Below are positions 1-64,000 of a stretch of DNA of 64,000 bases, piece by piece. Positions within the stretch are counted from its first letter, which is position 1. Each line of letters starts with the position of its first letter. Origin of the DNA: Planctomycetota bacterium (GTDB lineage Bacteria > Planctomycetota > Planctomycetia > Gemmatales > Gemmataceae); assembly GCA_021809185.1 (NCBI GenBank), contig JAKBAI010000003.1, positions 1 to 64,000 on the forward strand. The letters are read 5' to 3'. The notes below the pieces were generated by a model that was not told the DNA's origin, made no database searches, and saw only the letters and a list, made by a program, of their open reading frames with translations. The translations under genes and the position numbers were made by a program.

Positions 1-273
1 CGATCTGGAGTGGTTGTCGATTCGTATACCGCTGGGGAGTTAGGGGGCAGTGGAATTCCAGCTCCGTGGGAACTTCTAGCTAAATATCGAGATCAATTCC
101 GCATTCCCCTGATTCTTGCAGGTGGCTTGACGCCGCAAAATGTAGCTGAAGCGATTCGGATCGTTCAGCCCGATGGCGTTGATGTCGCCAGCGGAGTAGA
201 ATCTTCTCCCGGTAAAAAAGATCCCGATAAATTGAACCGATTCGTTGATGAAGTTTATAAAGCAAACCGATAG
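1..273 (+). CDS. trpF: Phosphoribosylanthranilate isomerase, C-terminal part (cut by window edge)
   Basis: The frame is open from base 1 to the TAG at 271-273 and gives about 90 residues of the C-terminal half of a TIM-barrel TrpF. The diagnostic run PLILAGGLTPQNVAEAI is followed by GVDVASGVESSPGKKD, the phosphate-binding strands that close the family's active site. The enzyme converts phosphoribosylanthranilate to CdRP in cytoplasmic tryptophan synthesis. The start and the N-terminal catalytic cysteine lie outside the window. No other trp gene follows; a repeat-filled spacer comes next. Identification is from motif recognition. Confidence 0.9.
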   Translation, partial: RSGVVVDSYTAGELGGSGIPAPWELLAKYRDQFRIPLILAGGLTPQNVAEAIRIVQPDGVDVASGVESSPGKKDPDKLNRFVDEVYKANR

Positions 274-516
<243 letters not shown>

Positions 517-572
517 TTGCTCTTGACTTGGTCCCCATACAATAGGCCAAGTAATTTACACAAGGAGTAGAT

Positions 573-2057
573 ATGGAGTCGAGATTTTGGCACCACTTTA
601 TCAGTAACGGCAAAACGGATGATAAAGCGAATGATAAAACAGATGAGATCGGTAGCCAACTTAGAAATAAACAGTCCGGCAAGCAAGCAAACGCCGCAAA
701 GAATATCCCAGTGCCGATTAATAACAGCAGAGAGGATAAGAGTAGTTTGGGAAAAAGTGAAGCAGAAACCGAAAAAAAACAGAATGACTATAATCAAATC
801 AGTTCTACGGATGAATCCATGAATGTAGTAGAGATCGGCTATGAAAAGTGTGGTGGAGAACGGCGGAAAGAAGGAAAGAATAGTCCTAGTGCGGAAAAGC
901 ATGCGGAAGGAGGTGATCCTTTACCCGGTTCGTATTATGCAACTCGAACGGTTTCTGAGCAGAGAGGGAAGCCGTTGGGGACTTGGGAGAAAGTGGTAGA
1001 AAAAAACGATAAAACAAATGATAAAACAAACGATAGAGGGGATCTGTACTCGAAGGGAAATTCAACGGTTCCTGATGATAAACAAAGCCGGAGAGAGGAG
1101 CAATCGAGTGCGGAATCTAGAGAAGAAGAGGAGGCTCTAGATCTGTTTTCGCGAGTCGTCATTCGAGTATCTGAAAAGGTGCGGCCAGCGGTGGTGCATT
1201 TACGCAGTAGAGGTTACCGGCCCAATAGTTCCGGTTCAGGTATCCTTTTTTCTAGCGATGGCTTGATATTGACAAATCATCATGTGGTGCAGGATGCTTC
1301 TGATATTCGAGTTCGGTTGGAAGATGGGCGTGAGCTTCCTGGTCGGCGTGTGGGTAATGATCCTTGGACCGACCTTGCCGTTTTGCAAATTGATGGACCA
1401 TTGTTACCCACCTGCACTTGGGGAGATTCTGCGCGGTTGAAAGTGGGTCAGCTCGTGGTGGCGATTGGTAGCCCTTTGGGGTTTGAGTCAACGGTGACTG
1501 CTGGGGTTATCAGTGCTTTGGGACGAACTCTACCCAGTGTTTCTGGTCATCTGGTCGATAATATCGTTCAGACCGATGCTGCACTGAATCCCGGGAATAG
1601 TGGAGGGCCTTTGGTGGATAGTCGCGGTAATGTAATCGGTATTAATACCGCGGTCATTCAGCCCGCTCAAGGACTTTGTTTTGCTATACCGATTAATATA
1701 GCCAAACAAATTATGCCTCATTTGTTGCGGTATGGCCGAGTGAATCGTGGTTTTCTTGGACTCCATGGTCGCAGAGTACCTATTGCTCCTGACCTCCGTT
1801 CCCGTTATGGTTTGGTGCAAACTACTGGAGTCGAAATTTTGAATCTGGAGGATGAGGCTCCGGCTCAGCTCGGCGGTCTTTGGATCGAAGATATCATTAT
1901 CCAAATGGGATCTACTGTTGTTCAAAGTATTGAAGATTTGCAATCTCAACTGATCAATTCCCCAGCGGGTAGTCCTGAAAAAGTAATCCTGTTGCGCGAA
2001 GGTTGCCGTTTGGAAAGAATAGTTCAGCCAAGAAGCTATCCAGATCTTTCTCGTTGA
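573..2057 (+). CDS. HtrA/DegP-like trypsin-fold serine protease with PDZ domain and long charged N-terminus
   Basis: The 494-residue protein carries the full HtrA catalytic triad: H237 in TNHHVV, D267 in WTDLAVL and S343 in GNSGGPL. A PDZ-like region spans about 390-485. The first 190 residues are hydrophilic, repetitive (NDKTND) and rich in Lys, Glu, Asn and Ser. No signal peptide or membrane segment is visible, whereas most HtrA proteins are exported or anchored. An AGGAG at 563-567 sits 5 bases before the ATG and supports this start, so the long N-terminus is probably genuine. The protease should degrade or refold damaged proteins, but its compartment is unclear. No operon partner is seen. 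Confidence 0.9.
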   Translation: MESRFWHHFISNGKTDDKANDKTDEIGSQLRNKQSGKQANAAKNIPVPINNSREDKSSLGKSEAETEKKQNDYNQISSTDESMNVVEIGYEKCGGERRKEGKNSPSAEKHAEGGDPLPGSYYATRTVSEQRGKPLGTWEKVVEKNDKTNDKTNDRGDLYSKGNSTVPDDKQSRREEQSSAESREEEEALDLFSRVVIRVSEKVRPAVVHLRSRGYRPNSSGSGILFSSDGLILTNHHVVQDASDIRVRLEDGRELPGRRVGNDPWTDLAVLQIDGPLLPTCTWGDSARLKVGQLVVAIGSPLGFESTVTAGVISALGRTLPSVSGHLVDNIVQTDAALNPGNSGGPLVDSRGNVIGINTAVIQPAQGLCFAIPINIAKQIMPHLLRYGRVNRGFLGLHGRRVPIAPDLRSRYGLVQTTGVEILNLEDEAPAQLGGLWIEDIIIQMGSTVVQSIEDLQSQLINSPAGSPEKVILLREGCRLERIVQPRSYPDLSR

Positions 2058-3454
2058 ATTATTTAAAACAGATTCGATTTTGCCAAGAAGCGGAGATCGC
2101 TTTCTCCAGATTCTTGCGGAGTAACTCTTACTCTAGGCAACTGTATTTGTGCTTGCGCCGGTTTAATCTCTAATTATTAAGATGATGGATTGGAGTATTT
2201 TTGTATATAGGTTGGTTAAAAGCTGGGTAAGCTGAAAATTAGCTTTCATAACGGGTTTAGGTGTAAATTTTAATACACAAAAAAGACTAAAATAGATTAA
2301 AAAAATGTGGGGACAGGGTGGAAGGTCGAGGCACAACCTAACAAACTGGGTGTGACGAAAATCCAATTTGTCGTGTCCGAAGTGTAACTTCGGAACACAT
2401 CCACCCGCGCTCAACGGGACGAATCGGAGCAAAGATTAACATTCATTAGAATAGTAACAAATAGTGTGCCAAAATGAAGGAAAAACGGCAATATTCATAA
2501 ATTGTTATATAATAATAACTTATGAATATCTGGTTTAGATCGTTCTTAAAAAATGGAAATATGATCACGTCTAATTTCCGGACGATACGCGAAATATCCG
2601 ACACACTGTATTTTTAGTTGGTTTCGAATAATCATTAATTTTTGGAAAGTATTCTGTATTTGAGAAGTTTTTCGTTTCAGCAGTCTAGAGTTGATTTCGT
2701 TAATTTTTAACTGCTATCTAGAACCTTTAACAACACTAGAAAAATGTATTTCGAAATTATATGGAATTCATCTTTGAAATGATTTGAAAATGGGATTGGA
2801 TGCAATTTGATCAAGAGTAACTATTTGATTTGTTTGATTTTAGCAAATCTTTTAAGGTAATTCTTGAATCATCTTGATTCTAATAATAAATTAGAATAGA
2901 ATAATTATACCTGCCTGAGAACCTCTTTAAATAGTTTAATTAATTCCAAAGTGAATTGACTAAATTGCGATGAGATCTGATTTTGTTGTAATAATTAATG
3001 TTTGATGAGTGTCATACTGAATAAATTAAATGTTGTTGATGAATGTCTTGTTGGTTCTTGAATTTCCATTACTCTCCTAAAATGTTTCTATCAAGATAAG
3101 AAAAAAATCGAAATAGAATTTTACATTAAATCAGACCATTCATACATAGCATTCATACATAACATTATAGCTAAGAGAACATCGCGAGAACCAGAACCAT
3201 CAATGGTAAATGCCATGATTTATTTATAAGTAAAGATTCTGGAAAATGCAGTTTGTGGATTATAAAGCTGATAGACCTTCCCTGAGCGTATTCTTTTTTG
3301 AACTTTATGGAGCCATAGGACTGTTATTTGAAGTTGTTTCCGTAATAAATTGAGATTAAGTCCGTATTTCATGAGATTAAGTTCAAGATAAGTCAACAAG
3401 AGTGGTCGATTTCTTAATCGATAGGAATAAAATCCTGAATAGAAAGATAACCAA
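2058..3454. other. Long AT-rich intergenic region with a GC-richer hairpin segment
   Basis: About 1.4 kb without a convincing gene. Most is AT-rich and repeatedly broken by stops in all frames. The exception is about 2300-2435, which is clearly GC-richer. There TCCGAAG at 2376-2382 pairs with CTTCGGA at 2388-2394 across a 5-base loop, and a second small stem CCCG/CGGG follows. This segment could be a small RNA or a remnant of an older gene. The minus-strand open frames here have no recognisable domain. Confidence 0.5.
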
Positions 3455-5935
3455 ATGCGAATCAAGAGAATATCTGGAAGTTTGCTGACGATTCTGGTCT
3501 TCTTTTTAATGAGTTATTCATTTGCTGATGTTATCAAAAATCGAGATATTCGAGGTCATGAAGATCGATTTTTCGATAAACAAGCGAGTTCGACAAGAAA
3601 TATACCAGAATTTAGAACAATAGATAATAGTAGTCGTCGATTGGGATTTTCTCAAAGCGAATATCAGAATCTCGAATCAGATCTTAGAAGACTATTCCGA
3701 TCATCCAATTCCAAAGATTCGTGGCAACAAATTTCGAAAGATCGTGAAGCAAATTCAAATAATCCAGTCCAAAACAAGAGTTCCGATCATTCAGTTCCCG
3801 TATCGTACTTACAAGACGTTGTCCCGTTGCTAACGAAGGCAGGGTGCAATCAGGGGGCTTGTCATGGAAAAGGGGCGGGGCAAAATGGCTTTCGCTTGTC
3901 CCTGCGTGGTTATGATCCTACGAACGATTACCGTTGGATAACAAGAGAATTCGATGGTCGGCGAATCAATCTCGATGTGCCGGAAAAAAGTTTATTGCTA
4001 CAAAAACCGACCGGAGAAGTCCTGCACGAAGGGGGGAAAATATTTGATCTTCAGAGTAAAGAGTATCGAACTTTATTGAGTTGGTTAAAAGCGCGGGCCC
4101 CCGGTCCACGCAAAGAAGAGCCAACACTTGTACGCTTGACCTTATCTCCCGCTAGTCAAACCATCTCATCAGGGCAAGAGCTGAATTTAACCGCATGGGC
4201 TGAATTCAGTAATGGTGAAAAGCGCGACGTGACTTGGCTTACTCGATTTGATTCCAACGATCCTGGTATAATGCAGGTCGATCGCGCAGGAAAAATAAAG
4301 GCACAACGGCACGGAGAAACTGCAATTCGCGCCAGTTATTTGACCGAAGTAGCCGTGAGTATTTTGACCAATCCGAATCCTAATAAGATCCCCCTGGTAA
4401 AATTTCAGGTTCGCAATAATTGGATTGATGATGCCGTATACTCCAAGCTGAAACAACTCGGAATTGAACCTTCGGAATTAACAGATGATTATGAGTTTAT
4501 TCGTAGGGTATTTCTAGATTCGATTGGAACTTTACCTACCACAGAAGAGGTGAATGATTTCATTAAAGATACCCATGCCGATAAACGTAGTCGATTAATC
4601 GACCAATTACTCGATCGGTCTGAATGGACCGATTACTGGACGCTTCAGCTCGGTGATCTTTTTCAAAATCGGCAGGAACGAGATCACGATGTGCGCGGGG
4701 TCAAAGATGTTCGCTATTTCCATTATTGGCTGAGAGATCAGCTCGGACAGAATCGACCCTGGGATCAATTGGTTCGTGACGTCTTGGCCGCGAAAGGGTC
4801 CACACGGGAAAATCCAGCAGTAGGGTATTATGTGGTAACTGTTGGTGAACAAAGAAATGGAGAGCGATCGGAAGTTGTTGGTTCGGTCGCACAGGCTTTT
4901 CTGGGTACGAGAATCGGTTGTGCTCAATGCCATAATCATCCGTTGGAGAAGTATACTCAAGATGATTATTATCATTTTGCCGGATTTTTTTCTCGGATCG
5001 TTTTCCAGAGAAAAGACTCCAAATTAGGGGAAACAATCCTTAAAGTCGCAAATCCAGATGAGAGGAGACAAAATGATCCTGTTGGGGCTTGGCACCCGCG
5101 CACGGGTCATTTAATGAAAGCTCAACCCCTTGATCGAACCACCCTTCTGGTCGATCCAAAAAATGATCCGCGCCAAGTTTTAGCTGGATGGATAACCGAT
5201 CCTAAAAATGAATATTTTTCTGGGGCTATCGCTAATCGAATCTGGAAACATTATCTGGGGATCGGTTTGGTCGAACCTGTAGATGATTTACGCGCGACAA
5301 ATCCCCCCTCCAATCCGCAATTGTGGCAAGGATTGAAAAATCATCTGGTACAAAATCGATTTGATCTTAAGTCGTTGATGAGGGTTATTCTCAATTCGCG
5401 TACTTATCAGCTTAAAAGCACTACGAATGTTTCGAATGAAACCGATCAGCGCTATTATTCCCACTACTATGCACGGAGACTCCCCGCTGAAGTGCTGATG
5501 GATGCGATTAGTCAGGTTACAGCGATTCCAGACTTGTTTAACGGTTATCCTGAAGGAATACGTGCCATCCAGATTCCTGACCCCCAAGTTTCTTCTTATT
5601 TCTTAAGTTTGTTTGGTCGATCGAATAGGATCTCGGCTTGTGCGTGCGAACGATCAGCAGATGTTACCATGCCTCAACTGCTACATCTGCAAAATGGGGA
5701 AAAAATCGCACAAAAAATTCGAGATCGTCAAAGTTTCCTTTCAAAATTGCTCGAACAGAAAACCGACAACGTATCTATTATCGATCAATTATTTTTGCGA
5801 ACCTATGCCCGCAAAGCCCGTGAAGGTGAAAAAAATTCGATTCTCCCTTTATTGACTAACGAGGATCGAAAGGAAGTACTTTCCGATTTATTCTGGGCAT
5901 TATTGAATTCCAAAAATTTCGCGTTTAATTATTGA
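3455..5935 (+). CDS. DUF1549/DUF1553 planctomycete cytochrome-like protein with Ig-like domain
   Basis: This 826-residue exported protein starts with a signal peptide (hydrophobic residues about 8-24). A CX4CH motif (C131, C136, H137, in CNQGACHGK) marks the cytochrome-like N-terminal module. A bacterial Ig-like (Big_2) domain covers about 226-305. DUF1549 (PSCyt2) covers about 322-515 and includes a CAQCH heme-binding motif at 489-493. DUF1553 (PSD1) runs from about 570 to the end, with GAIANRIWKHYLG. These large proteins are almost restricted to planctomycetes and their relatives, usually paired with DUF1501 as here. The substrate is unknown; electron transfer or polysaccharide handling is often suggested. 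There is no strong Shine-Dalgarno sequence, so the ATG rests on the signal peptide. Confidence 0.92.
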   Translation: MRIKRISGSLLTILVFFLMSYSFADVIKNRDIRGHEDRFFDKQASSTRNIPEFRTIDNSSRRLGFSQSEYQNLESDLRRLFRSSNSKDSWQQISKDREANSNNPVQNKSSDHSVPVSYLQDVVPLLTKAGCNQGACHGKGAGQNGFRLSLRGYDPTNDYRWITREFDGRRINLDVPEKSLLLQKPTGEVLHEGGKIFDLQSKEYRTLLSWLKARAPGPRKEEPTLVRLTLSPASQTISSGQELNLTAWAEFSNGEKRDVTWLTRFDSNDPGIMQVDRAGKIKAQRHGETAIRASYLTEVAVSILTNPNPNKIPLVKFQVRNNWIDDAVYSKLKQLGIEPSELTDDYEFIRRVFLDSIGTLPTTEEVNDFIKDTHADKRSRLIDQLLDRSEWTDYWTLQLGDLFQNRQERDHDVRGVKDVRYFHYWLRDQLGQNRPWDQLVRDVLAAKGSTRENPAVGYYVVTVGEQRNGERSEVVGSVAQAFLGTRIGCAQCHNHPLEKYTQDDYYHFAGFFSRIVFQRKDSKLGETILKVANPDERRQNDPVGAWHPRTGHLMKAQPLDRTTLLVDPKNDPRQVLAGWITDPKNEYFSGAIANRIWKHYLGIGLVEPVDDLRATNPPSNPQLWQGLKNHLVQNRFDLKSLMRVILNSRTYQLKSTTNVSNETDQRYYSHYYARRLPAEVLMDAISQVTAIPDLFNGYPEGIRAIQIPDPQVSSYFLSLFGRSNRISACACERSADVTMPQLLHLQNGEKIAQKIRDRQSFLSKLLEQKTDNVSIIDQLFLRTYARKAREGEKNSILPLLTNEDRKEVLSDLFWALLNSKNFAFNY

Positions 5936-6101
5936 GTCCGAATGATGAATGTCCCTAATGAATTGTCCCTGATGAATCGGCAATAGTGATTATAGAGCGA
6001 TGGAGATCGTATGAATCATTTGAATCGGTCAAGTGATTCATTATAAATAGCTTGAAATTTTTCCCGGCAATTAATTATTTCTTCTTTGAGAGAGTGAGTT
6101 T

Positions 6102-7511
6102 ATGATTAACATTACATTATCCCAATCCGATCGAACAAGTAATTCCTCCTTGAATGCGGATACTATTGCTGTGGGGGATAAACATTTAGAAGCTTCGTTA
6201 GGATGCGATCGCCGGAAATTTCTACGCCAATCGGTGCAAGTTGGGAGTCTCGGATTCCTTGGGTTAGGATTGCCAGAACTATTACAAGCAGAACAATCAT
6301 CGGAGAGTAAAAAAACGGGTGGGGCTAAGGCGAAAGCACGGGCAAAATCGGTGGTATTGATTTATTTGGGAGGTGGGCTATCGCATCATGATAGTTTTGA
6401 CCCCAAATCGGATGCCCCCGAGGAAATTCGAGGCAAGTATCGTCCGATTTCTACGAATATAGCCGGTGTTAAAGTCTCGGAAATGATCCCCATGATGGCC
6501 AAGTCGATGCAACATCTCGCTCTGGTTCGTTCTGGAGAGCATAATAACGATCATCACGAAACGGCTACCAATTGGGTGCTTTCGGGGCGATTCGGATCTG
6601 CTTTTGGAGATTATCCCGCCATAGGAGCGGTTGTTGCTAAACAATGTGGCTTTTCTGGAAAAATCCCCCCTTATGTTGCCATTCCCAAAAATCCATCCTT
6701 TACCTGGGAATTAGGTAAGAGTGCATTTCTTGGTGGCCGTTTTGAATCGTTCACTGCCGGTGACCCGAACCAGACGAATTATCAGGTGCGCGATCTGTCT
6801 CCCCCTGCAAATGTTTTGGGGAATCAACTGAAACGCCGGCAAAGTCTACTCCAGGCAGTGGATGGGTTGAGTAAAGATATTCATGCCAATGATCAAATCG
6901 ATACCTATTCCGAATTTCAAAAACGGGCGGTCGAGATGGTTCTTGCTTCGGAAGCTCGCCAGGCTTTTGCTATCGAGCGAGAACCGCAACAATGCCGAGA
7001 TCGTTATGGCCGCAATACTTTCGGTCAGAGTTGTTTATTGGCACGGCGATTGGTCCAGGCAGGTGTTCGATTTGTTACCGTAAATTATGGTGGTTGGGAT
7101 CATCATGCCCGAATTTTTGAAGGACTAAAGAATAAACTCCCAGAATTCGATCGTGGTTTATCCGCTTTTTTGGAAGATATGAATCAGCATGGGTTGCTTC
7201 AGGATACTCTGGTAGTGGTCATGGGGGAATTTGGCCGTAGTCCAAAAATCAATAAAGATGGCGGGCGTGATCATTGGGCCAAAGCTGGCTCCCTCCTGTT
7301 TGCTGGTGCCGGTGTTCGCGGTGGCAATGTTATTGGTGCTACCGATAAACAAGGGGGCTTTGTGACCAAACGACCTGTATCTCCAGGGGATGTTGCTTAC
7401 ACCATTTATTCCGCACTCGGCATTGATCCGCATTCCCAGTTGATTACTCCCGATGGTCGCCCAATCGAGATAACCGAAAAAGGGGATGTGATCCATGAGC
7501 TGTATGCTTAA
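6102..7511 (+). CDS. DUF1501 family protein with Tat signal
   Basis: The 469-residue protein lies 166 bases after the DUF1549/DUF1553 gene and is its usual partner. A twin-arginine signal (RRKFLRQS from R37, then a hydrophobic stretch to about residue 60) indicates folded export. The fold is that of the sulfatase/alkaline phosphatase superfamily. Visible conserved stretches include LGGGLSHHDSFDPK, HNNDHHETATNW, NYGGWDHH and VVVMGEFGRSPKIN, rich in potential metal ligands. No sulfatase-type Cys/Ser modification motif was seen, so sulfatase activity should not be assumed. GAGAGTGAG upstream of the ATG is a reasonable ribosome site. Probably co-transcribed with its neighbours. Confidence 0.92.
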   Translation: MINITLSQSDRTSNSSLNADTIAVGDKHLEASLGCDRRKFLRQSVQVGSLGFLGLGLPELLQAEQSSESKKTGGAKAKARAKSVVLIYLGGGLSHHDSFDPKSDAPEEIRGKYRPISTNIAGVKVSEMIPMMAKSMQHLALVRSGEHNNDHHETATNWVLSGRFGSAFGDYPAIGAVVAKQCGFSGKIPPYVAIPKNPSFTWELGKSAFLGGRFESFTAGDPNQTNYQVRDLSPPANVLGNQLKRRQSLLQAVDGLSKDIHANDQIDTYSEFQKRAVEMVLASEARQAFAIEREPQQCRDRYGRNTFGQSCLLARRLVQAGVRFVTVNYGGWDHHARIFEGLKNKLPEFDRGLSAFLEDMNQHGLLQDTLVVVMGEFGRSPKINKDGGRDHWAKAGSLLFAGAGVRGGNVIGATDKQGGFVTKRPVSPGDVAYTIYSALGIDPHSQLITPDGRPIEITEKGDVIHELYA

Positions 7512-7789
7512 AGTCATTTCTATACACGGTCTCACGATTATTTTATAAACGGTGTTTTGTGAATGGAAAGAGAAGCTAGCGGTTAGGAGAGTAATTGTTT
7601 TGGAGCTTTTTATTTTATTGTTAGCTTCTCTTACCTGAATCTTAAATTTGTTTTCAGCTTTTATCGAGGTTGCTTTTTATTGTTAACTCCTCCCTCTTTC
7701 CTCTCGCTTCTTACTCGAGGAGATTCTAGGGGATTCTTTTGGCATTGTCTCCAACTCTGCAAAGAGATCTGGTTTCAGGAAATTGAATA

Positions 7790-8626
7790 ATGAGATCCCT
7801 ATTTTGTCGCAGGTTAATTTTGCAATTCTGTTTTATCGCTATTTTGTTTTATTTCTTCTCGGTTGATCTGGTTCTTTTTAGCCAAGCAAAAAAAGAGAAT
7901 CCTAAGAAAGGTCTTCCTCCACAGATTCTCAATTTTTCACCCCTTTCAATCCCTGCTGCTGGTCAACCAATCAAGGTGACGGTAAGTGGTTTTCGATTGG
8001 AACAGGCTACGTCAGCGACAATTGCGGATGGTCGTGGTAAAGTTCGCATTCTCGGAAAATCGAGAAAAATTAAGCCGCCTAAAGACGATCTAGTCCCAAA
8101 ATTTGGGGATAGCGAAATCGATCTTGAAGTAACTTTATCTTCGATGACCGTTAGCAAAAATTTAAAGCTTACGTTGAAAAGCAATGCCGGAGAAAGCAAA
8201 CCACATGAATTGATCGTTCGCGGAAATGAAAAGTACATCATGGAAAAAGAGCCGAACCAGTCTTTTGCCAGTGCGCAGACTCTTACTTTGCCAATAATTG
8301 TTGAGGGGAAAATTCAATCGGCTAAGGATGTTGATGTTTTCCAATTCCCAGCCAAAAAAGGGGAAACTTTGCTTTGTAAAGTCGAAGCACAGATTCTGGG
8401 ATCCCCAGCGGAATTAATCCTCTATTTGCATGATCGCCAAGGGAAACTGCTTCAGGTGGCACGTGCACAGGCTTTGGCGAAAGATCCTGAAATGAAAGTG
8501 GTTATTCCTCACGATGGGATTTATTATTTGAGCGCCTTGGATGCGAACGATCTGGGGAACAATTCTTGTGGTTACCTATTTTATTTGTCCCTAGAAACCC
8601 AAAATTCGAAAAAGCCTTCCAAATAA
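7790..8626 (+). CDS. Exported protein with IPT/TIG-like and PPC domains
   Basis: This 278-residue protein has an N-terminal signal peptide (about residues 8-31). Residues 45-140 form a beta-rich domain beginning PQILNFSPLSIPAAG that resembles an IPT/TIG fold. A bacterial pre-peptidase C-terminal (PPC) type domain covers about 150-270, with EKEPNQSFASAQ, DVDVFQFPAKKGE and DGIYYLSALD. PPC-type proteins commonly follow DUF1549/DUF1501 genes in planctomycetes, so the three probably work together at the cell surface. It is shorter than many relatives, which carry several PPC repeats. No enzyme motif is visible. Confidence 0.8.
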   Translation: MRSLFCRRLILQFCFIAILFYFFSVDLVLFSQAKKENPKKGLPPQILNFSPLSIPAAGQPIKVTVSGFRLEQATSATIADGRGKVRILGKSRKIKPPKDDLVPKFGDSEIDLEVTLSSMTVSKNLKLTLKSNAGESKPHELIVRGNEKYIMEKEPNQSFASAQTLTLPIIVEGKIQSAKDVDVFQFPAKKGETLLCKVEAQILGSPAELILYLHDRQGKLLQVARAQALAKDPEMKVVIPHDGIYYLSALDANDLGNNSCGYLFYLSLETQNSKKPSK

Positions 8627-8981
8627 TAATCCTTTGCCAATCGATCACCTCATCTAATAATTCTTAGGTTGATCCGAGATCTCTGTGAATAAACTCAAGA
8701 ATATCTAGTTTGAGATAATCCAGAGCGAATTCTTTAGATTAGAAAATCAAAAATAATTAGTATTGGGAGGTCTCAACGATGCGGATGAGCAGACCCTCCT
8801 CTTGTATTTCGCTAATGATTTGTCTGGTTATAAAATATCAACGTCCACGAGGATCTTAGACTTCACCAATCGGAGACCAGCCTCAGAGACCAGCCTCTGT
8901 AACCGTGGAATTAATCTGGCCTAAAAGAGGTAATATTTCCTAAGCTGAAACAGGTTTCTAAGTGGTATTGTTTTCTTATCT
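8627..8981. other. Convergent intergenic region with hairpins and a possible dispersed element
   Basis: This spacer lies between two genes that point toward each other. GGTCT at 8769-8773 pairs with AGACC at 8791-8795, a possible weak bidirectional terminator. From about 8870 the motif AGACCAGCCTC occurs twice, and the second copy forms the stem CAGAG/CTCTG. About 40 bases later comes CTAAAAGAGGTAATATTTCC. A similar pair of motifs in the same order lies near 23205-23265, so both may be copies of one short element. Confidence 0.35.
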
Positions 8982-10208
8982 CTATCGATTCGGGTATCGG
9001 CGAATCTGAGCATTCCCCTGAATGGAACCGGACTGAATTTGTGGGTCTGGTTCCCGTAAATTTTGTTTTCGCCAAATGATTTCAGATGCTCCCAATAGCT
9101 CTTTAAATCGCAGAAAGCCGATCCGTGAAAACGTTATAAAAATCTTTGTTTTTGTCCCGTTAATCGGTCCACGGAATTCAATGTGTCGGCCTAGGAGTTG
9201 AAGTTGAGAATCTCCATTCACCTCTTTCCCAAAAATAATCATCCCATCTCGAGCATCGATGTGGATCCTTGAATTGCCATTCACACCGGCAAGAGTAACC
9301 ACACATCCTGGAGAACGCACTCTTAAGCTCGATCGTCCATTAATCTCCCCAGTTACTTTAATGGTAGATACCCGTAGATTGCTTGTATCTACCGTGGATC
9401 GGTCCTCAATCCCCTCAATGATCAAATCTTGAACCTGGCCACGCAAGCGGATGGCCTGATGCTTATTTACCAGCGGAAGTGTATATCGATCTATCCCAAC
9501 GGGGATGGTTACATCTCGTTGAACGCGGGGTTGAGGGATAAAATCTGGTTTGTCAAAGAGATTTTCTATTGGAGGTGGTGTTTCTTTCTCCGTATTTTGA
9601 GTGATTTTTTCTTCTTTACTTTCCTTGATCTGTTTTAATTCTTCTTCAAGAGTTTTAATTTTTTCTTTGTACTGGATTTGACTGCTTTGGGAATCGATTC
9701 TTAACGATTGCAATTCACGATGAAGCTGTTCCTTCTCTGCTTCGAGCTGTTGTATTTTTTTTGACAGCTCGTGCATGGGAGGATTAATAGTCTTTGTGCG
9801 CGAATATTCACCATCTGACGATGGGTCTTGGATATCCTCTATTGGACTCGTGGTTTTTTTATCAGATTGGAGCCAAGGGCTAGAAGAAAATCCGATGGCA
9901 AAGACACCCAGGAATGTTACGCAAAACAAAACTAATCTAGTTTTCCACGAGGAAAATCGACTCGAAGAATCGGAGTTCCTCACAGTTTGAGGAAGAGGCG
10001 AAGACTTATTTTCCGTCGATTCCTTTGATTCGCTTTCCATATTTTTTTCGGGTAAAGTGCTTCCATCCAAAGGTTGGTGGCACTCGGGACATAGCAAGGG
10101 ATTTGGTGTACTATTCTTGTTCTGGCTTTTGTTGTTAGTTTTAGCGAGCTGATCAATCTCTCCTTGATCAAACGGAATGCCGCAATGAGGACAACGTATT
10201 ACTATCAT
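8982..10208 (-). CDS. Zinc-ribbon, transmembrane, coiled-coil protein with beta-solenoid-like C-terminus
   Basis: The 408-residue protein opens with a split zinc ribbon, CPHC at 6-9 and CPEC at about 40-43. A charged linker leads to one membrane segment (about 91-109). A predicted coiled coil rich in Gln, Glu and Lys covers about 145-205. The C-terminal 160 residues are a repetitive beta-rich region (RVSTIKVTGEINGRSSLRV and similar strands) recalling a small beta-solenoid or bactofilin-like fold. That points to a scaffold rather than an enzyme, with the zinc ribbon in the cytoplasm. I do not recognise a named family. It is transcribed divergently from the DUF1559 gene at 10525. Confidence 0.75.
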   Translation of the reverse strand: MIVIRCPHCGIPFDQGEIDQLAKTNNKSQNKNSTPNPLLCPECHQPLDGSTLPEKNMESESKESTENKSSPLPQTVRNSDSSSRFSSWKTRLVLFCVTFLGVFAIGFSSSPWLQSDKKTTSPIEDIQDPSSDGEYSRTKTINPPMHELSKKIQQLEAEKEQLHRELQSLRIDSQSSQIQYKEKIKTLEEELKQIKESKEEKITQNTEKETPPPIENLFDKPDFIPQPRVQRDVTIPVGIDRYTLPLVNKHQAIRLRGQVQDLIIEGIEDRSTVDTSNLRVSTIKVTGEINGRSSLRVRSPGCVVTLAGVNGNSRIHIDARDGMIIFGKEVNGDSQLQLLGRHIEFRGPINGTKTKIFITFSRIGFLRFKELLGASEIIWRKQNLREPDPQIQSGSIQGNAQIRRYPNR

Positions 10209-10524
10209 CTCTATTCCCCGATATTGACAAATAATTCAAGCACTTTTGTGGGTAATGAGGTCATTAAAGACTGTTTCATTCTTAATTATCTCAACGTTAC
10301 TCTATTTCTTTAAACGATTGAACCTACTCAGTTTACTTCAATTATTTGGAATTTAATTTAATTTAGAATATTTTCTGATTAAAAATGGGGACTTAGAAAT
10401 TAATAACTAATTAGAAAGTAATATATTTATCGAATTAATCTGAGATTTATTTGACGAATGATAAAAGAAAGATTAATATTAATTAGCCTTTAATATTTTT
10501 CAAATTTTATGGAGTTAGTTTAAG
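10209..10524. other. Divergent AT-rich promoter region
   Basis: These 316 bases separate two divergent genes and must hold both promoters. The DNA is very AT-rich and offers several possible -10 hexamers, so no single promoter can be picked with confidence. GGAG at about 10511, 12-13 bases before the ATG at 10525, is the likely ribosome site of the DUF1559 gene. No strong stem or repeat was seen. Confidence 0.4.
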
Positions 10525-11460
10525 ATGAGTCTCTCTAGACATAGGAATTTGCGTAAGCGCAAAGGATTTACACTCATTGAATTGTTAGTAGTTATCGCCA
10601 TTATCGCGATCTTGATTGGTTTGCTATTACCCGCTGTACAAAAGGTAAGAGAAGCAGCGGCACGAACACAGAGCCAAAACAATCTCAAACAAATGACTTT
10701 AGCGCTGTGGAGCTGCAACGATGCGATCAGCAGAGTACCACCTAGCCAAGGAATTTTTCCAATAACCAACACGAATACCTTTAATTGGGGTTCGGCACCC
10801 GCAACACAAGGTTCTCTCTTTTATTTTATTCTGCCCTATATGGATCAACAAAATATTTACAATACCAGTACCATTGGTGCCTCTGGGGGACCAGCAGATT
10901 CTTGGGGGATTCAATCACAAAATGGTACCGTGAAGTCGTTTACAGCACCAGCCGATCCGAATTCTGGGAATATGAACGATCCTACGACTGGCCGACCGAT
11001 GATTTCCTATGCTTCAAATGCAGCAGTCTTCGGTCCGAACTATAATTTCAATGGTAGCTGGAATCAACCTTCCAAAGGGGCGATGCAGACCATCATGCAG
11101 GATGGAACCGCCAATACCATCGCTATTTTCGAGCATATGTCTCAGTGCGGAACAACCAATAATCCCTATTCGGATGCTTTTGAATCGAATCCGAATGGTT
11201 ACTATTGTGCACAAATCTACAATGCCTACTCGATCCAACCTTTTAATGGTGCATCAAACAATTTACAAGTTCCATTACCGCAACCCAAAACGAATTATTT
11301 GAATTGTAATCAGGCAACGGTCCATGCTTTATCCTCCGGAGGGATTATCGTCTCAATGGGGGATGGATCTGTTCGGAACGTTGCAAACGGAATTTCTCAA
11401 TATAGTTGGGCCGTTTCGGTCGTCCCTAATGATAATCTGGTTGTGGGTCAGGATTGGTAG
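10525..11460 (+). CDS. DUF1559 prepilin-like protein (tandem copy 1)
   Basis: The 311-residue protein has a type IV prepilin-like leader: basic residues, then G14[18 protein letters not shown], with cleavage expected after G14. A DUF1559 body follows with [18 protein letters not shown] and the C-terminal H-X9-DG signature ([18 protein letters not shown]). Such proteins are hugely expanded in planctomycetes and are probably pseudopilin-like surface or secretion components; their exact role is unknown. The copy at 12871 is nearly identical over its second half even at nucleotide level, which shows a recent duplication. It is followed by a terminator and then a lipoprotein gene. Confidence 0.93.
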
Positions 11461-11526
11461 TGGATATAATTGATATTATCCAAAATGGATTAACAATTCG
11501 ATTTAAATAATGAATTTTTTGATTGA

Positions 11527-11565
11527 GAAGGGCTTTTAAGTGTTAAATACTTAAAAGCCTTCTTT
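11527..11565 (+). terminator. Intrinsic terminator after DUF1559 copy 1
   Basis: A near-perfect stem of about 14 pairs (GAAGGGCTTTTAAGT against ACTTAAAAGCCTTC, one bulged G) with a 7-base loop is followed by a short T run. It lies 67 bases after the DUF1559 stop. The corresponding terminator of copy 2 at 13909 shares the AAGGCTTTTAA core, so it was probably duplicated with the gene. Confidence 0.8.
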
Positions 11566-11722
11566 ATTGATTTAAAGGATTTATCTTTTAAACGATATGT
11601 TGTTCAACTGGGATAGGGATAAAAGTATTTCTTTAATTCAATTTGAGATCGGGTAGTTGATTTTTTGTTTGATTGGTAATAGATGGTTTTTAATCTTTAA
11701 TCATTATTTTGAGGAGTCTCTC

Positions 11723-12313
11723 ATGAAACGAAGTATAACAGGTATATTAAGTCGATTGCTAGTACTGGGCTTGGTGATTATTGGGACATCGTGCGGTTCG
11801 TCATCGGGTACCGATGTGGGGAATGTGCGCGGGAAGATAAGTTACAAGGGACAATTATTGGATGGGGGGACAATCACCTTCCATTCGGTGGATGAAAAAG
11901 GCCCAGTATATCCTGGCAAGATAGAAGCGGATGGGACATATGCGATGTTGGGTGTTAGACGAGGGAAGTACAAAGTAACGGTGGAAACGGGGAGCAGTGG
12001 TGCTGGGGGAGGAGGTGGAAGTGGAGTATCCGATTACATGAATATGATGAAGCAGAAGGGGGCATTTACGGGTGGAGGAGGGAATACCGTGGCATCGACA
12101 AAAGAGGATCCAGCGACCGTAGCGAAGGAGCGAATGGCGAAGATGGCGAAGGGTGGGGAAGCGGATAAATATTTAAGTGCAATGAAGAAGGGGAGTGATA
12201 GTAATGGTACGAAGCCGGTGCCAGGGAAGTATAAGTCAAAAGCAACGAGCGATAAGGAGATCACCGTAAAATCGGGAGATATGAAAGATGTCAATATCGA
12301 TTTAACCGATTGA
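11723..12313 (+). CDS. Lipoprotein with transthyretin-like fold and glycine-rich linker
   Basis: I start this gene at the ATG at 11723 because GAGGAG lies at 11711-11716 and the product then opens MKRSITG, a normal lipoprotein signal with lipobox GTSC. An upstream in-frame start would add 22 implausible residues. The 196-residue product has a carboxypeptidase-regulatory/transthyretin-like beta domain (VRGKISYKGQLLDGGTITF to YKVTVET). A Gly-rich segment and a Lys-rich tail ending in a second beta motif (KEITVKSGDMKDVNIDL) follow. Such lipoproteins regularly follow DUF1559 genes in planctomycetes, which suggests joint function at the envelope. The start of this gene is duplicated as a relic at 14151. 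Confidence 0.88.
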   Translation: MKRSITGILSRLLVLGLVIIGTSCGSSSGTDVGNVRGKISYKGQLLDGGTITFHSVDEKGPVYPGKIEADGTYAMLGVRRGKYKVTVETGSSGAGGGGGSGVSDYMNMMKQKGAFTGGGGNTVASTKEDPATVAKERMAKMAKGGEADKYLSAMKKGSDSNGTKPVPGKYKSKATSDKEITVKSGDMKDVNIDLTD

Positions 12314-12356
12314 TCGGACGGGTATTTGTTGCTTTATAATTCTAGTTCAATTTCTT

Positions 12357-12399
12357 AGCGGGTGGCGAATCGATTCGATTCCCTCCCGCTTTTTCTTTT
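12357..12399 (+). terminator. Intrinsic terminator after the lipoprotein gene
   Basis: A GC-containing stem (AGCGGG...CCCGCT outside, GAATCGA/TCGATTC inside, with two small mismatches) is followed directly by TTTTTCTTTT. It lies 44 bases after the stop at 12313 and is the strongest terminator of this unit. Confidence 0.85.
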
Positions 12400-12793
12400 C
12401 CCGTAAAGCAAATTCGTTTTGGATGTTCTTCTTGAATGGAAGAAGATAAGCCTTCTAAAGTTAATCATGGTTATTGAATCGAGTCGCAAAGTGGGCTTGA
12501 ATCCTAGGCGGCTAGATTGGCAAATGGAATACCGATTTGTTGATGAACCGGATATTTCATTGATTAATGATTTTTAATCCGTGATGTATTATTAAATTGT
12601 TTAAGAATTATCATCTTTAGTTTCTTAGATAGTTTTAATTTGAATTCGATTGAATAAGTTCAGATCCGATAATATATTATGACAATTGTCTCATCAAAAC
12701 GGCTTTAATCAATTAAGCAATTCTATTTACGCATATGGAAATTAAAGCTCGATTAGATCTAGAACCAATTGTAATTTTTAATCCAATTCTTGG
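12400..12793. other. AT-rich spacer between the two DUF1559 units
   Basis: No open frame with recognisable content was found. The sequence has no evident repeat. It leads into the promoter-like elements upstream of the gene at 12871. Confidence 0.4.
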
Positions 12794-12821
12794 TTGACAT
12801 CTAAAGATAAAGAATTAAATT
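12794..12821 (+). promoter_or_regulatory. Sigma-70-like promoter of DUF1559 copy 2
   Basis: A perfect -35 box TTGACA (12794-12799) is separated by 16 bases from TAAATT (12816-12821), an acceptable -10 box. Transcription would begin near 12828, giving a leader of about 43 bases before the ATG at 12871. The call rests on consensus match only. Confidence 0.45.
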
Positions 12822-12870
12822 TATGAACAGTTGAAATTACATTTGCAACCATTTTTGGAGTTAAGAAATT

Positions 12871-13827
12871 ATGAGTCTCTCTAAAGAATTCAATTTGCGT
12901 AGTCGCAAAGGATTCACCCTCATTGAATTATTAGTTGTTATCGCCATTATCGCCATTTTGATTGGATTACTATTGCCCGCTGTACAAAAAGTAAGAGAAG
13001 CAGCGGCACGAACACAGAGTCAAAACAATCTCAAGCAAATGACTTTAGCTCTGTGGAGTTGTAACGATGCCCTAGGGAAAGTTCCTCCTAGTCAAGGTAT
13101 ATTTCCATATACAAGTACATCCCCTACTTTGTCAAACAACGGTAGTTGGGTTTATAATTCGGCACCCGCAGCCCAGGGTTCGCTCTTTTATTTTATTCTG
13201 CCCTACATGGATCAACAAAATATTTACAATACTAGTACCATTGGTGCTTCTGGAGGACCGGGCGATTCTTGGGGGATTCAAACCGCAAACGGGACGGTGA
13301 AATCATTTACAGCGCCTGCCGATCCGAATTCTGGGAATATGAACGATCCTACGACTGGCCGACCGATGATTTCCTATGCTTCAAATGCAGCGGTCTTCGG
13401 TCCAAACTATAATTTAAATAGCGGTTGGAATCAACCTTCCTTAGGGGCCATGCAGACCATCATGCAGGATGGAACCGCCAATACCATCGCAATTTTCGAG
13501 CACATGTCTCAGTGTGGAACAACCAATAATCCCTATTCGGATGCTTTTGAATCGAATCCGAATGGTTATTATTGTGCACAAATCTACAATACTTACTCGA
13601 TCCAACCTATTAGTGGTGTATCAAACAATTTACAGGTTCCATTACCGCAACCCAAAACGAATTATTTGAATTGTAATCAGGCAACGGTCCATGCTTTATC
13701 CTCCGGAGGGATTATCGTCTCAATGGGGGATGGATCTGTTCGGAACGTTGCAAACGGAATTTCTCAATATAGTTGGGCCGTTTCGGTCGTTCCTAATGAT
13801 AATCTGGTTGTGGGTCAGGACTGGTAG
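12871..13827 (+). CDS. DUF1559 prepilin-like protein (tandem copy 2)
   Basis: The 318-residue protein is a close paralog of the gene at 10525. The leader, the body and the last 170 residues match almost residue for residue, with the H-X9-DG motif intact. Divergence concentrates at about residues 70-95, where copy 2 has a 7-residue longer variable loop. This pattern suggests gene conversion or selection in one exposed loop. TTGGAG lies about 14 bases before the ATG. The pair forms a duplicated module with the lipoprotein at 11723 and its relic at 14151. Confidence 0.93.
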
Positions 13828-13908
13828 TGAACTCGTTGTTCATCTCTTAAAGAATCAACTCTTAAAGAATTAACAATTTTTTTCGCGTAATTTGTCTATA
13901 GTTAAGAT

Positions 13909-13946
13909 AAGGCTTTTAATCGCTTAGCGATTAAAAGCCTTTTTCT
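13909..13946 (+). terminator. Intrinsic terminator after DUF1559 copy 2
   Basis: A perfect 15-pair stem (AAGGCTTTTAATCGC against its complement) with a 3-base TTA loop runs into TTTTTC. It lies about 80 bases after the stop codon and is homologous in its core to the terminator at 11527. Confidence 0.88.
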
Positions 13947-14121
13947 TTTAAGAAAGCATTTTTCAGTTTGGTTAATATCACAAGCCTTTTCTATAATTTA
14001 GAAGCTATGCTGGCCAAATTTCGCTGAGATAAATAGTTTAACTAGAAGCCCATTTGCGGACCGTCATGATGAATTCCGATTAACTATTAGTAGTAGATTA
14101 ATATTAGGGAAGTAATCTTTA

Positions 14122-14186
14122 ATAGTTATTTTGAGGAGTCTTTCACTCTCATGAAACGAAGTAAAACAGGGGTATATATAGAATGA
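14122..14186 (+). pseudogene. Relic of the duplicated lipoprotein gene
   Basis: The leader TTATTTTGAGGAGTCT and the start ATGAAACGAAGTAAAACAGG closely repeat the beginning of the lipoprotein gene at 11723. A 6-base insertion lies between the ribosome site and the ATG. The frame at 14151 encodes only MKRSKTGVYIE before TGA, and nothing downstream resembles the rest of the gene. It is therefore the truncated end of a tandem duplication of the DUF1559 plus lipoprotein unit. Confidence 0.8.
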
Positions 14187-14326
14187 TTTAGATGGTTCGT
14201 AAATAAATCACAATGGCAAAATGAATATTGTTAGCATCGCTTTTGCTGTTTGAGGTAATTTTACTCTCCGTTTGCACTCTATATAAATATCATTTGCTAA
14301 CCATTCTAAATACGAGCAGATATTAT

Positions 14327-15616
14327 ATGCGACGAAAATCTCTCTTACTGTTGCTGGCCGTCATGTTTTTAGTAGGGACTTCTTATCTGGTCATCTCTTG
14401 GATTAATCGGCAGAGTTTGTTGGAATTGGCTCAGGAAGCAATCCAAAATGATCAGTATGAGAAAGCAAAAAAGTATTTGCAGCAAGCGGTTCAAAAAAAC
14501 TCGAAAGATGCCGAAGCTTACTATCTTCTCGGTCGAGTCGAACGTTTGCTCAATCACTATTCAGAAGCAGAGAAATATCTGCAACAGGCTATCGAGATTG
14601 GGGGGAGTTCGGAAAAATTACAATTCGAGTTTGTATTATTGAGAGCGGTTCGCGGCGATTTTGACGAGCTTTTACCTGGATTATGGCATTGTGTTGAAGA
14701 GGGGCATCCCCAAAGACTTCATATTTTGGAAACGATGGTCGGTTATTACATTACGCGCAACGAATTTGGTGCAGCTTTAGAAACCATCAACACCTGGTTA
14801 GCTTACGAACCCCGTTCTTCAAAGGCTTATCATTTTCGTGGTTGGATCAATGAAAAAATGGAGCATAAAGGGGCAGCGGAAAAAGATTATCTCAAAGCGA
14901 TTGAATATAATCCAAATAATCTTTTTGCCCGGATGCAGCTCGTATCCTTGCAAATGGACCAATCCTGGTTCGATAAAGCTAGACCTCATGTGCAATTTTT
15001 ATTGCAACATAATCCCGATTATCATGAGGTTTTGTATCTTGCCGCACGAATGGCGTTCTCCGATATTGCTTTAGATGCCGGCAATGCGGATCAATGCCGG
15101 GTCTATCTGGATAAATTGTTAAAAATTGTTCCTCAACATCCACTAGGACATCAGCTTTATGGCGAACTGGAATATCAGGAAGGGAATTACGTCGAGGCAG
15201 AAAAATGGTTTCGCAAAACGATCGAAATTCGTCCCAATTTACTTACAGCCTATCATCTCCTTGCTTCAACGTTGACCCATCTAGGAAAAGAAGAGGAGGC
15301 AAAGCCGATCATCAAATATGAACAACAATTGAAAACCGATTTTGATCGGCTTAGCGAATTGACACGAGTGCAGCTCCCCGCTCATCCGAATGACATTTCG
15401 CTTTATATCGAAACAGTAGATCTAAGTATTCGTTGCGATGTTATCGATGATGCCATTTCTTGGATTAATCTTGGCTTTCGATTAGATAAAACCAATCCCC
15501 CATTACGTCGATTATTTGCCATTTGTCTAGAGAAACGGGGTAAAATGGACGAAGCAAAAAATATGCGGTTATTGGCAGATCAGGAAGAAGCTCGGCGTGC
15601 AAAAACAAAAAAATAA
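14327..15616 (+). CDS. Membrane-anchored TPR repeat protein
   Basis: I place the start at the ATG at 14327, giving 429 residues beginning MRRKSLLLLLAVMF. The alternative TTG at 14228 would add 33 residues of doubtful sequence. One N-terminal membrane segment (about 4-24) anchors a chain of TPR units. Good examples begin QSLLELAQEAIQNDQYEKA, AEAYYLLGRVERLLNHYSEA, SKAYHFRGWINEKMEHKGA and LGHQLYGELEYQEGNYVEA. It probably acts as a scaffold facing the periplasm. A PQQ-propeller gene follows after 256 bases, and the two may form an operon. Confidence 0.85.
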   Translation: MRRKSLLLLLAVMFLVGTSYLVISWINRQSLLELAQEAIQNDQYEKAKKYLQQAVQKNSKDAEAYYLLGRVERLLNHYSEAEKYLQQAIEIGGSSEKLQFEFVLLRAVRGDFDELLPGLWHCVEEGHPQRLHILETMVGYYITRNEFGAALETINTWLAYEPRSSKAYHFRGWINEKMEHKGAAEKDYLKAIEYNPNNLFARMQLVSLQMDQSWFDKARPHVQFLLQHNPDYHEVLYLAARMAFSDIALDAGNADQCRVYLDKLLKIVPQHPLGHQLYGELEYQEGNYVEAEKWFRKTIEIRPNLLTAYHLLASTLTHLGKEEEAKPIIKYEQQLKTDFDRLSELTRVQLPAHPNDISLYIETVDLSIRCDVIDDAISWINLGFRLDKTNPPLRRLFAICLEKRGKMDEAKNMRLLADQEEARRAKTKK

Positions 15617-15872
15617 GCCTATTTCTACTCGATTCCGAAGCGGATTACCGATCGATCTTCTATCTAATCGATCTAAAGTCACAAAATATATACTACCACT
15701 AAATGAAACCAAAATCTTTGTTCGAAATACTTTGGCATTTCTAACTAGATCGAATATAATAAAAACTACTGCTAGCAAGATCTTATCCAGAAATCTTATT
15801 TCATCTATTTGGTAATTGGTTACCAATTGATACGATAGATTCTATTAAAGTTAAGTGGAGCAAAGCTTTTAC

Positions 15873-17204
15873 ATGATATTTTGTAAAAATAATCGGTTCT
15901 GTTTGTTATTAGCCGTGCTAGGGATCTTCGGATTCTGGACTGTTAGCACTTTGGGATTTGCAGGGGATTGGCCGGAGTTTCGCGGTCCGGGCGGAACAGG
16001 CATTTACAATGGCAAAGCGTTGCCTATGGAGTGGGGGCCTGATAAGAACGTGGCCTGGAAAATAGAAATTCCGGGTAAAGGATGGTCTTCTCCAATTCTG
16101 TGGCATGAGAAACTCTATTTAACCACAGCGGTTGAACTTCCAAGCAAGCTAGATAAAACTGAAAATTCAACCGGAAATCAATCTGCTAAAGCGAATCGGA
16201 TCAAATCGGACTATGAACTTCGAGTTTTGGCAATCGATGCCACGAATGGTAAACTCATCTGGAATAAATTACTTTTCATTAGTAAGGGAGCGAGCGCACC
16301 AAATATTCATAGTAAAAATAGCCATGCCTCGCCAACTCCCGTTACCGATGGGGAACATCTGTTTGTCCATTTTGGTCATGAAGGGACTGCTGCACTAAAA
16401 TTGCAAACGGGAGAGATTATCTGGAAAAAGATCTATTCTTATCAGCCTGTGCATGGGAACGGGGGATCACCGATTTTGGTAGGGGACAAATTGGTGTTTA
16501 GTTGCGATGGTGGTGATCAGCAATTTGTTGTCGCTTTGAATAAAACAACAGGGGATGAAGTTTGGAAAACAGCACGGAATAATAAAAATAATTACCCATT
16601 TTCGTTTTCGACTCCCCAATTAATCGACACTCCATCCGGCAAACAGATTATCTCTTCTGGCAGCTTTATGATCGCTGGATATGAACCGGAAACTGGCAAA
16701 GAGATATGGAGATCGACTTACAAGGGGTGGTCGTTGATCCAGCGTCCGGTTTATGGTTCTGGACTGTTATTCTATACTACGGGATATATGAAACCGATTC
16801 TACATGCCATTGAACCAAAAGGGAGTGGCGATATTACCAGTAAAATTGTTTGGACTAACCCCAAGGCAGTAGCGAATACCCCCTCTCTTACCTTAGTAAA
16901 TGAAAAGTTATATATGGTATCCGATAATGGAATGTTTACGGCAATGGAAGCGAAAACTGGAAAGGTGATCTGGTCAGAGAGACTGCCATCGGGTGGGTAT
17001 TCGGCATCCCCTCTTTACAGCGATGGTAAGTTCTGGATCACCAACGAAACAGGGGTTGGTGTTGTGGTAAAAGTAGATAAAGAGTTTCAGATCTTGAAAA
17101 AAAATGATCTAAAAGAAAAAACTTTTGCTTCGTTTGTTCCGAGCAACGGTGCTCTGTTTATCCGTACAGAAAAACATCTATACCGGTTTGAAGAAAATCA
17201 GTAG
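15873..17204 (+). CDS. PQQ-like (BamB-type) beta-propeller protein, exported
   Basis: The ATG at 15873 gives 443 residues and a signal peptide ending near STLGFAGDW. The upstream GTG at 15855 overlaps the likely GGAG ribosome site and is less credible. The mature protein opens DWPEFRGPGGTGIY, the hallmark of planctomycete PQQ-repeat proteins. Blades carry the typical pattern, for example LRVLAIDATNGKLIWN, AALKLQTGEIIWKK, VVALNKTTGDEVWK and AMEAKTGKVIWSE. There is no clear PQQ-dehydrogenase catalytic site, so a binding or assembly role is likelier. A strong terminator follows at 17228. Confidence 0.9.
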   Translation: MIFCKNNRFCLLLAVLGIFGFWTVSTLGFAGDWPEFRGPGGTGIYNGKALPMEWGPDKNVAWKIEIPGKGWSSPILWHEKLYLTTAVELPSKLDKTENSTGNQSAKANRIKSDYELRVLAIDATNGKLIWNKLLFISKGASAPNIHSKNSHASPTPVTDGEHLFVHFGHEGTAALKLQTGEIIWKKIYSYQPVHGNGGSPILVGDKLVFSCDGGDQQFVVALNKTTGDEVWKTARNNKNNYPFSFSTPQLIDTPSGKQIISSGSFMIAGYEPETGKEIWRSTYKGWSLIQRPVYGSGLLFYTTGYMKPILHAIEPKGSGDITSKIVWTNPKAVANTPSLTLVNEKLYMVSDNGMFTAMEAKTGKVIWSERLPSGGYSASPLYSDGKFWITNETGVGVVVKVDKEFQILKKNDLKEKTFASFVPSNGALFIRTEKHLYRFEENQ

Positions 17205-17227
17205 TGGATGATAGTTTTCTTAATCCC

Positions 17228-17256
17228 CTATCTGATTTTTCATCAGATAGTTTTTT
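17228..17256 (+). terminator. Intrinsic terminator after the PQQ-propeller gene
   Basis: A perfect 9-pair stem (CTATCTGAT/ATCAGATAG) with loop TTTTC is followed by six T residues, 24 bases after the stop codon. It separates the propeller gene from the NIPSNAP gene. Confidence 0.88.
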
Positions 17257-17294
17257 AGTTTAGTTCTCCAATTCTAGGTAAGGAGTTTGACGGC

Positions 17295-17786
17295 ATGAAA
17301 GTGATCATTTCTCGATCAGGCTTATGGGTTTTGTTTGGTTTAGCCACGGTGGTGGCGATTGGTTCATCCGTTATTGATTTGCGCAGCATACGAGCTGCAA
17401 CTTATCCCAATGAAACAGCTAACAGTAATTCTCTATTAGGGAATACTGCCGAAGGTAAAGATCGTATTTTTGAGTTACGAACTTATTATGCTGCAAAAGG
17501 CAAGATGCCCGCGTTGTTGAAACGGTTCCGTGACCACACAACGAAATTATTTGAAAAACATGGAATGACCAACATTGGGTATTGGGTCGATAGCAAAGAT
17601 CCGGAAGGAAAATTGATCTATATTGTGGCACATGCTAGCAAAGAAGCAGCAGAAAAATCCTGGAAAGCTTTTCGTGATGATCCAGATTGGCAAAAAGCGT
17701 ATAAGGCCAGCGAAGTGAATGGTAAACTAGTCGATAAATTAGAATCGGTATATATGAATCCAACCGATTTCTCTGCTCTCAAATAA
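17295..17786 (+). CDS. Exported NIPSNAP-family protein
   Basis: The 163-residue protein has a signal peptide (MKVIISRSGLWVLFGLATVVAIGSS is its start region, written here as residues 1-25). A single NIPSNAP domain spans about 57-160. It begins RIFELRTYYAAKGKMPALLKRF and contains HGMTNIGYWV and AHASKEAAEKSWKAF, the dimeric alpha-beta barrel pattern. NIPSNAP proteins have no agreed biochemical role; exported forms are frequent in planctomycetes. AAGGAG at about 17280 precedes the ATG. It is flanked by terminators on both sides and is probably monocistronic. Confidence 0.9.
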   Translation: MKVIISRSGLWVLFGLATVVAIGSSVIDLRSIRAATYPNETANSNSLLGNTAEGKDRIFELRTYYAAKGKMPALLKRFRDHTTKLFEKHGMTNIGYWVDSKDPEGKLIYIVAHASKEAAEKSWKAFRDDPDWQKAYKASEVNGKLVDKLESVYMNPTDFSALK

Positions 17787-17924
17787 AGTTAAGCAAGAGT
17801 AAATAATAGCGGAATTGAATTGGCCAAGAACCTTTGTGAAACAGATAGCTTGAAAGAATTAGCTTGAAAGAAGAGCGAAGGTTTTTGTGCCGATTTCATA
17901 ATACTGATTTACCATTTTTTCTAA

Positions 17925-17975
17925 AAAGTTAGATAGCAGAGGAATTTATCTTTTTCTGCTATCTAACTTTTCTTC
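17925..17975 (+). terminator. Intrinsic terminator after the NIPSNAP gene
   Basis: A perfect 16-pair stem (AAAGTTAGATAGCAGA against its complement at 17955-17970) with a 14-base loop ends in TTTTC. It sits in the 331-base gap before ubiX. The rest of this gap shows no gene. The stem is symmetric with A and T flanks, so it could work on either strand. Confidence 0.82.
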
Positions 17976-18117
17976 CATTTTTCTTATCGATTCTTCATTT
18001 TTGCGAAGCGATTTGCCATTTAGAAAAATATTCCGAGGAGTATTGGCAATAGGTGAATCGATCAACTAAAAATGGGATCAAGAGAAAATAGTCATTCCAG
18101 AAAATTAAAAGAAATAT

Positions 18118-18732
18118 ATGGCCGATCGGATAGTTTTGGCAATAACAGGTGCGAGTGGGTCACTCTATGCTTTACGATTATTGGAGGTTTTGCTGCTCGA
18201 GAAATTACCCGTTCATCTGGTAATTAGTCCCGCAGCGGTAGAGGTATTAGCGCAGGAAACGGGGCGAATAATCGATTTGAATCGATTTTCTGCAACTGAT
18301 TTGCTTGGCCATACTGTTCCAAAAGAGAATTTATCGGAGCTAGAATATCATCATTTTCGCAATTTTCAGACAGGGATTGCCAGTGGATCATTTCCTACTC
18401 GCGGGATGGTGATTTGCCCATGTAGTATGGGAACAATAGCAGCGATTGCGCATGGGATGAGTGAAAATCTAATTCATCGAGCAGCGGATGTACATCTTAA
18501 AGAGCGCCGGAAATTAATTGTTGTTCCGCGTGAGACGCCGCTTAGTGTAATCGCCTTAGAAAATCTAACGGCTTTGTCCCGTGCGGGGGTCGTGGTTTTA
18601 CCCGCTATGCCCGGATTTTATCACCGACCACAAACGGTTGCGGATATGGTCGATTTTGTCGTGGCAAGAATTTTGGATCAGCTCGGCGTTCCGCATCAGT
18701 TAAGTTCGCGCTGGGGAATGCAATCATCATGA
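18118..18732 (+). CDS. ubiX: Flavin prenyltransferase UbiX/Pad1 family
   Basis: The 204-residue flavoprotein shows the family motifs: GASGSLYALRLLE at the N-terminus (FMN binding), CPCSMGTIAAIAHGMSENLIHRAADV in the centre (positions about 100-125), and KLIVVPRETPLS. UbiX attaches a dimethylallyl group to FMN to make the prenyl-FMN cofactor of UbiD-type decarboxylases in quinone synthesis. No ubiD is in the window. The stop overlaps the start of the glycerate kinase gene by ATGA, so the two are translationally coupled. A clear Shine-Dalgarno sequence is lacking. Confidence 0.93.
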   Translation: MADRIVLAITGASGSLYALRLLEVLLLEKLPVHLVISPAAVEVLAQETGRIIDLNRFSATDLLGHTVPKENLSELEYHHFRNFQTGIASGSFPTRGMVICPCSMGTIAAIAHGMSENLIHRAADVHLKERRKLIVVPRETPLSVIALENLTALSRAGVVVLPAMPGFYHRPQTVADMVDFVVARILDQLGVPHQLSSRWGMQSS

Positions 18733-20171
18733 CGAACATTATTCCTACAAATTCTACTTTGACCAATTCTACTGGACAAAATAAAACGAATGGCGATTCG
18801 GAGCTCCATGACCATGTCTTACAAATCTGGCAAAGTGCTCTGGATGCGGTCTCTCCTAAAGTATTATTGAAAAATTGGTTTGAATCTTCAAGCGGTGCCG
18901 ATTGGCTTAGACCGGGACAAAAAATAGTGGTTACTGGTGCGGGCAAGGCGAGCGCAGCGATGGCTGCGGCCTTGGAGGAGTTATTCGTCGATATTCCTAT
19001 CGAGCTTTCAGGTCTAGTGAATGTGCCTGATGATTGTGTGCAACCGTTACGTTGGATTCAGCTTCATGGTGCCCGCGCGGCAGGGAGTAATTTCCCAACG
19101 GAGCGAGGGGTCGTTGGTGCCCGGCAAATGATGGAGTTATTTCAGAACGCAGAACCAGATTCTCTTGGAATCTGTTTGTTATCCGGTGGTGGATCTGCTC
19201 TTCTTCCTCTACCTGCTCCAGGTTTGGTATTGGAAGATAAATTAGCTCTAACTCATCGCTTACATCGGTCTGGTGCCACCATTCAGGAAATGAATACAGT
19301 AAGAAAGCATCTTTCTGGGATAAAGGGGGGGCAGTTAGGCAGCGCTTTTCGAGGCGCTCACCTTGAGTGTTTAATTATTTCTGATGTGATTGGCGACCCG
19401 CTCGAAGTTATTGCCTCAGGACCAACTTCCGCGGATCCTTCTACATTTTCTGAGGCGATAGCGATTCTTCAGCGGTATTCTTTGTGGTCGGATCTATCAA
19501 AAAACGTTCGAAATCACTTGCTCCAAGGGGAACGAGGGGCAATCCCAGAAACTTGCAAAGTCGCCGATAAAAGGATTCGGAATACGATTTTAGGGAATAA
19601 TGCTTGTGCTCTCCGTGCCGCAGAAAAAAGAGCCATCGAGCTTGGCTATTCGGTTTGCAATTTGGGATCTTGGCTTCAGGGAGATACTATCTCGTTGGCC
19701 CGAACGATTGCCGATTTGGTCCAGAGTATTTGCCAAGATCACAAACCCCTAGCCGCTCCTGTGTGTTTGCTCTCTGGTGGGGAGACAACCGTTTCCTTAT
19801 CCCCGAATCATGGCAAAGGGGGGCGGAATCAAGAATTTGTGTTGGCATTGTGGCATTTTCTTCAAAACTATTTACCCAGTAACTGCCCCAATAACCTCAT
19901 AGACACAAAAGCGGGGAATCATCTGAAATCGCTAGCACTTTTCAGTGCAGGAACGGATGGGGAGGATGGTCCGACCGATGCCGCAGGGGCCGTAGTTACT
20001 CCCTCGATCGCTCAGCGGCAAAAGACTTTAGGCGAGAATCTAAGCGAATATCTCTTTGCGCATAATGCCTATCCATTCTTCGAGCGAATTGGCGGGTTAG
20101 TAAAAACAGGCTGGACCGGGACGAATGTAATGGATGTGAGGTTTGTACTTATTGCTGCATCGGAGAAGTAA
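18729..20171 (+). CDS. Glycerate 2-kinase, GckA/MOFRL type
   Basis: The 480-residue protein belongs to the DUF4147/MOFRL glycerate kinase family. Visible motifs are GAGKASAAMAAALEE, LLSGGGSALLPLPAPGL, NTVRKHLSGIKGGQL, SDVIGDPLEVIASGPTSAD and, in the MOFRL part, GGRNQEFVLAL and SAGTDGEDGPTDAAGA. It phosphorylates glycerate to 2-phosphoglycerate in the cytoplasm. The ATG overlaps the ubiX stop by four bases. The pairing with ubiX is not an obvious pathway link. The first 25 residues are a low-complexity Asn/Thr stretch (TNIIPTNSTLTNSTGQNKTN) absent from most relatives. Confidence 0.92.
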   Translation: MTNIIPTNSTLTNSTGQNKTNGDSELHDHVLQIWQSALDAVSPKVLLKNWFESSSGADWLRPGQKIVVTGAGKASAAMAAALEELFVDIPIELSGLVNVPDDCVQPLRWIQLHGARAAGSNFPTERGVVGARQMMELFQNAEPDSLGICLLSGGGSALLPLPAPGLVLEDKLALTHRLHRSGATIQEMNTVRKHLSGIKGGQLGSAFRGAHLECLIISDVIGDPLEVIASGPTSADPSTFSEAIAILQRYSLWSDLSKNVRNHLLQGERGAIPETCKVADKRIRNTILGNNACALRAAEKRAIELGYSVCNLGSWLQGDTISLARTIADLVQSICQDHKPLAAPVCLLSGGETTVSLSPNHGKGGRNQEFVLALWHFLQNYLPSNCPNNLIDTKAGNHLKSLALFSAGTDGEDGPTDAAGAVVTPSIAQRQKTLGENLSEYLFAHNAYPFFERIGGLVKTGWTGTNVMDVRFVLIAASEK

Positions 20172-20182
20172 GAATCGGTTAA

Positions 20183-20298
20183 TTTTACATAGGCGGTGTT
20201 GTAAAAATGTAAAAAATACTTAGGTTCGTCTTTGGGTATTGGAAATTCGATTTAATATTTTTAGTCATAAATAAATATTGTATAACTACTTGTGACTA
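20183..20298 (+). promoter_or_regulatory. Inverted repeats upstream of the sigma-54 promoter (possible activator sites)
   Basis: TTTTACAT at 20183-20190 pairs with ATGTAAAA at 20207-20214 across 16 bases, and TAGTCA at 20262-20267 pairs with TGACTA at 20293-20298. They lie about 25 to 140 bases upstream of the sigma-54 promoter, the normal range for enhancer-binding-protein sites. The assignment is by position and symmetry only. The first dyad could instead be a leftover of the 3' end of the glycerate kinase transcript, although no T run follows it. Confidence 0.35.
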
Positions 20299-20321
20299 TT
20301 TTTTACCAAAGTGATTTTTGA

Positions 20322-20338
20322 TTGGCACGGTTGTTGCT
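20322..20338 (+). promoter_or_regulatory. Sigma-54 (RpoN) promoter, -24/-12 type
   Basis: The sequence TTGGCACGGTTGTTGCT matches the RpoN consensus TTGGCACG-N4-TTGCW at every conserved position. The GG and GC elements are 12 bases apart as required. Transcription would start near 20349. Downstream there is no protein gene before the terminator at 20772, so the expected product is a short RNA. RpoN promoters need an AAA+ activator; one without a sensor domain is encoded at 61302-62378. Confidence 0.8.
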
Positions 20339-20348
20339 CTATACATAT

Positions 20349-20775
20349 CCATCGGAACTTGAAGAATCGATTTTCAAGGGCCGGAACAGAGAAGTAAAAG
20401 TTTGAAGCATAAGTTCAAAGGATATTCATAAGATCCCTTTGAATTGAGAAAAGAAGGCAAAGTCATTTGAGCGATTTGGACTGGAACCCGGATCGCTCTA
20501 AATGACACCCAAAAAAAGGATAAGTTTTCTGATATGAAAATTTGTCTAATGAAAGCTGAAAATTGGAATAATTTTCACTTACCCCCCTAAGACTAAAAAG
20601 TTGTAAAAGCTGATTTTAATCGATCGGCTCATGTGATCCCCCTAATTAACCGGGAAGGTTCCCCTAAACCCCTTTCCGTTACCATCCTGCAAAGGGTGGA
20701 TATATCCCCCCACTCGAAGTCCCTTTCAGTGGAATCCTCCAAAAACCACACCTTTCCCCAGGTGTGGTTTTTATT
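20349..20775 (+). ncRNA. Candidate structured RNA driven by sigma-54
   Basis: Between a consensus sigma-54 promoter and a strong terminator lie about 425 bases without a convincing gene but with many stems. TTCAAAGG/CCTTTGAA spans 20414-20443. GTCATTTGAGCGAT pairs with ATCGCTC and AAATGAC, one bulge, over 20462-20506. CTG and AAAGGG at 20687-20696 pair with CCCTTT and CAG at 20721-20729, and CCACT/AGTGG is an alternative. None of the signature sequences of tmRNA, RNase P RNA or SRP RNA was found. An 18-codon frame at 20534-20590 has a poor ribosome site. No known RNA family is recognised, so this is a prediction. Confidence 0.55.
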
Positions 20776-20777
20776 TT
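20741..20777 (+). terminator. Strong intrinsic terminator of the candidate RNA
   Basis: A perfect 13-pair stem (AAAAACCACACCT against AGGTGTGGTTTTT) closes a 6-base TTCCCC loop, and further T residues follow. It is the most stable terminator in the window. It lies 570 bases beyond the glycerate kinase stop and 350 bases before the next gene, so it fits neither gene well but fits an RNA starting near 20349. Confidence 0.92.
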
Positions 20778-20955
20778 TTATAATCATTTTTTGACGCTGC
20801 TTTTACTTGTTAATTGCCATCGTTCTTAGAGAATTTCTGAAGTTGTTGACGATTTCGAGACCGGCATTTTTTACTAAAACTTTGTGCAATTTATGATCAG
20901 CGGAATCCGTAAATAGGTTGGAAAAATTGAAGAAGAGTCTTTGCAAAAAGTTGCA

Positions 20956-20983
20956 TTGCATTTTTTTCAAACCTGTTTATAGT
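20956..20983 (+). promoter_or_regulatory. Sigma-70-like promoter of the DUF1571 lipoprotein gene
   Basis: TTGCAT (20956-20961) and TATAGT (20978-20983) are 16 bases apart. They lie downstream of the terminator at 20741 and about 145 bases before the gene at 21128, so the gene does not depend on the sigma-54 promoter. Consensus match only. Confidence 0.4.
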
Positions 20984-21127
20984 ACTGTTTTGGCCAGGAT
21001 ACAGTGCCTGAAAATCGATAATGAATTTAGGTGAGGTTCGATTGGATTGAACTCTTGAATAAGTTTTGAATAACTCTTGAAGAACCCCTAAAGAATTCTT
21101 GAAGTTTGATTATACGAAACATCCCTC

Positions 21128-22858
21128 ATGGAAGAGGCTATGCACAAAATAAATAGATTACCGATTTACAGAATCCTCAGCGCAGATTCTATTCAAACGA
21201 TAAGCTGGTCCCGATCTTTGGGAATATGGCTCTTGGCGGGAATGGTTTTTTGTCTTGGTTGTCAAAGTTGGCCGTCATTACACAGCGATTCGTCGAATCG
21301 AAAAAATCGTCTAACCAATACTTATGGCAAAGATGCCAACAATTTAAATAATCCATCTTCAGCGAAGGGATGGAACCAGCAGTTAGGGAATCAACCAATA
21401 ATCGGAAACAATAACAATACGACCAATTCAGGAGCCGATGGGACTTCACCGCTAGATTCCAATTCACCGAACGGTGGATCGCTAAACGGTGGATCGCTTA
21501 ACGGTAGCTCACAAGACAATAATTCACAAAGTAATAATTCACAAAGTAATAATTCACAAAGTAATAATTCACAAAACAATAATTCACCGAGTTCCAACAA
21601 TAGCAATAATCCTTCCTCTAATCCTAGAAAAATTAAGCCTGAGGAATTACAAAAGATATTCCCGAAACTTCCAAGTACGGATGAAAATTCCCCCATTCCG
21701 CCAAGTCCAACCACAAATACTGGATCGAATACAAAAACTTCTAGTTCAGGATCGAATACTGATTTGTCAACAGCATTGTCAAAGGAACGCAATTCAGCAC
21801 TAACACCGAAATCGTTGCAATCATCCGAAACGCTAGTAGCGCTTGGAAAATCTTCCTCAGTAACCTCAGGCCAAGGGGAAAATACCACTGCTAAAAATTC
21901 CACCGCTAAAAATACAAATCGGAACGAATCGAAAAAGGATAGCGATTGGGAAATGAATCTCACTTCCATAAAAATTCCCCCTTTCCCTTCTATCCCAGAG
22001 GATAATAAGCAAAATCAATTGGTATCAAAATTACCAGAACTGGCCCGGCCACAGCGCATTCATGTAGTGAACGAATCGCTTTCTAAAACAAAGGATCTCT
22101 CCGCGGACTTGCAAGGTCAACCAAAATTTCGGGAAGGTTCTGGATCGAATCTGTATAGTGCCGATTCCTTGCGACGAATCTATTCCTTAGGGTTAAAAGC
22201 GTATGAAAAGATAAATACATTCGAGGCTCGACTGATTCGCCAGGAAGCGATTAAGAATAAATTGCAACCTTTGGAGATCATTCATTACCATTTCCGCAAA
22301 AGTCCTTTTAGTGTGCATATGAAATGGACAGGTAAAGAAGCAACGGGTAGGGAAGTTTTGTATGTGGAAGGGGAGAATGACAATAAAATCGAAATATTGC
22401 TAGCTCGATCCGATCCTAAAGCAATTTTTATGCGCCATATTTCATTATCTCCGGATAGTTCGCTCGTGCGGTCGCAAAGTCGGCATGATATACGCGAAGC
22501 AGGGATGTGGGCATCGCTCTATCGTCTGGCACAACTCATCCAAATTAAAGAGCGCGATCCTGCCAACACACGGGTGATATACCGTGGACTGGAAAAGAGA
22601 AAAGAATATCCGCAACCGATGGAGTGTGTGCAAGAAAATATCCCGTCCGGAATAGAAACAGATTTACCTCGAGGCGGAAAACGCCTAACTTATTATGCAA
22701 CAGAACTGAATACCCCCGCTTTCGGCTTACCTGTTCTAGTTATTACATTTGATGAACGGAACGCGCTTGTTGAATATTACTGTTTTGACCGACTCAATAC
22801 GTTGACTCCGTTTGATAAACATGATTTTGATGTCAATCGACTAAAAAATGCCAAATAA
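21128..22858 (+). CDS. DUF1571 lipoprotein with Asn/Ser-rich repeat linker
   Basis: The 576-residue protein has a lipoprotein signal with a long n-region and lipobox CLGC at about 42-45. Residues 60-310 are a low-complexity linker rich in Asn, Ser and Gly. It includes four near-identical copies of the unit NNSQS encoded by 15-base DNA repeats at about 21520-21585. The C-terminal 230 residues match DUF1571: YSLGLKAYEKINTFEARLIRQE, IHYHFRKSPFSVHMKW, LPRGGKRLTYYATE and VEYYCFDRLN. The domain is typical of planctomycetes and resembles outer-membrane lipoprotein-sorting folds; its ligand is unknown. The start is uncertain: ATG 21128 lacks a ribosome site and ATG 21140 has one placed too near. Confidence 0.85.
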   Translation: MEEAMHKINRLPIYRILSADSIQTISWSRSLGIWLLAGMVFCLGCQSWPSLHSDSSNRKNRLTNTYGKDANNLNNPSSAKGWNQQLGNQPIIGNNNNTTNSGADGTSPLDSNSPNGGSLNGGSLNGSSQDNNSQSNNSQSNNSQSNNSQNNNSPSSNNSNNPSSNPRKIKPEELQKIFPKLPSTDENSPIPPSPTTNTGSNTKTSSSGSNTDLSTALSKERNSALTPKSLQSSETLVALGKSSSVTSGQGENTTAKNSTAKNTNRNESKKDSDWEMNLTSIKIPPFPSIPEDNKQNQLVSKLPELARPQRIHVVNESLSKTKDLSADLQGQPKFREGSGSNLYSADSLRRIYSLGLKAYEKINTFEARLIRQEAIKNKLQPLEIIHYHFRKSPFSVHMKWTGKEATGREVLYVEGENDNKIEILLARSDPKAIFMRHISLSPDSSLVRSQSRHDIREAGMWASLYRLAQLIQIKERDPANTRVIYRGLEKRKEYPQPMECVQENIPSGIETDLPRGGKRLTYYATELNTPAFGLPVLVITFDERNALVEYYCFDRLNTLTPFDKHDFDVNRLKNAK

Positions 22859-23444
22859 TAGGTTTCAGTCTGTAATACAAAATCGAATGAGAAATCTTCG
22901 ACTGGAAATCTTAAATAATTCGCTACAGAGAACCCATAGAGATTCTTTCTGAGAATCTAGCAAATGGGTAAAGATCCGAATCTCTAGCCAGAAATCAAGA
23001 ATCCGTTCCGCGAACTTTACGATAGGAGCAAGAAACTCCCACTTTTGTATTCTCTCTTTATTCTCTTTGGGGTAAAAAATGATGAACGACTACCATGCTC
23101 TCCGATTCGTCCGCTAGCCTCGACTAATTTCTTTGATTTCTACGTTCTTCCGTGACCAAAAGCTTATTAACGATCCCCTTACTCCCCGACTTTCCCTGGT
23201 TCAGAGACCAATCTCTGTGATCTCTACTGCAAAAAGCCGATCTAAAACAGGTAATTTTCCTAATATTAACTAGCTGCTTCGCCGATTGGAGATAGATTTT
23301 CTTGACATTTTTTTAATTGAGGGATTGCAGAGGGGGGGATCAGTTCGCAAGATAATGACTAGACTAAAATTGAATCGTTGATCAGCAATGATGTTTGTTG
23401 CGATTGATGATTCCCACCCAAAACTCTCAAGTGGAGAATAAATC
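22859..23444. other. Intergenic region with hairpin and possible dispersed element
   Basis: No gene is seen in this 586-base spacer. A compound stem lies at 22932-22969: ACCCAT/ATGGGT outside and AGATTCT/AGAATCT inside. It has no T run, so it is only a possible transcript end for the DUF1571 gene. Near 23205-23265 CAGAGACCAATCTCTG and CTAAAACAGGTAATTTTCC echo the motifs at about 8880-8945. Confidence 0.4.
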
Positions 23445-24065
23445 ATGCGAATTCACAGATGGGTTATCGGCTGCCTTTTGCTTGTATCGGCACTCGGCTA
23501 TTCGGCATTCTCTCTAGTTGCCGAAGATAAGAAAAGTGACTTTTTGAAACCAGATCAATGGGAAGGTTTGAAATATTGGAATGTGGAAGGAAACACCGTC
23601 ATCGGTAAAACGGAGGTCGATCCCAAACATAATACATTCCTCTGTAGCAAAAAACAGTACAAGAATTTTGAAATGAAATTCGAAGTTCAACTGAAAAATG
23701 GTGGGGGTAATAGTGGGATCCAGATTCGTAGTAAGGTTGTGGACAAAGCTAAATTTGTGGTCGCTGGGCCGCAATGTGATATAGGTAAAGGGTATTGGGG
23801 TAGTCTGTATGGTGAGCGATTTGGTGGCATGATGAAGCAGGCCGACGCCAAAAAAATCAATGAGAAACTCAAAGAAAAAGAGTTCAATACCTATTACATT
23901 AAAGCAGTGGGTAAACATGTAACAATCAAAGTGAACGATGTAGTCGCGGTGGATGATACCTTTGAAAAAATGCCAGAATCAGGAATCATCGCTTTTCAAC
24001 TGCATCAGGGGGGGCCAATGGAGGTCACCTTCCGAAATATCGAGTTCACTGAATTGCCAGACTAA
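23445..24065 (+). CDS. DUF1080 (3-keto-disaccharide hydrolase-like) exported protein
   Basis: The 206-residue protein has a signal peptide ending near residue 26 and a single DUF1080 domain with a concanavalin-like jelly-roll fold. Typical stretches are FLKPDQWEGLKYWNVEGNTV, YKNFEMKFEVQLKNGGGNSG, IQIRSKV and GIIAFQLHQGGPMEVTFRNIEF. Relatives hydrolyse or bind 3-keto-glycosides, and the family is strongly expanded in planctomycetes. The substrate cannot be read from sequence. The gene stands alone and ends at a clear terminator. Confidence 0.9.
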   Translation: MRIHRWVIGCLLLVSALGYSAFSLVAEDKKSDFLKPDQWEGLKYWNVEGNTVIGKTEVDPKHNTFLCSKKQYKNFEMKFEVQLKNGGGNSGIQIRSKVVDKAKFVVAGPQCDIGKGYWGSLYGERFGGMMKQADAKKINEKLKEKEFNTYYIKAVGKHVTIKVNDVVAVDDTFEKMPESGIIAFQLHQGGPMEVTFRNIEFTELPD

Positions 24066-24141
24066 TTTGTTCTTAAGCTCAAAAAGAAGTTTTTTCCAAA
24101 AACTATTCTATCGTTCAAAGTAATCAAACGATAGACATTTC

Positions 24142-24182
24142 CCCCTTTGATTCAATCAATTGATTCATCAAAGGGGTTTTTC
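24142..24182 (+). terminator. Intrinsic terminator after the DUF1080 gene
   Basis: A 10-pair stem CCCCTTTGAT/ATCAAAGGGG, extended by the palindrome AATCAATTGATT in the loop, is followed by TTTTTC. It lies 77 bases after the stop. Confidence 0.88.
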
Positions 24183-24586
24183 AATTTTAGGGATTGAAAA
24201 CAATTCTCTTTGGTCCGTTCATCGATTATGGAGGGTTTCGAGATTTTGATGTAAGATCGTTGGATTAAAATGGAAAATGCGATGATCGATTTTTTTGAAC
24301 GGCATTAGTGAGAAATTGAACGGCATTAGTAAGAAATTGGTAGTGAGTGGTAAACATTTTGAATAGAATAGTACTAGATCTGGGAAGTCAAAGCTTATTT
24401 CTTTCCAAGTGTAGGTTCAAGGGAAGAATTATTGAAGTTTTCAGAAGAATAAGAAAGCGAAAATAAGGAAGAAAAAGAAACGATTTAAAGATTCTGAGAA
24501 GAATTTTGGTATTTCCCACTTTCCTTTTTCAAGAAAATTGGAGACAATGGAGATAGAAAAATTTTTCCAACTCAGGGAGCAACATC
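24183..24586. other. Spacer with a 20-base direct repeat
   Basis: GAACGGCATTAGTGAGAAATTG near 24298 recurs immediately, with one change, near 24318, so the region holds a two-copy tandem repeat of about 20 bases. The rest is purine-rich spacer before the ACT gene. GGGAG at 24575-24579 is the ribosome site for the ATG at 24587. Confidence 0.5.
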
Positions 24587-25030
24587 ATGAGCTTTAAAAT
24601 GGACCGTGTGCATGTATGGGCAGCAGAAGTGCACGATGAACCGGGCGGAGTTGCAGCAAAGCTGGTCAATCTTGCCGAAGCAGGGGCAAATTTAGATTAC
24701 GTTTACACTCAGCGATTAGAAGGAAGTCCGGGCATGGGGGTGCTGTATGTGGCTCCTTTGGTCGGTGCGGAGGCGATAAAAGCCGCAAAGAAAGCGGGCA
24801 TGGCTGAGGTAAGCGAACCGATCGTGATGCGTATCGAGGGGGATAATACGGCTGGGTTGGCATTTCGGCTAAAGCATTCCTGGGCACGCAAAGGGATTAA
24901 TTTGCATGGCTCGATTCTAACCGTGGTGGGTAACAAATTTGTTGGTTATGTCACTTTTGATACGGTTGCCGATGCGAATATGGCGGCAATGATCTTGGCA
25001 GAAGAAGGGGTAAATAACGGTAAAAAATAA
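24587..25030 (+). CDS. Small protein with tandem ACT-like domains
   Basis: The 147-residue protein appears to be two ACT-type beta-alpha-beta-beta-alpha-beta modules. The first, about 5-72, contains VWAAEVHDEPGGVAAKLVNLAEAGANLDYV. The second, about 78-142, contains MRIEGDNTAGLAFRLKHSWARKGINLHG. Free-standing tandem ACT proteins bind small ligands such as amino acids and regulate enzymes or act as sensors. No enzyme partner is adjacent, so the ligand is unknown. A good ribosome site fixes the start. The cytoplasmic location is inferred from the lack of a signal. Confidence 0.8.
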   Translation: MSFKMDRVHVWAAEVHDEPGGVAAKLVNLAEAGANLDYVYTQRLEGSPGMGVLYVAPLVGAEAIKAAKKAGMAEVSEPIVMRIEGDNTAGLAFRLKHSWARKGINLHGSILTVVGNKFVGYVTFDTVADANMAAMILAEEGVNNGKK

Positions 25031-25649
25031 CGGAAAAAATAATCGTTCCTCCAAATATTTTTAGAAGCGAATTTTTGTGATGGGAGAAGACTGTGGCTCC
25101 GCTTGGCGAATCAAATCAGTCCTCGATTGGTTGAATGATCGTTAATAGAATTTGTTTCAATTCGCTAAGTTGTGCATCATTCTTTCTCTTATTATCTCCG
25201 ATTCGCTTCCTTGGAATAACGATTATTACTTTTTAAAATTTCGAGGAAATCGCAGTTTCTGCAATTATAGAGCCTTCGTTTCTTGCTAGCGGAACTTTCC
25301 TCCTATTCCCTCTTAATTGTTGTCTCTTAATTGCCTCTTAATGGAATTGGCTGTAATTTCGATTTTAATCAAAGGTTATGGCAAATTCCATCGTTTTTTG
25401 GGTTGGAGCGAATCTTAATCAGAATAGGGTACTTTGAATGCCGACTATGTCAGGGGGAAAAATTAGATCTTGAGAGTATTATCTCACAGTATTGTCTATC
25501 TATTCATTTCTTTGAAGGTTCCTATAATCGTTAGGAGCGAATTATTTGAATAGATGATTCGTGGTCAGAATAATAACAATAATAAATTGAATATAATCTT
25601 GAATTAAACAGGATTTCGCTTAACCCCAAAATCAGATTGGCAATAGCCT
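25031..25649. other. Intergenic region, no supported gene
   Basis: About 620 bases with no recognisable coding sequence, terminator or repeat. A 67-codon open frame at 25331-25534 has no ribosome site and no family resemblance, and I leave it out. Confidence 0.4.
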
Positions 25650-27245
25650 ATGGGCGTATTACGTTTCTGGATCCCACAACAACTGCCAATAGAATTACGT
25701 AGTGGTATAAATCAATCCTTTCGAGCAGGAGATTATGATCATTCTCCATTACCAACCAGAATTGAGGTACAGGAAGATCAACTCTTATTATATTGGCAGA
25801 GGGATGAAAGCAGTTTAACCCATATTCCATGGAAAATACCAGGAGTGGGGCAAATCCTCAATCGAACAGCAACTCTCATAGAAAGTCCATCAAATTATCG
25901 CCTAACGATAGAGATGACGCGCGGCAAGCTGAATCAGGTTCGCAATCAACTAGCAGATTGGGAATCGAATGGACTGATCGTTTGGCAACAAATTCGAGAT
26001 ATTTTACATCAGGCAACCCATTACTTAGGTCAGGGGATTTTAGAATCTCCAAGTCCAAGCCCAAGTCCAGAAATTGTTGCTAGAGATGCCTCAGCATCAA
26101 ATTCACTCGAGGAAAGTGCTCCAGAAAAATTGGATAAGGAAAGTATACGAAGACAGGGAGATAAGGCGGATCAGCTCGCATTGGAAGGTTTACGGTTAGT
26201 TCATGCGGCCGCGGATGAATTGGTCGAAAGTTATGTGAAACAGGTTTTTGAATTGCGGCATAAAGAACAAGCAAGAATTCCCTCGGTAATCGGTTGTCGA
26301 CTGCATGAAACCCCGCAAGGAAATTTAGAATCTGCCTATTTACGCAGCTTCAATTCCGTTTGTGTGCCGATGATCTGGAGTCAGATCGAACCGAAAGAAA
26401 CAACGTATCAATGGGCTGCGATCGATTCGGTCTTGAACTGGGCTGAGAAAAATCATCTGGATATTTCTGCGGGTCCACTTATCGATCTATCTCCTTTCGG
26501 TTTACCGGATTGGCTGCATCCTTGGCGGCATGATGGTTTAACCGTGGCTAGTTTTATGTGCGATTTTGTGGAGACGATCGTTTCGCGGTATCGTCAGCGG
26601 ATCTCCCGATGGCATCTGTGCCGTGGTCTAAATCTTGGTTTGGGATTGAATTTGGGTGAGGATGAAAGGATTCGTCTGACAGGTAGACTGATCGAAGCTG
26701 CTTGGAGTATCGATCCAGATCTAAATTTGGTTATTGGGATTTCTCAGCCTTGGGGTGAATATCTGGTGAATGAGGAGCATACATATTCCCCATTTGTCTA
26801 TGCGGATACTTTGATTCGCGCTGGCATCGATTTGGCAGCTCTAGAACTCGAATTTACCATGGGTATTGCTTCTCGTGGCAGTTATTGCCGAGATACCTTG
26901 GAAAGTTCTCAACTGATTGATACTTTTGGCTTACTCGGTCTTCCTATACAAATATCGATGGCGATGCCATCATCAAACAATCGCGACGATTTAGCAGCCC
27001 CTGGAGCCACGATCGGTTCGTTTGGATATTTTCGTGATGGCTTTAATTGGGCAGCCCAGGCCAGTTGGATTCGTTCTATGGCAGCTATGGCTTTGAGCAA
27101 AGATCATGTGACGGGGGTGATCTGGGAACATTTTGCAGATAGTTATCCGCATCAATTTCCGAATTGTGGTCTAGTAGATGCTCAAGGGCAGATACTCCCT
27201 GGTTTAGATGAACTGTCAGAATTGAGAAGAGCACATTTCGTTTAA
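25650..27245 (+). CDS. GH10-like TIM-barrel glycoside hydrolase family protein (planctomycete type)
   Basis: The 531-residue protein has an N-terminal beta-rich region (1-125), a SPSPSPSP linker near 133-140, and a GH10-like barrel from about 205. Barrel signs are VCVPMIWSQIEPKETTYQWAAID, where GH10 has its substrate-binding first strands, and HLDISAGPLIDLSPFGLPDWL. At the usual acid/base position (NE at the end of strand 4) this protein reads HLCRGLN, so the expected Glu is absent. AALELEF may carry the nucleophile Glu. It may therefore be a binding protein or use altered chemistry. No signal peptide is visible. No clear Shine-Dalgarno sequence precedes the ATG. Confidence 0.7.
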   Translation: MGVLRFWIPQQLPIELRSGINQSFRAGDYDHSPLPTRIEVQEDQLLLYWQRDESSLTHIPWKIPGVGQILNRTATLIESPSNYRLTIEMTRGKLNQVRNQLADWESNGLIVWQQIRDILHQATHYLGQGILESPSPSPSPEIVARDASASNSLEESAPEKLDKESIRRQGDKADQLALEGLRLVHAAADELVESYVKQVFELRHKEQARIPSVIGCRLHETPQGNLESAYLRSFNSVCVPMIWSQIEPKETTYQWAAIDSVLNWAEKNHLDISAGPLIDLSPFGLPDWLHPWRHDGLTVASFMCDFVETIVSRYRQRISRWHLCRGLNLGLGLNLGEDERIRLTGRLIEAAWSIDPDLNLVIGISQPWGEYLVNEEHTYSPFVYADTLIRAGIDLAALELEFTMGIASRGSYCRDTLESSQLIDTFGLLGLPIQISMAMPSSNNRDDLAAPGATIGSFGYFRDGFNWAAQASWIRSMAAMALSKDHVTGVIWEHFADSYPHQFPNCGLVDAQGQILPGLDELSELRRAHFV

Positions 27246-27838
27246 TTTGATTCTTGCTTCGATTGCTATTCCATTTCTGAATCGTGGGTGCTCAAAATAA
27301 ATTTTTTGCTTAATTAATGCCGATAGGAAATTAGTCTAGTCCTCCAAAAAAACTCTTGAAGTCAGAACCAGTTGTGGAAAGATCATCAGAGGTTTTACAA
27401 GTCGAATCCTTTTTCTGAATGAAGAATTTCAAGTCTTTCGTGAATGAGTTACCCCCCGATTTATGGTGATATGATAACTTTCAACTCCATGATAATTTAT
27501 TTCTTAATTAATCTACTTTGATAAACTAATCTTTATAATTCAAAATAAAATTGTTTAATAATGGGCTTTGCTCACTTAATTTGAATGATATACCAATTTG
27601 ATTGTTATATCATTCAAATATAAATCAGCTAACTAATCTAAAAATTACTTTTTGTGCTTGAAAAAAATATTGATTTTCATTATATATCATTAATTAAATC
27701 TCACTAATTGAAGGTCATGAATTCAACCACTCCAGGATTCTGCTAAATTGTTAGTTACCAAATTTTAAATGGATTTAATTGTTCAATGTTGTTTATTAAT
27801 CGTTTAATTATTGTTTAATAATTATAAGGAGGTTGAAA
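27246..27838. other. AT-rich leader of the DUF1559 cluster
   Basis: No gene was found. The 3' part holds the element GGATTTAATTGTT (27771-27783), related to elements at the same place before the genes at 29978 and 31788. AAGGAGG at 27826-27832 is a near-perfect ribosome site for the ATG at 27839. Confidence 0.5.
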
Positions 27839-28808
27839 ATGATTCGTTCTAAACAACGATCCGCATTCACGTTGATTGAATTACTGGTGGTAATTGCAAT
27901 AATAGCAATTTTAATCGGTTTGCTATTGCCTGCGGTGCAAAAGGTAAGAGACGCTGCTGCTCGTGCATCTTGTTCAAATAATCTTAAGCAAATTGCTCTA
28001 TCAGCTTTGAACTATGAATCTGCAATTGGCAGTCTTCCGCCAGGATTTACCATGCCGTCAAGAATTGGGACATTGCCCTATCTTCTCCCCTATGTAGAAG
28101 GGGGGAATATTTATAATATGATCAATCCGAAATTATTTAATGGGACATCAGGAGGGAATTACATTGGCGCAGGTGCAAGCACTTTCCAAGCAGCGAAAAG
28201 TGTGGTTAAATCATTTCTTTGTCCAGCGGATAATGCTAGTACTATTGAATCATCTGTAAGTGATATTTTTATTCATGATGGAGATGATTATAGTGGGCCG
28301 CCGTATTATCCAGGGTACCCAGCTAAGGATGGCCCTTCTGTTTTTCTTGCCCCTACCAATTATTCTTCCGTTTCTGGAGCATTTGGAAAAATCAATCCGG
28401 CCAAACCATCCTCAACAATATTACAACACGTTTAACCAATTTCTTGGGGTCTATTACACCGGTTCCCAAACAACCATCAATTCAATTACGGATGGGACTT
28501 CTCAAACTCTCGGGTTTGGTGAACTTCTTGGCGGGAATTGTCAGGGAGCGCGAAAATATGTTCTAGCATGGATGGGTGCCGCAGGGATGGGGGTAGGTTA
28601 CGACTTGCTAGAGCCTTGCCAGTACTATACTTTTGGGAGCAGGCATGCATCGGTTGTTCAATTTGCAATGTGCGATGGTTCTGTTCAACGCTTATTCAAA
28701 GTTGGTCCAACAAGTAACACGAGTTCTTCTCGTTATATTCAGTTGTTAATTGCTTCGGGTGCCCAGGATGGCTATGTTGTCGATTTCTCTCAAATTGGGG
28801 GTAATTAA
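27839..28808 (+). pseudogene. DUF1559 prepilin-like gene split by a +1 frameshift
   Basis: The first frame (27839-28435) encodes the prepilin leader [20 protein letters not shown] and the front of a DUF1559 body. The frame one base further on, open to 28808, encodes the rest: [26 protein letters not shown] and the H-X9-DG signature. Comparison with the intact paralog at 29978 places the switch near 28385-28415. One extra A in the A5 run at 28387-28391 would explain it. Apart from that the gene looks well kept, with a strong ribosome site and a terminator. It could be a sequencing error, a fresh mutation or recoding. Confidence 0.85.
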
Positions 28809-28830
28809 AGCTAATTCTCCTTTGAATTCA

Positions 28831-28876
28831 AAATAGACAGGCATTGAATCCCATTTAAATTCGATGCCTGTCTATT
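28831..28876 (+). terminator. Terminator-like long stem after the split DUF1559 gene
   Basis: AAATAGACAGGCAT pairs with ATGCCTGTCTATTT, extended by GAAT/ATTC with one bulge, across a short loop. The stem ends in TTT, 23 bases after the stop. It is symmetric and could work in both directions. Confidence 0.75.
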
Positions 28877-29046
28877 TAACAGGATATAGCGCATGATCTA
28901 ATTCATGATATTTTTTCTTGTCGAGCGTAAAATTAAATGTTCGCTTAAAATTTTGGTGTTGATCCCATTTGGCTTTGTCTAATAATAGACATTATCCGTT
29001 TTTTTGTGGTTTAAAATTTATTACTAAAAATGATTAGGTATTTTAT

Positions 29047-29247
29047 ATGAAAAAATTTACTTTCTTTTGCTTTCTAGTTGGCTTTTTGATGATTTCCTCA
29101 GGATGCGGTGAAGGTAGTGGAAAAAAATCTCCAGCAACAAACGAGGGAAATGCCGGTAAGAATAAATCTTTGAAATCGCTTCCCTCCGATGTTACCATTC
29201 CGGATCCACCAGCTCCCACCAGGGTAGCCTCTCCTAAAAACAATTAG
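29047..29247 (+). CDS. Tiny lipoprotein of the DUF1559 cluster (1)
   Basis: The 66-residue product has a lipoprotein signal (MKKFTFFCFLVGFLMISSGC, lipobox SSGC at 17-20). The mature chain is only about 47 residues: Gly/Ser and Lys-rich, then a Pro-rich tail (TIPDPPAPTR). Its plan matches the genes at 32965 and 33406: signal, GCG(D/E) start, polar linker and proline-rich end. It is probably a membrane-tethered spacer or partner of the DUF1559 product. No enzyme motif exists. No strong ribosome site was seen. Confidence 0.75.
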   Translation: MKKFTFFCFLVGFLMISSGCGEGSGKKSPATNEGNAGKNKSLKSLPSDVTIPDPPAPTRVASPKNN

Positions 29248-29977
29248 GGATCTGTCTTACGAGTCATTTACGAAGCGAAGTTGAATTTATTTAACCAACC
29301 AGAATGAATTCTTGGGAACTAAAAGAACTAATAGATTTCCGGCACTGTTGCCACCACCCCATCTGTTGAGAAGAAGTCTCCCAGAAATATCTTTATTGCT
29401 GGTCTGGTTGGTTTTATTTTGTTTCTGCTGGGATTATTAAAATTGGAGGAGCCAGATTGCAGGAAGCAGCCAATCAATACAATTTCATGTATCTTCTACA
29501 ATCATTTCTTTCGTAGAAGGGTTTCAGGTTAAGACCGATTTCGGTAAGGTGAGTTCTTTTCATAACCAATTTCTTATTTCTTTAATGCTGATTCTATATC
29601 GTTGATTTAAAGAAAATAATTCCGTAATCCATTTTATTTGCAGTTCTAATTTTTATAACGCAGTTCGAAATTGTAAATTATGGATTTTTATTAATCGTAA
29701 TCGGAATGATTTTTTGATTTGAATACTTAGTATACATTAAATTAGATAATTGTATGAAAAATATTTGATTTTTTTGTTGAAAAATAAATTATCATTTCTA
29801 TAATTACTATTATATTTCTCCCCAAATATATAGTAATAAATTTTGCGAATTTTATCTCTCCAATAATTGTTTTTAATTTTTAAAGATAATTTTTTGGTTC
29901 TCAAAGTAATTCTCAATTGGATTTAATCGTTAGATGTAGTTAATCTAGCGTTTTTTATTAATTTAGGAGAAGGATAA
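29248..29977. other. Intergenic region with a possible gene remnant and a DUF1559 upstream element
   Basis: A frame at 29335-29532, open but lacking a start codon after two adjacent stops, encodes a basic segment and the hydrophobic stretch NIFIAGLVGFILFLLGLLKL. It could be the remnant of a small membrane protein. CTTCTAC/GTAGAAG near 29486-29516 forms a stem. From 29600 the DNA is extremely AT-rich. The conserved element TTGGATTTAATCGTTAGAT at 29917-29935 and a ribosome site AGGAGAAGG precede the ATG at 29978. Confidence 0.45.
29917..29935 (+). promoter_or_regulatory. Conserved upstream element of the DUF1559 cluster
   Basis: TTGGATTTAATCGTTAGAT recurs as TTGGATTTAATCGTTGGAT at 31725-31743, and in weaker form at 27769-27787. 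In each case its GGATTT lies 59 to 68 bases before the DUF1559 start codon. A shared promoter or regulator site is the simplest reading, although conservation by recent duplication cannot be excluded. Confidence 0.5.
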
Positions 29978-30913
29978 ATGATTCGTTCTATTCGTCAATC
30001 AGCATTTACGTTGATTGAGTTATTGGTGGTCATCGCCATCATTGCAATTTTAATCGGTTTACTATTACCCGCAGTGCAAAAGGTAAGAGATGCAGCAGCT
30101 CGGGCTTCTTGTGCAAACAATCTCAAACAAATAGCTCTAGCAGCCATGAATTATGAATCAGCAAACGGGTATTTGCCTACGGGACATAATACCACTAATA
30201 AAATGGGTACGTTAACTTACATATTGCCATTTATCGAAGCGGGCAATGTCTATAATCAGATCAACCCAGGGTTTTTTAACGGATCGCTAAACGCAGGATA
30301 CTATTCAGATTCCAATACATTTTACGTTGCAGCAGCTTCACAAATCAAGTCCTATCTTTGCCCTGCCGATTCAGCAAACTTGGTCCAACCAACAAATGGA
30401 GTTTGGGCATGGTTGACTGAATTTGGATATACCTTGGAAGGATATTATTTCCCTGGAACTTTACCCGCGGGGCGAACTAATTATGCATCGGTTGCAGGTG
30501 CTCTAGGGAATGTCTCTACTTCCGGAGATACCTATTATGGCCAATGGGTTGGGATTTACTATCGAGGGTCACAAACGACAATGAACTCTATAACCGATGG
30601 TACATCACAAACTCTTGCTTTTGGTGAAACAATCGGTGGAACAAACCAAGGGGCTAGAGATTTCGTGGCGAGCTGGATTGGAATGGGAGCGATGCCAACA
30701 GCTTGGGATTTACTTAATCCTTCTCAATGGTTCGCCTTTGGGAGTAATCATGCCATGGTTGTCCAATTCGCTATGGGAGATGGTTCTGTTCAGCGACTTA
30801 CTAAAATTGGCTCCTCGACCGATTGGTTTTCTTCGAGATGGTACCAGTTTATGAATGCTTCTGGCTATCAGGATGGATTCGTTGTCGACTTTTCGCAAAT
30901 CGGTATGAATTAA
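29978..30913 (+). CDS. DUF1559 prepilin-like protein, intact
   Basis: The 311-residue protein is the only intact one of the three DUF1559 genes in this cluster. The leader [20 protein letters not shown] lacks the usual Gly before Phe (Ala instead), as do its two neighbours. The body has [44 protein letters not shown] and the H-X9-DG motif [15 protein letters not shown], and ends [22 protein letters not shown] gives a good ribosome site. It is closer to the split genes at 27839 and 31788 than to the pair at 10.5-13.8 kb. Unlike its neighbours it has no lipoprotein gene after it. Confidence 0.92.
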
Positions 30914-30948
30914 TTTAATTATCTAACATATATTAGATCGATTCTAGG

Positions 30949-30983
30949 AAAGAGCTAACTTACTCAAGCTTAGCTCTTTTTTT
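30949..30983 (+). terminator. Intrinsic terminator after the intact DUF1559 gene
   Basis: A perfect 10-pair stem AAAGAGCTAA/TTAGCTCTTT with an 11-base loop is followed by further T residues, about 36 bases after the stop. Confidence 0.87.
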
Positions 30984-31787
30984 CTAGGGTTAGCACATCG
31001 AATTAGATTAGAGTTGATTATCGCCTTATTAGGAGGGTGATAGTTCAATCAAAATTATTCAAATTTGAAAGTAGTTATTCCCAAAAATAACCCTTAAATA
31101 GGGGAATAAATGTAAAATAATGAATAAAATTTGGTTGATCAATTAAATTGGTTCAAATTTTTCCAAATTATTTTATCAGATCATAGCCGTCACTCGCTAA
31201 TAATTAAGTCCTCTAGAAGGATAAATTTGAACTGAAGGATATTGATGTGATAAGAACTGTTGAGTAGACTTACTTGCTATAAATTGACTGGAATGATGTT
31301 GTATTCCAAAGGGTTAGAGAGCAAATTCAATCACTTAAATTGCAAAATTAGTTGATGATTCCGAGATTGTCAACGGATTTATTATTATAATCAAATGATT
31401 TGCTGATTGTTTGATTAATGAAGTTCAAAATCTGAAATTATGAAAATTACATTATCTTAAGTTAGAGAACTGCATTTATTCAAAGAAATAATTCAATAAT
31501 AAAACTTTGGAATTCACAAAATATTCTTTTTTTTGAGATTTTTTACTTGAAAGGACATTTTCATACGATTAGAATAAGATATGATTTTGAATCTCTCCAT
31601 TTCAAAATCCAAAAATAATTAAAACTAATTTAATTTTTTTTTATTTTACAGATTATTTTCACGAATATAAATTTGAATTAGTTCGATAATTATTTTTAGA
31701 CTTAGCCTAAATACATGTTTTTATTTGGATTTAATCGTTGGATAGCGTTTGTCTGACGTTTATATTATTTTTTGAAGGAGAAATTAA
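30984..31787. other. AT-rich spacer inside the DUF1559 cluster
   Basis: About 800 bases with no gene and no lipoprotein remnant. Base composition is extreme, with long A and T runs near 31500-31640. The conserved element lies at 31725-31743 and a GAAGGAG ribosome site just before 31788. Confidence 0.45.
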
Positions 31788-32805
31788 ATGATTCGTTCTA
31801 TCCGCCGATCAGCATTTACACTGATTGAGCTTTTGGTGGTTATTGCCATCATTGCAATTCTAATTGGCTTATTATTGCCCGCAGTTCAGAAAGTAAGAGA
31901 AGCAGCAGCTCGTTCAACTTGTTTAAATAATTTGAAGCAAATTGGTCTAGCTTCTCACAATTATGCAAGTGCTTATGGCTGGTTACCCCCTGGTATTATT
32001 ATCAGCCCAAATGCAACGAATATCAATCCTGGTGCTGTAAGTGGTCCTCCATATGCAGGGCCTTATATTGGTGCTCTTGCTTCTTTGTTACCCTACATGG
32101 AACAACAAAACATTTACAACATGATGCCTACTGCTATTTTCCAATTTAATACAACTTTGGGTGCATGGGCATATAATACAGCTCCATTTGATTCAGGTAA
32201 CGGAAATAACACTGGTATTCCTCCTTATGCCTTAAGTCGAATTAAACCATATCTCTGTCCTTCGGATAGTGCACAACAAGCAGCCCTTTCAGCTCAGTAT
32301 GGAGTCATCGATGGGCTATTGGACTGAAAATGGTTCAATCTGGATTGATTACCTTCCACAAAGCTCCCCTGGTTTTACTCCCCAAGTAAATCAATTAGGG
32401 ATGTGTAACTATATTTCGAATTGTGGTTATGATGGGATGACAGGTTCAGCGAATCAATTAGCAGGGCCTTACTATACCAACTCTCAAACTACTTTAGTTG
32501 GGATTACAGATGGTACCTCTAATACCGTTGGTTTTGGTGAAACTTTAAGTTCCGAAGTTATAGGTGCACGTCACTTTGTTATGGCTTGGATGGGTTCTGG
32601 TACCGAATGGGCCGCCTATGGCAACCCCAGTGATCAAAATGCTCACTGGTATACTTGGGGTAGCAGACATCCTATGATCAATAATTTTTCATTTTGTGAT
32701 GGTTCTGTTCGACCCATTACTAAAGGTTGTGATTATAATACCTTTATCTATGCTTGCGGTATGCAAGATGGGGTCGCGTATAATCCCTCCAATCTGGGGC
32801 AATAA
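31788..32805 (+). pseudogene. DUF1559 prepilin-like gene split by a +1 frameshift (second case)
   Basis: The first frame (31788-32327) has the prepilin leader and body up to [22 protein letters not shown]. The frame one base further on, open to 32805, continues [14 protein letters not shown], then YYTNSQTTLVGITDGTSNTVGFGE and the DUF1559 H-X9-DG motif RHPMINNFSFCDGSV. The switch is sharply placed near 32311-32320: one extra G in GGG at 32313-32315 turns DGYW into DGLLD-stop. The rest of the gene is undamaged, with a good ribosome site and a terminator. The shift has the same direction as in the gene at 27839. Confidence 0.87.
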
Positions 32806-32847
32806 CCTAAATTTGATCTAATTCAAAATGAAATGTTGAATCTTTCT

Positions 32848-32890
32848 AGATAACGATTTCATTCAATATTTGAAATCGTTATCTTCTTTT
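32848..32890 (+). terminator. Intrinsic terminator after the second split DUF1559 gene
   Basis: A perfect 13-pair stem (AGATAACGATTTC and its complement at 32872-32884) with an 11-base loop leads into TCTTTT, 43 bases after the stop. Confidence 0.82.
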
Positions 32891-32964
32891 AATTCTATCT
32901 AGATTTTTTTATCGGCTTGCTTCCTTAACACTATATTTATACTTAATTAAATAAAGGATACTTA

Positions 32965-33186
32965 ATGAAATTAGTGATTCGTACGATTTGTTTTTCTGCT
33001 TTCTTATTTTTATTCTCCGCAGGTTGCGGGGATTCTTCTGGTTCTAAAAAGGATAATACTCCACCTCCAGATCCAAATAACACCAAAGCGGTTCAGGGTG
33101 GACAAGTTAATAAAGAAAGTAAGCGAAAAGCTCCACCGACAATCGCACCTCCTCCTCCCCCACCTTCGACTACTCCAGGTAGCTGA
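32965..33186 (+). CDS. Tiny proline-tailed lipoprotein of the DUF1559 cluster (2)
   Basis: The 73-residue product has a lipoprotein signal with lipobox SAGC. The mature chain starts CGDSSGSKKDN, continues with a polar linker and ends in a run of prolines (APPPPPPS). It shares this plan with the products at 29047 and 33406. AAAGGA precedes the ATG. It is closed by the near-perfect terminator at 33218. Function unknown. Confidence 0.78.
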   Translation: MKLVIRTICFSAFLFLFSAGCGDSSGSKKDNTPPPDPNNTKAVQGGQVNKESKRKAPPTIAPPPPPPSTTPGS

Positions 33187-33217
33187 TATTAAATGAACAG
33201 TATTTTAGTGATTTTAT

Positions 33218-33260
33218 AATTGCAGATGAGCTATATTTAGCTCATCTGCAATTTTTTTTT
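33218..33260 (+). terminator. Intrinsic terminator after tiny lipoprotein 2
   Basis: A perfect 16-pair stem (AATTGCAGATGAGCTA with its complement) and a 4-base TATT loop precede nine T residues. It is a textbook terminator and shows that this small gene is a real transcription unit. Confidence 0.95.
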
Positions 33261-33405
33261 CTAATTTTTCTGTTTGATCATAATTCGTGAAGAAGTGCTC
33301 TGCCAAATCGAGAATTTCAGTTTCTAGCAAAATATTCCTTTTTCCTCTCATTTCTATAATTTAATTTAGTCGCCTTTAATTAGTATTTTACCTAAGAGGA
33401 ATTCG

Positions 33406-33606
33406 ATGAAAAATATTATTACGGTTTGTTTCCTAGTTGGATGTATGGTTCTGAGCATCGCTGGTTGTGGTGATAGCAGCAGTGCTCCAAAAAAGGACGC
33501 AAATAATAGTGGTGGGAAAAAGATGAATATGCCAACACCACCCGATGTGAAAGCACCTCCAACTCCCGGAACCCCTCAGTCGATCCCGCTTCCTCCCAAA
33601 AAATAA
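33406..33606 (+). CDS. Tiny proline-tailed lipoprotein of the DUF1559 cluster (3)
   Basis: The 66-residue product has a lipobox IAGC and a mature start CGDSSSAPKKDANN, followed by a Pro-rich tail (APPTPGTPQSIPLPPKK). The beginning GCGDSS is shared with the gene at 32965, which suggests duplication. AAGAGGAA before the ATG is a fair ribosome site. Function unknown; same family as the genes at 29047 and 32965. Confidence 0.78.
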   Translation: MKNIITVCFLVGCMVLSIAGCGDSSSAPKKDANNSGGKKMNMPTPPDVKAPPTPGTPQSIPLPPKK

Positions 33607-33644
33607 TTTTTGGAACGAAGTCTTTTTCTCATTTTTCATTCATT

Positions 33645-33690
33645 CTGTTTATCAACGAATAGATTATTATCTTTGATAAACAGTCTTCTA
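33645..33690 (+). terminator. Terminator-like stem after tiny lipoprotein 3
   Basis: An 11-pair stem CTGTTTATCAA/TTGATAAACAG with a 17-base loop lies 39 bases after the stop. The following TCTTCTATTCT is only moderately T-rich. Confidence 0.6.
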
Positions 33691-33874
33691 TTCTATCTCA
33701 ACCATCTGCATTCTTGATTTAATACGTATATTCTTCGTAGATTATCCATCATTTGCATGGGGGTACGAAATTTGACGTAATGAATTTAGTGATTGTTCCG
33801 ATTAAATAGCTGACTGAGTTAACATCGTTTTTGGAACAGAAATTTGGATTAGATTTATTCTGGTAAGGTACAAA

Positions 33875-35410
33875 ATGAAGTCCTGGCGTTCGAGTAAATT
33901 GATTGGCTGGGGTATAATTTTATCCAATCTGGTTGGCTGTTCTTTATTCCAAACGCATCAAACCGATTCGATTCTTAACCAAAATATTGCCGATAAATCC
34001 CAGGTACCGATCGTTAGATCCAACCAAAATCAGGATGATACTCCTCAAAGTACTCATATTCAAAAATCAAGTTATTCCATCGTTTCGATTGGGGATACTC
34101 CAAAGGAAGTTACTCAAAGTGATTTAAAGAATAAGTTAGGGAACGCATCGCAACCAGAAAATCGATCTGATCGTGAGATTCATGCGGGGATTGCGGAAAA
34201 GGGGTTGCAAGAGTTACCGCATCTAGAAGAATTTTCGATCGATCATGTGTTACAGCTCGTTTTGGAACGGAATCCGAATATCCAGCAAATGTTAGCGGCG
34301 GCACAGGCAGTACACGCGCGTTACAATCAGGTCACTTCTCTCGATGACCCAACTTTTTCGAACTGGACGGCCCCTGGAACTATCTGGTCTAACCAGGCCT
34401 ATCTCGCTAGCAGAACAGAATTGAGCCAGAAAATACCGTATCGTGGCAAGCTGAAAACACGTGGAGAAATTGTGCTCGCAGAAGGTTTAGCAGCGAATGA
34501 AGAGGTGGCCGATATTCGTTTACAATTTATACAGGCAACCCGTTTTGCATATGCCGATTATTATGCTGCGGAGCGCGAATTGGAAGTGAATTCGGAAAAC
34601 CAGAAATTGCTGCAAAGCTTTTATAATAATGCGAAATCTCGTTACCAAACGGGCAAGGGGCAGCAACAGGATGTTTTGCAAGCAGAAGTTGAAATAGCCA
34701 AGCTGCAACAACAGCAGATAACTCTGGAAAGAATTCGTATCGTGGCCCAAGCGCAGCTCAATACGCTTATGCATGTTCCTACCGATACTCCATTACCTAG
34801 AACTCCGCGGATCATCGAACCATTGCCTATTAAAACGGAGATCGATCTGCAAAAATTGGCTTTACAACAACGGCCAGATATTCGTGCTTTGAAAGCGAAA
34901 TTACAGGCCGACCAAGGAAATATAAAATTGGCGCGATTGGAATTCAAACCTGATTTTGAATGGATGGGCGCTTATGATTCTTTTTGGCAGGGGAGTAGTC
35001 AATCGGAACAGTGGCAGCTCGGCGTGCGCATGAATTTGCCGATTCGTTTAGCGCGCCGAAATGCGGTTTTGAGCGAAGCTGAAGCAAAATATGTGGAGAA
35101 GTTCTCTCAGCTCATTCGATTACAAGATGTGGTCAAATTCCAAGTAACGGAAGCATTAGCTCAATTAACCGAATCAGATCGAAACATTGAAATATTCGAA
35201 AAGAAATTATTACCTGCGGCTCGGGCAAATGTTAAGGAAGCTCAACCTGCTTATACCACAGGAGGAATCTCCTTTATCGCTCTGGTTCAGGCTCAGCGTT
35301 CGTATATCGATACGCAAGAAAAGTATTATGATGCTTTGGCAGAACGGGCCAGAAGACAAGCAAATATGGAACGGGTTCTAGGCGGATTCTCTAAACAGGG
35401 AATAAAATGA
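33875..35410 (+). CDS. TolC/CusC-type outer membrane efflux lipoprotein
   Basis: The 511-residue protein has a lipoprotein signal (lipobox VGCS at about 20-23), a charged linker, and two outer-membrane efflux protein repeats. The first (about 127-300) begins FSIDHVLQLVLERNPNIQQMLAAAQAV; the second (about 315-500) includes LALQQRPDIRALKAKLQAD. The long amphipathic helices of the periplasmic tunnel are evident. It probably serves as the exit duct for an RND pump. The adaptor and pumps at 45.1-53.8 kb lack their own TolC and are the nearest candidates, but they are on the other strand. Possible metal or drug export. Confidence 0.9.
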   Translation: MKSWRSSKLIGWGIILSNLVGCSLFQTHQTDSILNQNIADKSQVPIVRSNQNQDDTPQSTHIQKSSYSIVSIGDTPKEVTQSDLKNKLGNASQPENRSDREIHAGIAEKGLQELPHLEEFSIDHVLQLVLERNPNIQQMLAAAQAVHARYNQVTSLDDPTFSNWTAPGTIWSNQAYLASRTELSQKIPYRGKLKTRGEIVLAEGLAANEEVADIRLQFIQATRFAYADYYAAERELEVNSENQKLLQSFYNNAKSRYQTGKGQQQDVLQAEVEIAKLQQQQITLERIRIVAQAQLNTLMHVPTDTPLPRTPRIIEPLPIKTEIDLQKLALQQRPDIRALKAKLQADQGNIKLARLEFKPDFEWMGAYDSFWQGSSQSEQWQLGVRMNLPIRLARRNAVLSEAEAKYVEKFSQLIRLQDVVKFQVTEALAQLTESDRNIEIFEKKLLPAARANVKEAQPAYTTGGISFIALVQAQRSYIDTQEKYYDALAERARRQANMERVLGGFSKQGIK

Positions 35411-35520
35411 AGAACGGAGGATAACGTGTTTGTGTAATACGACTAGGAAAATCTGCTTTTGTGCAAAACATCCGATTTGGTCATATCAAATTTGCTTTTA
35501 TCAGATTTACTAATGCATAT

Positions 35521-35576
35521 ACCGAGAGGAATACGAGAAAATTTCCCCCTCGAAATTCCCATCGTATTCCTTCTCA
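35521..35576. terminator. Bidirectional terminator-like stem between convergent genes
   Basis: GAGAGGAATACGA pairs with TCGTATTCCTTCTC (one bulge), with a possible inner stem GAAATTTCC-type pairing. It lies between the stop of the TolC gene and the stop of the minus-strand gene at 35633. T runs are short, so the call is moderate. Confidence 0.5.
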
Positions 35577-35632
35577 GTTAGGTCTTATAAAATCATGGCT
35601 CGATAGTCATGATTTCGAGCGATGAATATCGA

Positions 35633-36127
35633 TTATGGATTCTTGGCAAATTTACGATTTGCAGCAGGGGTGCGGAACGATTTCATATCGTATTGCATAA
35701 TGGCAATACCAGAACCATCCGCAGAGCGTTCCATGGTGTAAACACCGATCTTACCGGTTACCACCTCGGCAAGATATAACGCCATTTGATTATTGGTAAT
35801 CGTTCCCGTGGTCATCATGAAATGAACATCTTGTTTCGGTTTAACATCAAACTGCTTGACAAGATCGACTTCAGACCATGCAACGATCTTACCCAAATTT
35901 TTGTCGATAACGGTACCCAGCAGTTTACCACTGCGGTAGTCAAGTATCCAAACCCCATCGCAAGAAGCAGGGCCTAGGAAAACCGTACCCGTAGAGATGA
36001 TGTAGTCCTGGTAATGATCGCTCGAAGCTGCAAGCACGACATTCGATTTGCTGGGAATGAATAGACTGCCCACAACCCCTGCGATTATTCCCACCATAAT
36101 CAATCCGATACTTTTGCTCCATCTCAT
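35633..36127 (-). CDS. Exported or membrane-anchored hypothetical protein
   Basis: The 164-residue product has one N-terminal hydrophobic segment (about 7-25, MVGIIAGVVGSLFI) that could be an uncleaved signal or a cleaved one near VLAASS. The remaining 135 residues are beta-rich and start DYIISTGTVFLGPASCDGVWILDYRSGKLLGTV, like one or two blades of a propeller. I do not recognise a named family; similar short anchored proteins are seen in planctomycetes. It is convergent with the TolC gene and has a 640-base upstream spacer. Confidence 0.75.
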   Translation of the reverse strand: MRWSKSIGLIMVGIIAGVVGSLFIPSKSNVVLAASSDHYQDYIISTGTVFLGPASCDGVWILDYRSGKLLGTVIDKNLGKIVAWSEVDLVKQFDVKPKQDVHFMMTTGTITNNQMALYLAEVVTGKIGVYTMERSADGSGIAIMQYDMKSFRTPAANRKFAKNP

Positions 36128-36767
36128 ATCTTCTACTCCTGAAGAATTATAAAAACTCTCTAATTGTTAAGTCTGTTTTTGAATTTTTTTCGGGTTTCCT
36201 GCAAAGGAAAGAATTTCTGATTTATCTTATTTCTAAGCCGATTATCTTTTTGCAACTTTTAATTGTGGAATTTTATTGTTATCTTTTCCATTCTGTATTT
36301 CTCTAGCTTCACTAAATTATTCAGACCAGAGTTCTTAACCTAAATTCTTTGTTATTGTCTAATTGTTCTTTCCCACCGTTTCAGCAACCAGATACGTGAG
36401 AGATTTATTGGCGTTGATTTTATCTCTTTGGATGAAACACCTCTTTACTTGTGATAAACAATTCAAGAAGTTTCAATTCGTCTTATTTCTTTTCTAGCTT
36501 ATCTCTCTACTAGCTTATTTCTGGTCTATTTTACTTCTCTTCTAGCTTACTATTGCAAACGTTCTTTTTCCGCATATACATTCCTTATATTGTTTGTCCA
36601 GAGGAATTTTTAATATTATTCTTCACGATGGTAAACTATATAGTTTTTGATACTTGAACTTGGTAATTATTTGGCTCAAACTTTAATCAAGAACGATTCG
36701 ATTGGATTTATTTTCTTGATCGATGGGCTAGTAACAATGGTTCTCAGATAACGATTGAATAAAAATT
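36128..36767. other. Divergent T-rich spacer, no gene seen
   Basis: This 640-base region separates the minus-strand gene at 35633 from the plus-strand nuclease at 36768 and must contain both promoters. It is T-rich with short CTAGCTT-type repeats near 36490-36550. No coding frame or hairpin of note was found. Confidence 0.4.
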
Positions 36768-37961
36768 ATGACAGAAGAAACACCCAATTCCACGAATTCC
36801 TCCGAATCTTCGAGTAATTCTGGAACCGATTCACGTACTCTTTTTTGGAATTTATTGTCTCCCTTACCAGCACCCTATTTTGTTTTGGGAATTCTGGTTG
36901 TTGGGGGAATCTGGTGGTTTTTGAATAAAGAGACTGAAAACAAGAATACCCCCGATAATAATCAACCTGGGATTGTAACGGAGAAAGGCGAAAAGGAATA
37001 TTGTTTTTGTACTTGGAATGCCGAAAATTTTTTTGATGATCAGGACGACCCAAAACATCACGACAAAGACGAAGATTTTTTTGGACAACATCCAGAAATG
37101 TTTCGCGAAAAAGTGAATCGGCTTTCGGATGCGCTGTTGAAAATGAATCAGAATCGTGGACCAGATATCATTGCCTTATGCGAAGTGGAATCGCGGCGCG
37201 CCTTAGAGGCTTTGAAAGAGGCACTGAACGGAAAACTTCGATCCGTAAAATCTCCTGCTACCCCTTATTCAGAAATTCTGTTTGTCGACAATCATACCGG
37301 TCGGCATTTTGCTCCAGGAATAATTACGCGCTTACCGGTCTATGCCGATCGCACTCGCCGATTGGGTTCTGGTGGATTAAATCGAATTTTGGAAGGGCAT
37401 ATTCATATCGAGAATCAGGAACTCATTGTGATTGCTGCTCACTGGACCAGTCGAGTTACCGAAGAAGAGGGGCATGGTAGCAAACGAGAAAAATATGCGG
37501 ATCAATGTTATGGTCGATTTCGAGCGATTCTTCATGAAAATCCGAATGCTGCTGTCGTTGTTTGTGGCGACTTCAATGATGAACTTACTGATCTCTCTGT
37601 TCAAGATCATCTTCATGCCACGACCAATGAGACAATGGTTCGAAATTCAAATGAGCAAAATCCGTTGCTCTTCGCTATTGACGGTATTCTCCGGAATTCG
37701 AAAGATCCAAAAGGGACGATTTATGGACGAGGGCATTGGTCGATATTTGATCATATCTGTCTAAGCAAGGGATTATTGGATACCCAGAATACAAATCGGC
37801 ACTGGCATGCCGATTATGAACGTTCTCAGATATTCGCCCCTTCGGAAATGCGGAATCCGAAAACCGATGCACCTATCCCCTTTGGGCATGAGCGTCATAA
37901 GGGGATTCGCGGGTTTAGTGATCACTTTCCTGTTATCACTTATCTACATATTGGCCCGTAA
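36768..37961 (+). CDS. Membrane-anchored endonuclease/exonuclease/phosphatase (EEP) family protein
   Basis: The 397-residue protein has a polar N-terminus, one membrane segment (about 35-52) and an EEP catalytic domain. The active-site motifs are visible: WNAENFF (Asn84, Asn87), ALCEVES (metal-binding Glu), AAHWTSR (His), CGDFND (Asp-Asn pair), and SDHFPVI (Asp-His) at the end. This domain cleaves phosphodiesters in nucleic acids or phosphate monoesters in lipids and inositides; which one cannot be told here. It is oriented towards the periplasm if the anchor follows positive-inside rules. It ends 14 bases from the convergent GNAT gene. Confidence 0.9.
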   Translation: MTEETPNSTNSSESSSNSGTDSRTLFWNLLSPLPAPYFVLGILVVGGIWWFLNKETENKNTPDNNQPGIVTEKGEKEYCFCTWNAENFFDDQDDPKHHDKDEDFFGQHPEMFREKVNRLSDALLKMNQNRGPDIIALCEVESRRALEALKEALNGKLRSVKSPATPYSEILFVDNHTGRHFAPGIITRLPVYADRTRRLGSGGLNRILEGHIHIENQELIVIAAHWTSRVTEEEGHGSKREKYADQCYGRFRAILHENPNAAVVVCGDFNDELTDLSVQDHLHATTNETMVRNSNEQNPLLFAIDGILRNSKDPKGTIYGRGHWSIFDHICLSKGLLDTQNTNRHWHADYERSQIFAPSEMRNPKTDAPIPFGHERHKGIRGFSDHFPVITYLHIGP

Positions 37962-37975
37962 GGAATATTTCCTAT

Positions 37976-38635
37976 TTAGGAGCCATCTTTCATGCTACCG
38001 AGATCGCCTTCTAGTATTTCTGCTCTTTCCGCTCTTTCCGTCCCTGCTCCATTCTCTGCCTTCTCTGCCTTCTCTGCCTTCTCTGTCCCTTCTGCCTTCT
38101 CCTGAGTGAGTGAGATTGTTGCCAGCGATCGATACATAATCGCAATATCTACCAAGCCGAGCTGAGCATGCCGAAAGGCACCAGGGACGATCCCGATGGT
38201 TTGAAATTCAGCAGATCGCCAGAGCCGAAGCGCCGCATGGTTCGATTGGACAACGAAATTAAACTGCATCCCTGTATAACCATCTTTCTTTGCTTGAACT
38301 AAGGCATGGTTCAATAAGCGGTGACCCCATTTTAGATTTCTTGCTTGGGGATGGACCATAAATCCGGCGTTCGCAATATGATTGCCGCGACCGGGTTGGT
38401 TGGGTCGAATAAAGTATGTCCCTACAAATTGTTCTTCGATTGTCGCTACATACGCTTGCGATGGCGGTAAGACCCAGAGATATTTTGCTGTCTCTTCGCT
38501 GGTCGATTCATCATAGGCAAAAACATCCCCTTTCTGCGCAACCAATTGAAATAGTTCCCAGATTTTTGGCCAGTCCTCTGGGGTGTATATGCGAATCTTT
38601 GAATGGCCGAACAGATCTTGCATAGGATTGGTCAT
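37976..38635 (-). CDS. GNAT N-acetyltransferase with repetitive C-terminal tail
   Basis: The 219-residue protein has a complete GNAT fold over about 14-170: KIRIYTPEDWPKIWELF at the N-terminus, GNHIANAGFMVHPQARNLKWGHRLL, where acetyl-CoA binds, and NHAALRLWRSAEFQTIGIVPGAF. It acetylates an unknown small molecule or protein. The last 40 residues (KAEKAEKAENG and so on) come from a tandem array of the 9-base unit TTCTCTGCC at 38053-38090, so the reading frame has run into a repeat expansion. This tail is unlikely to be part of the enzyme. Confidence 0.9.
   Translation of the reverse strand: MTNPMQDLFGHSKIRIYTPEDWPKIWELFQLVAQKGDVFAYDESTSEETAKYLWVLPPSQAYVATIEEQFVGTYFIRPNQPGRGNHIANAGFMVHPQARNLKWGHRLLNHALVQAKKDGYTGMQFNFVVQSNHAALRLWRSAEFQTIGIVPGAFRHAQLGLVDIAIMYRSLATISLTQEKAEGTEKAEKAEKAENGAGTERAERAEILEGDLGSMKDGS
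38037..38102. repeat. Tandem TTCTCTGCC repeats inside the GNAT 3' end
   Basis: Three to four copies of TTCTCTGCC, with degenerate copies on each side, occupy the 3' end of the GNAT coding region. They encode the repeated Lys-Ala-Glu tail of the minus-strand protein. The unit length of 9 keeps the frame, so copy number changes would alter the tail length without breaking the gene. Confidence 0.8.
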
Positions 38636-39095
38636 CTCTTATCATCTATCTCTTTCTTTGCTTCTTGAACGGGCGTATCTTTTGTTGGGAAGGCTAATTC
38701 TATTTGTAAAATCTCTCTTCCAAATGGTGATGGTAATTTTTCGCTTTTTGCTAATCTAAATCTAGTCTAAATCTAGCTAGGTTTAGTGGTATGTAGAGAA
38801 CTTCCTTCGCTTATTCCTTTCGAAGATTATTGTAATTTTTATAGTAAACAGATTAAATATCAAAGGGCCTATATTTTATGTGATTGATTTATTTTAACGA
38901 AATTGATTCGAATTCATTTTGTCATTCATTGTTCCAAAGAGAATCAGATTTTCTTGATCTTGAGATATTTATTACCAGAAAAATAACAATATCGAAATAA
39001 TGACGAAGAAAATTTCAGGAAAGCTCGATCGAATAATTCCATAGTACGATATAATAGTATGAAAACTTTTTAGTTCATGGGAGGGCTAAACGACC
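38636..39095. other. AT-rich spacer upstream of the MCE gene
   Basis: No coding frame was found. CTAATCTAAATCTAGTCTAAATCTAGC near 38750-38780 is a short imperfect direct repeat. GGGAGGG at about 39079-39085 is the ribosome site for the ATG at 39096. Confidence 0.4.
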
Positions 39096-40265
39096 ATGTC
39101 ACGTTCATTGAGTTGGGGCCAGAGTTTGATTCTGGGTATATTTGTCCTGATCATCGTATCTCTGGGAACTTTGGAATTAATTCGAATTGGTAATAAACAA
39201 GGGGCATTTCCGAATTCATTTGAATTAGCTGTTCTTGTAGCGGATGCCGTCGATGTTGAAAAAGGGACGGTAGTAAAAATTCGTGGAGTGGAAGCGGGTC
39301 AGGTAATTGCTGTGGAATATCTCGATGAGGATGAGATGAAGGAAAATTCCTCAAATAAGCGGGATTCATTTGGGGTGCGATTACGGCTTAACCTCGGCGA
39401 AAAGTTCCGCAATCGATTGTATAAGGATTGTACTGCGCAAATTGTTGCCAGGGGTTTGCTAGGAACCAATATCGTTAATATTTATCCTGGTCATGCCGAG
39501 CAAGGTTTATTGACTAGTTATGAAATTCGAGCTAAATCTGGGGCCGATTTGAATGATGTAAGTGATAAACTGTATCAGGTCGCTGAGCAAACACAAGGGT
39601 TATTAAAAGATATTCAGAGTAGTACAGGAACCATTGCACGACTGGTGAAAGAGGATGATCTGTATCAAGATTTGCGGCAAATAACTTCCAATACGAAAAC
39701 CTTGTTGCAACAGGTAAATACCAGTGTTGGCTCGGTGCAAAAAGAACTGGAAGGGGTACGGGATTTTGTCCGCCAGGGGATCGATGCGACGGGGGCGATT
39801 AAACAGAATGCCGAAGCAATCAAGGGAATGCCCCTGATAAGAAATTATGTCGAAGATGCTCCAACTCTATTGGTTCGCCCCGATTTTAATCAAGAAAAAC
39901 GGAGTTTTGTCGATGCCGATCTTTTCGAACCAAATCGAGCGGTTCTTACCTCCACCGCCAAAGAGAGTTTGACTTTGGTTGCCCAGTGGCTCAACCAGCA
40001 GAAAGTTTATAATTCGGAAATTGTGGTTGTTTCCTTTCTCGATCCCAAAAATCCTGATTTTACCTACGCTGGAGCCAAGAAATTGACCGAAAAACGCTCG
40101 GAGGTGATTGTTGAATTCCTGCGGGAACAAGGGGTTCATAAAATAAGCTTTTGGACGCGGCGAAAAGTAACCCCCTTAGGCATGGGGAAAGATCTTTCTC
40201 CTGTAGTTGATAAAAGCCCTTTACCCCCTAGCCGTTGCGAAATCATTCTATTTACTCCTGCTTAG
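39096..40265 (+). CDS. MlaD-type MCE protein fused to an OmpA-like domain
   Basis: The 389-residue protein has one N-terminal membrane segment (about 10-27). An MCE domain (about 37-150) is recognisable from VADAVDVEKGTVVKIRGVEAGQVIAVEYL and ARGLLGTNIVNIYPG. A helical stretch (150-250) has coiled-coil character. The C-terminal 110 residues look OmpA-like: LFEPNRAVLTSTAKESLTLVAQWL, then LTEKRSEVIVEFLREQGV. MCE proteins shuttle lipids between membranes, and OmpA-like domains grip peptidoglycan. This fusion would tether a lipid-transfer protein to the wall. The usual MlaE and MlaF partners are not adjacent. The OmpA-like call is weaker than the MCE call. Confidence 0.82.
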   Translation: MSRSLSWGQSLILGIFVLIIVSLGTLELIRIGNKQGAFPNSFELAVLVADAVDVEKGTVVKIRGVEAGQVIAVEYLDEDEMKENSSNKRDSFGVRLRLNLGEKFRNRLYKDCTAQIVARGLLGTNIVNIYPGHAEQGLLTSYEIRAKSGADLNDVSDKLYQVAEQTQGLLKDIQSSTGTIARLVKEDDLYQDLRQITSNTKTLLQQVNTSVGSVQKELEGVRDFVRQGIDATGAIKQNAEAIKGMPLIRNYVEDAPTLLVRPDFNQEKRSFVDADLFEPNRAVLTSTAKESLTLVAQWLNQQKVYNSEIVVVSFLDPKNPDFTYAGAKKLTEKRSEVIVEFLREQGVHKISFWTRRKVTPLGMGKDLSPVVDKSPLPPSRCEIILFTPA

Positions 40266-40694
40266 AGATCACTTGGAGAGACCCATCTTTGGACATCTGG
40301 TTTAAGAGTGGTTTAAGAACAGATAACGATCGACTGCCGCTATTTCTTTCTGAGCTAAAGGAGAGGTTTTCGGTAAAATGATACATGTGTTCACTGGTCG
40401 TTTCAGGTAAAATCCACTACCTTATAACGGAGTTAAGAATAAATATTAAATGAGTTCACTAGAGTTTTTAAGCGGAATTTGGATACGGAAATTTGACTAA
40501 AATTTAGGTTTTCAAATTATTAATTTCGAAAATCGTCGATATGAGTAAGTGATGAGATTAGGTGATGAGAGTATAAGTAATCTGGATAGGTATACAATCA
40601 CGATCTCGAAATAGAAGTAGCGCTTATTCGTTATTAACCAAACTAAAAAAAACAATTATAGCCTAAATCGGCCTGAAATTGAGGCTCCTTTCGG
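40266..40694. other. Intergenic region before the sigma-factor gene
   Basis: No gene was seen in these 429 bases. Short direct repeats (GTGATGAGA near 40550-40570 and TGGTTTAAGA near 40298-40320) are present, of unknown meaning. No clear ribosome site other than GAGGC precedes 40695. Confidence 0.35.
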
Positions 40695-41618
40695 ATGATG
40701 ATCGATTCTCTGCCTGAAGAGCGGATACAATTTCTTTATCACTTTAGCCGAATGCAAATACCGGTAGTGAGAATGGATTTTGAACGTTTTCAGAATCACC
40801 TTCAACGTACCTTCAAGCTATACCAAGGGAAAGAGTCGCAACCTGTATCTGGGGAAGATTATCTTCATTTCCTCGAACCATATATCTTAGATTGGTACAT
40901 CTGTTGTTCTTGTTTGGATAACAACGAAAAAGCGTGGCAAATCCTGTTTTCGCTGCGGACGGGTAAATCCGATTGTTTACTGATCGATGCCCTGCGGGCG
41001 CGAGCGGTTCGACTTTATCCGCGTGATCTCGATCGCCAAGAGAGTGTAGTTAACGAATTTTGGAGCCATCTTCTCGTTGGTGAATCGGCTGGATCGACCC
41101 CGTTTCTCGCTCGATATGATGGTGTCCGCCCGCTGGCGCCGTGGTTAATTCGGGTCTTTCAAAATTTGCATATTTCCCAATTGCGTTCTCACCATCATAC
41201 CCAGAGCCTTCCCGATGAAGATTTCGCTATGCCACTGCCAACTCGTACAGAAAGCGAAACTCGCTGGCATGATTCCTTTTGCCAAGCGGCTCACCATTGG
41301 TTGACGGAATTGGACGATCAACAACTGCTCCTCTTGGGCCTCCGTTTCCGCTATCGCTTAACCCAGCGTGAAGTTGCTCATCTTTTTGGTGTCCATGAGG
41401 GGACTATCTCGCGACAAAGCGATAAATTGCGGGACCAATTTATCGAAGCTATCAGTCGATCTTTGCAAAATGATGGCTGGAGTGGTGACGATTTACAAGC
41501 CTACATCCTTACCGAAATGGGGGCATTGCTCCTTGATGAACCTAGGCTTTCTGTCAATTATTTGAGCGCCCTATTAGCAAAACGCGGCAAAACTCTCCCA
41601 TCAACGGCTTCTCATTAA
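40695..41618 (+). CDS. RNA polymerase sigma-70-like factor, planctomycete type
   Basis: The 307-residue protein has a sigma-like architecture. A region-2-like core (about 105-165) includes RLYPRDLDRQESVVNEFWSHLL and PLAPWLIRVFQNLHISQLRS. A region-4 helix-turn-helix (about 205-255) reads LLGLRFRYRLTQREVAHLFGVHEGTISRQSDKL. The N-terminal 90 residues and the C-terminal 45 are not recognised. It should select promoters for RNA polymerase, as ECF-type sigma factors do; planctomycetes carry many. No anti-sigma gene is next to it. Confidence 0.85.
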   Translation: MMIDSLPEERIQFLYHFSRMQIPVVRMDFERFQNHLQRTFKLYQGKESQPVSGEDYLHFLEPYILDWYICCSCLDNNEKAWQILFSLRTGKSDCLLIDALRARAVRLYPRDLDRQESVVNEFWSHLLVGESAGSTPFLARYDGVRPLAPWLIRVFQNLHISQLRSHHHTQSLPDEDFAMPLPTRTESETRWHDSFCQAAHHWLTELDDQQLLLLGLRFRYRLTQREVAHLFGVHEGTISRQSDKLRDQFIEAISRSLQNDGWSGDDLQAYILTEMGALLLDEPRLSVNYLSALLAKRGKTLPSTASH

Positions 41619-42426
41619 TCCTCTTTTATTAATCTCCTTTTATTCATCTCCTTTTATTCATCCCATAACAGCTTATTATAAAATCCCCTCATTCAATCTC
41701 GATTCGATTTTTGATCTGTCCGATTGCGAATTCTTTAAAATGGAATGCAAGTATTTGACCAAATCGCTTATAATATTTCATATCGTCCAATCAAACATGT
41801 ATAACAAAAATTGTCGATAAAATTGCTTTCGAGATTCTGACCGATTTTGGAATGATTTTTGCGGAAAAATTGATTTGAGCTTTTAATGGGTTTGGCAGGT
41901 TCAGTCATTTTTTTCTAGGCGATAGAAAGAATTAATTACTGCTTCGAAACAAAGCTTAAAATGGAACTAACAACCCGAATATTTTAACAAATATATATTG
42001 CATCATATTGTTAGAAAATAAATGGACATTGATGGGGCCTCAATTGCTGAAACTCAGATGCAAAATCGATGACAGATAGAATTTTTCATAAAATGGGGAG
42101 CACTAGGGAACACTGGAGAGCACTGGGGAACACTAGGAAACACTGAGCAGAAAATACCCGAATTTATTGAGCGATGCTTTTGGAGACATTTATTTCAGAA
42201 TAACTTTGATTTGAAAGTCGATTTTGAGACCAGATCAATTTAGGTTATTATCTAAATACTCAGATTATCTTAGAGGCCTTTATTAAACTTTTCTCTTAAT
42301 GAGTAGTTTTATTGGGTAGTTTTAGCCAAAGTGGGTCTACTAGCAAAAGCAAAATAAGTTTGGGTTAAGTATCGATAATTTCTGCGGGGTATTGAAAACA
42401 AAACTGCCATAATTTTAGGAAATAAA
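41619..42426. other. Intergenic region with short tandem repeats
   Basis: No gene was found in 808 bases. Just after the sigma-factor stop TCTCCTTTTATT and variants occur in three tandem copies (about 41620-41665). Near 42094-42147 there are several copies of a GGGAACACTAG-type motif with a period of roughly 10-12 bases. The rest is plain AT-rich spacer. Confidence 0.5.
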
Positions 42427-44694
42427 ATGGTTAAGTACATCATCTACTCTCTGATTCTGGTGGTAATTCCAGCAACGGGATACAGTTTCGATGAAGACAA
42501 AGTGAATAAGGCGATTAAGAGTGGAGTCGAGTTTCTAAAGTTTTGTTACAGTAGCAACGATAATCTCGAGGCCCAGGGATCGTATATATTTGGAAAAGCG
42601 GCCTTAGCAGGTATTGCTTTATTAGAGTCTCATGTGGATAAAGAGGACGCGGTTATTCGCCGGATATCAAAATATATCCGCGCCAATGCTTTAGATCAAT
42701 CCGGTACCTACGAAATTTCCTTAGCCCTTCTTTATTTAGATCTATTACATGAGGAAAATGATGAACCACTTATTCAGATGTTGGGCATTCGCCTACTGAG
42801 TGGGCAAGTCGCCGATGGATCCTGGTCCTACGAGTGCGAATTAACTGGGGAAGAGACCATTTTGTTAAGAAAGATTGCTCCTACCATCTTGAATCCCTCT
42901 TTACACGGTAGCAATAAAAAAATCTTACCCGGAGATATGGAACCAGAGAAAAAGCCGATCAAAAAAGTGGCTAATCCAACGATTGGCCGTGATGATATTC
43001 CCGAGCTGTTACCAAAATCTGCACCAAAAGAAAAAAAATCGACTACCGGAACTACTGGGACCAAAAGTGGGAATAAAACCGCAACAAACGGAAACGGTAA
43101 AGCCAATCTTCCCAAGCCCCCGCCTCTTCATCCGGAAGTAGGAAAATTTTTAAAGATCGTTAATCAGCGCCGAGGAAATCGTCTCAATGTCGGGATGATG
43201 GGTTTCGGTGGGGATCATTCGAATACCCAATTCGCTACCGTTGGGTTGTGGGTAGGTCGACGGCATGGGGTGCCAGTTGAAACAGCGATAGCTCAGTTAG
43301 AGATGCATTATCTGGGAGTACAGATTGCCGATGGGGGTTGGACCTACAGCAGTACCATTAATCTGGGTACCAGTGCGACAATGACCTGCGCTGGGCTGAT
43401 GGGGCTAGGGGTCGGGATGGGGATGCGCCAAGAAGCCAAATTGTACTCGAAACCGATTCCCAAAGTAAAGATCAAACGCCCCCAAAATATCAAGGCCCCT
43501 CAGTTCAATAAACCGATCGAAATGGCTTTGAAGTTACTCGGTGCTTATCTCAAGAATGGGACCGATGATAGTTTGCACAATGCCGGTAGACCTCTCGTTG
43601 ATAATTACTATTTTCTCTGGGGTTTGGAGAGAGTTGCTGTTGCTTTCGATCTCAAGAAAATTGGTGGTATCGATTGGTTTGATTGGGGTGCCGAGGCTCT
43701 AATTCAGCAACAAAATCGCAACGGCAGTTGGGGGGGAATGCGCCAACCTACTGTGGATACCAGTTTTGCTTTGCTTTTCCTCAATCGGGCCAATCTCATG
43801 ACCGATTTAACAATTTCTCTTAAAGGGAAGGTTCAAGATACCGAAGTCTTTTTGAAAAATCGGTTACCAGATGGTCTCCCTAAAGACCTTGTCGGTAAAG
43901 ATAAAAATAATCAGCATACGGATCCCCGCAAAAAAAATGCGTTGGCCCCTTATGATCCCATTGGCCAGAATCCCAAAGGGAATGCTAAAAAAGAAATTGC
44001 GACAAATCTCCCCGTTAAACCAGATGGGTCTGGATCAAGCCAGCAGGTTGCCAGCAATTCTCCTGCACCTACCACGAATAATAATATTCCTAATCCCAAT
44101 CCAGGGAAAGATTCTGTAAATCCTTCGGGCCAAGTACCCGTAAAGCCAGATAAGAACGTTAAAACCAATCTCCCAGTCCCTGAAATTCCTCCAACGATCT
44201 ATTCCCCTACAAAACTTCACGATATTCCTGAAGTCGATGCCTTGATGAAACGGCTCGTTCAAGCGAAAGGGGAGGAATGGAACCAGATCCTAGTTCAATA
44301 TCGCGATAGTAAAGGATCTCAATATACAGAAACATTAGTAGCCGTATCTTCGCGCTATGCCGGAGAATCGTTGGAAAAAATTCGCGAATCCTTGATTACA
44401 AGACTTTGTCGGATGACGCCAACGACGCTGCAACAGCTCATTACTCAACCCCGAGTTGAATTGAAACGATGCGCAGCGATTGCCTGTGGCCGGAAAAAAA
44501 ATCCTAATCTTATCCCTATTCTTACTCCGCTGTTAACAGATAATGATGTAACGGTTGTCCATGCTGCCCATGAATCCCTCAAACTTCTTGCTCGGACCGA
44601 TCTTGGTCCGAAGAATGAATCGTCAGATTCAGAAAAGCGCAAATCGCTGCAAGATTGGACGAATTGGTGGCAAAAGAACCATAAGAAATATTAA
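42427..44694 (+). CDS. Exported prenyltransferase/squalene-cyclase-fold repeat protein with HEAT-like end
   Basis: The 755-residue protein has a signal peptide (about 1-19). Alpha-barrel repeats of the terpene-cyclase fold follow, with sequence marks SGQVADGSWSYECE, GVQIADGGWTYSSTINLGTSATMTCAG and QQQNRNGSWGGMRQPTVDTSF. Two low-complexity linkers, about 180-230 and 495-595, are rich in Lys, Pro, Asn and Gly. The C-terminus (about 600-740) has HEAT-like alpha repeats, ending LARTDLGPKNESSDSEKRKSLQDWTNWW. The DXDD catalytic motif of squalene cyclases is not seen. Planctomycetes have many such non-catalytic exported relatives; the role is unknown. Confidence 0.8.
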   Translation: MVKYIIYSLILVVIPATGYSFDEDKVNKAIKSGVEFLKFCYSSNDNLEAQGSYIFGKAALAGIALLESHVDKEDAVIRRISKYIRANALDQSGTYEISLALLYLDLLHEENDEPLIQMLGIRLLSGQVADGSWSYECELTGEETILLRKIAPTILNPSLHGSNKKILPGDMEPEKKPIKKVANPTIGRDDIPELLPKSAPKEKKSTTGTTGTKSGNKTATNGNGKANLPKPPPLHPEVGKFLKIVNQRRGNRLNVGMMGFGGDHSNTQFATVGLWVGRRHGVPVETAIAQLEMHYLGVQIADGGWTYSSTINLGTSATMTCAGLMGLGVGMGMRQEAKLYSKPIPKVKIKRPQNIKAPQFNKPIEMALKLLGAYLKNGTDDSLHNAGRPLVDNYYFLWGLERVAVAFDLKKIGGIDWFDWGAEALIQQQNRNGSWGGMRQPTVDTSFALLFLNRANLMTDLTISLKGKVQDTEVFLKNRLPDGLPKDLVGKDKNNQHTDPRKKNALAPYDPIGQNPKGNAKKEIATNLPVKPDGSGSSQQVASNSPAPTTNNNIPNPNPGKDSVNPSGQVPVKPDKNVKTNLPVPEIPPTIYSPTKLHDIPEVDALMKRLVQAKGEEWNQILVQYRDSKGSQYTETLVAVSSRYAGESLEKIRESLITRLCRMTPTTLQQLITQPRVELKRCAAIACGRKKNPNLIPILTPLLTDNDVTVVHAAHESLKLLARTDLGPKNESSDSEKRKSLQDWTNWWQKNHKKY

Positions 44695-45108
44695 ATAATA
44701 TTTTAGATTGCCGAGCTGGAAATCCCTCTTTTTCAATATTTTTTTGATGATGTTTGGTATTTGAGGTTCGCTGTGGAATAAGCAAGGCATGACTAGATAT
44801 TGGTTGAAATGGTTGTCGCAATATAGTAGTTTCAATATATTTGTTGCAATATAGTATCAAATTCATAACCGTTCGGAAATTGAATTAATCTGCCGCAAAG
44901 ATCTTCACTATCTACACGGAGCATTTACACTGGGTATTTTATTTACACACGAGCAGAATAGGCTATCTGTCCATGTGCATCAATTCCAGAACAGGGTAAG
45001 AATATTTTCTCTTCCTTTTTTGACAATTCCTTTCCATGATTACTATTTCTCCCGATCAAAAATTAATAACGATCTGAAAAATTCGGAAAGGAAGTAGTCT
45101 TCAAAAGA
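44695..45108. other. Convergent spacer with a direct repeat
   Basis: TTGTCGCAATATAGTA near 44813 and TTGTTGCAATATAGTA near 44841 form a direct repeat 28 bases apart. No gene or convincing terminator was found between these convergent genes. Confidence 0.4.
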
Positions 45109-48100
45109 TTAGTGATGACCGCGATATTCTCCGTTCGAATCATCGTGGGGTTTACCGTTTTCATGATGGGGCAGATGATCGGCATGACCAGACCCATCGG
45201 AATGGTGATTCGCGATCGCGTTCGTGTCTTGATTTGAACCATCTCCGATTGCGGAGGATTCGGTAATCATCTGTTTTTTCTGTAATACCCATTGGATTAC
45301 GAAAGTGAAAACAGGGGTTAAAAAGATACCGAAGAGGGTAACACCAAGCATCCCACTAAAAACAGCAGTTCCGAGCATTTGCCGCATTTCTGCCCCCGCC
45401 CCTTCAGAAACCAATAGAGGAACAACCCCTAGAATAAATGCGAACGAGGTCATCATAATGGGGCGGAATCGTAAATCGCAAGCTTCGAGAATCGCCTGGC
45501 GGAAGTGAGATCCGGCATCCCGGCGCTGTTTGGCGAATTCGACAATCAAAATCGCATTTTTGCAAGCGAGGCCAACGAGCACGACAAATCCAATTTGCGT
45601 AAAAATGTTGATATCCATTTCTGCAATCACGACACCCGAAACGGCACATAATAAACACATAGGTACTACCAGAATAACTGCCAATGGTAACGACCAGCTT
45701 TCGTATTGGGCAGCCAAAACGAGAAAAACTAAAACCACGGCCAGAGCAAAGGCAAACATCGCCGTATTCCCTGCTTGGAGTTGTAATAGTGTAAGCTCGG
45801 TCCATTCCGCTTTCATCGAGGGGATCAATTTGCTATTACTAATTTCCTCGATTGTAGAAATCGCTTCGCTGGTGGAGACCCCTTGTTTAGGGTTCCCGTT
45901 AATAAATGCAGCTTGGTACATATTGTAGCGAGTAATCAGAAGAGGACCATTGACCTGTTCGACTTCAGCAAAAGTATGTAAAGGAACGATGGCGCCGCGG
46001 TCGCTGCGGATACGGACTCTTTTAAGATCGTTGATCGACTCCCGGTATTTTTCGGAGGCTTGCAGAGTAACCTGCCAAGTTCGACCGAAGCGGTTGAAGT
46101 CGTTGATATAGAGAGCGCCAAAAGTGGATTGCAAACTATTAAACACTTCCGAGATAGAGACGCCAAGACTTTTAGCTTGGATCCGATCAATGTTCAGATA
46201 ATACCAAGGCGTATCCGCACGGAAACTGGAAAAGAGATTTTCGACAAACGGGTTATTTTTATTGCCCGCACGAACAATCTGATCACCAACATCCTGGAGG
46301 GTATCCATCCCTAGATTGATCCGGTCAAGAATTACGTATTTGAAGCCACCTGCCGTGCCAAGTCCATCCACTGGCGGAGAGCCAAAGACACGAATCTGGC
46401 CATCATCGATTTGCGAATCGAATGCCTCTTGCAGTTGGCTAGCAATCACATCGGCAGAAAGGTGTTTCTTGGCACGCTCATGAAATTCATCCAGCATGAC
46501 ATACATGGAACCGAAGTTCGGAGCATTCGCCCCCAAAAGGAGGGATTGCCCAGTTAGAGTAATCGTATGCTTGACCCCTGGAATCCCCCGCGCAATTTCA
46601 TCCATTTTAAGCATGATCGCATCGGTTTGTTCTAGGGCGGCCGAGTTTCGCATGCGTAAATTGACAATTAAATACCCTTTATCCTGTGGAGGGATAAATC
46701 CCGTTGGGGTCGTCATAAAGCTATCATAGGTCTGATAGAGCAAGCCCCCAAACCCGAGGAGGATCAGTGGACTAATCTTTAACAGATAGCGGACAGAGAA
46801 CGTATAACCGCGGGTTATTAGAGTAAAACAACGGTTGAACCAGTAGAAAAAGCCCACGAGGAGATAGTTCAGTATATGCCGGAGTGACCACAGAACAAAG
46901 CCGGCGACAATCGCTCCGAAGAAGGGGGGGATATATTCTTCTAAGATAGGATTCAGGGAATTGTTCAGGATTTGTTGCAGCTTGGGTTGGATCTGAGTTT
47001 CGATAAAATGGGTAACCGATTGGGGAATGAATTCCCAACCTATCCAACTGCCGATCAGAAAATAGCCAAAGCCTGGGAGAGCTTCTGCTTTTTGTTCATC
47101 GGGTCTGCGCAAGAGTAATGCAGCAAGTGCAGGGCTTAAAGTCAAAGAGTTAAAGGCAGATAACAAAGTGGAGATAGCAATAGTCAAGGCGAACTGGCGG
47201 AAGAATTCTCCTACAATTCCTGTGATAAAAGTACACGGTATAAAGACGGCAGTCAAGACCAGACCAATAGCGATAACCGGTCCAGAAACCTCATCCATCG
47301 CTTGGATGGTAGCATCCCGCGGGGACATGCCGTGTTCAATATGGTGGTTGATGGCCTCGACAACGACAATGGCATCGTCCACCACAATACCGATAGCGAG
47401 AACCAGACCAAATAAAGTCAAATTATTGAGACTGAAATTCAAAATGGCCATGGCCGCAAATGTGCCGATAATCGCGACGGGAACAGCGATGAGTGGTATG
47501 ATTGCCGAGCGCCAGTTTTGCAGAAAGACAAGAACCACAATAGCGACGAGAATAACGGCATCGCGCAAAGTTTTAAATACTTCGTTGATCGATTCGGTGA
47601 TGAACGGGGTGGTATCATACACGATCTTAAAGTCGACACCACTCGGAAAACGCTGTTTGAGTTCATCCATTTTGTCGCGGACGAGCTTAGCGGTTTTAAG
47701 GGCATTGGTGCCGGGAAGCTGATAGATAGACAGAGCAGCGCAAGGTAGACCGCCCAGAGTACAATTGATGTCATAGTTCAGGGCACCCAACTCTACCGAG
47801 GCCACATGGCGAATACGGACTAATCGCCCTTGATTATCGGTTTTGATGACCATTTCACTGAACTGATCCGCGGTACTCAGTCGGCCCAGAGTATTGATGG
47901 TATACTGGAACGGTTGGCCTTTCGCGACGGGGGGTTGGCCGATCTGGCCCGCAGCGACTTGGATATTTTGTTGTTGGATGGTACGAATGACATCAGAGGC
48001 CGTTAAACCCCGAGCAGCCAACTTTTCTGGATCGAGCCAGATGCGCATGCTGTAATCGCGCTGGCCCAGAATGGTGATGTCCCCAATCCCGTTCAGTCGT

Positions 48101-48603
48101 AATAATTCATCGCGGAGCTGGATGGTTGCATAGTTACTCAAATAGTTGGGCTTCCGGGATTTATCGGGGGAATAGAGATTAATCATCATCAGGATACTAG
48201 GCGATTTCTTTTTCACGCTGACCCCGCGACGATTCACTAGATCTGGTAGAATCGGTTGCGCCAAGGCGACACGGTTCTGGACCAAGAGCTGAGCCAGATT
48301 GAGATTGGTCCCCGATTTAAAGGTCACCGTGAGGGTGTAGGTGCCGTCATTGGTCGATTGGGAAGACATGTACATCATCCCTTCAACCCCGTTGACCTGC
48401 TGTTCGATAGGGGCCGCAACCGTATCAGCAACCGTTTGCGAATTCGCCCCTGGATAGTAAGCAGATACTTCTACCGTGGGTGGAGTGATATCGGGATATT
48501 GGGCAACTGGCAGTGTAAAAATCGCCAGCGATCCTCCCAGAGTAATCAGGATGGAAAGGACGGTAGCGAAGATCGGTCTATCGACAAAAAAACGAGCAAA
48601 CAT
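45109..48603 (-). CDS. RND multidrug/metabolite efflux permease (second of a tandem pair)
   Basis: This 1164-residue protein belongs to the AcrB/HAE1 RND family. TM4 carries the proton-relay Asp pair (D409-D410 in GIVVDDAIVVVEA) and TM10 the Lys in GLACKNAILIVEF. Porter-domain motifs such as PGANSQTVADTVAAPIEQQVNGVEGM are present in full. It is about 100 residues longer than AcrB. The excess is an insertion at about 505-595 between TM6 and TM7, with hydrophobic segments of its own. A His/Asp/Glu-rich tail (about the last 35 residues, including HADHLPHHE) is also unusual. It lies directly after the paralog at 48693 in one operon, as in MdtBC. Confidence 0.92.
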   Translation of the reverse strand: MFARFFVDRPIFATVLSILITLGGSLAIFTLPVAQYPDITPPTVEVSAYYPGANSQTVADTVAAPIEQQVNGVEGMMYMSSQSTNDGTYTLTVTFKSGTNLNLAQLLVQNRVALAQPILPDLVNRRGVSVKKKSPSILMMINLYSPDKSRKPNYLSNYATIQLRDELLRLNGIGDITILGQRDYSMRIWLDPEKLAARGLTASDVIRTIQQQNIQVAAGQIGQPPVAKGQPFQYTINTLGRLSTADQFSEMVIKTDNQGRLVRIRHVASVELGALNYDINCTLGGLPCAALSIYQLPGTNALKTAKLVRDKMDELKQRFPSGVDFKIVYDTTPFITESINEVFKTLRDAVILVAIVVLVFLQNWRSAIIPLIAVPVAIIGTFAAMAILNFSLNNLTLFGLVLAIGIVVDDAIVVVEAINHHIEHGMSPRDATIQAMDEVSGPVIAIGLVLTAVFIPCTFITGIVGEFFRQFALTIAISTLLSAFNSLTLSPALAALLLRRPDEQKAEALPGFGYFLIGSWIGWEFIPQSVTHFIETQIQPKLQQILNNSLNPILEEYIPPFFGAIVAGFVLWSLRHILNYLLVGFFYWFNRCFTLITRGYTFSVRYLLKISPLILLGFGGLLYQTYDSFMTTPTGFIPPQDKGYLIVNLRMRNSAALEQTDAIMLKMDEIARGIPGVKHTITLTGQSLLLGANAPNFGSMYVMLDEFHERAKKHLSADVIASQLQEAFDSQIDDGQIRVFGSPPVDGLGTAGGFKYVILDRINLGMDTLQDVGDQIVRAGNKNNPFVENLFSSFRADTPWYYLNIDRIQAKSLGVSISEVFNSLQSTFGALYINDFNRFGRTWQVTLQASEKYRESINDLKRVRIRSDRGAIVPLHTFAEVEQVNGPLLITRYNMYQAAFINGNPKQGVSTSEAISTIEEISNSKLIPSMKAEWTELTLLQLQAGNTAMFAFALAVVLVFLVLAAQYESWSLPLAVILVVPMCLLCAVSGVVIAEMDINIFTQIGFVVLVGLACKNAILIVEFAKQRRDAGSHFRQAILEACDLRFRPIMMTSFAFILGVVPLLVSEGAGAEMRQMLGTAVFSGMLGVTLFGIFLTPVFTFVIQWVLQKKQMITESSAIGDGSNQDTNAIANHHSDGSGHADHLPHHENGKPHDDSNGEYRGHH

Positions 48604-48692
48604 CTATAAGCAACCTGTTAAAAAAGTTAAATATCTTGAGGAACTGTAATTAGCAATTCTTTAAGCAATTAGTTTCGAATTTAAAATTTTTC

Positions 48693-51600
48693 TTATAAAT
48701 TTTTCTTATTGGAATTAATAAAAGATATATAGTTTAAGATACGGTTTAACTGAATTTTAGTATAGCGTAGCCAGCGTAACCGGCGTAGTTGTCGTAGGGG
48801 ACGTCTTCGGAGAAGGGCCGCGGAGCGGAAGGGTAAGCTTCCTATGAATGTAAGCGTAGAAATAAGCACGGAGCGGCCACGGTTCCATAACAACCGCGGT
48901 AATTGTCGTATTTTGATATCGCGCGTCCGATCGACAATAGAGAAAAACACCGGGGTGAGAATAACCCCGAAGAGAGTGACGCCGATCATACCGCTAAAAA
49001 CAGCAAGTCCTACAGCTCGCCGCATTTCTGATCCTGCTCCACTAGAACTAAGCAGGGGAACGACCCCAAGAATGAAGGCAAACGAGGTCATCATGATTGG
49101 GCGAAAACGCAGTTTACAGGCATTTAGGATAGAGTCGTATCGGGATTTTCCAGATTCTCTCTCAAATTTCGCAAATTCGACAATCAAAATGGCATTTTTG
49201 CAGGCCAGCCCGATTAGAACAACAAAACCGACCTGGGTAAAGATATTGATCTCACTATCTTTGATGGCAACCCCGATAATAGATCCGAGCACACACATCG
49301 GGACAACTAGAATTACGGCCATTGGCAGAGACCAGCTCTCATATAGAGCCGCTAATACCAAAAAGACGACAATAACCGACATCCCAAAGATCAACAAACC
49401 GGTGTTCGTCGATATTCGTTCCAGATAAGTGAGTTCGGTCCATTCAAAACCCATGGAGGTAGGTAGTTCCTCATTGCAAATCTCTTCAAAAAGGGCGATA
49501 CCATCCCCGGAAGAGATTCCCTGAGCAAATGCTCCATTGATAGCCGCAGCTAAGCGAGTATTATAACGAGTAATCACATGGGGACCGTTGATCATCTTGA
49601 TCGCGGCAAAAGAGGATAACGGTACCATATTGCCATATTTATTGCGCACGCGGATCTTTTTGAAATCTTCGACCTGGTCTCGGTGCTGCGCATCCCCTTG
49701 GACCACGACCTGCCAGTTACGGCCAAACAGATTAAAATCGTTGACATAACGAGAACCCAGAGTCGATTGCAAAGTGATCCAGAGATCGATGAGATCAATC
49801 CCCTGAGAGACACATTTCGAGCGATCGATATCCAAGAAAAGTTGTGGCGAATCGGTACTGAAAACAGTAAACAAACTCAATAACTTCCCTTTTTGTTGGC
49901 GGCCAACTTCAATGACGTGATCGGTTTGTTTTTGCAGATTTTTCAAAGTGCCTTCCCCGCGTTCTTCGATCATGAGTCGAAACCCACCTGCTCGACCAAG
50001 CCCGGAAACGGGGGGCGGAGCAAAAATATTCACCGTTGCTTCGGGAATCTCCGTAGCGAACCTTTTACGCAATTTGTTGAGAATAGCGTCTCCGGTTTCA
50101 TCCGGTTTGGTTCGCTGACTAAAGTCTTTCAAGATGATAAACATCGAACCAAATGGAGACCCGTAAGCGCTGAGCAAAAAGGAGTTCCCTGCTACGGAAT
50201 TGACATTCTTGACTCCCGGGGTTTCCAAAGCAATTTTTTCGAGCTGAGCAATGACATTTCGGGTTCTTTCTACCGAAGAGGCATCGGGTAACTGAATGCT
50301 TGCTAAGAAATACCCTTTGTCCTGCGAGGGGATAAATCCGGTCGGTAGCTGTTGATATTGCCAGAAGGTAAAACTGACGAGGCCGCCATAAATAACTAAA
50401 ACAAAGAGACTCAGGCGAACGGCATAACGGACCAAACTTAAATAACTTTTAGTAGTGAGACGAAAGCCAAAATTGAATAATCGGAAAAACCAGCCCAGGC
50501 AAAAATCCATGATCTTGGTGAGTAGATCCCGTTTTTCCGATTTTGGTCGCAGTAATAGAGCCGCTAAGGCCGGACTCAGGGTAAGCGAGTTCAGAGTGGA
50601 GATTATCGTCGATATTGCAATCGTTAAGGCAAATTGGCGAAAGAATAATCCCACCAGCCCCGAAATAAACGCCGCAGGAATAAAGACCGCACTGAGTACC
50701 ACACCAACGGCGACCACGGCTCCAGAAACTTCTTCCATCGCTTTACGTGCAGCCAAACGCGGCGGTAATCCAGATTCTATATGATGTTCAACCGCTTCGA
50801 CAACCACAATCGCATCATCAACCACAATACCGATGGCAAGCACTAATCCAAACAGGGTTAAATTATTTAGACTGAACCCGACCAAATACATTGCTGCAAA
50901 AGTGCCGATAATAGCAACAGGGACGGCAAGGAGCGGTATTAATGCCGAGCGCCAGCTTTGCAGAAAAACAAGAACCACGATCGAAACGAGAATAATAGCA
51001 TCTCGTAAAGTGTTCACCACTTCGCGTAACGATTCACGAATAAAAGGGGTTGTATCGTATCCAATATCGTATTGTAAACCTTTGGGAAAATCTTCGGCCA
51101 GTTCTTTCATCTTCGCTTTAATCAGATCAGCTGTTTCCAAAGCGTTCGCATCCGCGAGCTGAAACACCGCTAACCCAACGGTAGGTTTGCTATCGAAGCG
51201 ATTAATAATATCTTCGCTGCGGGCGCCAAGAGTCACACGGCCAATATCTTTAATTCGCACCAATTGTCCCTTGGGCGTTGCTTTGACAACGATTTGTTCG
51301 AAATCTTCTATTTTGACTAGCCGGCCTTTGGTGTGTAATACCATCTGCAGGGGCTGGCCGCGCGGAATCGGTGACTGCCCAATTTGCCCCATCGCGACCT
51401 GGATGTTTTGATCTCTCAGTGCATCTACCACATCTTCCGATTCCAGGCCCCGAGCTGCGAGTTTTTCTGGATCGACCCAGATTCGCATACTGAAATCACG
51501 CTGGCCAAACAGCAAAATATCACTGATTCCCGGAAGACGAGCCAATTCATCGCGCACATTCATATAGGCATAGTTACTGACATATAACTGATCATAGAGG

Positions 51601-52043
51601 CCTGAAGGGCAATTCAGACTGACCGTCAATAAAATATCAGGGGAACGTTTCCGGGTGGTTACCCCAGTTTGCTTAACAACATCGGGTAAGTTCGGCAGTG
51701 CAAGATTGACACGGTTTTGCACCAGAACCAGAGCCGTATTTAAATCGACGCCAATCTCAAAAGTTACGGTCAGAGTATAGGAGCCATCATTCGTACATTG
51801 CGAACTCATATAGAGCATCTGCTCGACACCATTCACCTGTTGCTCAATTGGAGCAGCAATCGTTTCAGCAACAACTTGAGTACTTGCGCCTGGATAATTG
51901 CAATCGACCTGAATGGTTGGAGGTACGATGGGAGGATATTGTGCCAGCGGTAATTGGAAAGCAGCAAGGGCGCCAGCGAGGGTAATCAAAATGGAAATTA
52001 CCGAGGCAAATATCGGTCGATCAATGAAAAAGTGCGAAAACAC
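48693..52043 (-). CDS. RND multidrug/metabolite efflux permease (first of a tandem pair)
   Basis: The 1116-residue AcrB/HAE1-type permease starts at a GTG at 52043, preceded by AAGGATC. The Asp pair D409-D410 in TM4 and the Lys in GLACKNAILIVEFAK are present, so it should pump with the proton gradient. The fold is normal up to about residue 1045. After that comes an Arg-rich tail of roughly 70 residues (LLRRRPLRQLRRLRWLRY), coded by short GTAGCCAGCGTAACC-like repeats, which looks like a frame running into repeated DNA. The next RND gene begins 89 bases after its stop. Probably forms an assembly with it, like MdtB with MdtC. Confidence 0.93.
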   Translation of the reverse strand: MFSHFFIDRPIFASVISILITLAGALAAFQLPLAQYPPIVPPTIQVDCNYPGASTQVVAETIAAPIEQQVNGVEQMLYMSSQCTNDGSYTLTVTFEIGVDLNTALVLVQNRVNLALPNLPDVVKQTGVTTRKRSPDILLTVSLNCPSGLYDQLYVSNYAYMNVRDELARLPGISDILLFGQRDFSMRIWVDPEKLAARGLESEDVVDALRDQNIQVAMGQIGQSPIPRGQPLQMVLHTKGRLVKIEDFEQIVVKATPKGQLVRIKDIGRVTLGARSEDIINRFDSKPTVGLAVFQLADANALETADLIKAKMKELAEDFPKGLQYDIGYDTTPFIRESLREVVNTLRDAIILVSIVVLVFLQSWRSALIPLLAVPVAIIGTFAAMYLVGFSLNNLTLFGLVLAIGIVVDDAIVVVEAVEHHIESGLPPRLAARKAMEEVSGAVVAVGVVLSAVFIPAAFISGLVGLFFRQFALTIAISTIISTLNSLTLSPALAALLLRPKSEKRDLLTKIMDFCLGWFFRLFNFGFRLTTKSYLSLVRYAVRLSLFVLVIYGGLVSFTFWQYQQLPTGFIPSQDKGYFLASIQLPDASSVERTRNVIAQLEKIALETPGVKNVNSVAGNSFLLSAYGSPFGSMFIILKDFSQRTKPDETGDAILNKLRKRFATEIPEATVNIFAPPPVSGLGRAGGFRLMIEERGEGTLKNLQKQTDHVIEVGRQQKGKLLSLFTVFSTDSPQLFLDIDRSKCVSQGIDLIDLWITLQSTLGSRYVNDFNLFGRNWQVVVQGDAQHRDQVEDFKKIRVRNKYGNMVPLSSFAAIKMINGPHVITRYNTRLAAAINGAFAQGISSGDGIALFEEICNEELPTSMGFEWTELTYLERISTNTGLLIFGMSVIVVFLVLAALYESWSLPMAVILVVPMCVLGSIIGVAIKDSEINIFTQVGFVVLIGLACKNAILIVEFAKFERESGKSRYDSILNACKLRFRPIMMTSFAFILGVVPLLSSSGAGSEMRRAVGLAVFSGMIGVTLFGVILTPVFFSIVDRTRDIKIRQLPRLLWNRGRSVLISTLTFIGSLPFRSAALLRRRPLRQLRRLRWLRYTKIQLNRILNYISFINSNKKNL

Positions 52044-52258
52044 AAATGATCCTTAGTTATGATTCTACTTCCCTGCCAGAATTTAAGTCCATATTCTTAA
52101 TTATCTGCTCGGGAATTTTTTTAAGAGTAAAACTGTTACTTAGAAGTCCCTTTTTCGATGGATGGCCAATTCTCTTTAGATTCAAACCCATTAAATCAAG
52201 AAACATATATTATGTAGAAGTAATGCAGAATTTAAGGAAAACCGCCGAAATCATCATC

Positions 52259-52297
52259 TCATGATCATTATTCATGATCACCTCTCATGATCACTTT
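52259..52297. repeat. Three 13-base tandem repeats starting TCATGATCA
   Basis: TCATGATCA occurs at 52259, 52272 and 52285, exactly 13 bases apart, in the spacer between the adaptor and first RND gene. The array ends directly at the adaptor's stop codon (52298-52300). Each unit contains the palindrome TGATCA, so it could also be a protein-binding site. Confidence 0.75.
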
Positions 52298-53782
52298 TCA
52301 TTTGCCACGATGCTCGATCGGTTTGAGCACTCGAGGTTCCGGCAGTTTTTCCAATTCGGAATCGGTATTCGAAGTCGATTTTTTCTTACCCGAATTTTTA
52401 TCAGTCTTTTTAGCTGTTGTAGAATTTTCTTCTACATTATTCATTTTCGATTTCATCTCTTTTTCCCAAGTTTGCTGTTTCGTTGCGTTATCTTTGTTGC
52501 TGTCATTGTTCGATGGTGGAATGGGATCTTTGCTTGATTTTTTATCTTTGCTCTTAGCTCCAACATACGGTTTGGGAATCACCTTCGAATCAGGTCGAAC
52601 GCGCTGGATGCCGGTAACGATCACTCGTTCATTCGGTTTCAACCCACTTTCGATAACCCGCATATCTTTATGCAATAAGCCAACTCCAACTGTACGGTAT
52701 TCCACAACATCTTGATCATTGACAACATACACGAATCTTTGCCCTTGATCAGATCCGAGAGCCATTTCTGGAATCATCAGAGCAGAATGTTCCCGACCGA
52801 TCGGAAGTCGAACGCGCACAAACAATCCTGGGGAAAGAAAATGATTGCGATTGTCGATCTCTGCTCGGAGATTTAGAGTGCCTGAATTAACGTCAACTCG
52901 ATTATCCGTAAAATTAATGAAGCCGGTGAGTGGGAAACCTTCATCATCGGCCAGACCGATCTGTACATCGATTCTTGCTTTTTGTACAGAGGGGATCGTT
53001 CCCTTAAAAACCAATCGGCGTAATCGTAATAGAGTTCGCTCATCGACATCAAAATAAGCATACATGGGATCGAGAGAGACTAGGGTTGTCAGAATTGTCT
53101 CATCGGCCTTAACGAGATTACCGGGATCGAATTGTCGCCTACTGATTCGCCCAGAAATGGGGGCAGTAATTTTGCAGAAACTTAAATTGAGTTCCGCGGT
53201 TTTCAGATCGGCTCGAGCAGAATCTAACGTGGCCTGTGCCTGAAGTTGATCCCCAGTAATTTTCTGTAATTCCTCTGTACTAACTGCACCACGCGGTTGT
53301 AAAGCCTTGGCTCGACTAAGATCTAGATTAAGTCGGGAGAGCAAAGCCTCATTCTGCGCAACGGTTGCTTTGGCGTGGTCTCGTGTCGCTTCATAAGGGC
53401 GTGGATCGATCGTAAAAAGGACATCCCCTTCATTTACCAGACTTCCATCTTTGAAATTCGCTGTTAAGATATATCCCGTTGCTCGTGGACGAATATCTAC
53501 CGTGTATTGAGATTTGGTTTGACCAATAAAATCTTCAAAATCAACCACCTTGGTAGTCACCGGCTTGAGAACAAAAACGGTTGGCGATTGTGCTGCTGCT
53601 GCCGCTGGTTTATTTTTCTTACAGCCACTTAATGAAACCATAACAAATATGAGGAGAATTACCCAACGATGCGTCCATCGTATTTGCAGCTCACAACCGA
53701 AAGTGGAGGATCGATTCCTGATTTTGCAATCCCTGTCCTCTGTTTTGATCTTGCTTAAACGGTGGGGGTTTTGATTCGTCAT
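52298..53782 (-). CDS. RND efflux adaptor (membrane fusion) lipoprotein
   Basis: The 494-residue HlyD/AcrA-type adaptor has a lipoprotein signal (lipobox LSGC near 51-54, after a basic 35-residue n-region). A biotinyl-lipoyl half-motif (RATGYILTANFKDGSLVNEGDVLF), a coiled-coil hairpin (about 120-190) and the second lipoyl half (KITAPISGRISRRQFDPGNLV) follow. Barrel and membrane-proximal domains run to about 410. The last 80 residues are a Lys/Ser/Asn-rich tail with no known role. GGAAAG lies close upstream of the ATG. It is the first gene of an operon with the two RND permeases. Confidence 0.92.
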   Translation of the reverse strand: MTNQNPHRLSKIKTEDRDCKIRNRSSTFGCELQIRWTHRWVILLIFVMVSLSGCKKNKPAAAAAQSPTVFVLKPVTTKVVDFEDFIGQTKSQYTVDIRPRATGYILTANFKDGSLVNEGDVLFTIDPRPYEATRDHAKATVAQNEALLSRLNLDLSRAKALQPRGAVSTEELQKITGDQLQAQATLDSARADLKTAELNLSFCKITAPISGRISRRQFDPGNLVKADETILTTLVSLDPMYAYFDVDERTLLRLRRLVFKGTIPSVQKARIDVQIGLADDEGFPLTGFINFTDNRVDVNSGTLNLRAEIDNRNHFLSPGLFVRVRLPIGREHSALMIPEMALGSDQGQRFVYVVNDQDVVEYRTVGVGLLHKDMRVIESGLKPNERVIVTGIQRVRPDSKVIPKPYVGAKSKDKKSSKDPIPPSNNDSNKDNATKQQTWEKEMKSKMNNVEENSTTAKKTDKNSGKKKSTSNTDSELEKLPEPRVLKPIEHRGK

Positions 53783-54598
53783 ATCTATCTTTCCAATTCA
53801 CTGAAAATTCCAGTAGCTAAATTCTCAATTCACATTAATTAAAATTGTCAGTAATTTTGCGCTTAATCCGAGATTATCCATTCATAAAAATTCATTGAAT
53901 GCGCCTCTGAAAGGCGAGATATAAAGGGGCAATTTCGGATTTAGTTGTTCGTGTTAAATCTCTATATTGGGTCTCTATATTGGGTTGTAAGATTCATTTT
54001 TTCTTTATCGATCCAGATTTTTTTCCAGCTTTGAATAACCTTTATTCAAAGCAAGATCTTAAAAGAACTAAAAATTACCCTTGGTGGCATTTTATTCTCG
54101 ATGCCATTTTATTTATATTGATCATTATATTATAATACTGACTGGTCAGTTTCATTATTAGTCAAAAAAAAATAATTTTTCTAATTCTACACTCTAGACG
54201 GACTTAAAATTTACTCATTCAATCTCAATTAAGGGTAATTTTTGGGGATTATTAACGAATATGATAAATTTTATAGCGTGAAGGGATGAAGTTGATCAAG
54301 AATGAAGATATTTGATTAATTATTATATAAAATAAATATTAATATTAATTCTTTTTTGAAATTAATAGACTACGTTAGAATAATCCTATTAGGAGTATTG
54401 TATGATGAAAGAATAATTCAAATGTAGTTCAAAATATTAGTTTCAACGAATCTATCCCAAGATGAAAACAGCTAAATACTTATTGAAGAATTCATTAGCG
54501 AAGAATTCATTAACCAAGAATAGACTGAATAGCTGGCGGAAATTGCTAAAATATTTTGGTGATTGAGTAAGTCAAAATGAATTTTTGGGAAAAAATTG
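53783..54598. other. Divergent promoter region of the efflux operon and the NIF3 gene
   Basis: An 816-base AT-rich spacer lies between divergent genes. On the minus strand, two overlapping TATAAT hexamers (54124-54129 and 54129-54134) lie beside the operator-like palindrome at 54137. They would start the efflux mRNA about 340 bases before the adaptor ATG, a long leader. Near 54480-54525 GAAGAATTCATTA recurs twice. No other gene is seen. Confidence 0.5.
54137..54150. promoter_or_regulatory. TetR-like operator palindrome upstream of the efflux operon
   Basis: ACTGAC-TG-GTCAGT is a 14-base palindrome with 6-base arms. It abuts TATAAT boxes that read toward the adaptor gene. Similar GACYGGTC-type palindromes are common operators for TetR/AcrR repressors of RND pumps. 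No TetR-type gene is present in the window, so any regulator would act from elsewhere. A purely structural reading is also possible. Confidence 0.5.
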
Positions 54599-55738
54599 AT
54601 GGCAACAGAGCAAGTGACATTACGAACGACCATACAAACGATTGTAGATGAGATGGAGCGAATTGCTCCGCTTTCCTTAGCTGAAGGATGGGACAATGTC
54701 GGGTTGTTGATAGGGGATCGCCAGAGTCCGGTACAAAAAATCATCACTTGTCTGACGATTACGCGAGAGGTAGTGCAAGAAGCTGTACGAGAAGGGGTCC
54801 AAATGATTATCACCCATCATCCCATTCTTTTCAAGCCAGTAAAACAACTCGTGATGGATCGCCCAGAAAGTCGAATGGTTTGCGAAATGATTCAAAAAGG
54901 GATAGCGGTGTATTCCGCGCATACCGCGTTTGATAATTCGGTTGGAGGGATAAATGATTGGTTAGCGCAAAAATTGGAATTGGTAGATACGCGAGCATTA
55001 AGACCAAGAGCGGGGGAGATGAAAGTCAAACTGGTAGTTTATGTGCCCGTTAGCGATTTGAATAAAGTTGCCGATGCCATTTTTGCGGCGGGAGCAGGTG
55101 TTATCGGAGAATACAAAGAATGTAGTTTTCGATTGGCGGGAGTGGGTACATTCTATGGTAGCGAACAGAGCAATCCGAGTCTTGGTCAAAAAGGGAGGCG
55201 CGAAGAGGTGCAAGAGTATAGACTGGAAGCAGTGGTTCCGCAGAGTAATCTCCAAGCCGTTGTTCAGGCAATGCGATTAGTGCATTCGTATGAAGAGCCT
55301 GCTTTTGATGTCTACCCATTGCAAACGGTTACTAGTCCATCGATTGGAGCAGGTCGTATAGGTCGATTACCCGAAAAACGATCCCTGGAATCGTTAGCTC
55401 TTCATTTGGGGAAAGTGCTTAAAGCTCCAGGAGTGCAGCTCGTGGGGGACCGACAGCAATCGGTTCAGGAAATTGCCATTGCATGTGGGGCTGCAGGGGA
55501 ATTTTTGTCCGATGCGATTCGCGCAAAAGCCGATGTTTTTGTAACCGGGGAGATGCGCTTTCACGATCTGCTCTTAGCTAAAGAAAGTCGTGTCGGGGTG
55601 GTATTACCTGGCCACTATGCTAGTGAGCATCCCGCGATGATGGCTCTAGCGGATCGTCTTCAAGAGAAGTTTCCTGATTTAATTATTCGGCCCAGTTATG
55701 AAGAGTGCGAACCTATTTCTATTCTCCCCATTCTCTAA
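54599..55738 (+). CDS. NIF3/YqfO-type dinuclear metal-centre protein
   Basis: The ATG at 54599 gives 379 residues. NIF3 motifs are all present: GWDNVGLLIGD, MIITHHPILFKPVKQL (metal-binding His pair), VYSAHTAFDNSVGGINDWLAQKL, and at the end GEMRFHDLLLAKESRVGVVLPGHYASEHPAM (residues about 317-347). A YqfO-like insert, about 140-240, separates the halves (YKECSFRLAGVGTFYGSEQSNPSLGQ). Family members form hexameric toroids with a dinuclear site and have been linked to GTP cyclohydrolase activity, but the role is unsettled. No partner gene is adjacent. Confidence 0.93.
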   Translation: MATEQVTLRTTIQTIVDEMERIAPLSLAEGWDNVGLLIGDRQSPVQKIITCLTITREVVQEAVREGVQMIITHHPILFKPVKQLVMDRPESRMVCEMIQKGIAVYSAHTAFDNSVGGINDWLAQKLELVDTRALRPRAGEMKVKLVVYVPVSDLNKVADAIFAAGAGVIGEYKECSFRLAGVGTFYGSEQSNPSLGQKGRREEVQEYRLEAVVPQSNLQAVVQAMRLVHSYEEPAFDVYPLQTVTSPSIGAGRIGRLPEKRSLESLALHLGKVLKAPGVQLVGDRQQSVQEIAIACGAAGEFLSDAIRAKADVFVTGEMRFHDLLLAKESRVGVVLPGHYASEHPAMMALADRLQEKFPDLIIRPSYEECEPISILPIL

Positions 55739-55955
55739 GTTAACCAATTTATGCCTGGATCTAATCTGCCCAACTTTCGAATTTTCTGCCTGGTTTCATT
55801 TCTGGAACGGAAAAGGCAAAATAAGCAATATTCGTGTGATGAGTTTTGCTCTCGATAATTTATTTTTTCTCTTTAATTTTCATGAATTTGCTCTTGAAGG
55901 AATGACGAAAACAAGGTAATTGGAAGAAAAATGAACGATTGTTTGAAAGAGACTC

Positions 55956-56225
55956 ATGAAACAGCGAACCTGGTTGATAATAGTGGTATTCGGCGCTTTG
56001 ATTCCATTGGGGTCGATCTATTATTTTACAGGTGGATCCAAGAAAGCGGCAGCTTATCATTCGAATTTAGAAGATCAGAACGCGGAATGGGAATGTACAA
56101 GCCAGGGAACAGAGGATTTAACAACGGAAAATCAAAGCTCTCATCGGAAACCGCTCAGCGATGCGGAGTGGCGCTATCGACTGGGTAAGCCAGGTCATTG
56201 GCGTTATGTAATGCTTTATAAATAA
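55956..56225 (+). CDS. Small single-pass membrane protein, function unknown
   Basis: The 89-residue product has one hydrophobic segment (about 6-24, LIIVVFGALIPLGSIYYF) and a short hydrophilic domain rich in Glu, Asn and Arg that ends RLGKPGHWRYVMLYK. GAAAGAGA lies just before the ATG. A second frame at 55931-56188 overlaps it on the same strand; I prefer this one because of its membrane anchor, typical for real small proteins. No family is recognised. Confidence 0.55.
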   Translation: MKQRTWLIIVVFGALIPLGSIYYFTGGSKKAAAYHSNLEDQNAEWECTSQGTEDLTTENQSSHRKPLSDAEWRYRLGKPGHWRYVMLYK

Positions 56226-56247
56226 TCGGTCTAAATAGTACCGATCG

Positions 56248-56283
56248 GCCCCGAGCAGCTATGGAAGGTTTGTTGATCGGGGC
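56248..56283. terminator. Stem between convergent genes (weak terminator candidate)
   Basis: GCCCCGA (56248-56254) pairs with TCGGGGC (56277-56283) across 22 bases. There is no T run on the plus side. It lies between the small membrane protein gene and the convergent MATE gene. Confidence 0.4.
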
Positions 56284-56319
56284 ATGAAAATTATATCTTA
56301 TCAGTTCGTGCTTAAGAAT

Positions 56320-57789
56320 TCAGACTTTGATCTTTTTCCATTTTTCAGAATAAAATCGCAATTGAAATAGAGCACCGCGAATCGTCAAATCGGCAAACAT
56401 TGCCAACCAGGCTCCGATTAAACCGAGTCCCATTCCTGAAATGGAGCCGATAAAACCGAGATCGATTTGGTCATACATCAGAAAAACAGATAAAGGCATA
56501 CGAATACCCAAAAAACCGATCCAGGTTAGAAGCACCGGAACGCGAGTATCCCCAGCACCGCGCAGGGCACCGGTGAGAATTAAAATAGAAGCAAGTGTTG
56601 GCATAGAAAAAGCAACCATCTGCAAGACAGGGACACCGGTCTGAATTACCCCAAGCTGATTGTCACTTGGACAAAATAGCTGAAACATCGGTTCGGCAAA
56701 GGTATAAAAGATAACCCCCATCAAACTCATCGTTAAGGCCCCAAATTGCATGGCAAACCAGCCACACCGGACAGCTCGATCTGGTCGACCGGCACCGAGA
56801 TTTTGTCCGACCAGAGTCATCGCCGCTACGGCAAAAGCCTGCCCAGATAAGTACCCCAGAGCTTCCCATTGAATGGCAATCCCGTGAGCTGCGGATGGGA
56901 TAACTCCCAGACGATTGACTAGCGCCAAGAACCACATCTGGCATAAACAGATCGAAAGAACATCGATGGCAGCAGGGATACTAATGCGTAGAATTCGACG
57001 GATCAAATGGGCATTTGGAGCTAGTAACTGCCACTGAAGTTTCAATTGCGCTCGACCTCTGCTCAGTACAATGAGTACAGATATTCCGCCAATAGCATGA
57101 CTGACCGCAGTTCCCAGCCCGATTCCGATAAATCCCAAACCGGACCAGGTTCCAATTCCTTGAAAAAAAATCCAGGCCAAAGGCATATTGATGACAGCGA
57201 CTCCCCCAAGGACCATTAGACCGATTCGTGTATCCCCAGCACCGATAAGACAAGCGATCCCGGCAGATTCGACCATTTGTAAAGGTAAGAGCAACAAGAT
57301 GGGGAGGAGAAATTCTACAGCGATTTGAGCCGAGTTATCACGCAATTGCATCCAGCGGACTGCTTCTCCAATAATAGATAGTCCCAGAACGGTGCCGAGC
57401 AAACCTAAGGCAATCGCAAGGATGATGGATTGATTGCAAACCCGATTTGCTTCGAAGCGATCTTTGGCTCCAACTAATCTCGCAACCAGAGCGGTGCTGC
57501 CTACCGTAACTACCGCACTGGCATTGGCAAGAAACCAGCCTAGATAATTGGCGGTGGTTTGCGCAGCTTGGTATGCGACATGGAGCGATTCATCCGCGGG
57601 GGGGTAGTTTCCAGCCAAAAAGCGATCGAACAAGCCGACGCACAGAACCAATACCTGTTGCAATAAAACAGGCCACGCGAGCTGAAATATCAATTTCGTG
57701 ATTGGTTGATTGAGATCGAGCGATATTTGTGTACGTGAAGATCGGTTTTCCTGGGATTCAGGTGTTTTGTTCGAGGTCAAGGAACTCAT
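56320..57789 (-). CDS. MATE-family (NorM-like) efflux transporter
   Basis: The 489-residue protein has about 12 hydrophobic helices and MATE family sequence: KLIFQLAWPVLLQQVL at TM1, SAVVTVGSTALVARLVGAKDR, GYLSGQAFAVAAMTLVGQNLGAGRPDRA, and ILTGALRGAGDTRVPVLLT. It exports cationic drugs or metabolites using a sodium or proton gradient. The upstream 14-base tandem repeat separates it from hemA. Both are on the minus strand, the MATE start lying 55 bases after the hemA stop. Confidence 0.93.
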   Translation of the reverse strand: MSSLTSNKTPESQENRSSRTQISLDLNQPITKLIFQLAWPVLLQQVLVLCVGLFDRFLAGNYPPADESLHVAYQAAQTTANYLGWFLANASAVVTVGSTALVARLVGAKDRFEANRVCNQSIILAIALGLLGTVLGLSIIGEAVRWMQLRDNSAQIAVEFLLPILLLLPLQMVESAGIACLIGAGDTRIGLMVLGGVAVINMPLAWIFFQGIGTWSGLGFIGIGLGTAVSHAIGGISVLIVLSRGRAQLKLQWQLLAPNAHLIRRILRISIPAAIDVLSICLCQMWFLALVNRLGVIPSAAHGIAIQWEALGYLSGQAFAVAAMTLVGQNLGAGRPDRAVRCGWFAMQFGALTMSLMGVIFYTFAEPMFQLFCPSDNQLGVIQTGVPVLQMVAFSMPTLASILILTGALRGAGDTRVPVLLTWIGFLGIRMPLSVFLMYDQIDLGFIGSISGMGLGLIGAWLAMFADLTIRGALFQLRFYSEKWKKIKV

Positions 57790-57805
57790 TTTTGAATTCG
57801 TCCTG

Positions 57806-57847
57806 GGATTCGCAATTTAGGATTCGCAATTTAGGATTCGCAATTTA
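57806..57847. repeat. Three tandem 14-base repeats at the hemA stop codon
   Basis: GGATTCGCAATTTA occurs three times without gaps at 57806, 57820 and 57834. The last copy ends in the hemA stop codon (57845-57847 on the minus strand). It resembles the 13-base array abutting the adaptor stop codon at 52298, so such arrays seem to settle at gene ends here. Confidence 0.88.
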
Positions 57848-59143
57848 ATCCGATAAATGAAATAATTTTCTGACAGCTTCGATCAGATTGGCGGCATTGC
57901 CGTTACGGGACTCTTCCCGCAGAGCATCGATCGGGCCGTGTAATAGTTGATTTTGAAATAGTCGGAAAGCCCCTTCGATGAATTTTTTGTCGGCATCGGT
58001 AAGTTTACCATTCAGTTTGGACAGCAGATTATCGAGCACTACTTTCCGCTTTTGATCAAAGTTTTGCGTTAATTTTTGAATGACAGGGGCATGGCGGCGA
58101 TGTTGCCAATCTTCTAGAAGCTTTTTTACTTCCCCTTCGATGATGCCATTGGCATTGGAAATCGCTTTGCGCCGTTGATTTTTGGTTTGATCACTAATTC
58201 TGCGGAGATCATCGATATTGAATAGATAGGTGTTGCGGCATTCGGCAATGCGCGGGTCAAAATCTCTTGGCACCGCTATATCGAGAATAACGATCGGTCC
58301 ACGTGCCCGTTTGGATAGAATGGCATCGAATCGTCGCCGTTGCATGATCGGTTCGGTAGCTCCGGTCGTGCTTAAAATAATATCACTTTGCGCAATGCCA
58401 TCGTCTAGTTCTTCCCAGGATTTAACCTGGCCATTGCACTCTGCTGCTAACTGCTGCGCTTTGTCCTGGTTCCGGTTGGTTACGAGAATTCGTTGCAGAT
58501 TCAGTTCGCGGAGATGTTTTAGTGTCAGTTGACCCATTTTCCCTGCCCCGATTACCAGTACCGTTTTGTCGTGGAAATGATCGAACACCTCTCGGACAAA
58601 ATCGACTGCCACACTAGAAACCGAAACATGTCCCAGGGCAATTTCTGTTTCTGATCGTACCCGTTTGGAGACACGCAGGGCTTGGGGAAACAGAATATTC
58701 AAAAGCGGACCTGTACCCCCGATTTTCTGCGAAAATTCGAAAGCATCTCTTACCTGTCCGGCAATTTGCCCTTCCCCCAAAATCATGCTTTCCAGACTGG
58801 AAGTAACTCGGAATAAATAATGAATCGCCGCTTGCTGCTGGTGTTCATATAGATGGGGAATCAGTTCTTGAGGCTGGACCTTAAGGTTATCGCATAGGTT
58901 CTCGCATAAAAATTCCGCAATTAATTCTTTGTCTGGTAAAAAAGGGTTGGGATCTTCGGAAGTCGGTGCCTTGGCTATGATCAATTCGACACGATTGCAG
59001 GTACTGAGGACAACGATCTCGCAACCAAATCGAGCTCCCAGTTCGATGATCGACTGGCGAATTCTATTTTCGTTGAAAGCGATTTTTTCTCGTAGCGCCA
59101 CATCTGCTGTTTGAAAGCTACAACCGATAATAGATAGATTCAT
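57845..59143 (-). CDS. hemA: Glutamyl-tRNA reductase
   Basis: I use the ATG at 59143 (432 residues), which begins MNLSIIGCSF as family members do. The open frame extends 58 residues upstream, but those overlap the preceding gene. The catalytic Cys is C49 in STCNRVELI. GAGKMGQLTLKHL marks the NADPH-binding domain, and a C-terminal dimerisation helix bundle ends LIEAVRKLFHL. It reduces glutamyl-tRNA to glutamate-1-semialdehyde, the first committed step of tetrapyrrole synthesis. The ATG overlaps the stop of the upstream CcsA/HemX-like gene (ATGA), so both are coupled. Confidence 0.95.
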   Translation of the reverse strand: MNLSIIGCSFQTADVALREKIAFNENRIRQSIIELGARFGCEIVVLSTCNRVELIIAKAPTSEDPNPFLPDKELIAEFLCENLCDNLKVQPQELIPHLYEHQQQAAIHYLFRVTSSLESMILGEGQIAGQVRDAFEFSQKIGGTGPLLNILFPQALRVSKRVRSETEIALGHVSVSSVAVDFVREVFDHFHDKTVLVIGAGKMGQLTLKHLRELNLQRILVTNRNQDKAQQLAAECNGQVKSWEELDDGIAQSDIILSTTGATEPIMQRRRFDAILSKRARGPIVILDIAVPRDFDPRIAECRNTYLFNIDDLRRISDQTKNQRRKAISNANGIIEGEVKKLLEDWQHRRHAPVIQKLTQNFDQKRKVVLDNLLSKLNGKLTDADKKFIEGAFRLFQNQLLHGPIDALREESRNGNAANLIEAVRKLFHLSD

Positions 59144-59946
59144 GGGGTTGTTCCCCCTTGAAGATATGGGTGCGAAGCAACTAGGGTCGCTAATAAGAGC
59201 GAGAAGGCGAGCAGGGTTAAATAGGCAACTCGCGAGGCGGGGAGGTGATCCCCAGAATGTAAATACAACAGAAGTAATGCCAGTAACCATAAGCCGATCG
59301 TTCCGAGTATTTTCCACTCGGTACCCAGCACATCGGCACTACTAAAACGGATCAGCATGATGCCTAATAGTAATCCTATCGTCAGAAATATAAAAGCGGA
59401 ACTGATTGCCCGGCGATTGATGGTTTCTAATCGTTCTAAGCTGAGCAGTTTTAAACCGCTGATCGGATTTCTTTTTTGACGCAATCGGTAATCTTGTAAA
59501 AGGTACATGATGCTCGCCAGAGTACCTAAGGTAATTCCTACGGAAGCAGCTAGGATCAAGCCGCCATGGACCATTCCCCAGAAATGTTGTCCAGCAAACC
59601 ACGATTCGTGATCCTTCTCGATTTCTTGCCAGGATAAGTAAGATCCAAAAACAAAAAATATTACTAAGGGGAGGACAAAAAAATTCCAAGGATAGGGTTT
59701 TGATTTTAGCTGCCCATAACTGTAAAAGATGGCAAAGACCCATCCTAGTAAAAGGAGAGAACCATAAGAAGTGGCTAAGGAGGGTTGATGAATCCATAAA
59801 AAGATGGTATGCGCTCCAATTCCAGCTAGGGTAAAAAAACGCACGACGATGCGAATCCATATCCCATTATGAAGGGACCGAACTATCTCCAAGATCATAA
59901 CCAGGATATAACTTAGTCCAAAACAAAAATGATTCACTCCTCCCAT
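59140..59946 (-). CDS. CcsA/HemX-like cytochrome c assembly membrane protein
   Basis: The 268-residue protein has about eight membrane segments and the CcsA/HemX general pattern, with conserved His-bearing stretches GQHFWGMVHGGLILAASVG and TEWKILGTIGLWLLALLLLYLH. It lacks a clear WWD heme-binding motif, which favours a HemX-type role over cytochrome synthase. hemX precedes hemA in several bacteria, as here. It probably stabilises or regulates HemA or handles heme at the membrane. It overlaps hemA by four bases. Confidence 0.82.
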   Translation of the reverse strand: MGGVNHFCFGLSYILVMILEIVRSLHNGIWIRIVVRFFTLAGIGAHTIFLWIHQPSLATSYGSLLLLGWVFAIFYSYGQLKSKPYPWNFFVLPLVIFFVFGSYLSWQEIEKDHESWFAGQHFWGMVHGGLILAASVGITLGTLASIMYLLQDYRLRQKRNPISGLKLLSLERLETINRRAISSAFIFLTIGLLLGIMLIRFSSADVLGTEWKILGTIGLWLLALLLLYLHSGDHLPASRVAYLTLLAFSLLLATLVASHPYLQGGTTP

Positions 59947-60214
59947 TTTTTACTAATCCTATTTTTTAACCTTGTTTTCGCATTTTCGGTACTGTTATTG
60001 AATTTATTTTTTGAATGATCATTAATCATCGCTCTTTAATTATATCCCAATAGAATTCTCTGTTTTCATGAACAAAGAAAGTTCAATCAGAATAAGATTC
60101 ATAGGTTTATTCTTAAACGATTTCCTTCCCCCAATTATATTTCGTTGACGATTTCAGGATTTTTTGGCTTCTTTCCAGCTCTTTTTATCCTCTGAATCAA
60201 TTTTCGATGTATTC

Positions 60215-61000
60215 TCATTTATGTTTGTCAACTTCTTTATTGTCTTCTCCGCAATATTCTACTTTACTATCTGAACCAACTATCTCTGCACTCAAAGATT
60301 GATCTTGGGATTGATTTTGACTTTGATTTCTTGGTTCAGGATTATGATACGATTTCCAATCCCCTTTGATAAGTTTATTCCAGTTTTCTCGGACAACATT
60401 TTCCCCTTTTTGCTGGAGTAATTCATACCAATACCAGTCACTTAACCGGTTTAGAATGGCAGTTGTTTCATCGCGATTAGGATTTTCGTCCAGAATTTTT
60501 TCTCGGTATTCTCGCAGCAATTGGAGCCAATGAATGAAATCTTCATCAAAAAAGCTAGATAATTTCTGAACGATTGTTTTAGCTAGAGTTGGGGAAGCAC
60601 CTAGAGTCGATACACTCAGGATTAAATCGCCACGTTGAACGGTTGCGGGAATCAAAAAGTCGCTTTCTTGTGGATTATCGATTTGATTGACAAAAATTCC
60701 TTTTTTGTGGGCATCTTGTGCAATTCTTTTGTTTGTATCCGGATTAGCACAGGCTAAAACCAAGGAAATTCCTTGAAGATACAATTCTTGATAAGAATTT
60801 TGATAGAAAATCAATCGATTCGAGTAGTCGGGATTTAATTGCAACAATCTGATCAACTCTTGAGGAAGGGGCTTGATATCAAGTAGTCGAACTTTTGCTC
60901 CAGCTCGAAGTAGTCGGTGAACCCTTCTTATGCCTACTGGTCCCGCGCCAACGACTAGCACCAGGTGTTGTTCCAGATTCATGAGGATGGGAAATGTCAT
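60215..61000 (-). CDS. Precorrin-2 dehydrogenase / sirohydrochlorin ferrochelatase (CysG N-terminal type)
   Basis: The ATG at 61000 gives 261 residues, starting MTFPILMNLEQHLVLVVGAGPVG (residues 1-23, dinucleotide-binding loop). The open frame continues 29 residues upstream into a hydrophobic stretch I consider spurious. The NAD site and RLLRAGAKVRLLDIKP support the Met8p/CysG-B fold, and NQIDNPQESDFLIPATVQRGDLILSVSTLGASPTLAKTI is the family's conserved core. It oxidises precorrin-2 and inserts iron to make siroheme, the cofactor of sulfite reductase. The C-terminal 45 residues (QSQNQSQDQS) are low-complexity. Sulfate import genes lie close by. Confidence 0.9.
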   Translation of the reverse strand: MTFPILMNLEQHLVLVVGAGPVGIRRVHRLLRAGAKVRLLDIKPLPQELIRLLQLNPDYSNRLIFYQNSYQELYLQGISLVLACANPDTNKRIAQDAHKKGIFVNQIDNPQESDFLIPATVQRGDLILSVSTLGASPTLAKTIVQKLSSFFDEDFIHWLQLLREYREKILDENPNRDETTAILNRLSDWYWYELLQQKGENVVRENWNKLIKGDWKSYHNPEPRNQSQNQSQDQSLSAEIVGSDSKVEYCGEDNKEVDKHK

Positions 61001-61301
61001 ATTCTCGTATTCTTTGATTCGGAGCAGGGTACATGCCAAAATAGTCAAAATAAGAATTGAGGATAATAACGAATTATAAAAAGGCAATGAATGAAAAATA
61101 TTTATTCAAAAAATATCGATTCATTTAGCCAAGATTTCTTTCTTGCTATTGGTTTGAGGGAGGATTACATTTTGGAAAAATTCTATTCCAAAAGAGCAAA
61201 TAAAATATTGGCAGGGCGAGTTTGTTAACAGCGGGGGGATAGCAAACCAAAGGTTTCAATTGATTTTGCCGTTCAGAACTTCGATCAAGAAGAAGCCGAA
61301 G

Positions 61302-62378
61302 TCAAGCAACTTCCCCTTTTTCGGTCGAACGAGGAGGCTCTGCCTCACGCTGGTAACTTTCCATCTTTTTGTGCAATGTATTTCGATTAATGCCAAGCTT
61401 ATCCGCTGCTTTGACCTGGACTTCATCGCAGATCATCATTACTTGTTTGATTAAAGCCCGTTCTAAGCCGCCGACCAGATAGTCATAAAGTTTGATGCCA
61501 TCAGGCAATGGGGAGCGAATTCCCAAGCGAACCAAGTGCTGGATGGTGCTATCAACATCGTCGCCATTGTTCCTAGCAGAGCGGAGAGAATAACGCGGTC
61601 GGCCAAAGCGGAGTAGATCGGGGGCGATCTGTTTCCCTTGAGTGAGAACGATAATTCTCTCGATCGAGTTTTCCAATTCACGAACATTCCCAGGCCAATC
61701 ATAATTGAGTAAAGCTTGGTCGAATAGTTCCGATATTTCTGGAGCTTCGCGATGATTCATCTCGCAATAACGCTTGAGGAAATACCGAGCTAGCACCGGG
61801 ATATCGTCTCGCCGTTCACGTAAGGGGGGCAGTGGGATCGGCACGACATTTAGACGGTAATAAAGGTCATCACGGAATCGTCCCGCTTCTATTTCTTCTT
61901 CTAATGCTTGATTGGTTGCGGCAATGACTCGAACATCTACCCGGATGGTGCGGGTATCGCCAACTCGTTCAAATTCCCGTTCTTGCAGAACGCGCAATAG
62001 TTTCACTTGTAACTTGGGAGACATGCTGGAAATCTCATCCAGAAAGATGGTGCCTCCCAACGCAGCTTCGAATCGACCTGCTTTGTTATCAACCGCTCCA
62101 GTAAAAGCCCCTTTCACATGACCGAATAGTTCGCTTTCCAGCAAATTTTCGTGCAAGGCACCACAGTTGACTCGAATATATGGGCCGTCCGATCTTCGGC
62201 TTAATTTATGAATCGCCCGCGCGATCACCTCTTTACCCGTTCCTGTTTCCCCAATTAATAATACAGAGGCATTGGTTGGAGCCGCCAGTTTGGTTAGCCG
62301 ATATACCTCCTGCATTGCTGGACTAGTTCCAACAATGTCTGGTAGGGGAGGAGCTTCAGCAAAATCATTTCTTGCCAT
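61302..62378 (-). CDS. Sigma-54-dependent transcription activator without sensor domain (PspF-like)
   Basis: The 358-residue protein is a bare AAA+ enhancer-binding protein. Walker A GETGTGK is at 43-49, the sigma-54-contacting GAFTGA loop at 90-95, Walker B GTIFLDE at 109-115, and an arginine-finger region follows. A C-terminal Fis-type helix-turn-helix (about 310-345) reads QVKAADKLGINRNTLHKKM. There is no receiver, GAF or PAS domain, so activity must be set by a partner protein or by expression level, as in PspF. It remodels RpoN-RNA polymerase at -24/-12 promoters, one of which lies at 20322. Confidence 0.95.
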   Translation of the reverse strand: MARNDFAEAPPLPDIVGTSPAMQEVYRLTKLAAPTNASVLLIGETGTGKEVIARAIHKLSRRSDGPYIRVNCGALHENLLESELFGHVKGAFTGAVDNKAGRFEAALGGTIFLDEISSMSPKLQVKLLRVLQEREFERVGDTRTIRVDVRVIAATNQALEEEIEAGRFRDDLYYRLNVVPIPLPPLRERRDDIPVLARYFLKRYCEMNHREAPEISELFDQALLNYDWPGNVRELENSIERIIVLTQGKQIAPDLLRFGRPRYSLRSARNNGDDVDSTIQHLVRLGIRSPLPDGIKLYDYLVGGLERALIKQVMMICDEVQVKAADKLGINRNTLHKKMESYQREAEPPRSTEKGEVA

Positions 62379-62998
62379 TTCCCTATACTTTCTTGATCTC
62401 CAATACCTTCTGTATTCATTTTCAAGGATCAGAATAATCGATTTTCTTCAATATATTATATCTCATTGCCAGAAATAGTCACGAGTGATGCTAGATTTTT
62501 TTGCAAATTTACCAAGATTCGAATAATTTATTCATTTGCACATAAAATTTTCGATGTGATTACGTTCGATTTCTCACTCGAATATCCTTTTTCGCGTAAA
62601 TTATGTCTTTAAATTGCGAGTATGAATAGCATTCATCTTATCTCTTAAATGTTTGGTAATCCTCTAATCGGATGGATGGTTCCTCAGAATCAGAATTGAT
62701 CTTGGTTTAACTATTCTTATGATAATAACTACATAAGCTTAGTTGGTCCATGAACGGACAATGAAAAGAACGGGAGTAAATGAAATTAATCCCTAAAAAT
62801 TAAAGGTAGAATAATGGCAGCAGAAAGAATGAGAAAATCGAAATGATAAAATTTCGATTGAAGCGATTGTTCGTACAGCGACATTTGGAACGATCAAAGA
62901 TTTTTCGGATAGATAATCTTATGTTCGTTGTTGGGTAAAAAATGGCAAGTTCGCTTTACTTCATTATTAAACCGGTATAACAAGATCAGCAAATCAGC
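62379..62998. other. Divergent spacer between the sigma-54 activator and cysW
   Basis: These 620 AT-rich bases hold the promoters of two divergent genes. Only a small stem GTCC/GGAC near 62748 was noticed. No sigma-54 type promoter and no gene were found. Confidence 0.4.
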
Positions 62999-63898
62999 AT
63001 GAATCCCAATTTCTCAACTCAGTTTGGACAAAAAAAGACTCAGAACGATCCATTCTGGGTTCGATGCCTACTTACGGGATCAGCAATAGTTCTTTTGACG
63101 ATATTGGTGATTGTTCCTCTGATTTCGGTATACAAAGAAGCTCTGAACGATGGTGTCATAGCGTACTTTGAGACCCTGTTTGACGATGCGGACGCAGGGT
63201 CTGCCATTCGGCTTACTCTGCTGGTGGCCCCTTGTTCGGTGCTGTTGAATACGATATTTGGGGTAATCGCTGCTTGGTTATTGTCTCGATTTCGATTCAC
63301 TGGTCGTGGTATTCTATCCGTTCTGATCGATATTCCATTTGCGGTATCTCCGGTTGTTGCCGGTTTGATGTTTGTTTTATTGTTTGGGGCGACAGGGTTT
63401 TTTGGCCCTTGGCTTCGCCAGCAAGGTTGGCAAATTCTGTTTGAGTTTCCAGCACTGGTAATTGCTACCACTTTTACCACATTACCGTTTGTAGTACGTG
63501 AGTTGATTCCTGTCTTGGAAGCGATTGGCCCAGAGGAAGAATTTGCTGCTGTTAGTTTGGGGGCCTCCCCATGGCAGATTTTTCGCCAGATTACGCTTCC
63601 CAACATCAAGTGGGGGCTTTTATATGGGATAATTTTGTGCAATGCTCGGGCCATGGGGGAATTTGGTGCGGTTTACGTGGTTTCAGGACATATCGCTCAG
63701 GAGACCAATACCATGCCTTTGCAAATTGAACAATTTTTTCAGGGGTTTCAGTCGCGATCGGCTTTCGCACTTGCCTCCGTGCTAACTTTTTTGGCCATTG
63801 TTTCGTTAATTCTTAAAGTAATGGTAGAAAAACAGGTTCGCTCTACTATGAAATCGGTTAGTCAGGGTCATACGGGTTCCCATTCCCAGAGCGAATGA
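62999..63898 (+). CDS. cysW: Sulfate/thiosulfate ABC transporter permease, CysW type
   Basis: The 299-residue permease has six membrane helices and the binding-protein-dependent transport signature. The EAA loop reads EEEFAAVSLGASPWQIFRQITLPNIKWGL (residues about 180-208). NARAMGEFGAVYVVSGHIA and TNTMPLQIEQFFQGF are typical of CysW. With CysA, CysT and a binding protein it imports sulfate across the inner membrane. The ATPase gene begins 48 bases downstream. The gene for CysT was not found here and should lie upstream or elsewhere. Confidence 0.92.
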   Translation: MNPNFSTQFGQKKTQNDPFWVRCLLTGSAIVLLTILVIVPLISVYKEALNDGVIAYFETLFDDADAGSAIRLTLLVAPCSVLLNTIFGVIAAWLLSRFRFTGRGILSVLIDIPFAVSPVVAGLMFVLLFGATGFFGPWLRQQGWQILFEFPALVIATTFTTLPFVVRELIPVLEAIGPEEEFAAVSLGASPWQIFRQITLPNIKWGLLYGIILCNARAMGEFGAVYVVSGHIAQETNTMPLQIEQFFQGFQSRSAFALASVLTFLAIVSLILKVMVEKQVRSTMKSVSQGHTGSHSQSE

Positions 63899-63946
63899 TA
63901 GAAACACAATACTGTTTGCGAGCTGATAAAGAAAATTTCAATTACG

Positions 63947-64000
63947 ATGAGTATAGCGGCAAAGAATATCTGTAAATCGTTTGGCCAGAAAAAAGTATTA
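63947..64000 (+). CDS. cysA: Sulfate ABC transporter ATP-binding protein, N-terminal fragment (cut by window edge)
   Basis: The last 54 bases encode MSIAAKNICKSFGQKKVL, the usual first beta-strand of an ABC ATPase ahead of its Walker A. Following cysW by 48 bases, this is most likely cysA. The start has no strong ribosome site and the rest of the gene is outside the window, so the assignment leans on context. Confidence 0.7.
   Translation, partial: MSIAAKNICKSFGQKKVL

Follow-up and report, generated by a model that had tools for sequence, protein, structure and literature searches.

Two described RNAs come closest to the locus analysed here. In Pseudomonas, CrcZ is a decoy RNA of about 407 nt that depends on sigma-54 and CbrB and titrates Hfq(/Crc) via A-rich motifs (PMC8395346), and in Caulobacter the non-coding RNA CrfA is described, in the portion of the report cited here, as sequestering the conserved small RNAs SisA-D by base-pairing and as redirecting gene expression (PMC12559287). 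GlmY/GlmZ of the Enterobacteria is, as the cited excerpts present it, a small RNA that depends on sigma-54 and serves as a decoy (PMC6075780, PMC7073468). For the partner small RNA described below, an analogue is Yfr1 of the cyanobacteria, which appears in the cited passages as a short small RNA conserved across its lineage (PMC6974561).

Our locus lies in a stretch of 64,000 nt (here called the window, G000:C234), part of a Gemmataceae genome of 5.47 Mb in 407 contigs. We think it likely that the locus encodes a decoy RNA under sigma-54 control, a sponge for an ultraconserved small RNA. In its predicted mode of action it comes nearest to CrcZ and CrfA, without being a member of either. The features in common with CrcZ, all of them predicted in our case, are an RpoN-driven, intergenic, non-coding RNA of about 400 nt and an action by titration (PMC8395346). 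However, the partner of CrcZ is the protein Hfq(/Crc), whereas here it would be a small RNA bound by base-pairing. Hfq (PF17209) was not found in the genome holding the window or in 20 relatives, with five control genomes positive, and membership in CrcZ/CrcY/CrcX was rejected on these grounds. With CrfA the locus would share the character of a dedicated base-pairing sponge of conserved small RNAs, but the cited portion of that work presents CrfA as Hfq-assisted and does not describe it as sigma-54-driven, and its sequences and lineage are different (PMC12559287). GlmY is unlike our RNA in being a decoy for the protein RapZ and no antisense sponge, and the window has no Rfam match. Yfr1 differs from the partner small RNA in sequence and lineage, and we know of no sigma-54 sponge partner for it.

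The sigma-54 promoter and its genomic setting

The features of the locus are the following.

18729-20171, plus strand: glycerate kinase-type gene (DUF4147 and MOFRL; PF13660 E=2.5e-71, PF05161 E=1.4e-32)
20183-20206, plus strand: activator-like inverted repeat TTTTACA-N10-TGTAAAA, exact in the window, a putative enhancer-binding-protein site
20323-20338, plus strand: sigma-54 -24/-12 promoter TGGCACGGTTGTTGCT, from a genome pattern search and conserved downstream of glycerate kinase
20349-20775, plus strand: predicted non-coding sponge RNA of about 425 nt, from its fold, the lack of a conserved ORF and homologous RNAs
20358-20378, plus strand: 5' hairpin preceding the small-RNA-binding site, from the minimum-energy fold
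20378-20394, plus strand: small-RNA-binding core GGGCCGGAACAGAGAAG (predicted pairing), perfectly complementary over 17 nt to the small RNA of this genome
20401-20419, plus strand: hairpin directly 3' of the core, TTTGAA-loop-TTCAAA; most homologues have a hairpin there
20412-20445, plus strand: stem of the minimum-energy fold, window-specific
20462-20506, plus strand: strong stem of the minimum-energy fold, window-specific
20741-20772, plus strand: intrinsic terminator with a 13-pair stem, then ATTTTTTATA (ATTTTTT); homologous RNAs end likewise
21128-22858, plus strand: DUF1571 lipoprotein-like gene (PF07608 E=7.4e-26), a separate transcription unit downstream

A preliminary description of this DNA had proposed a -24/-12 promoter here, and the proposal was borne out. 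The sequence TGGCACGGTTGTTGCT, of the form TGGCACGN4TTGCT, has the -24 GG and the -12 GC at consensus spacing and agrees with the consensus at 11/11 scored positions; it is the sole match to the exact pattern TGGCACGN4TTGCW in the 5.47 Mb genome, the reversed control giving 0. RpoN itself is encoded in the genome (PF04552 at G000:C247:38683-39159, E=1.1e-58, profile search). Two inverted repeats had also been placed upstream. The one at 20183-20206 stands: it is exact in the window, and about 30 of the 43 homologous loci have a TGTAA half-site matching it, placed at about -88 to -125 relative to the -24 box. The other, near 20254-20280, was not seen in homologues.

Elsewhere in the window, a sigma-54 enhancer-binding protein (PF00158 E=7.7e-73, with a Fis-type HTH) is encoded at 61302-62378 on the minus strand, and no receiver domain was detected in it. 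We also observed two nearly identical pilin-like proteins with a prepilin N-terminus (10525-11460 and 12871-13827), a small lipoprotein-like gene between them (11657-12313) and more pilin-like members at 27833, 29978 and 31788.

The glycerate kinase gene lies outside the RNA and is the landmark common to relatives, whose orthologues have the same downstream sigma-54 site. When planctomycete genomes were searched for homologs, the same promoter and core were found downstream of glycerate kinase, a sigma-54 site (at least 9/11) lying 110-165 nt beyond the gene in 16 of 38 loci. The actual distances span 114-160 nt, with 154 in the window. The count is 16 sites in 2,128 positions within the 110-165 nt range, as compared with 11 in 49,244 positions elsewhere, and each of these 16 promoters is then followed by a 17-22 nt core, GGGGCYGGAACAGA(GA)AGAGGC. 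Among homologues the core lies about 15-75 nt from the predicted RNA start and is conserved across 43 homologous loci.

Outside promoter and core, DNA similarity across genera is undetectable. Searching relatives, phages and plasmids with the whole region by blastn returned nothing, and blastn within the family (E <= 0.1) returned weak matches only, of which those in G018 and G108 were located some 1 kb beyond the glycerate kinase gene and had a TGGCAC promoter of their own. The parts that recur in many genera are the promoter, the activator-like site, the 5' part of the RNA and the terminator; together with the lack of an Rfam match, this upholds the earlier suggestion of an undescribed sigma-54-driven regulatory RNA. 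The genes downstream vary among Gemmatales and are mostly convergent or distant, which indicates that the RNA stands alone and, given its terminator, that in this order it is not simply an mRNA leader. The association of the RNA with the neighbouring DUF1571 gene is not conserved, relatives having different and mostly convergent downstream neighbours, and no relatives of this gene were found in the genome contigs searched. In G081 two sigma-54 RNAs stand in tandem, each with promoter and core (L230:1415-2000).

Structure of the predicted RNA

The RNA start at 20349 was placed by promoter spacing. From there to 20775 the fold reaches -132.6 kcal/mol, against -94.7 +/- 5.3 for dinucleotide shuffles (z = -7.1), and the strong stems already pointed out at about 20412-20445 and 20462-20506 are both in the minimum-energy fold. 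The intrinsic terminator that had been reported was recovered as well, with its 13-pair stem at 20741-20772 and ATTTTTTATA, when 15-26 kb was scanned.

Several homologues have, by eye, a hairpin of different sequence equivalent to that at 20358-20378. The hairpin at 20401-20419 competes with the longer 20412-20445 stem of the minimum-energy fold; in most homologues the arms of the post-core hairpin differ and stay complementary (CTCGGG/CCCGAG, CTTGGG/CCCAAG, TCGCACGCGG/CCGCGTGCGA), as tested by script, the MAFFT alignment of core and hairpin being too gappy for formal pair counting. The 3' part of the RNA is conserved neither in sequence nor in length, and the short versions L019 and L021 stop shortly beyond the core and a single hairpin. 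Conservation is lacking for most of the window's 3' stems, which are therefore unlikely to be the functional heart of the RNA.

It had been stated that no gene lies within the RNA, and our analysis agrees: the longest plus-strand ORFs within 20349-20740 have 12, 12, 18 and 36 codons, none is conserved, and homologous RNAs vary in length and by indels. A small protein encoded in the RNA was therefore rejected. None of the Rfam 15 families, among them Qrr, GlmY/GlmZ and CsrB/RsmZ, matched the window at the gathering score; sub-threshold matches were far below gathering scores, the best falling on the terminator, and none was credible at permissive thresholds, in line with the earlier view that the RNA matches no familiar family.

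The linkers of the window RNA contain C runs (CCCCCC, CCCCC) within 20581-20712, as do several long homologues. A role of these linkers as anti-Shine-Dalgarno seeds was rejected, because short versions are without them. A CsrA/Rsm-type GGA sponge, considered for the many GGA motifs, was set aside since the conserved core reaches far beyond GGA and equals the complement of the small RNA.

The unlinked small RNA and the predicted pairing

Of 398 genomes of the class Planctomycetia, 167 contain the core pattern, and the reversed control matched 1 genome. In a scan of the named collection, matches were to Planctomycetota records throughout, bar a few labelled only 'bacterium'. The retrieved copies fall into two contexts only, the antisense of a small RNA (157, and 10 more with a slightly different tail) and the sigma-54 RNA (33). 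The conserved core of the sigma-54 RNA is thus, as read from the genomes, the complement of an ultraconserved, unlinked, predicted small RNA.

The gene of this small RNA is about 55-70 nt long, with a free 5' end and a terminator, and is nearly invariant across the class. Its layout consists of a TTGACA-type promoter, 5'-GGCCUCUUCUCUGUUCCGGCCCC, a G+C-rich hairpin and a T run; about 39 of 145 loci have TTGACA at -42 to -49, and the span that begins with CCTCT and closes with the T run measures 49-66 nt. In folds, the 5' 18-19 nt are largely unpaired and the remainder is the terminator stem, and it is the 21-nt 5' region that is almost unchanged across the class. The copy of the window's own genome is at G000:C265 (core 8887-8907, minus strand; L228:3888-3908), and the gene was also found in Paludisphaera soli JC670 and Aquisphaera insulae JC669. 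Rfam gave 0 matches at gathering for the small RNA loci and no credible sub-threshold match. Outside the class, the search for the small RNA returned nothing but three stray matches, and inside it the strict core pattern is missing in family f4.

As to its surroundings, the small RNA adjoins an inositol-monophosphatase-like gene in many non-Gemmatales loci (a cluster in 54 loci, named by eye), and elsewhere its context varies. A lone small-RNA-like 5' core, GCCTCTTTTTTGTTCCGGCCCC, is present without a terminator at G061:C443:4490-4511 (L339), which suggests a chance or decayed copy.

The pairing predicted between the core of the sigma-54 RNA and the small RNA is well supported at the level of sequence. 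Positions 20378-20394 (GGGCCGGAACAGAGAAG) can pair without interruption, over 17 nt, with the small RNA of this genome, with a computed duplex energy of -36.2 kcal/mol. Among the 43 homologous RNAs the best-scoring site is the core, with a mean z = -5.7 that is descriptive, since this set was selected partly by the core motif and its main-site z-scores are not independent evidence. At its two ends, GGGGCYGG and GARGAGGC, the site is largely retained, and its middle varies (AACAGA, TTGA, CAGA, GAC), giving bulges or internal loops; kept ends with a variable middle are what would be expected if pairing with a fixed partner were selected.

In some genera site and small RNA differ together. Where the small RNA has U for C after CCUCUU (genera g14, g26 and g31), the site has A for G, so that all three variant genera changed together, the other genera being tabulated with G at the site (the G018 row of this table needs realignment by eye). 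The probability of this by chance is 1 in 1,771, a figure that assumes free association among 23 genera and ignores phylogeny, and the co-varying lineages are few, namely three. Cognate duplex energies agree with the co-variation in g26 and g31 but not in g14, where the duplex with the genus's own, shortened small RNA is weaker than with the standard one (-34.8 versus -40.4); there the energy test does not favour co-variation.

A second pairing site in Gemmatales RNAs was also considered and rejected, as such sites are mostly not above shuffles. In G030 (Gemmataceae) hairpin and site are exactly duplicated in tandem, the second site having z = -6.7.

Multi-site versions and the sponge reading

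The sigma-54 and core pattern was also found in families f6, f11, f12, f17, f19 and f21, with the proviso that some of the listed matches look spurious by sequence (e.g. G386, G382, G247, G294) and that the reversed control also matches a handful of genomes. Several loci of these families, and L112, have two or more sites per RNA, and in other orders such sites often stand in tandem. The second site has z = -4.4 in L298, -4.2 in L301, -7.9 in L302 and -4.8 in L112, and is not significant by z in L299 and L300; these multi-site RNAs end in terminator-like hairpins.

The promoter, the conserved RNA gene, the unlinked complementarity and the multiplication of sites elsewhere are supported by what was observed. 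On the sponge reading, sigma-54 RNA polymerase would transcribe a stand-alone non-coding RNA with the help of an enhancer-binding protein, whose probable site is the TTTTACA/TGTAAAA repeat. The transcript would expose, about 30 nt from its 5' end, a stretch that complements the free 5' part of the sigma-70-type small RNA (5'-GGCCUCUUCUCUGUUCCGGCCCC-terminator-3'). With the sigma-54 signal on, it would bind and titrate an abundant or constitutive small RNA, and this titration would relieve, or change, the action of the small RNA on mRNAs. We infer that both RNAs are transcribed and that the small RNA is sequestered, rather than the sponge destroyed; the direction of control, the activating signal and the mRNA targets are presumed in the same way.

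It is possible, although unlikely, that the roles are the reverse, with the sigma-54 RNA as effector (its hairpins and C-rich linkers binding, for instance, a protein or mRNAs) and the constitutive small RNA acting against it or triggering its decay. Most of the window's 425 nt are outside the pairing site and highly structured, and several of the RNAs have GGA-containing hairpin loops. Moreover, most Gemmatales versions, the window included, have a single significant site; for a sponge acting by stoichiometry this is a modest number, unless the RNA is highly expressed. However, the structured 3' part is the one that is unconserved, L019 and L021 dispensing with it after the core and one hairpin, and what was multiplied in other orders is the pairing site itself.

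Less probable again is the idea that the sigma-54 RNA is in essence a regulated 5' leader of a PSCyt2/PSD1 operon, with the small RNA controlling read-through or translation and the Gemmatales form being derived and detached. A PSCyt2/PSD1 (DUF1549/DUF1553) gene does follow 456-914 nt downstream, in the same orientation, in 8/8 non-Gemmatales loci with a match, and in L295 and L296 the terminator has a poor T-run. Nevertheless, terminators are clear in L298, L301 and L112, as also in L304, the sites and the start of the gene are far apart, and in Gemmatales the next gene is usually convergent. Between terminator and PSCyt2 gene in L295-L302 and L112 we noticed, by eye, a recurring palindrome-like 17-nt motif, TGTTGCAAAATnnnACA, located some 250-400 nt downstream of the sigma-54 site and possibly an operator.

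A chance promoter match beside either a structured region unrelated to it or the terminator-bearing 3' UTR of glycerate kinase, without any functional RNA, would fit the undetectable DNA similarity outside promoter and core, but is strongly disfavoured by the conservation of position, promoter, half-site and core, and by the co-variation, in many genera.

We give about even chances to an extension of the sponge reading to the whole class: in a class-wide, Hfq-independent circuit, the near-invariant small RNA would be a global regulator and the sigma-54 sponge its dedicated off-switch, responding to a signal. Most Gemmatales sponges would have a single site, and those of other orders at least two bulged ones. 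The sponge reading can be put to specific tests, and the strains named above carry the small RNA gene.

In the open-licence literature we found no base-pairing small RNA described for planctomycetes, nor a sigma-54 sponge circuit of this kind. If true, the circuit, made of a small RNA with a 5' region nearly unchanged over the class and of a sigma-54-controlled antisense partner conserved in several families, would provide the first known global riboregulator of the class. It would also provide a handle on the sigma-54 physiology of the class, and an example of a sponge system that works without Hfq.
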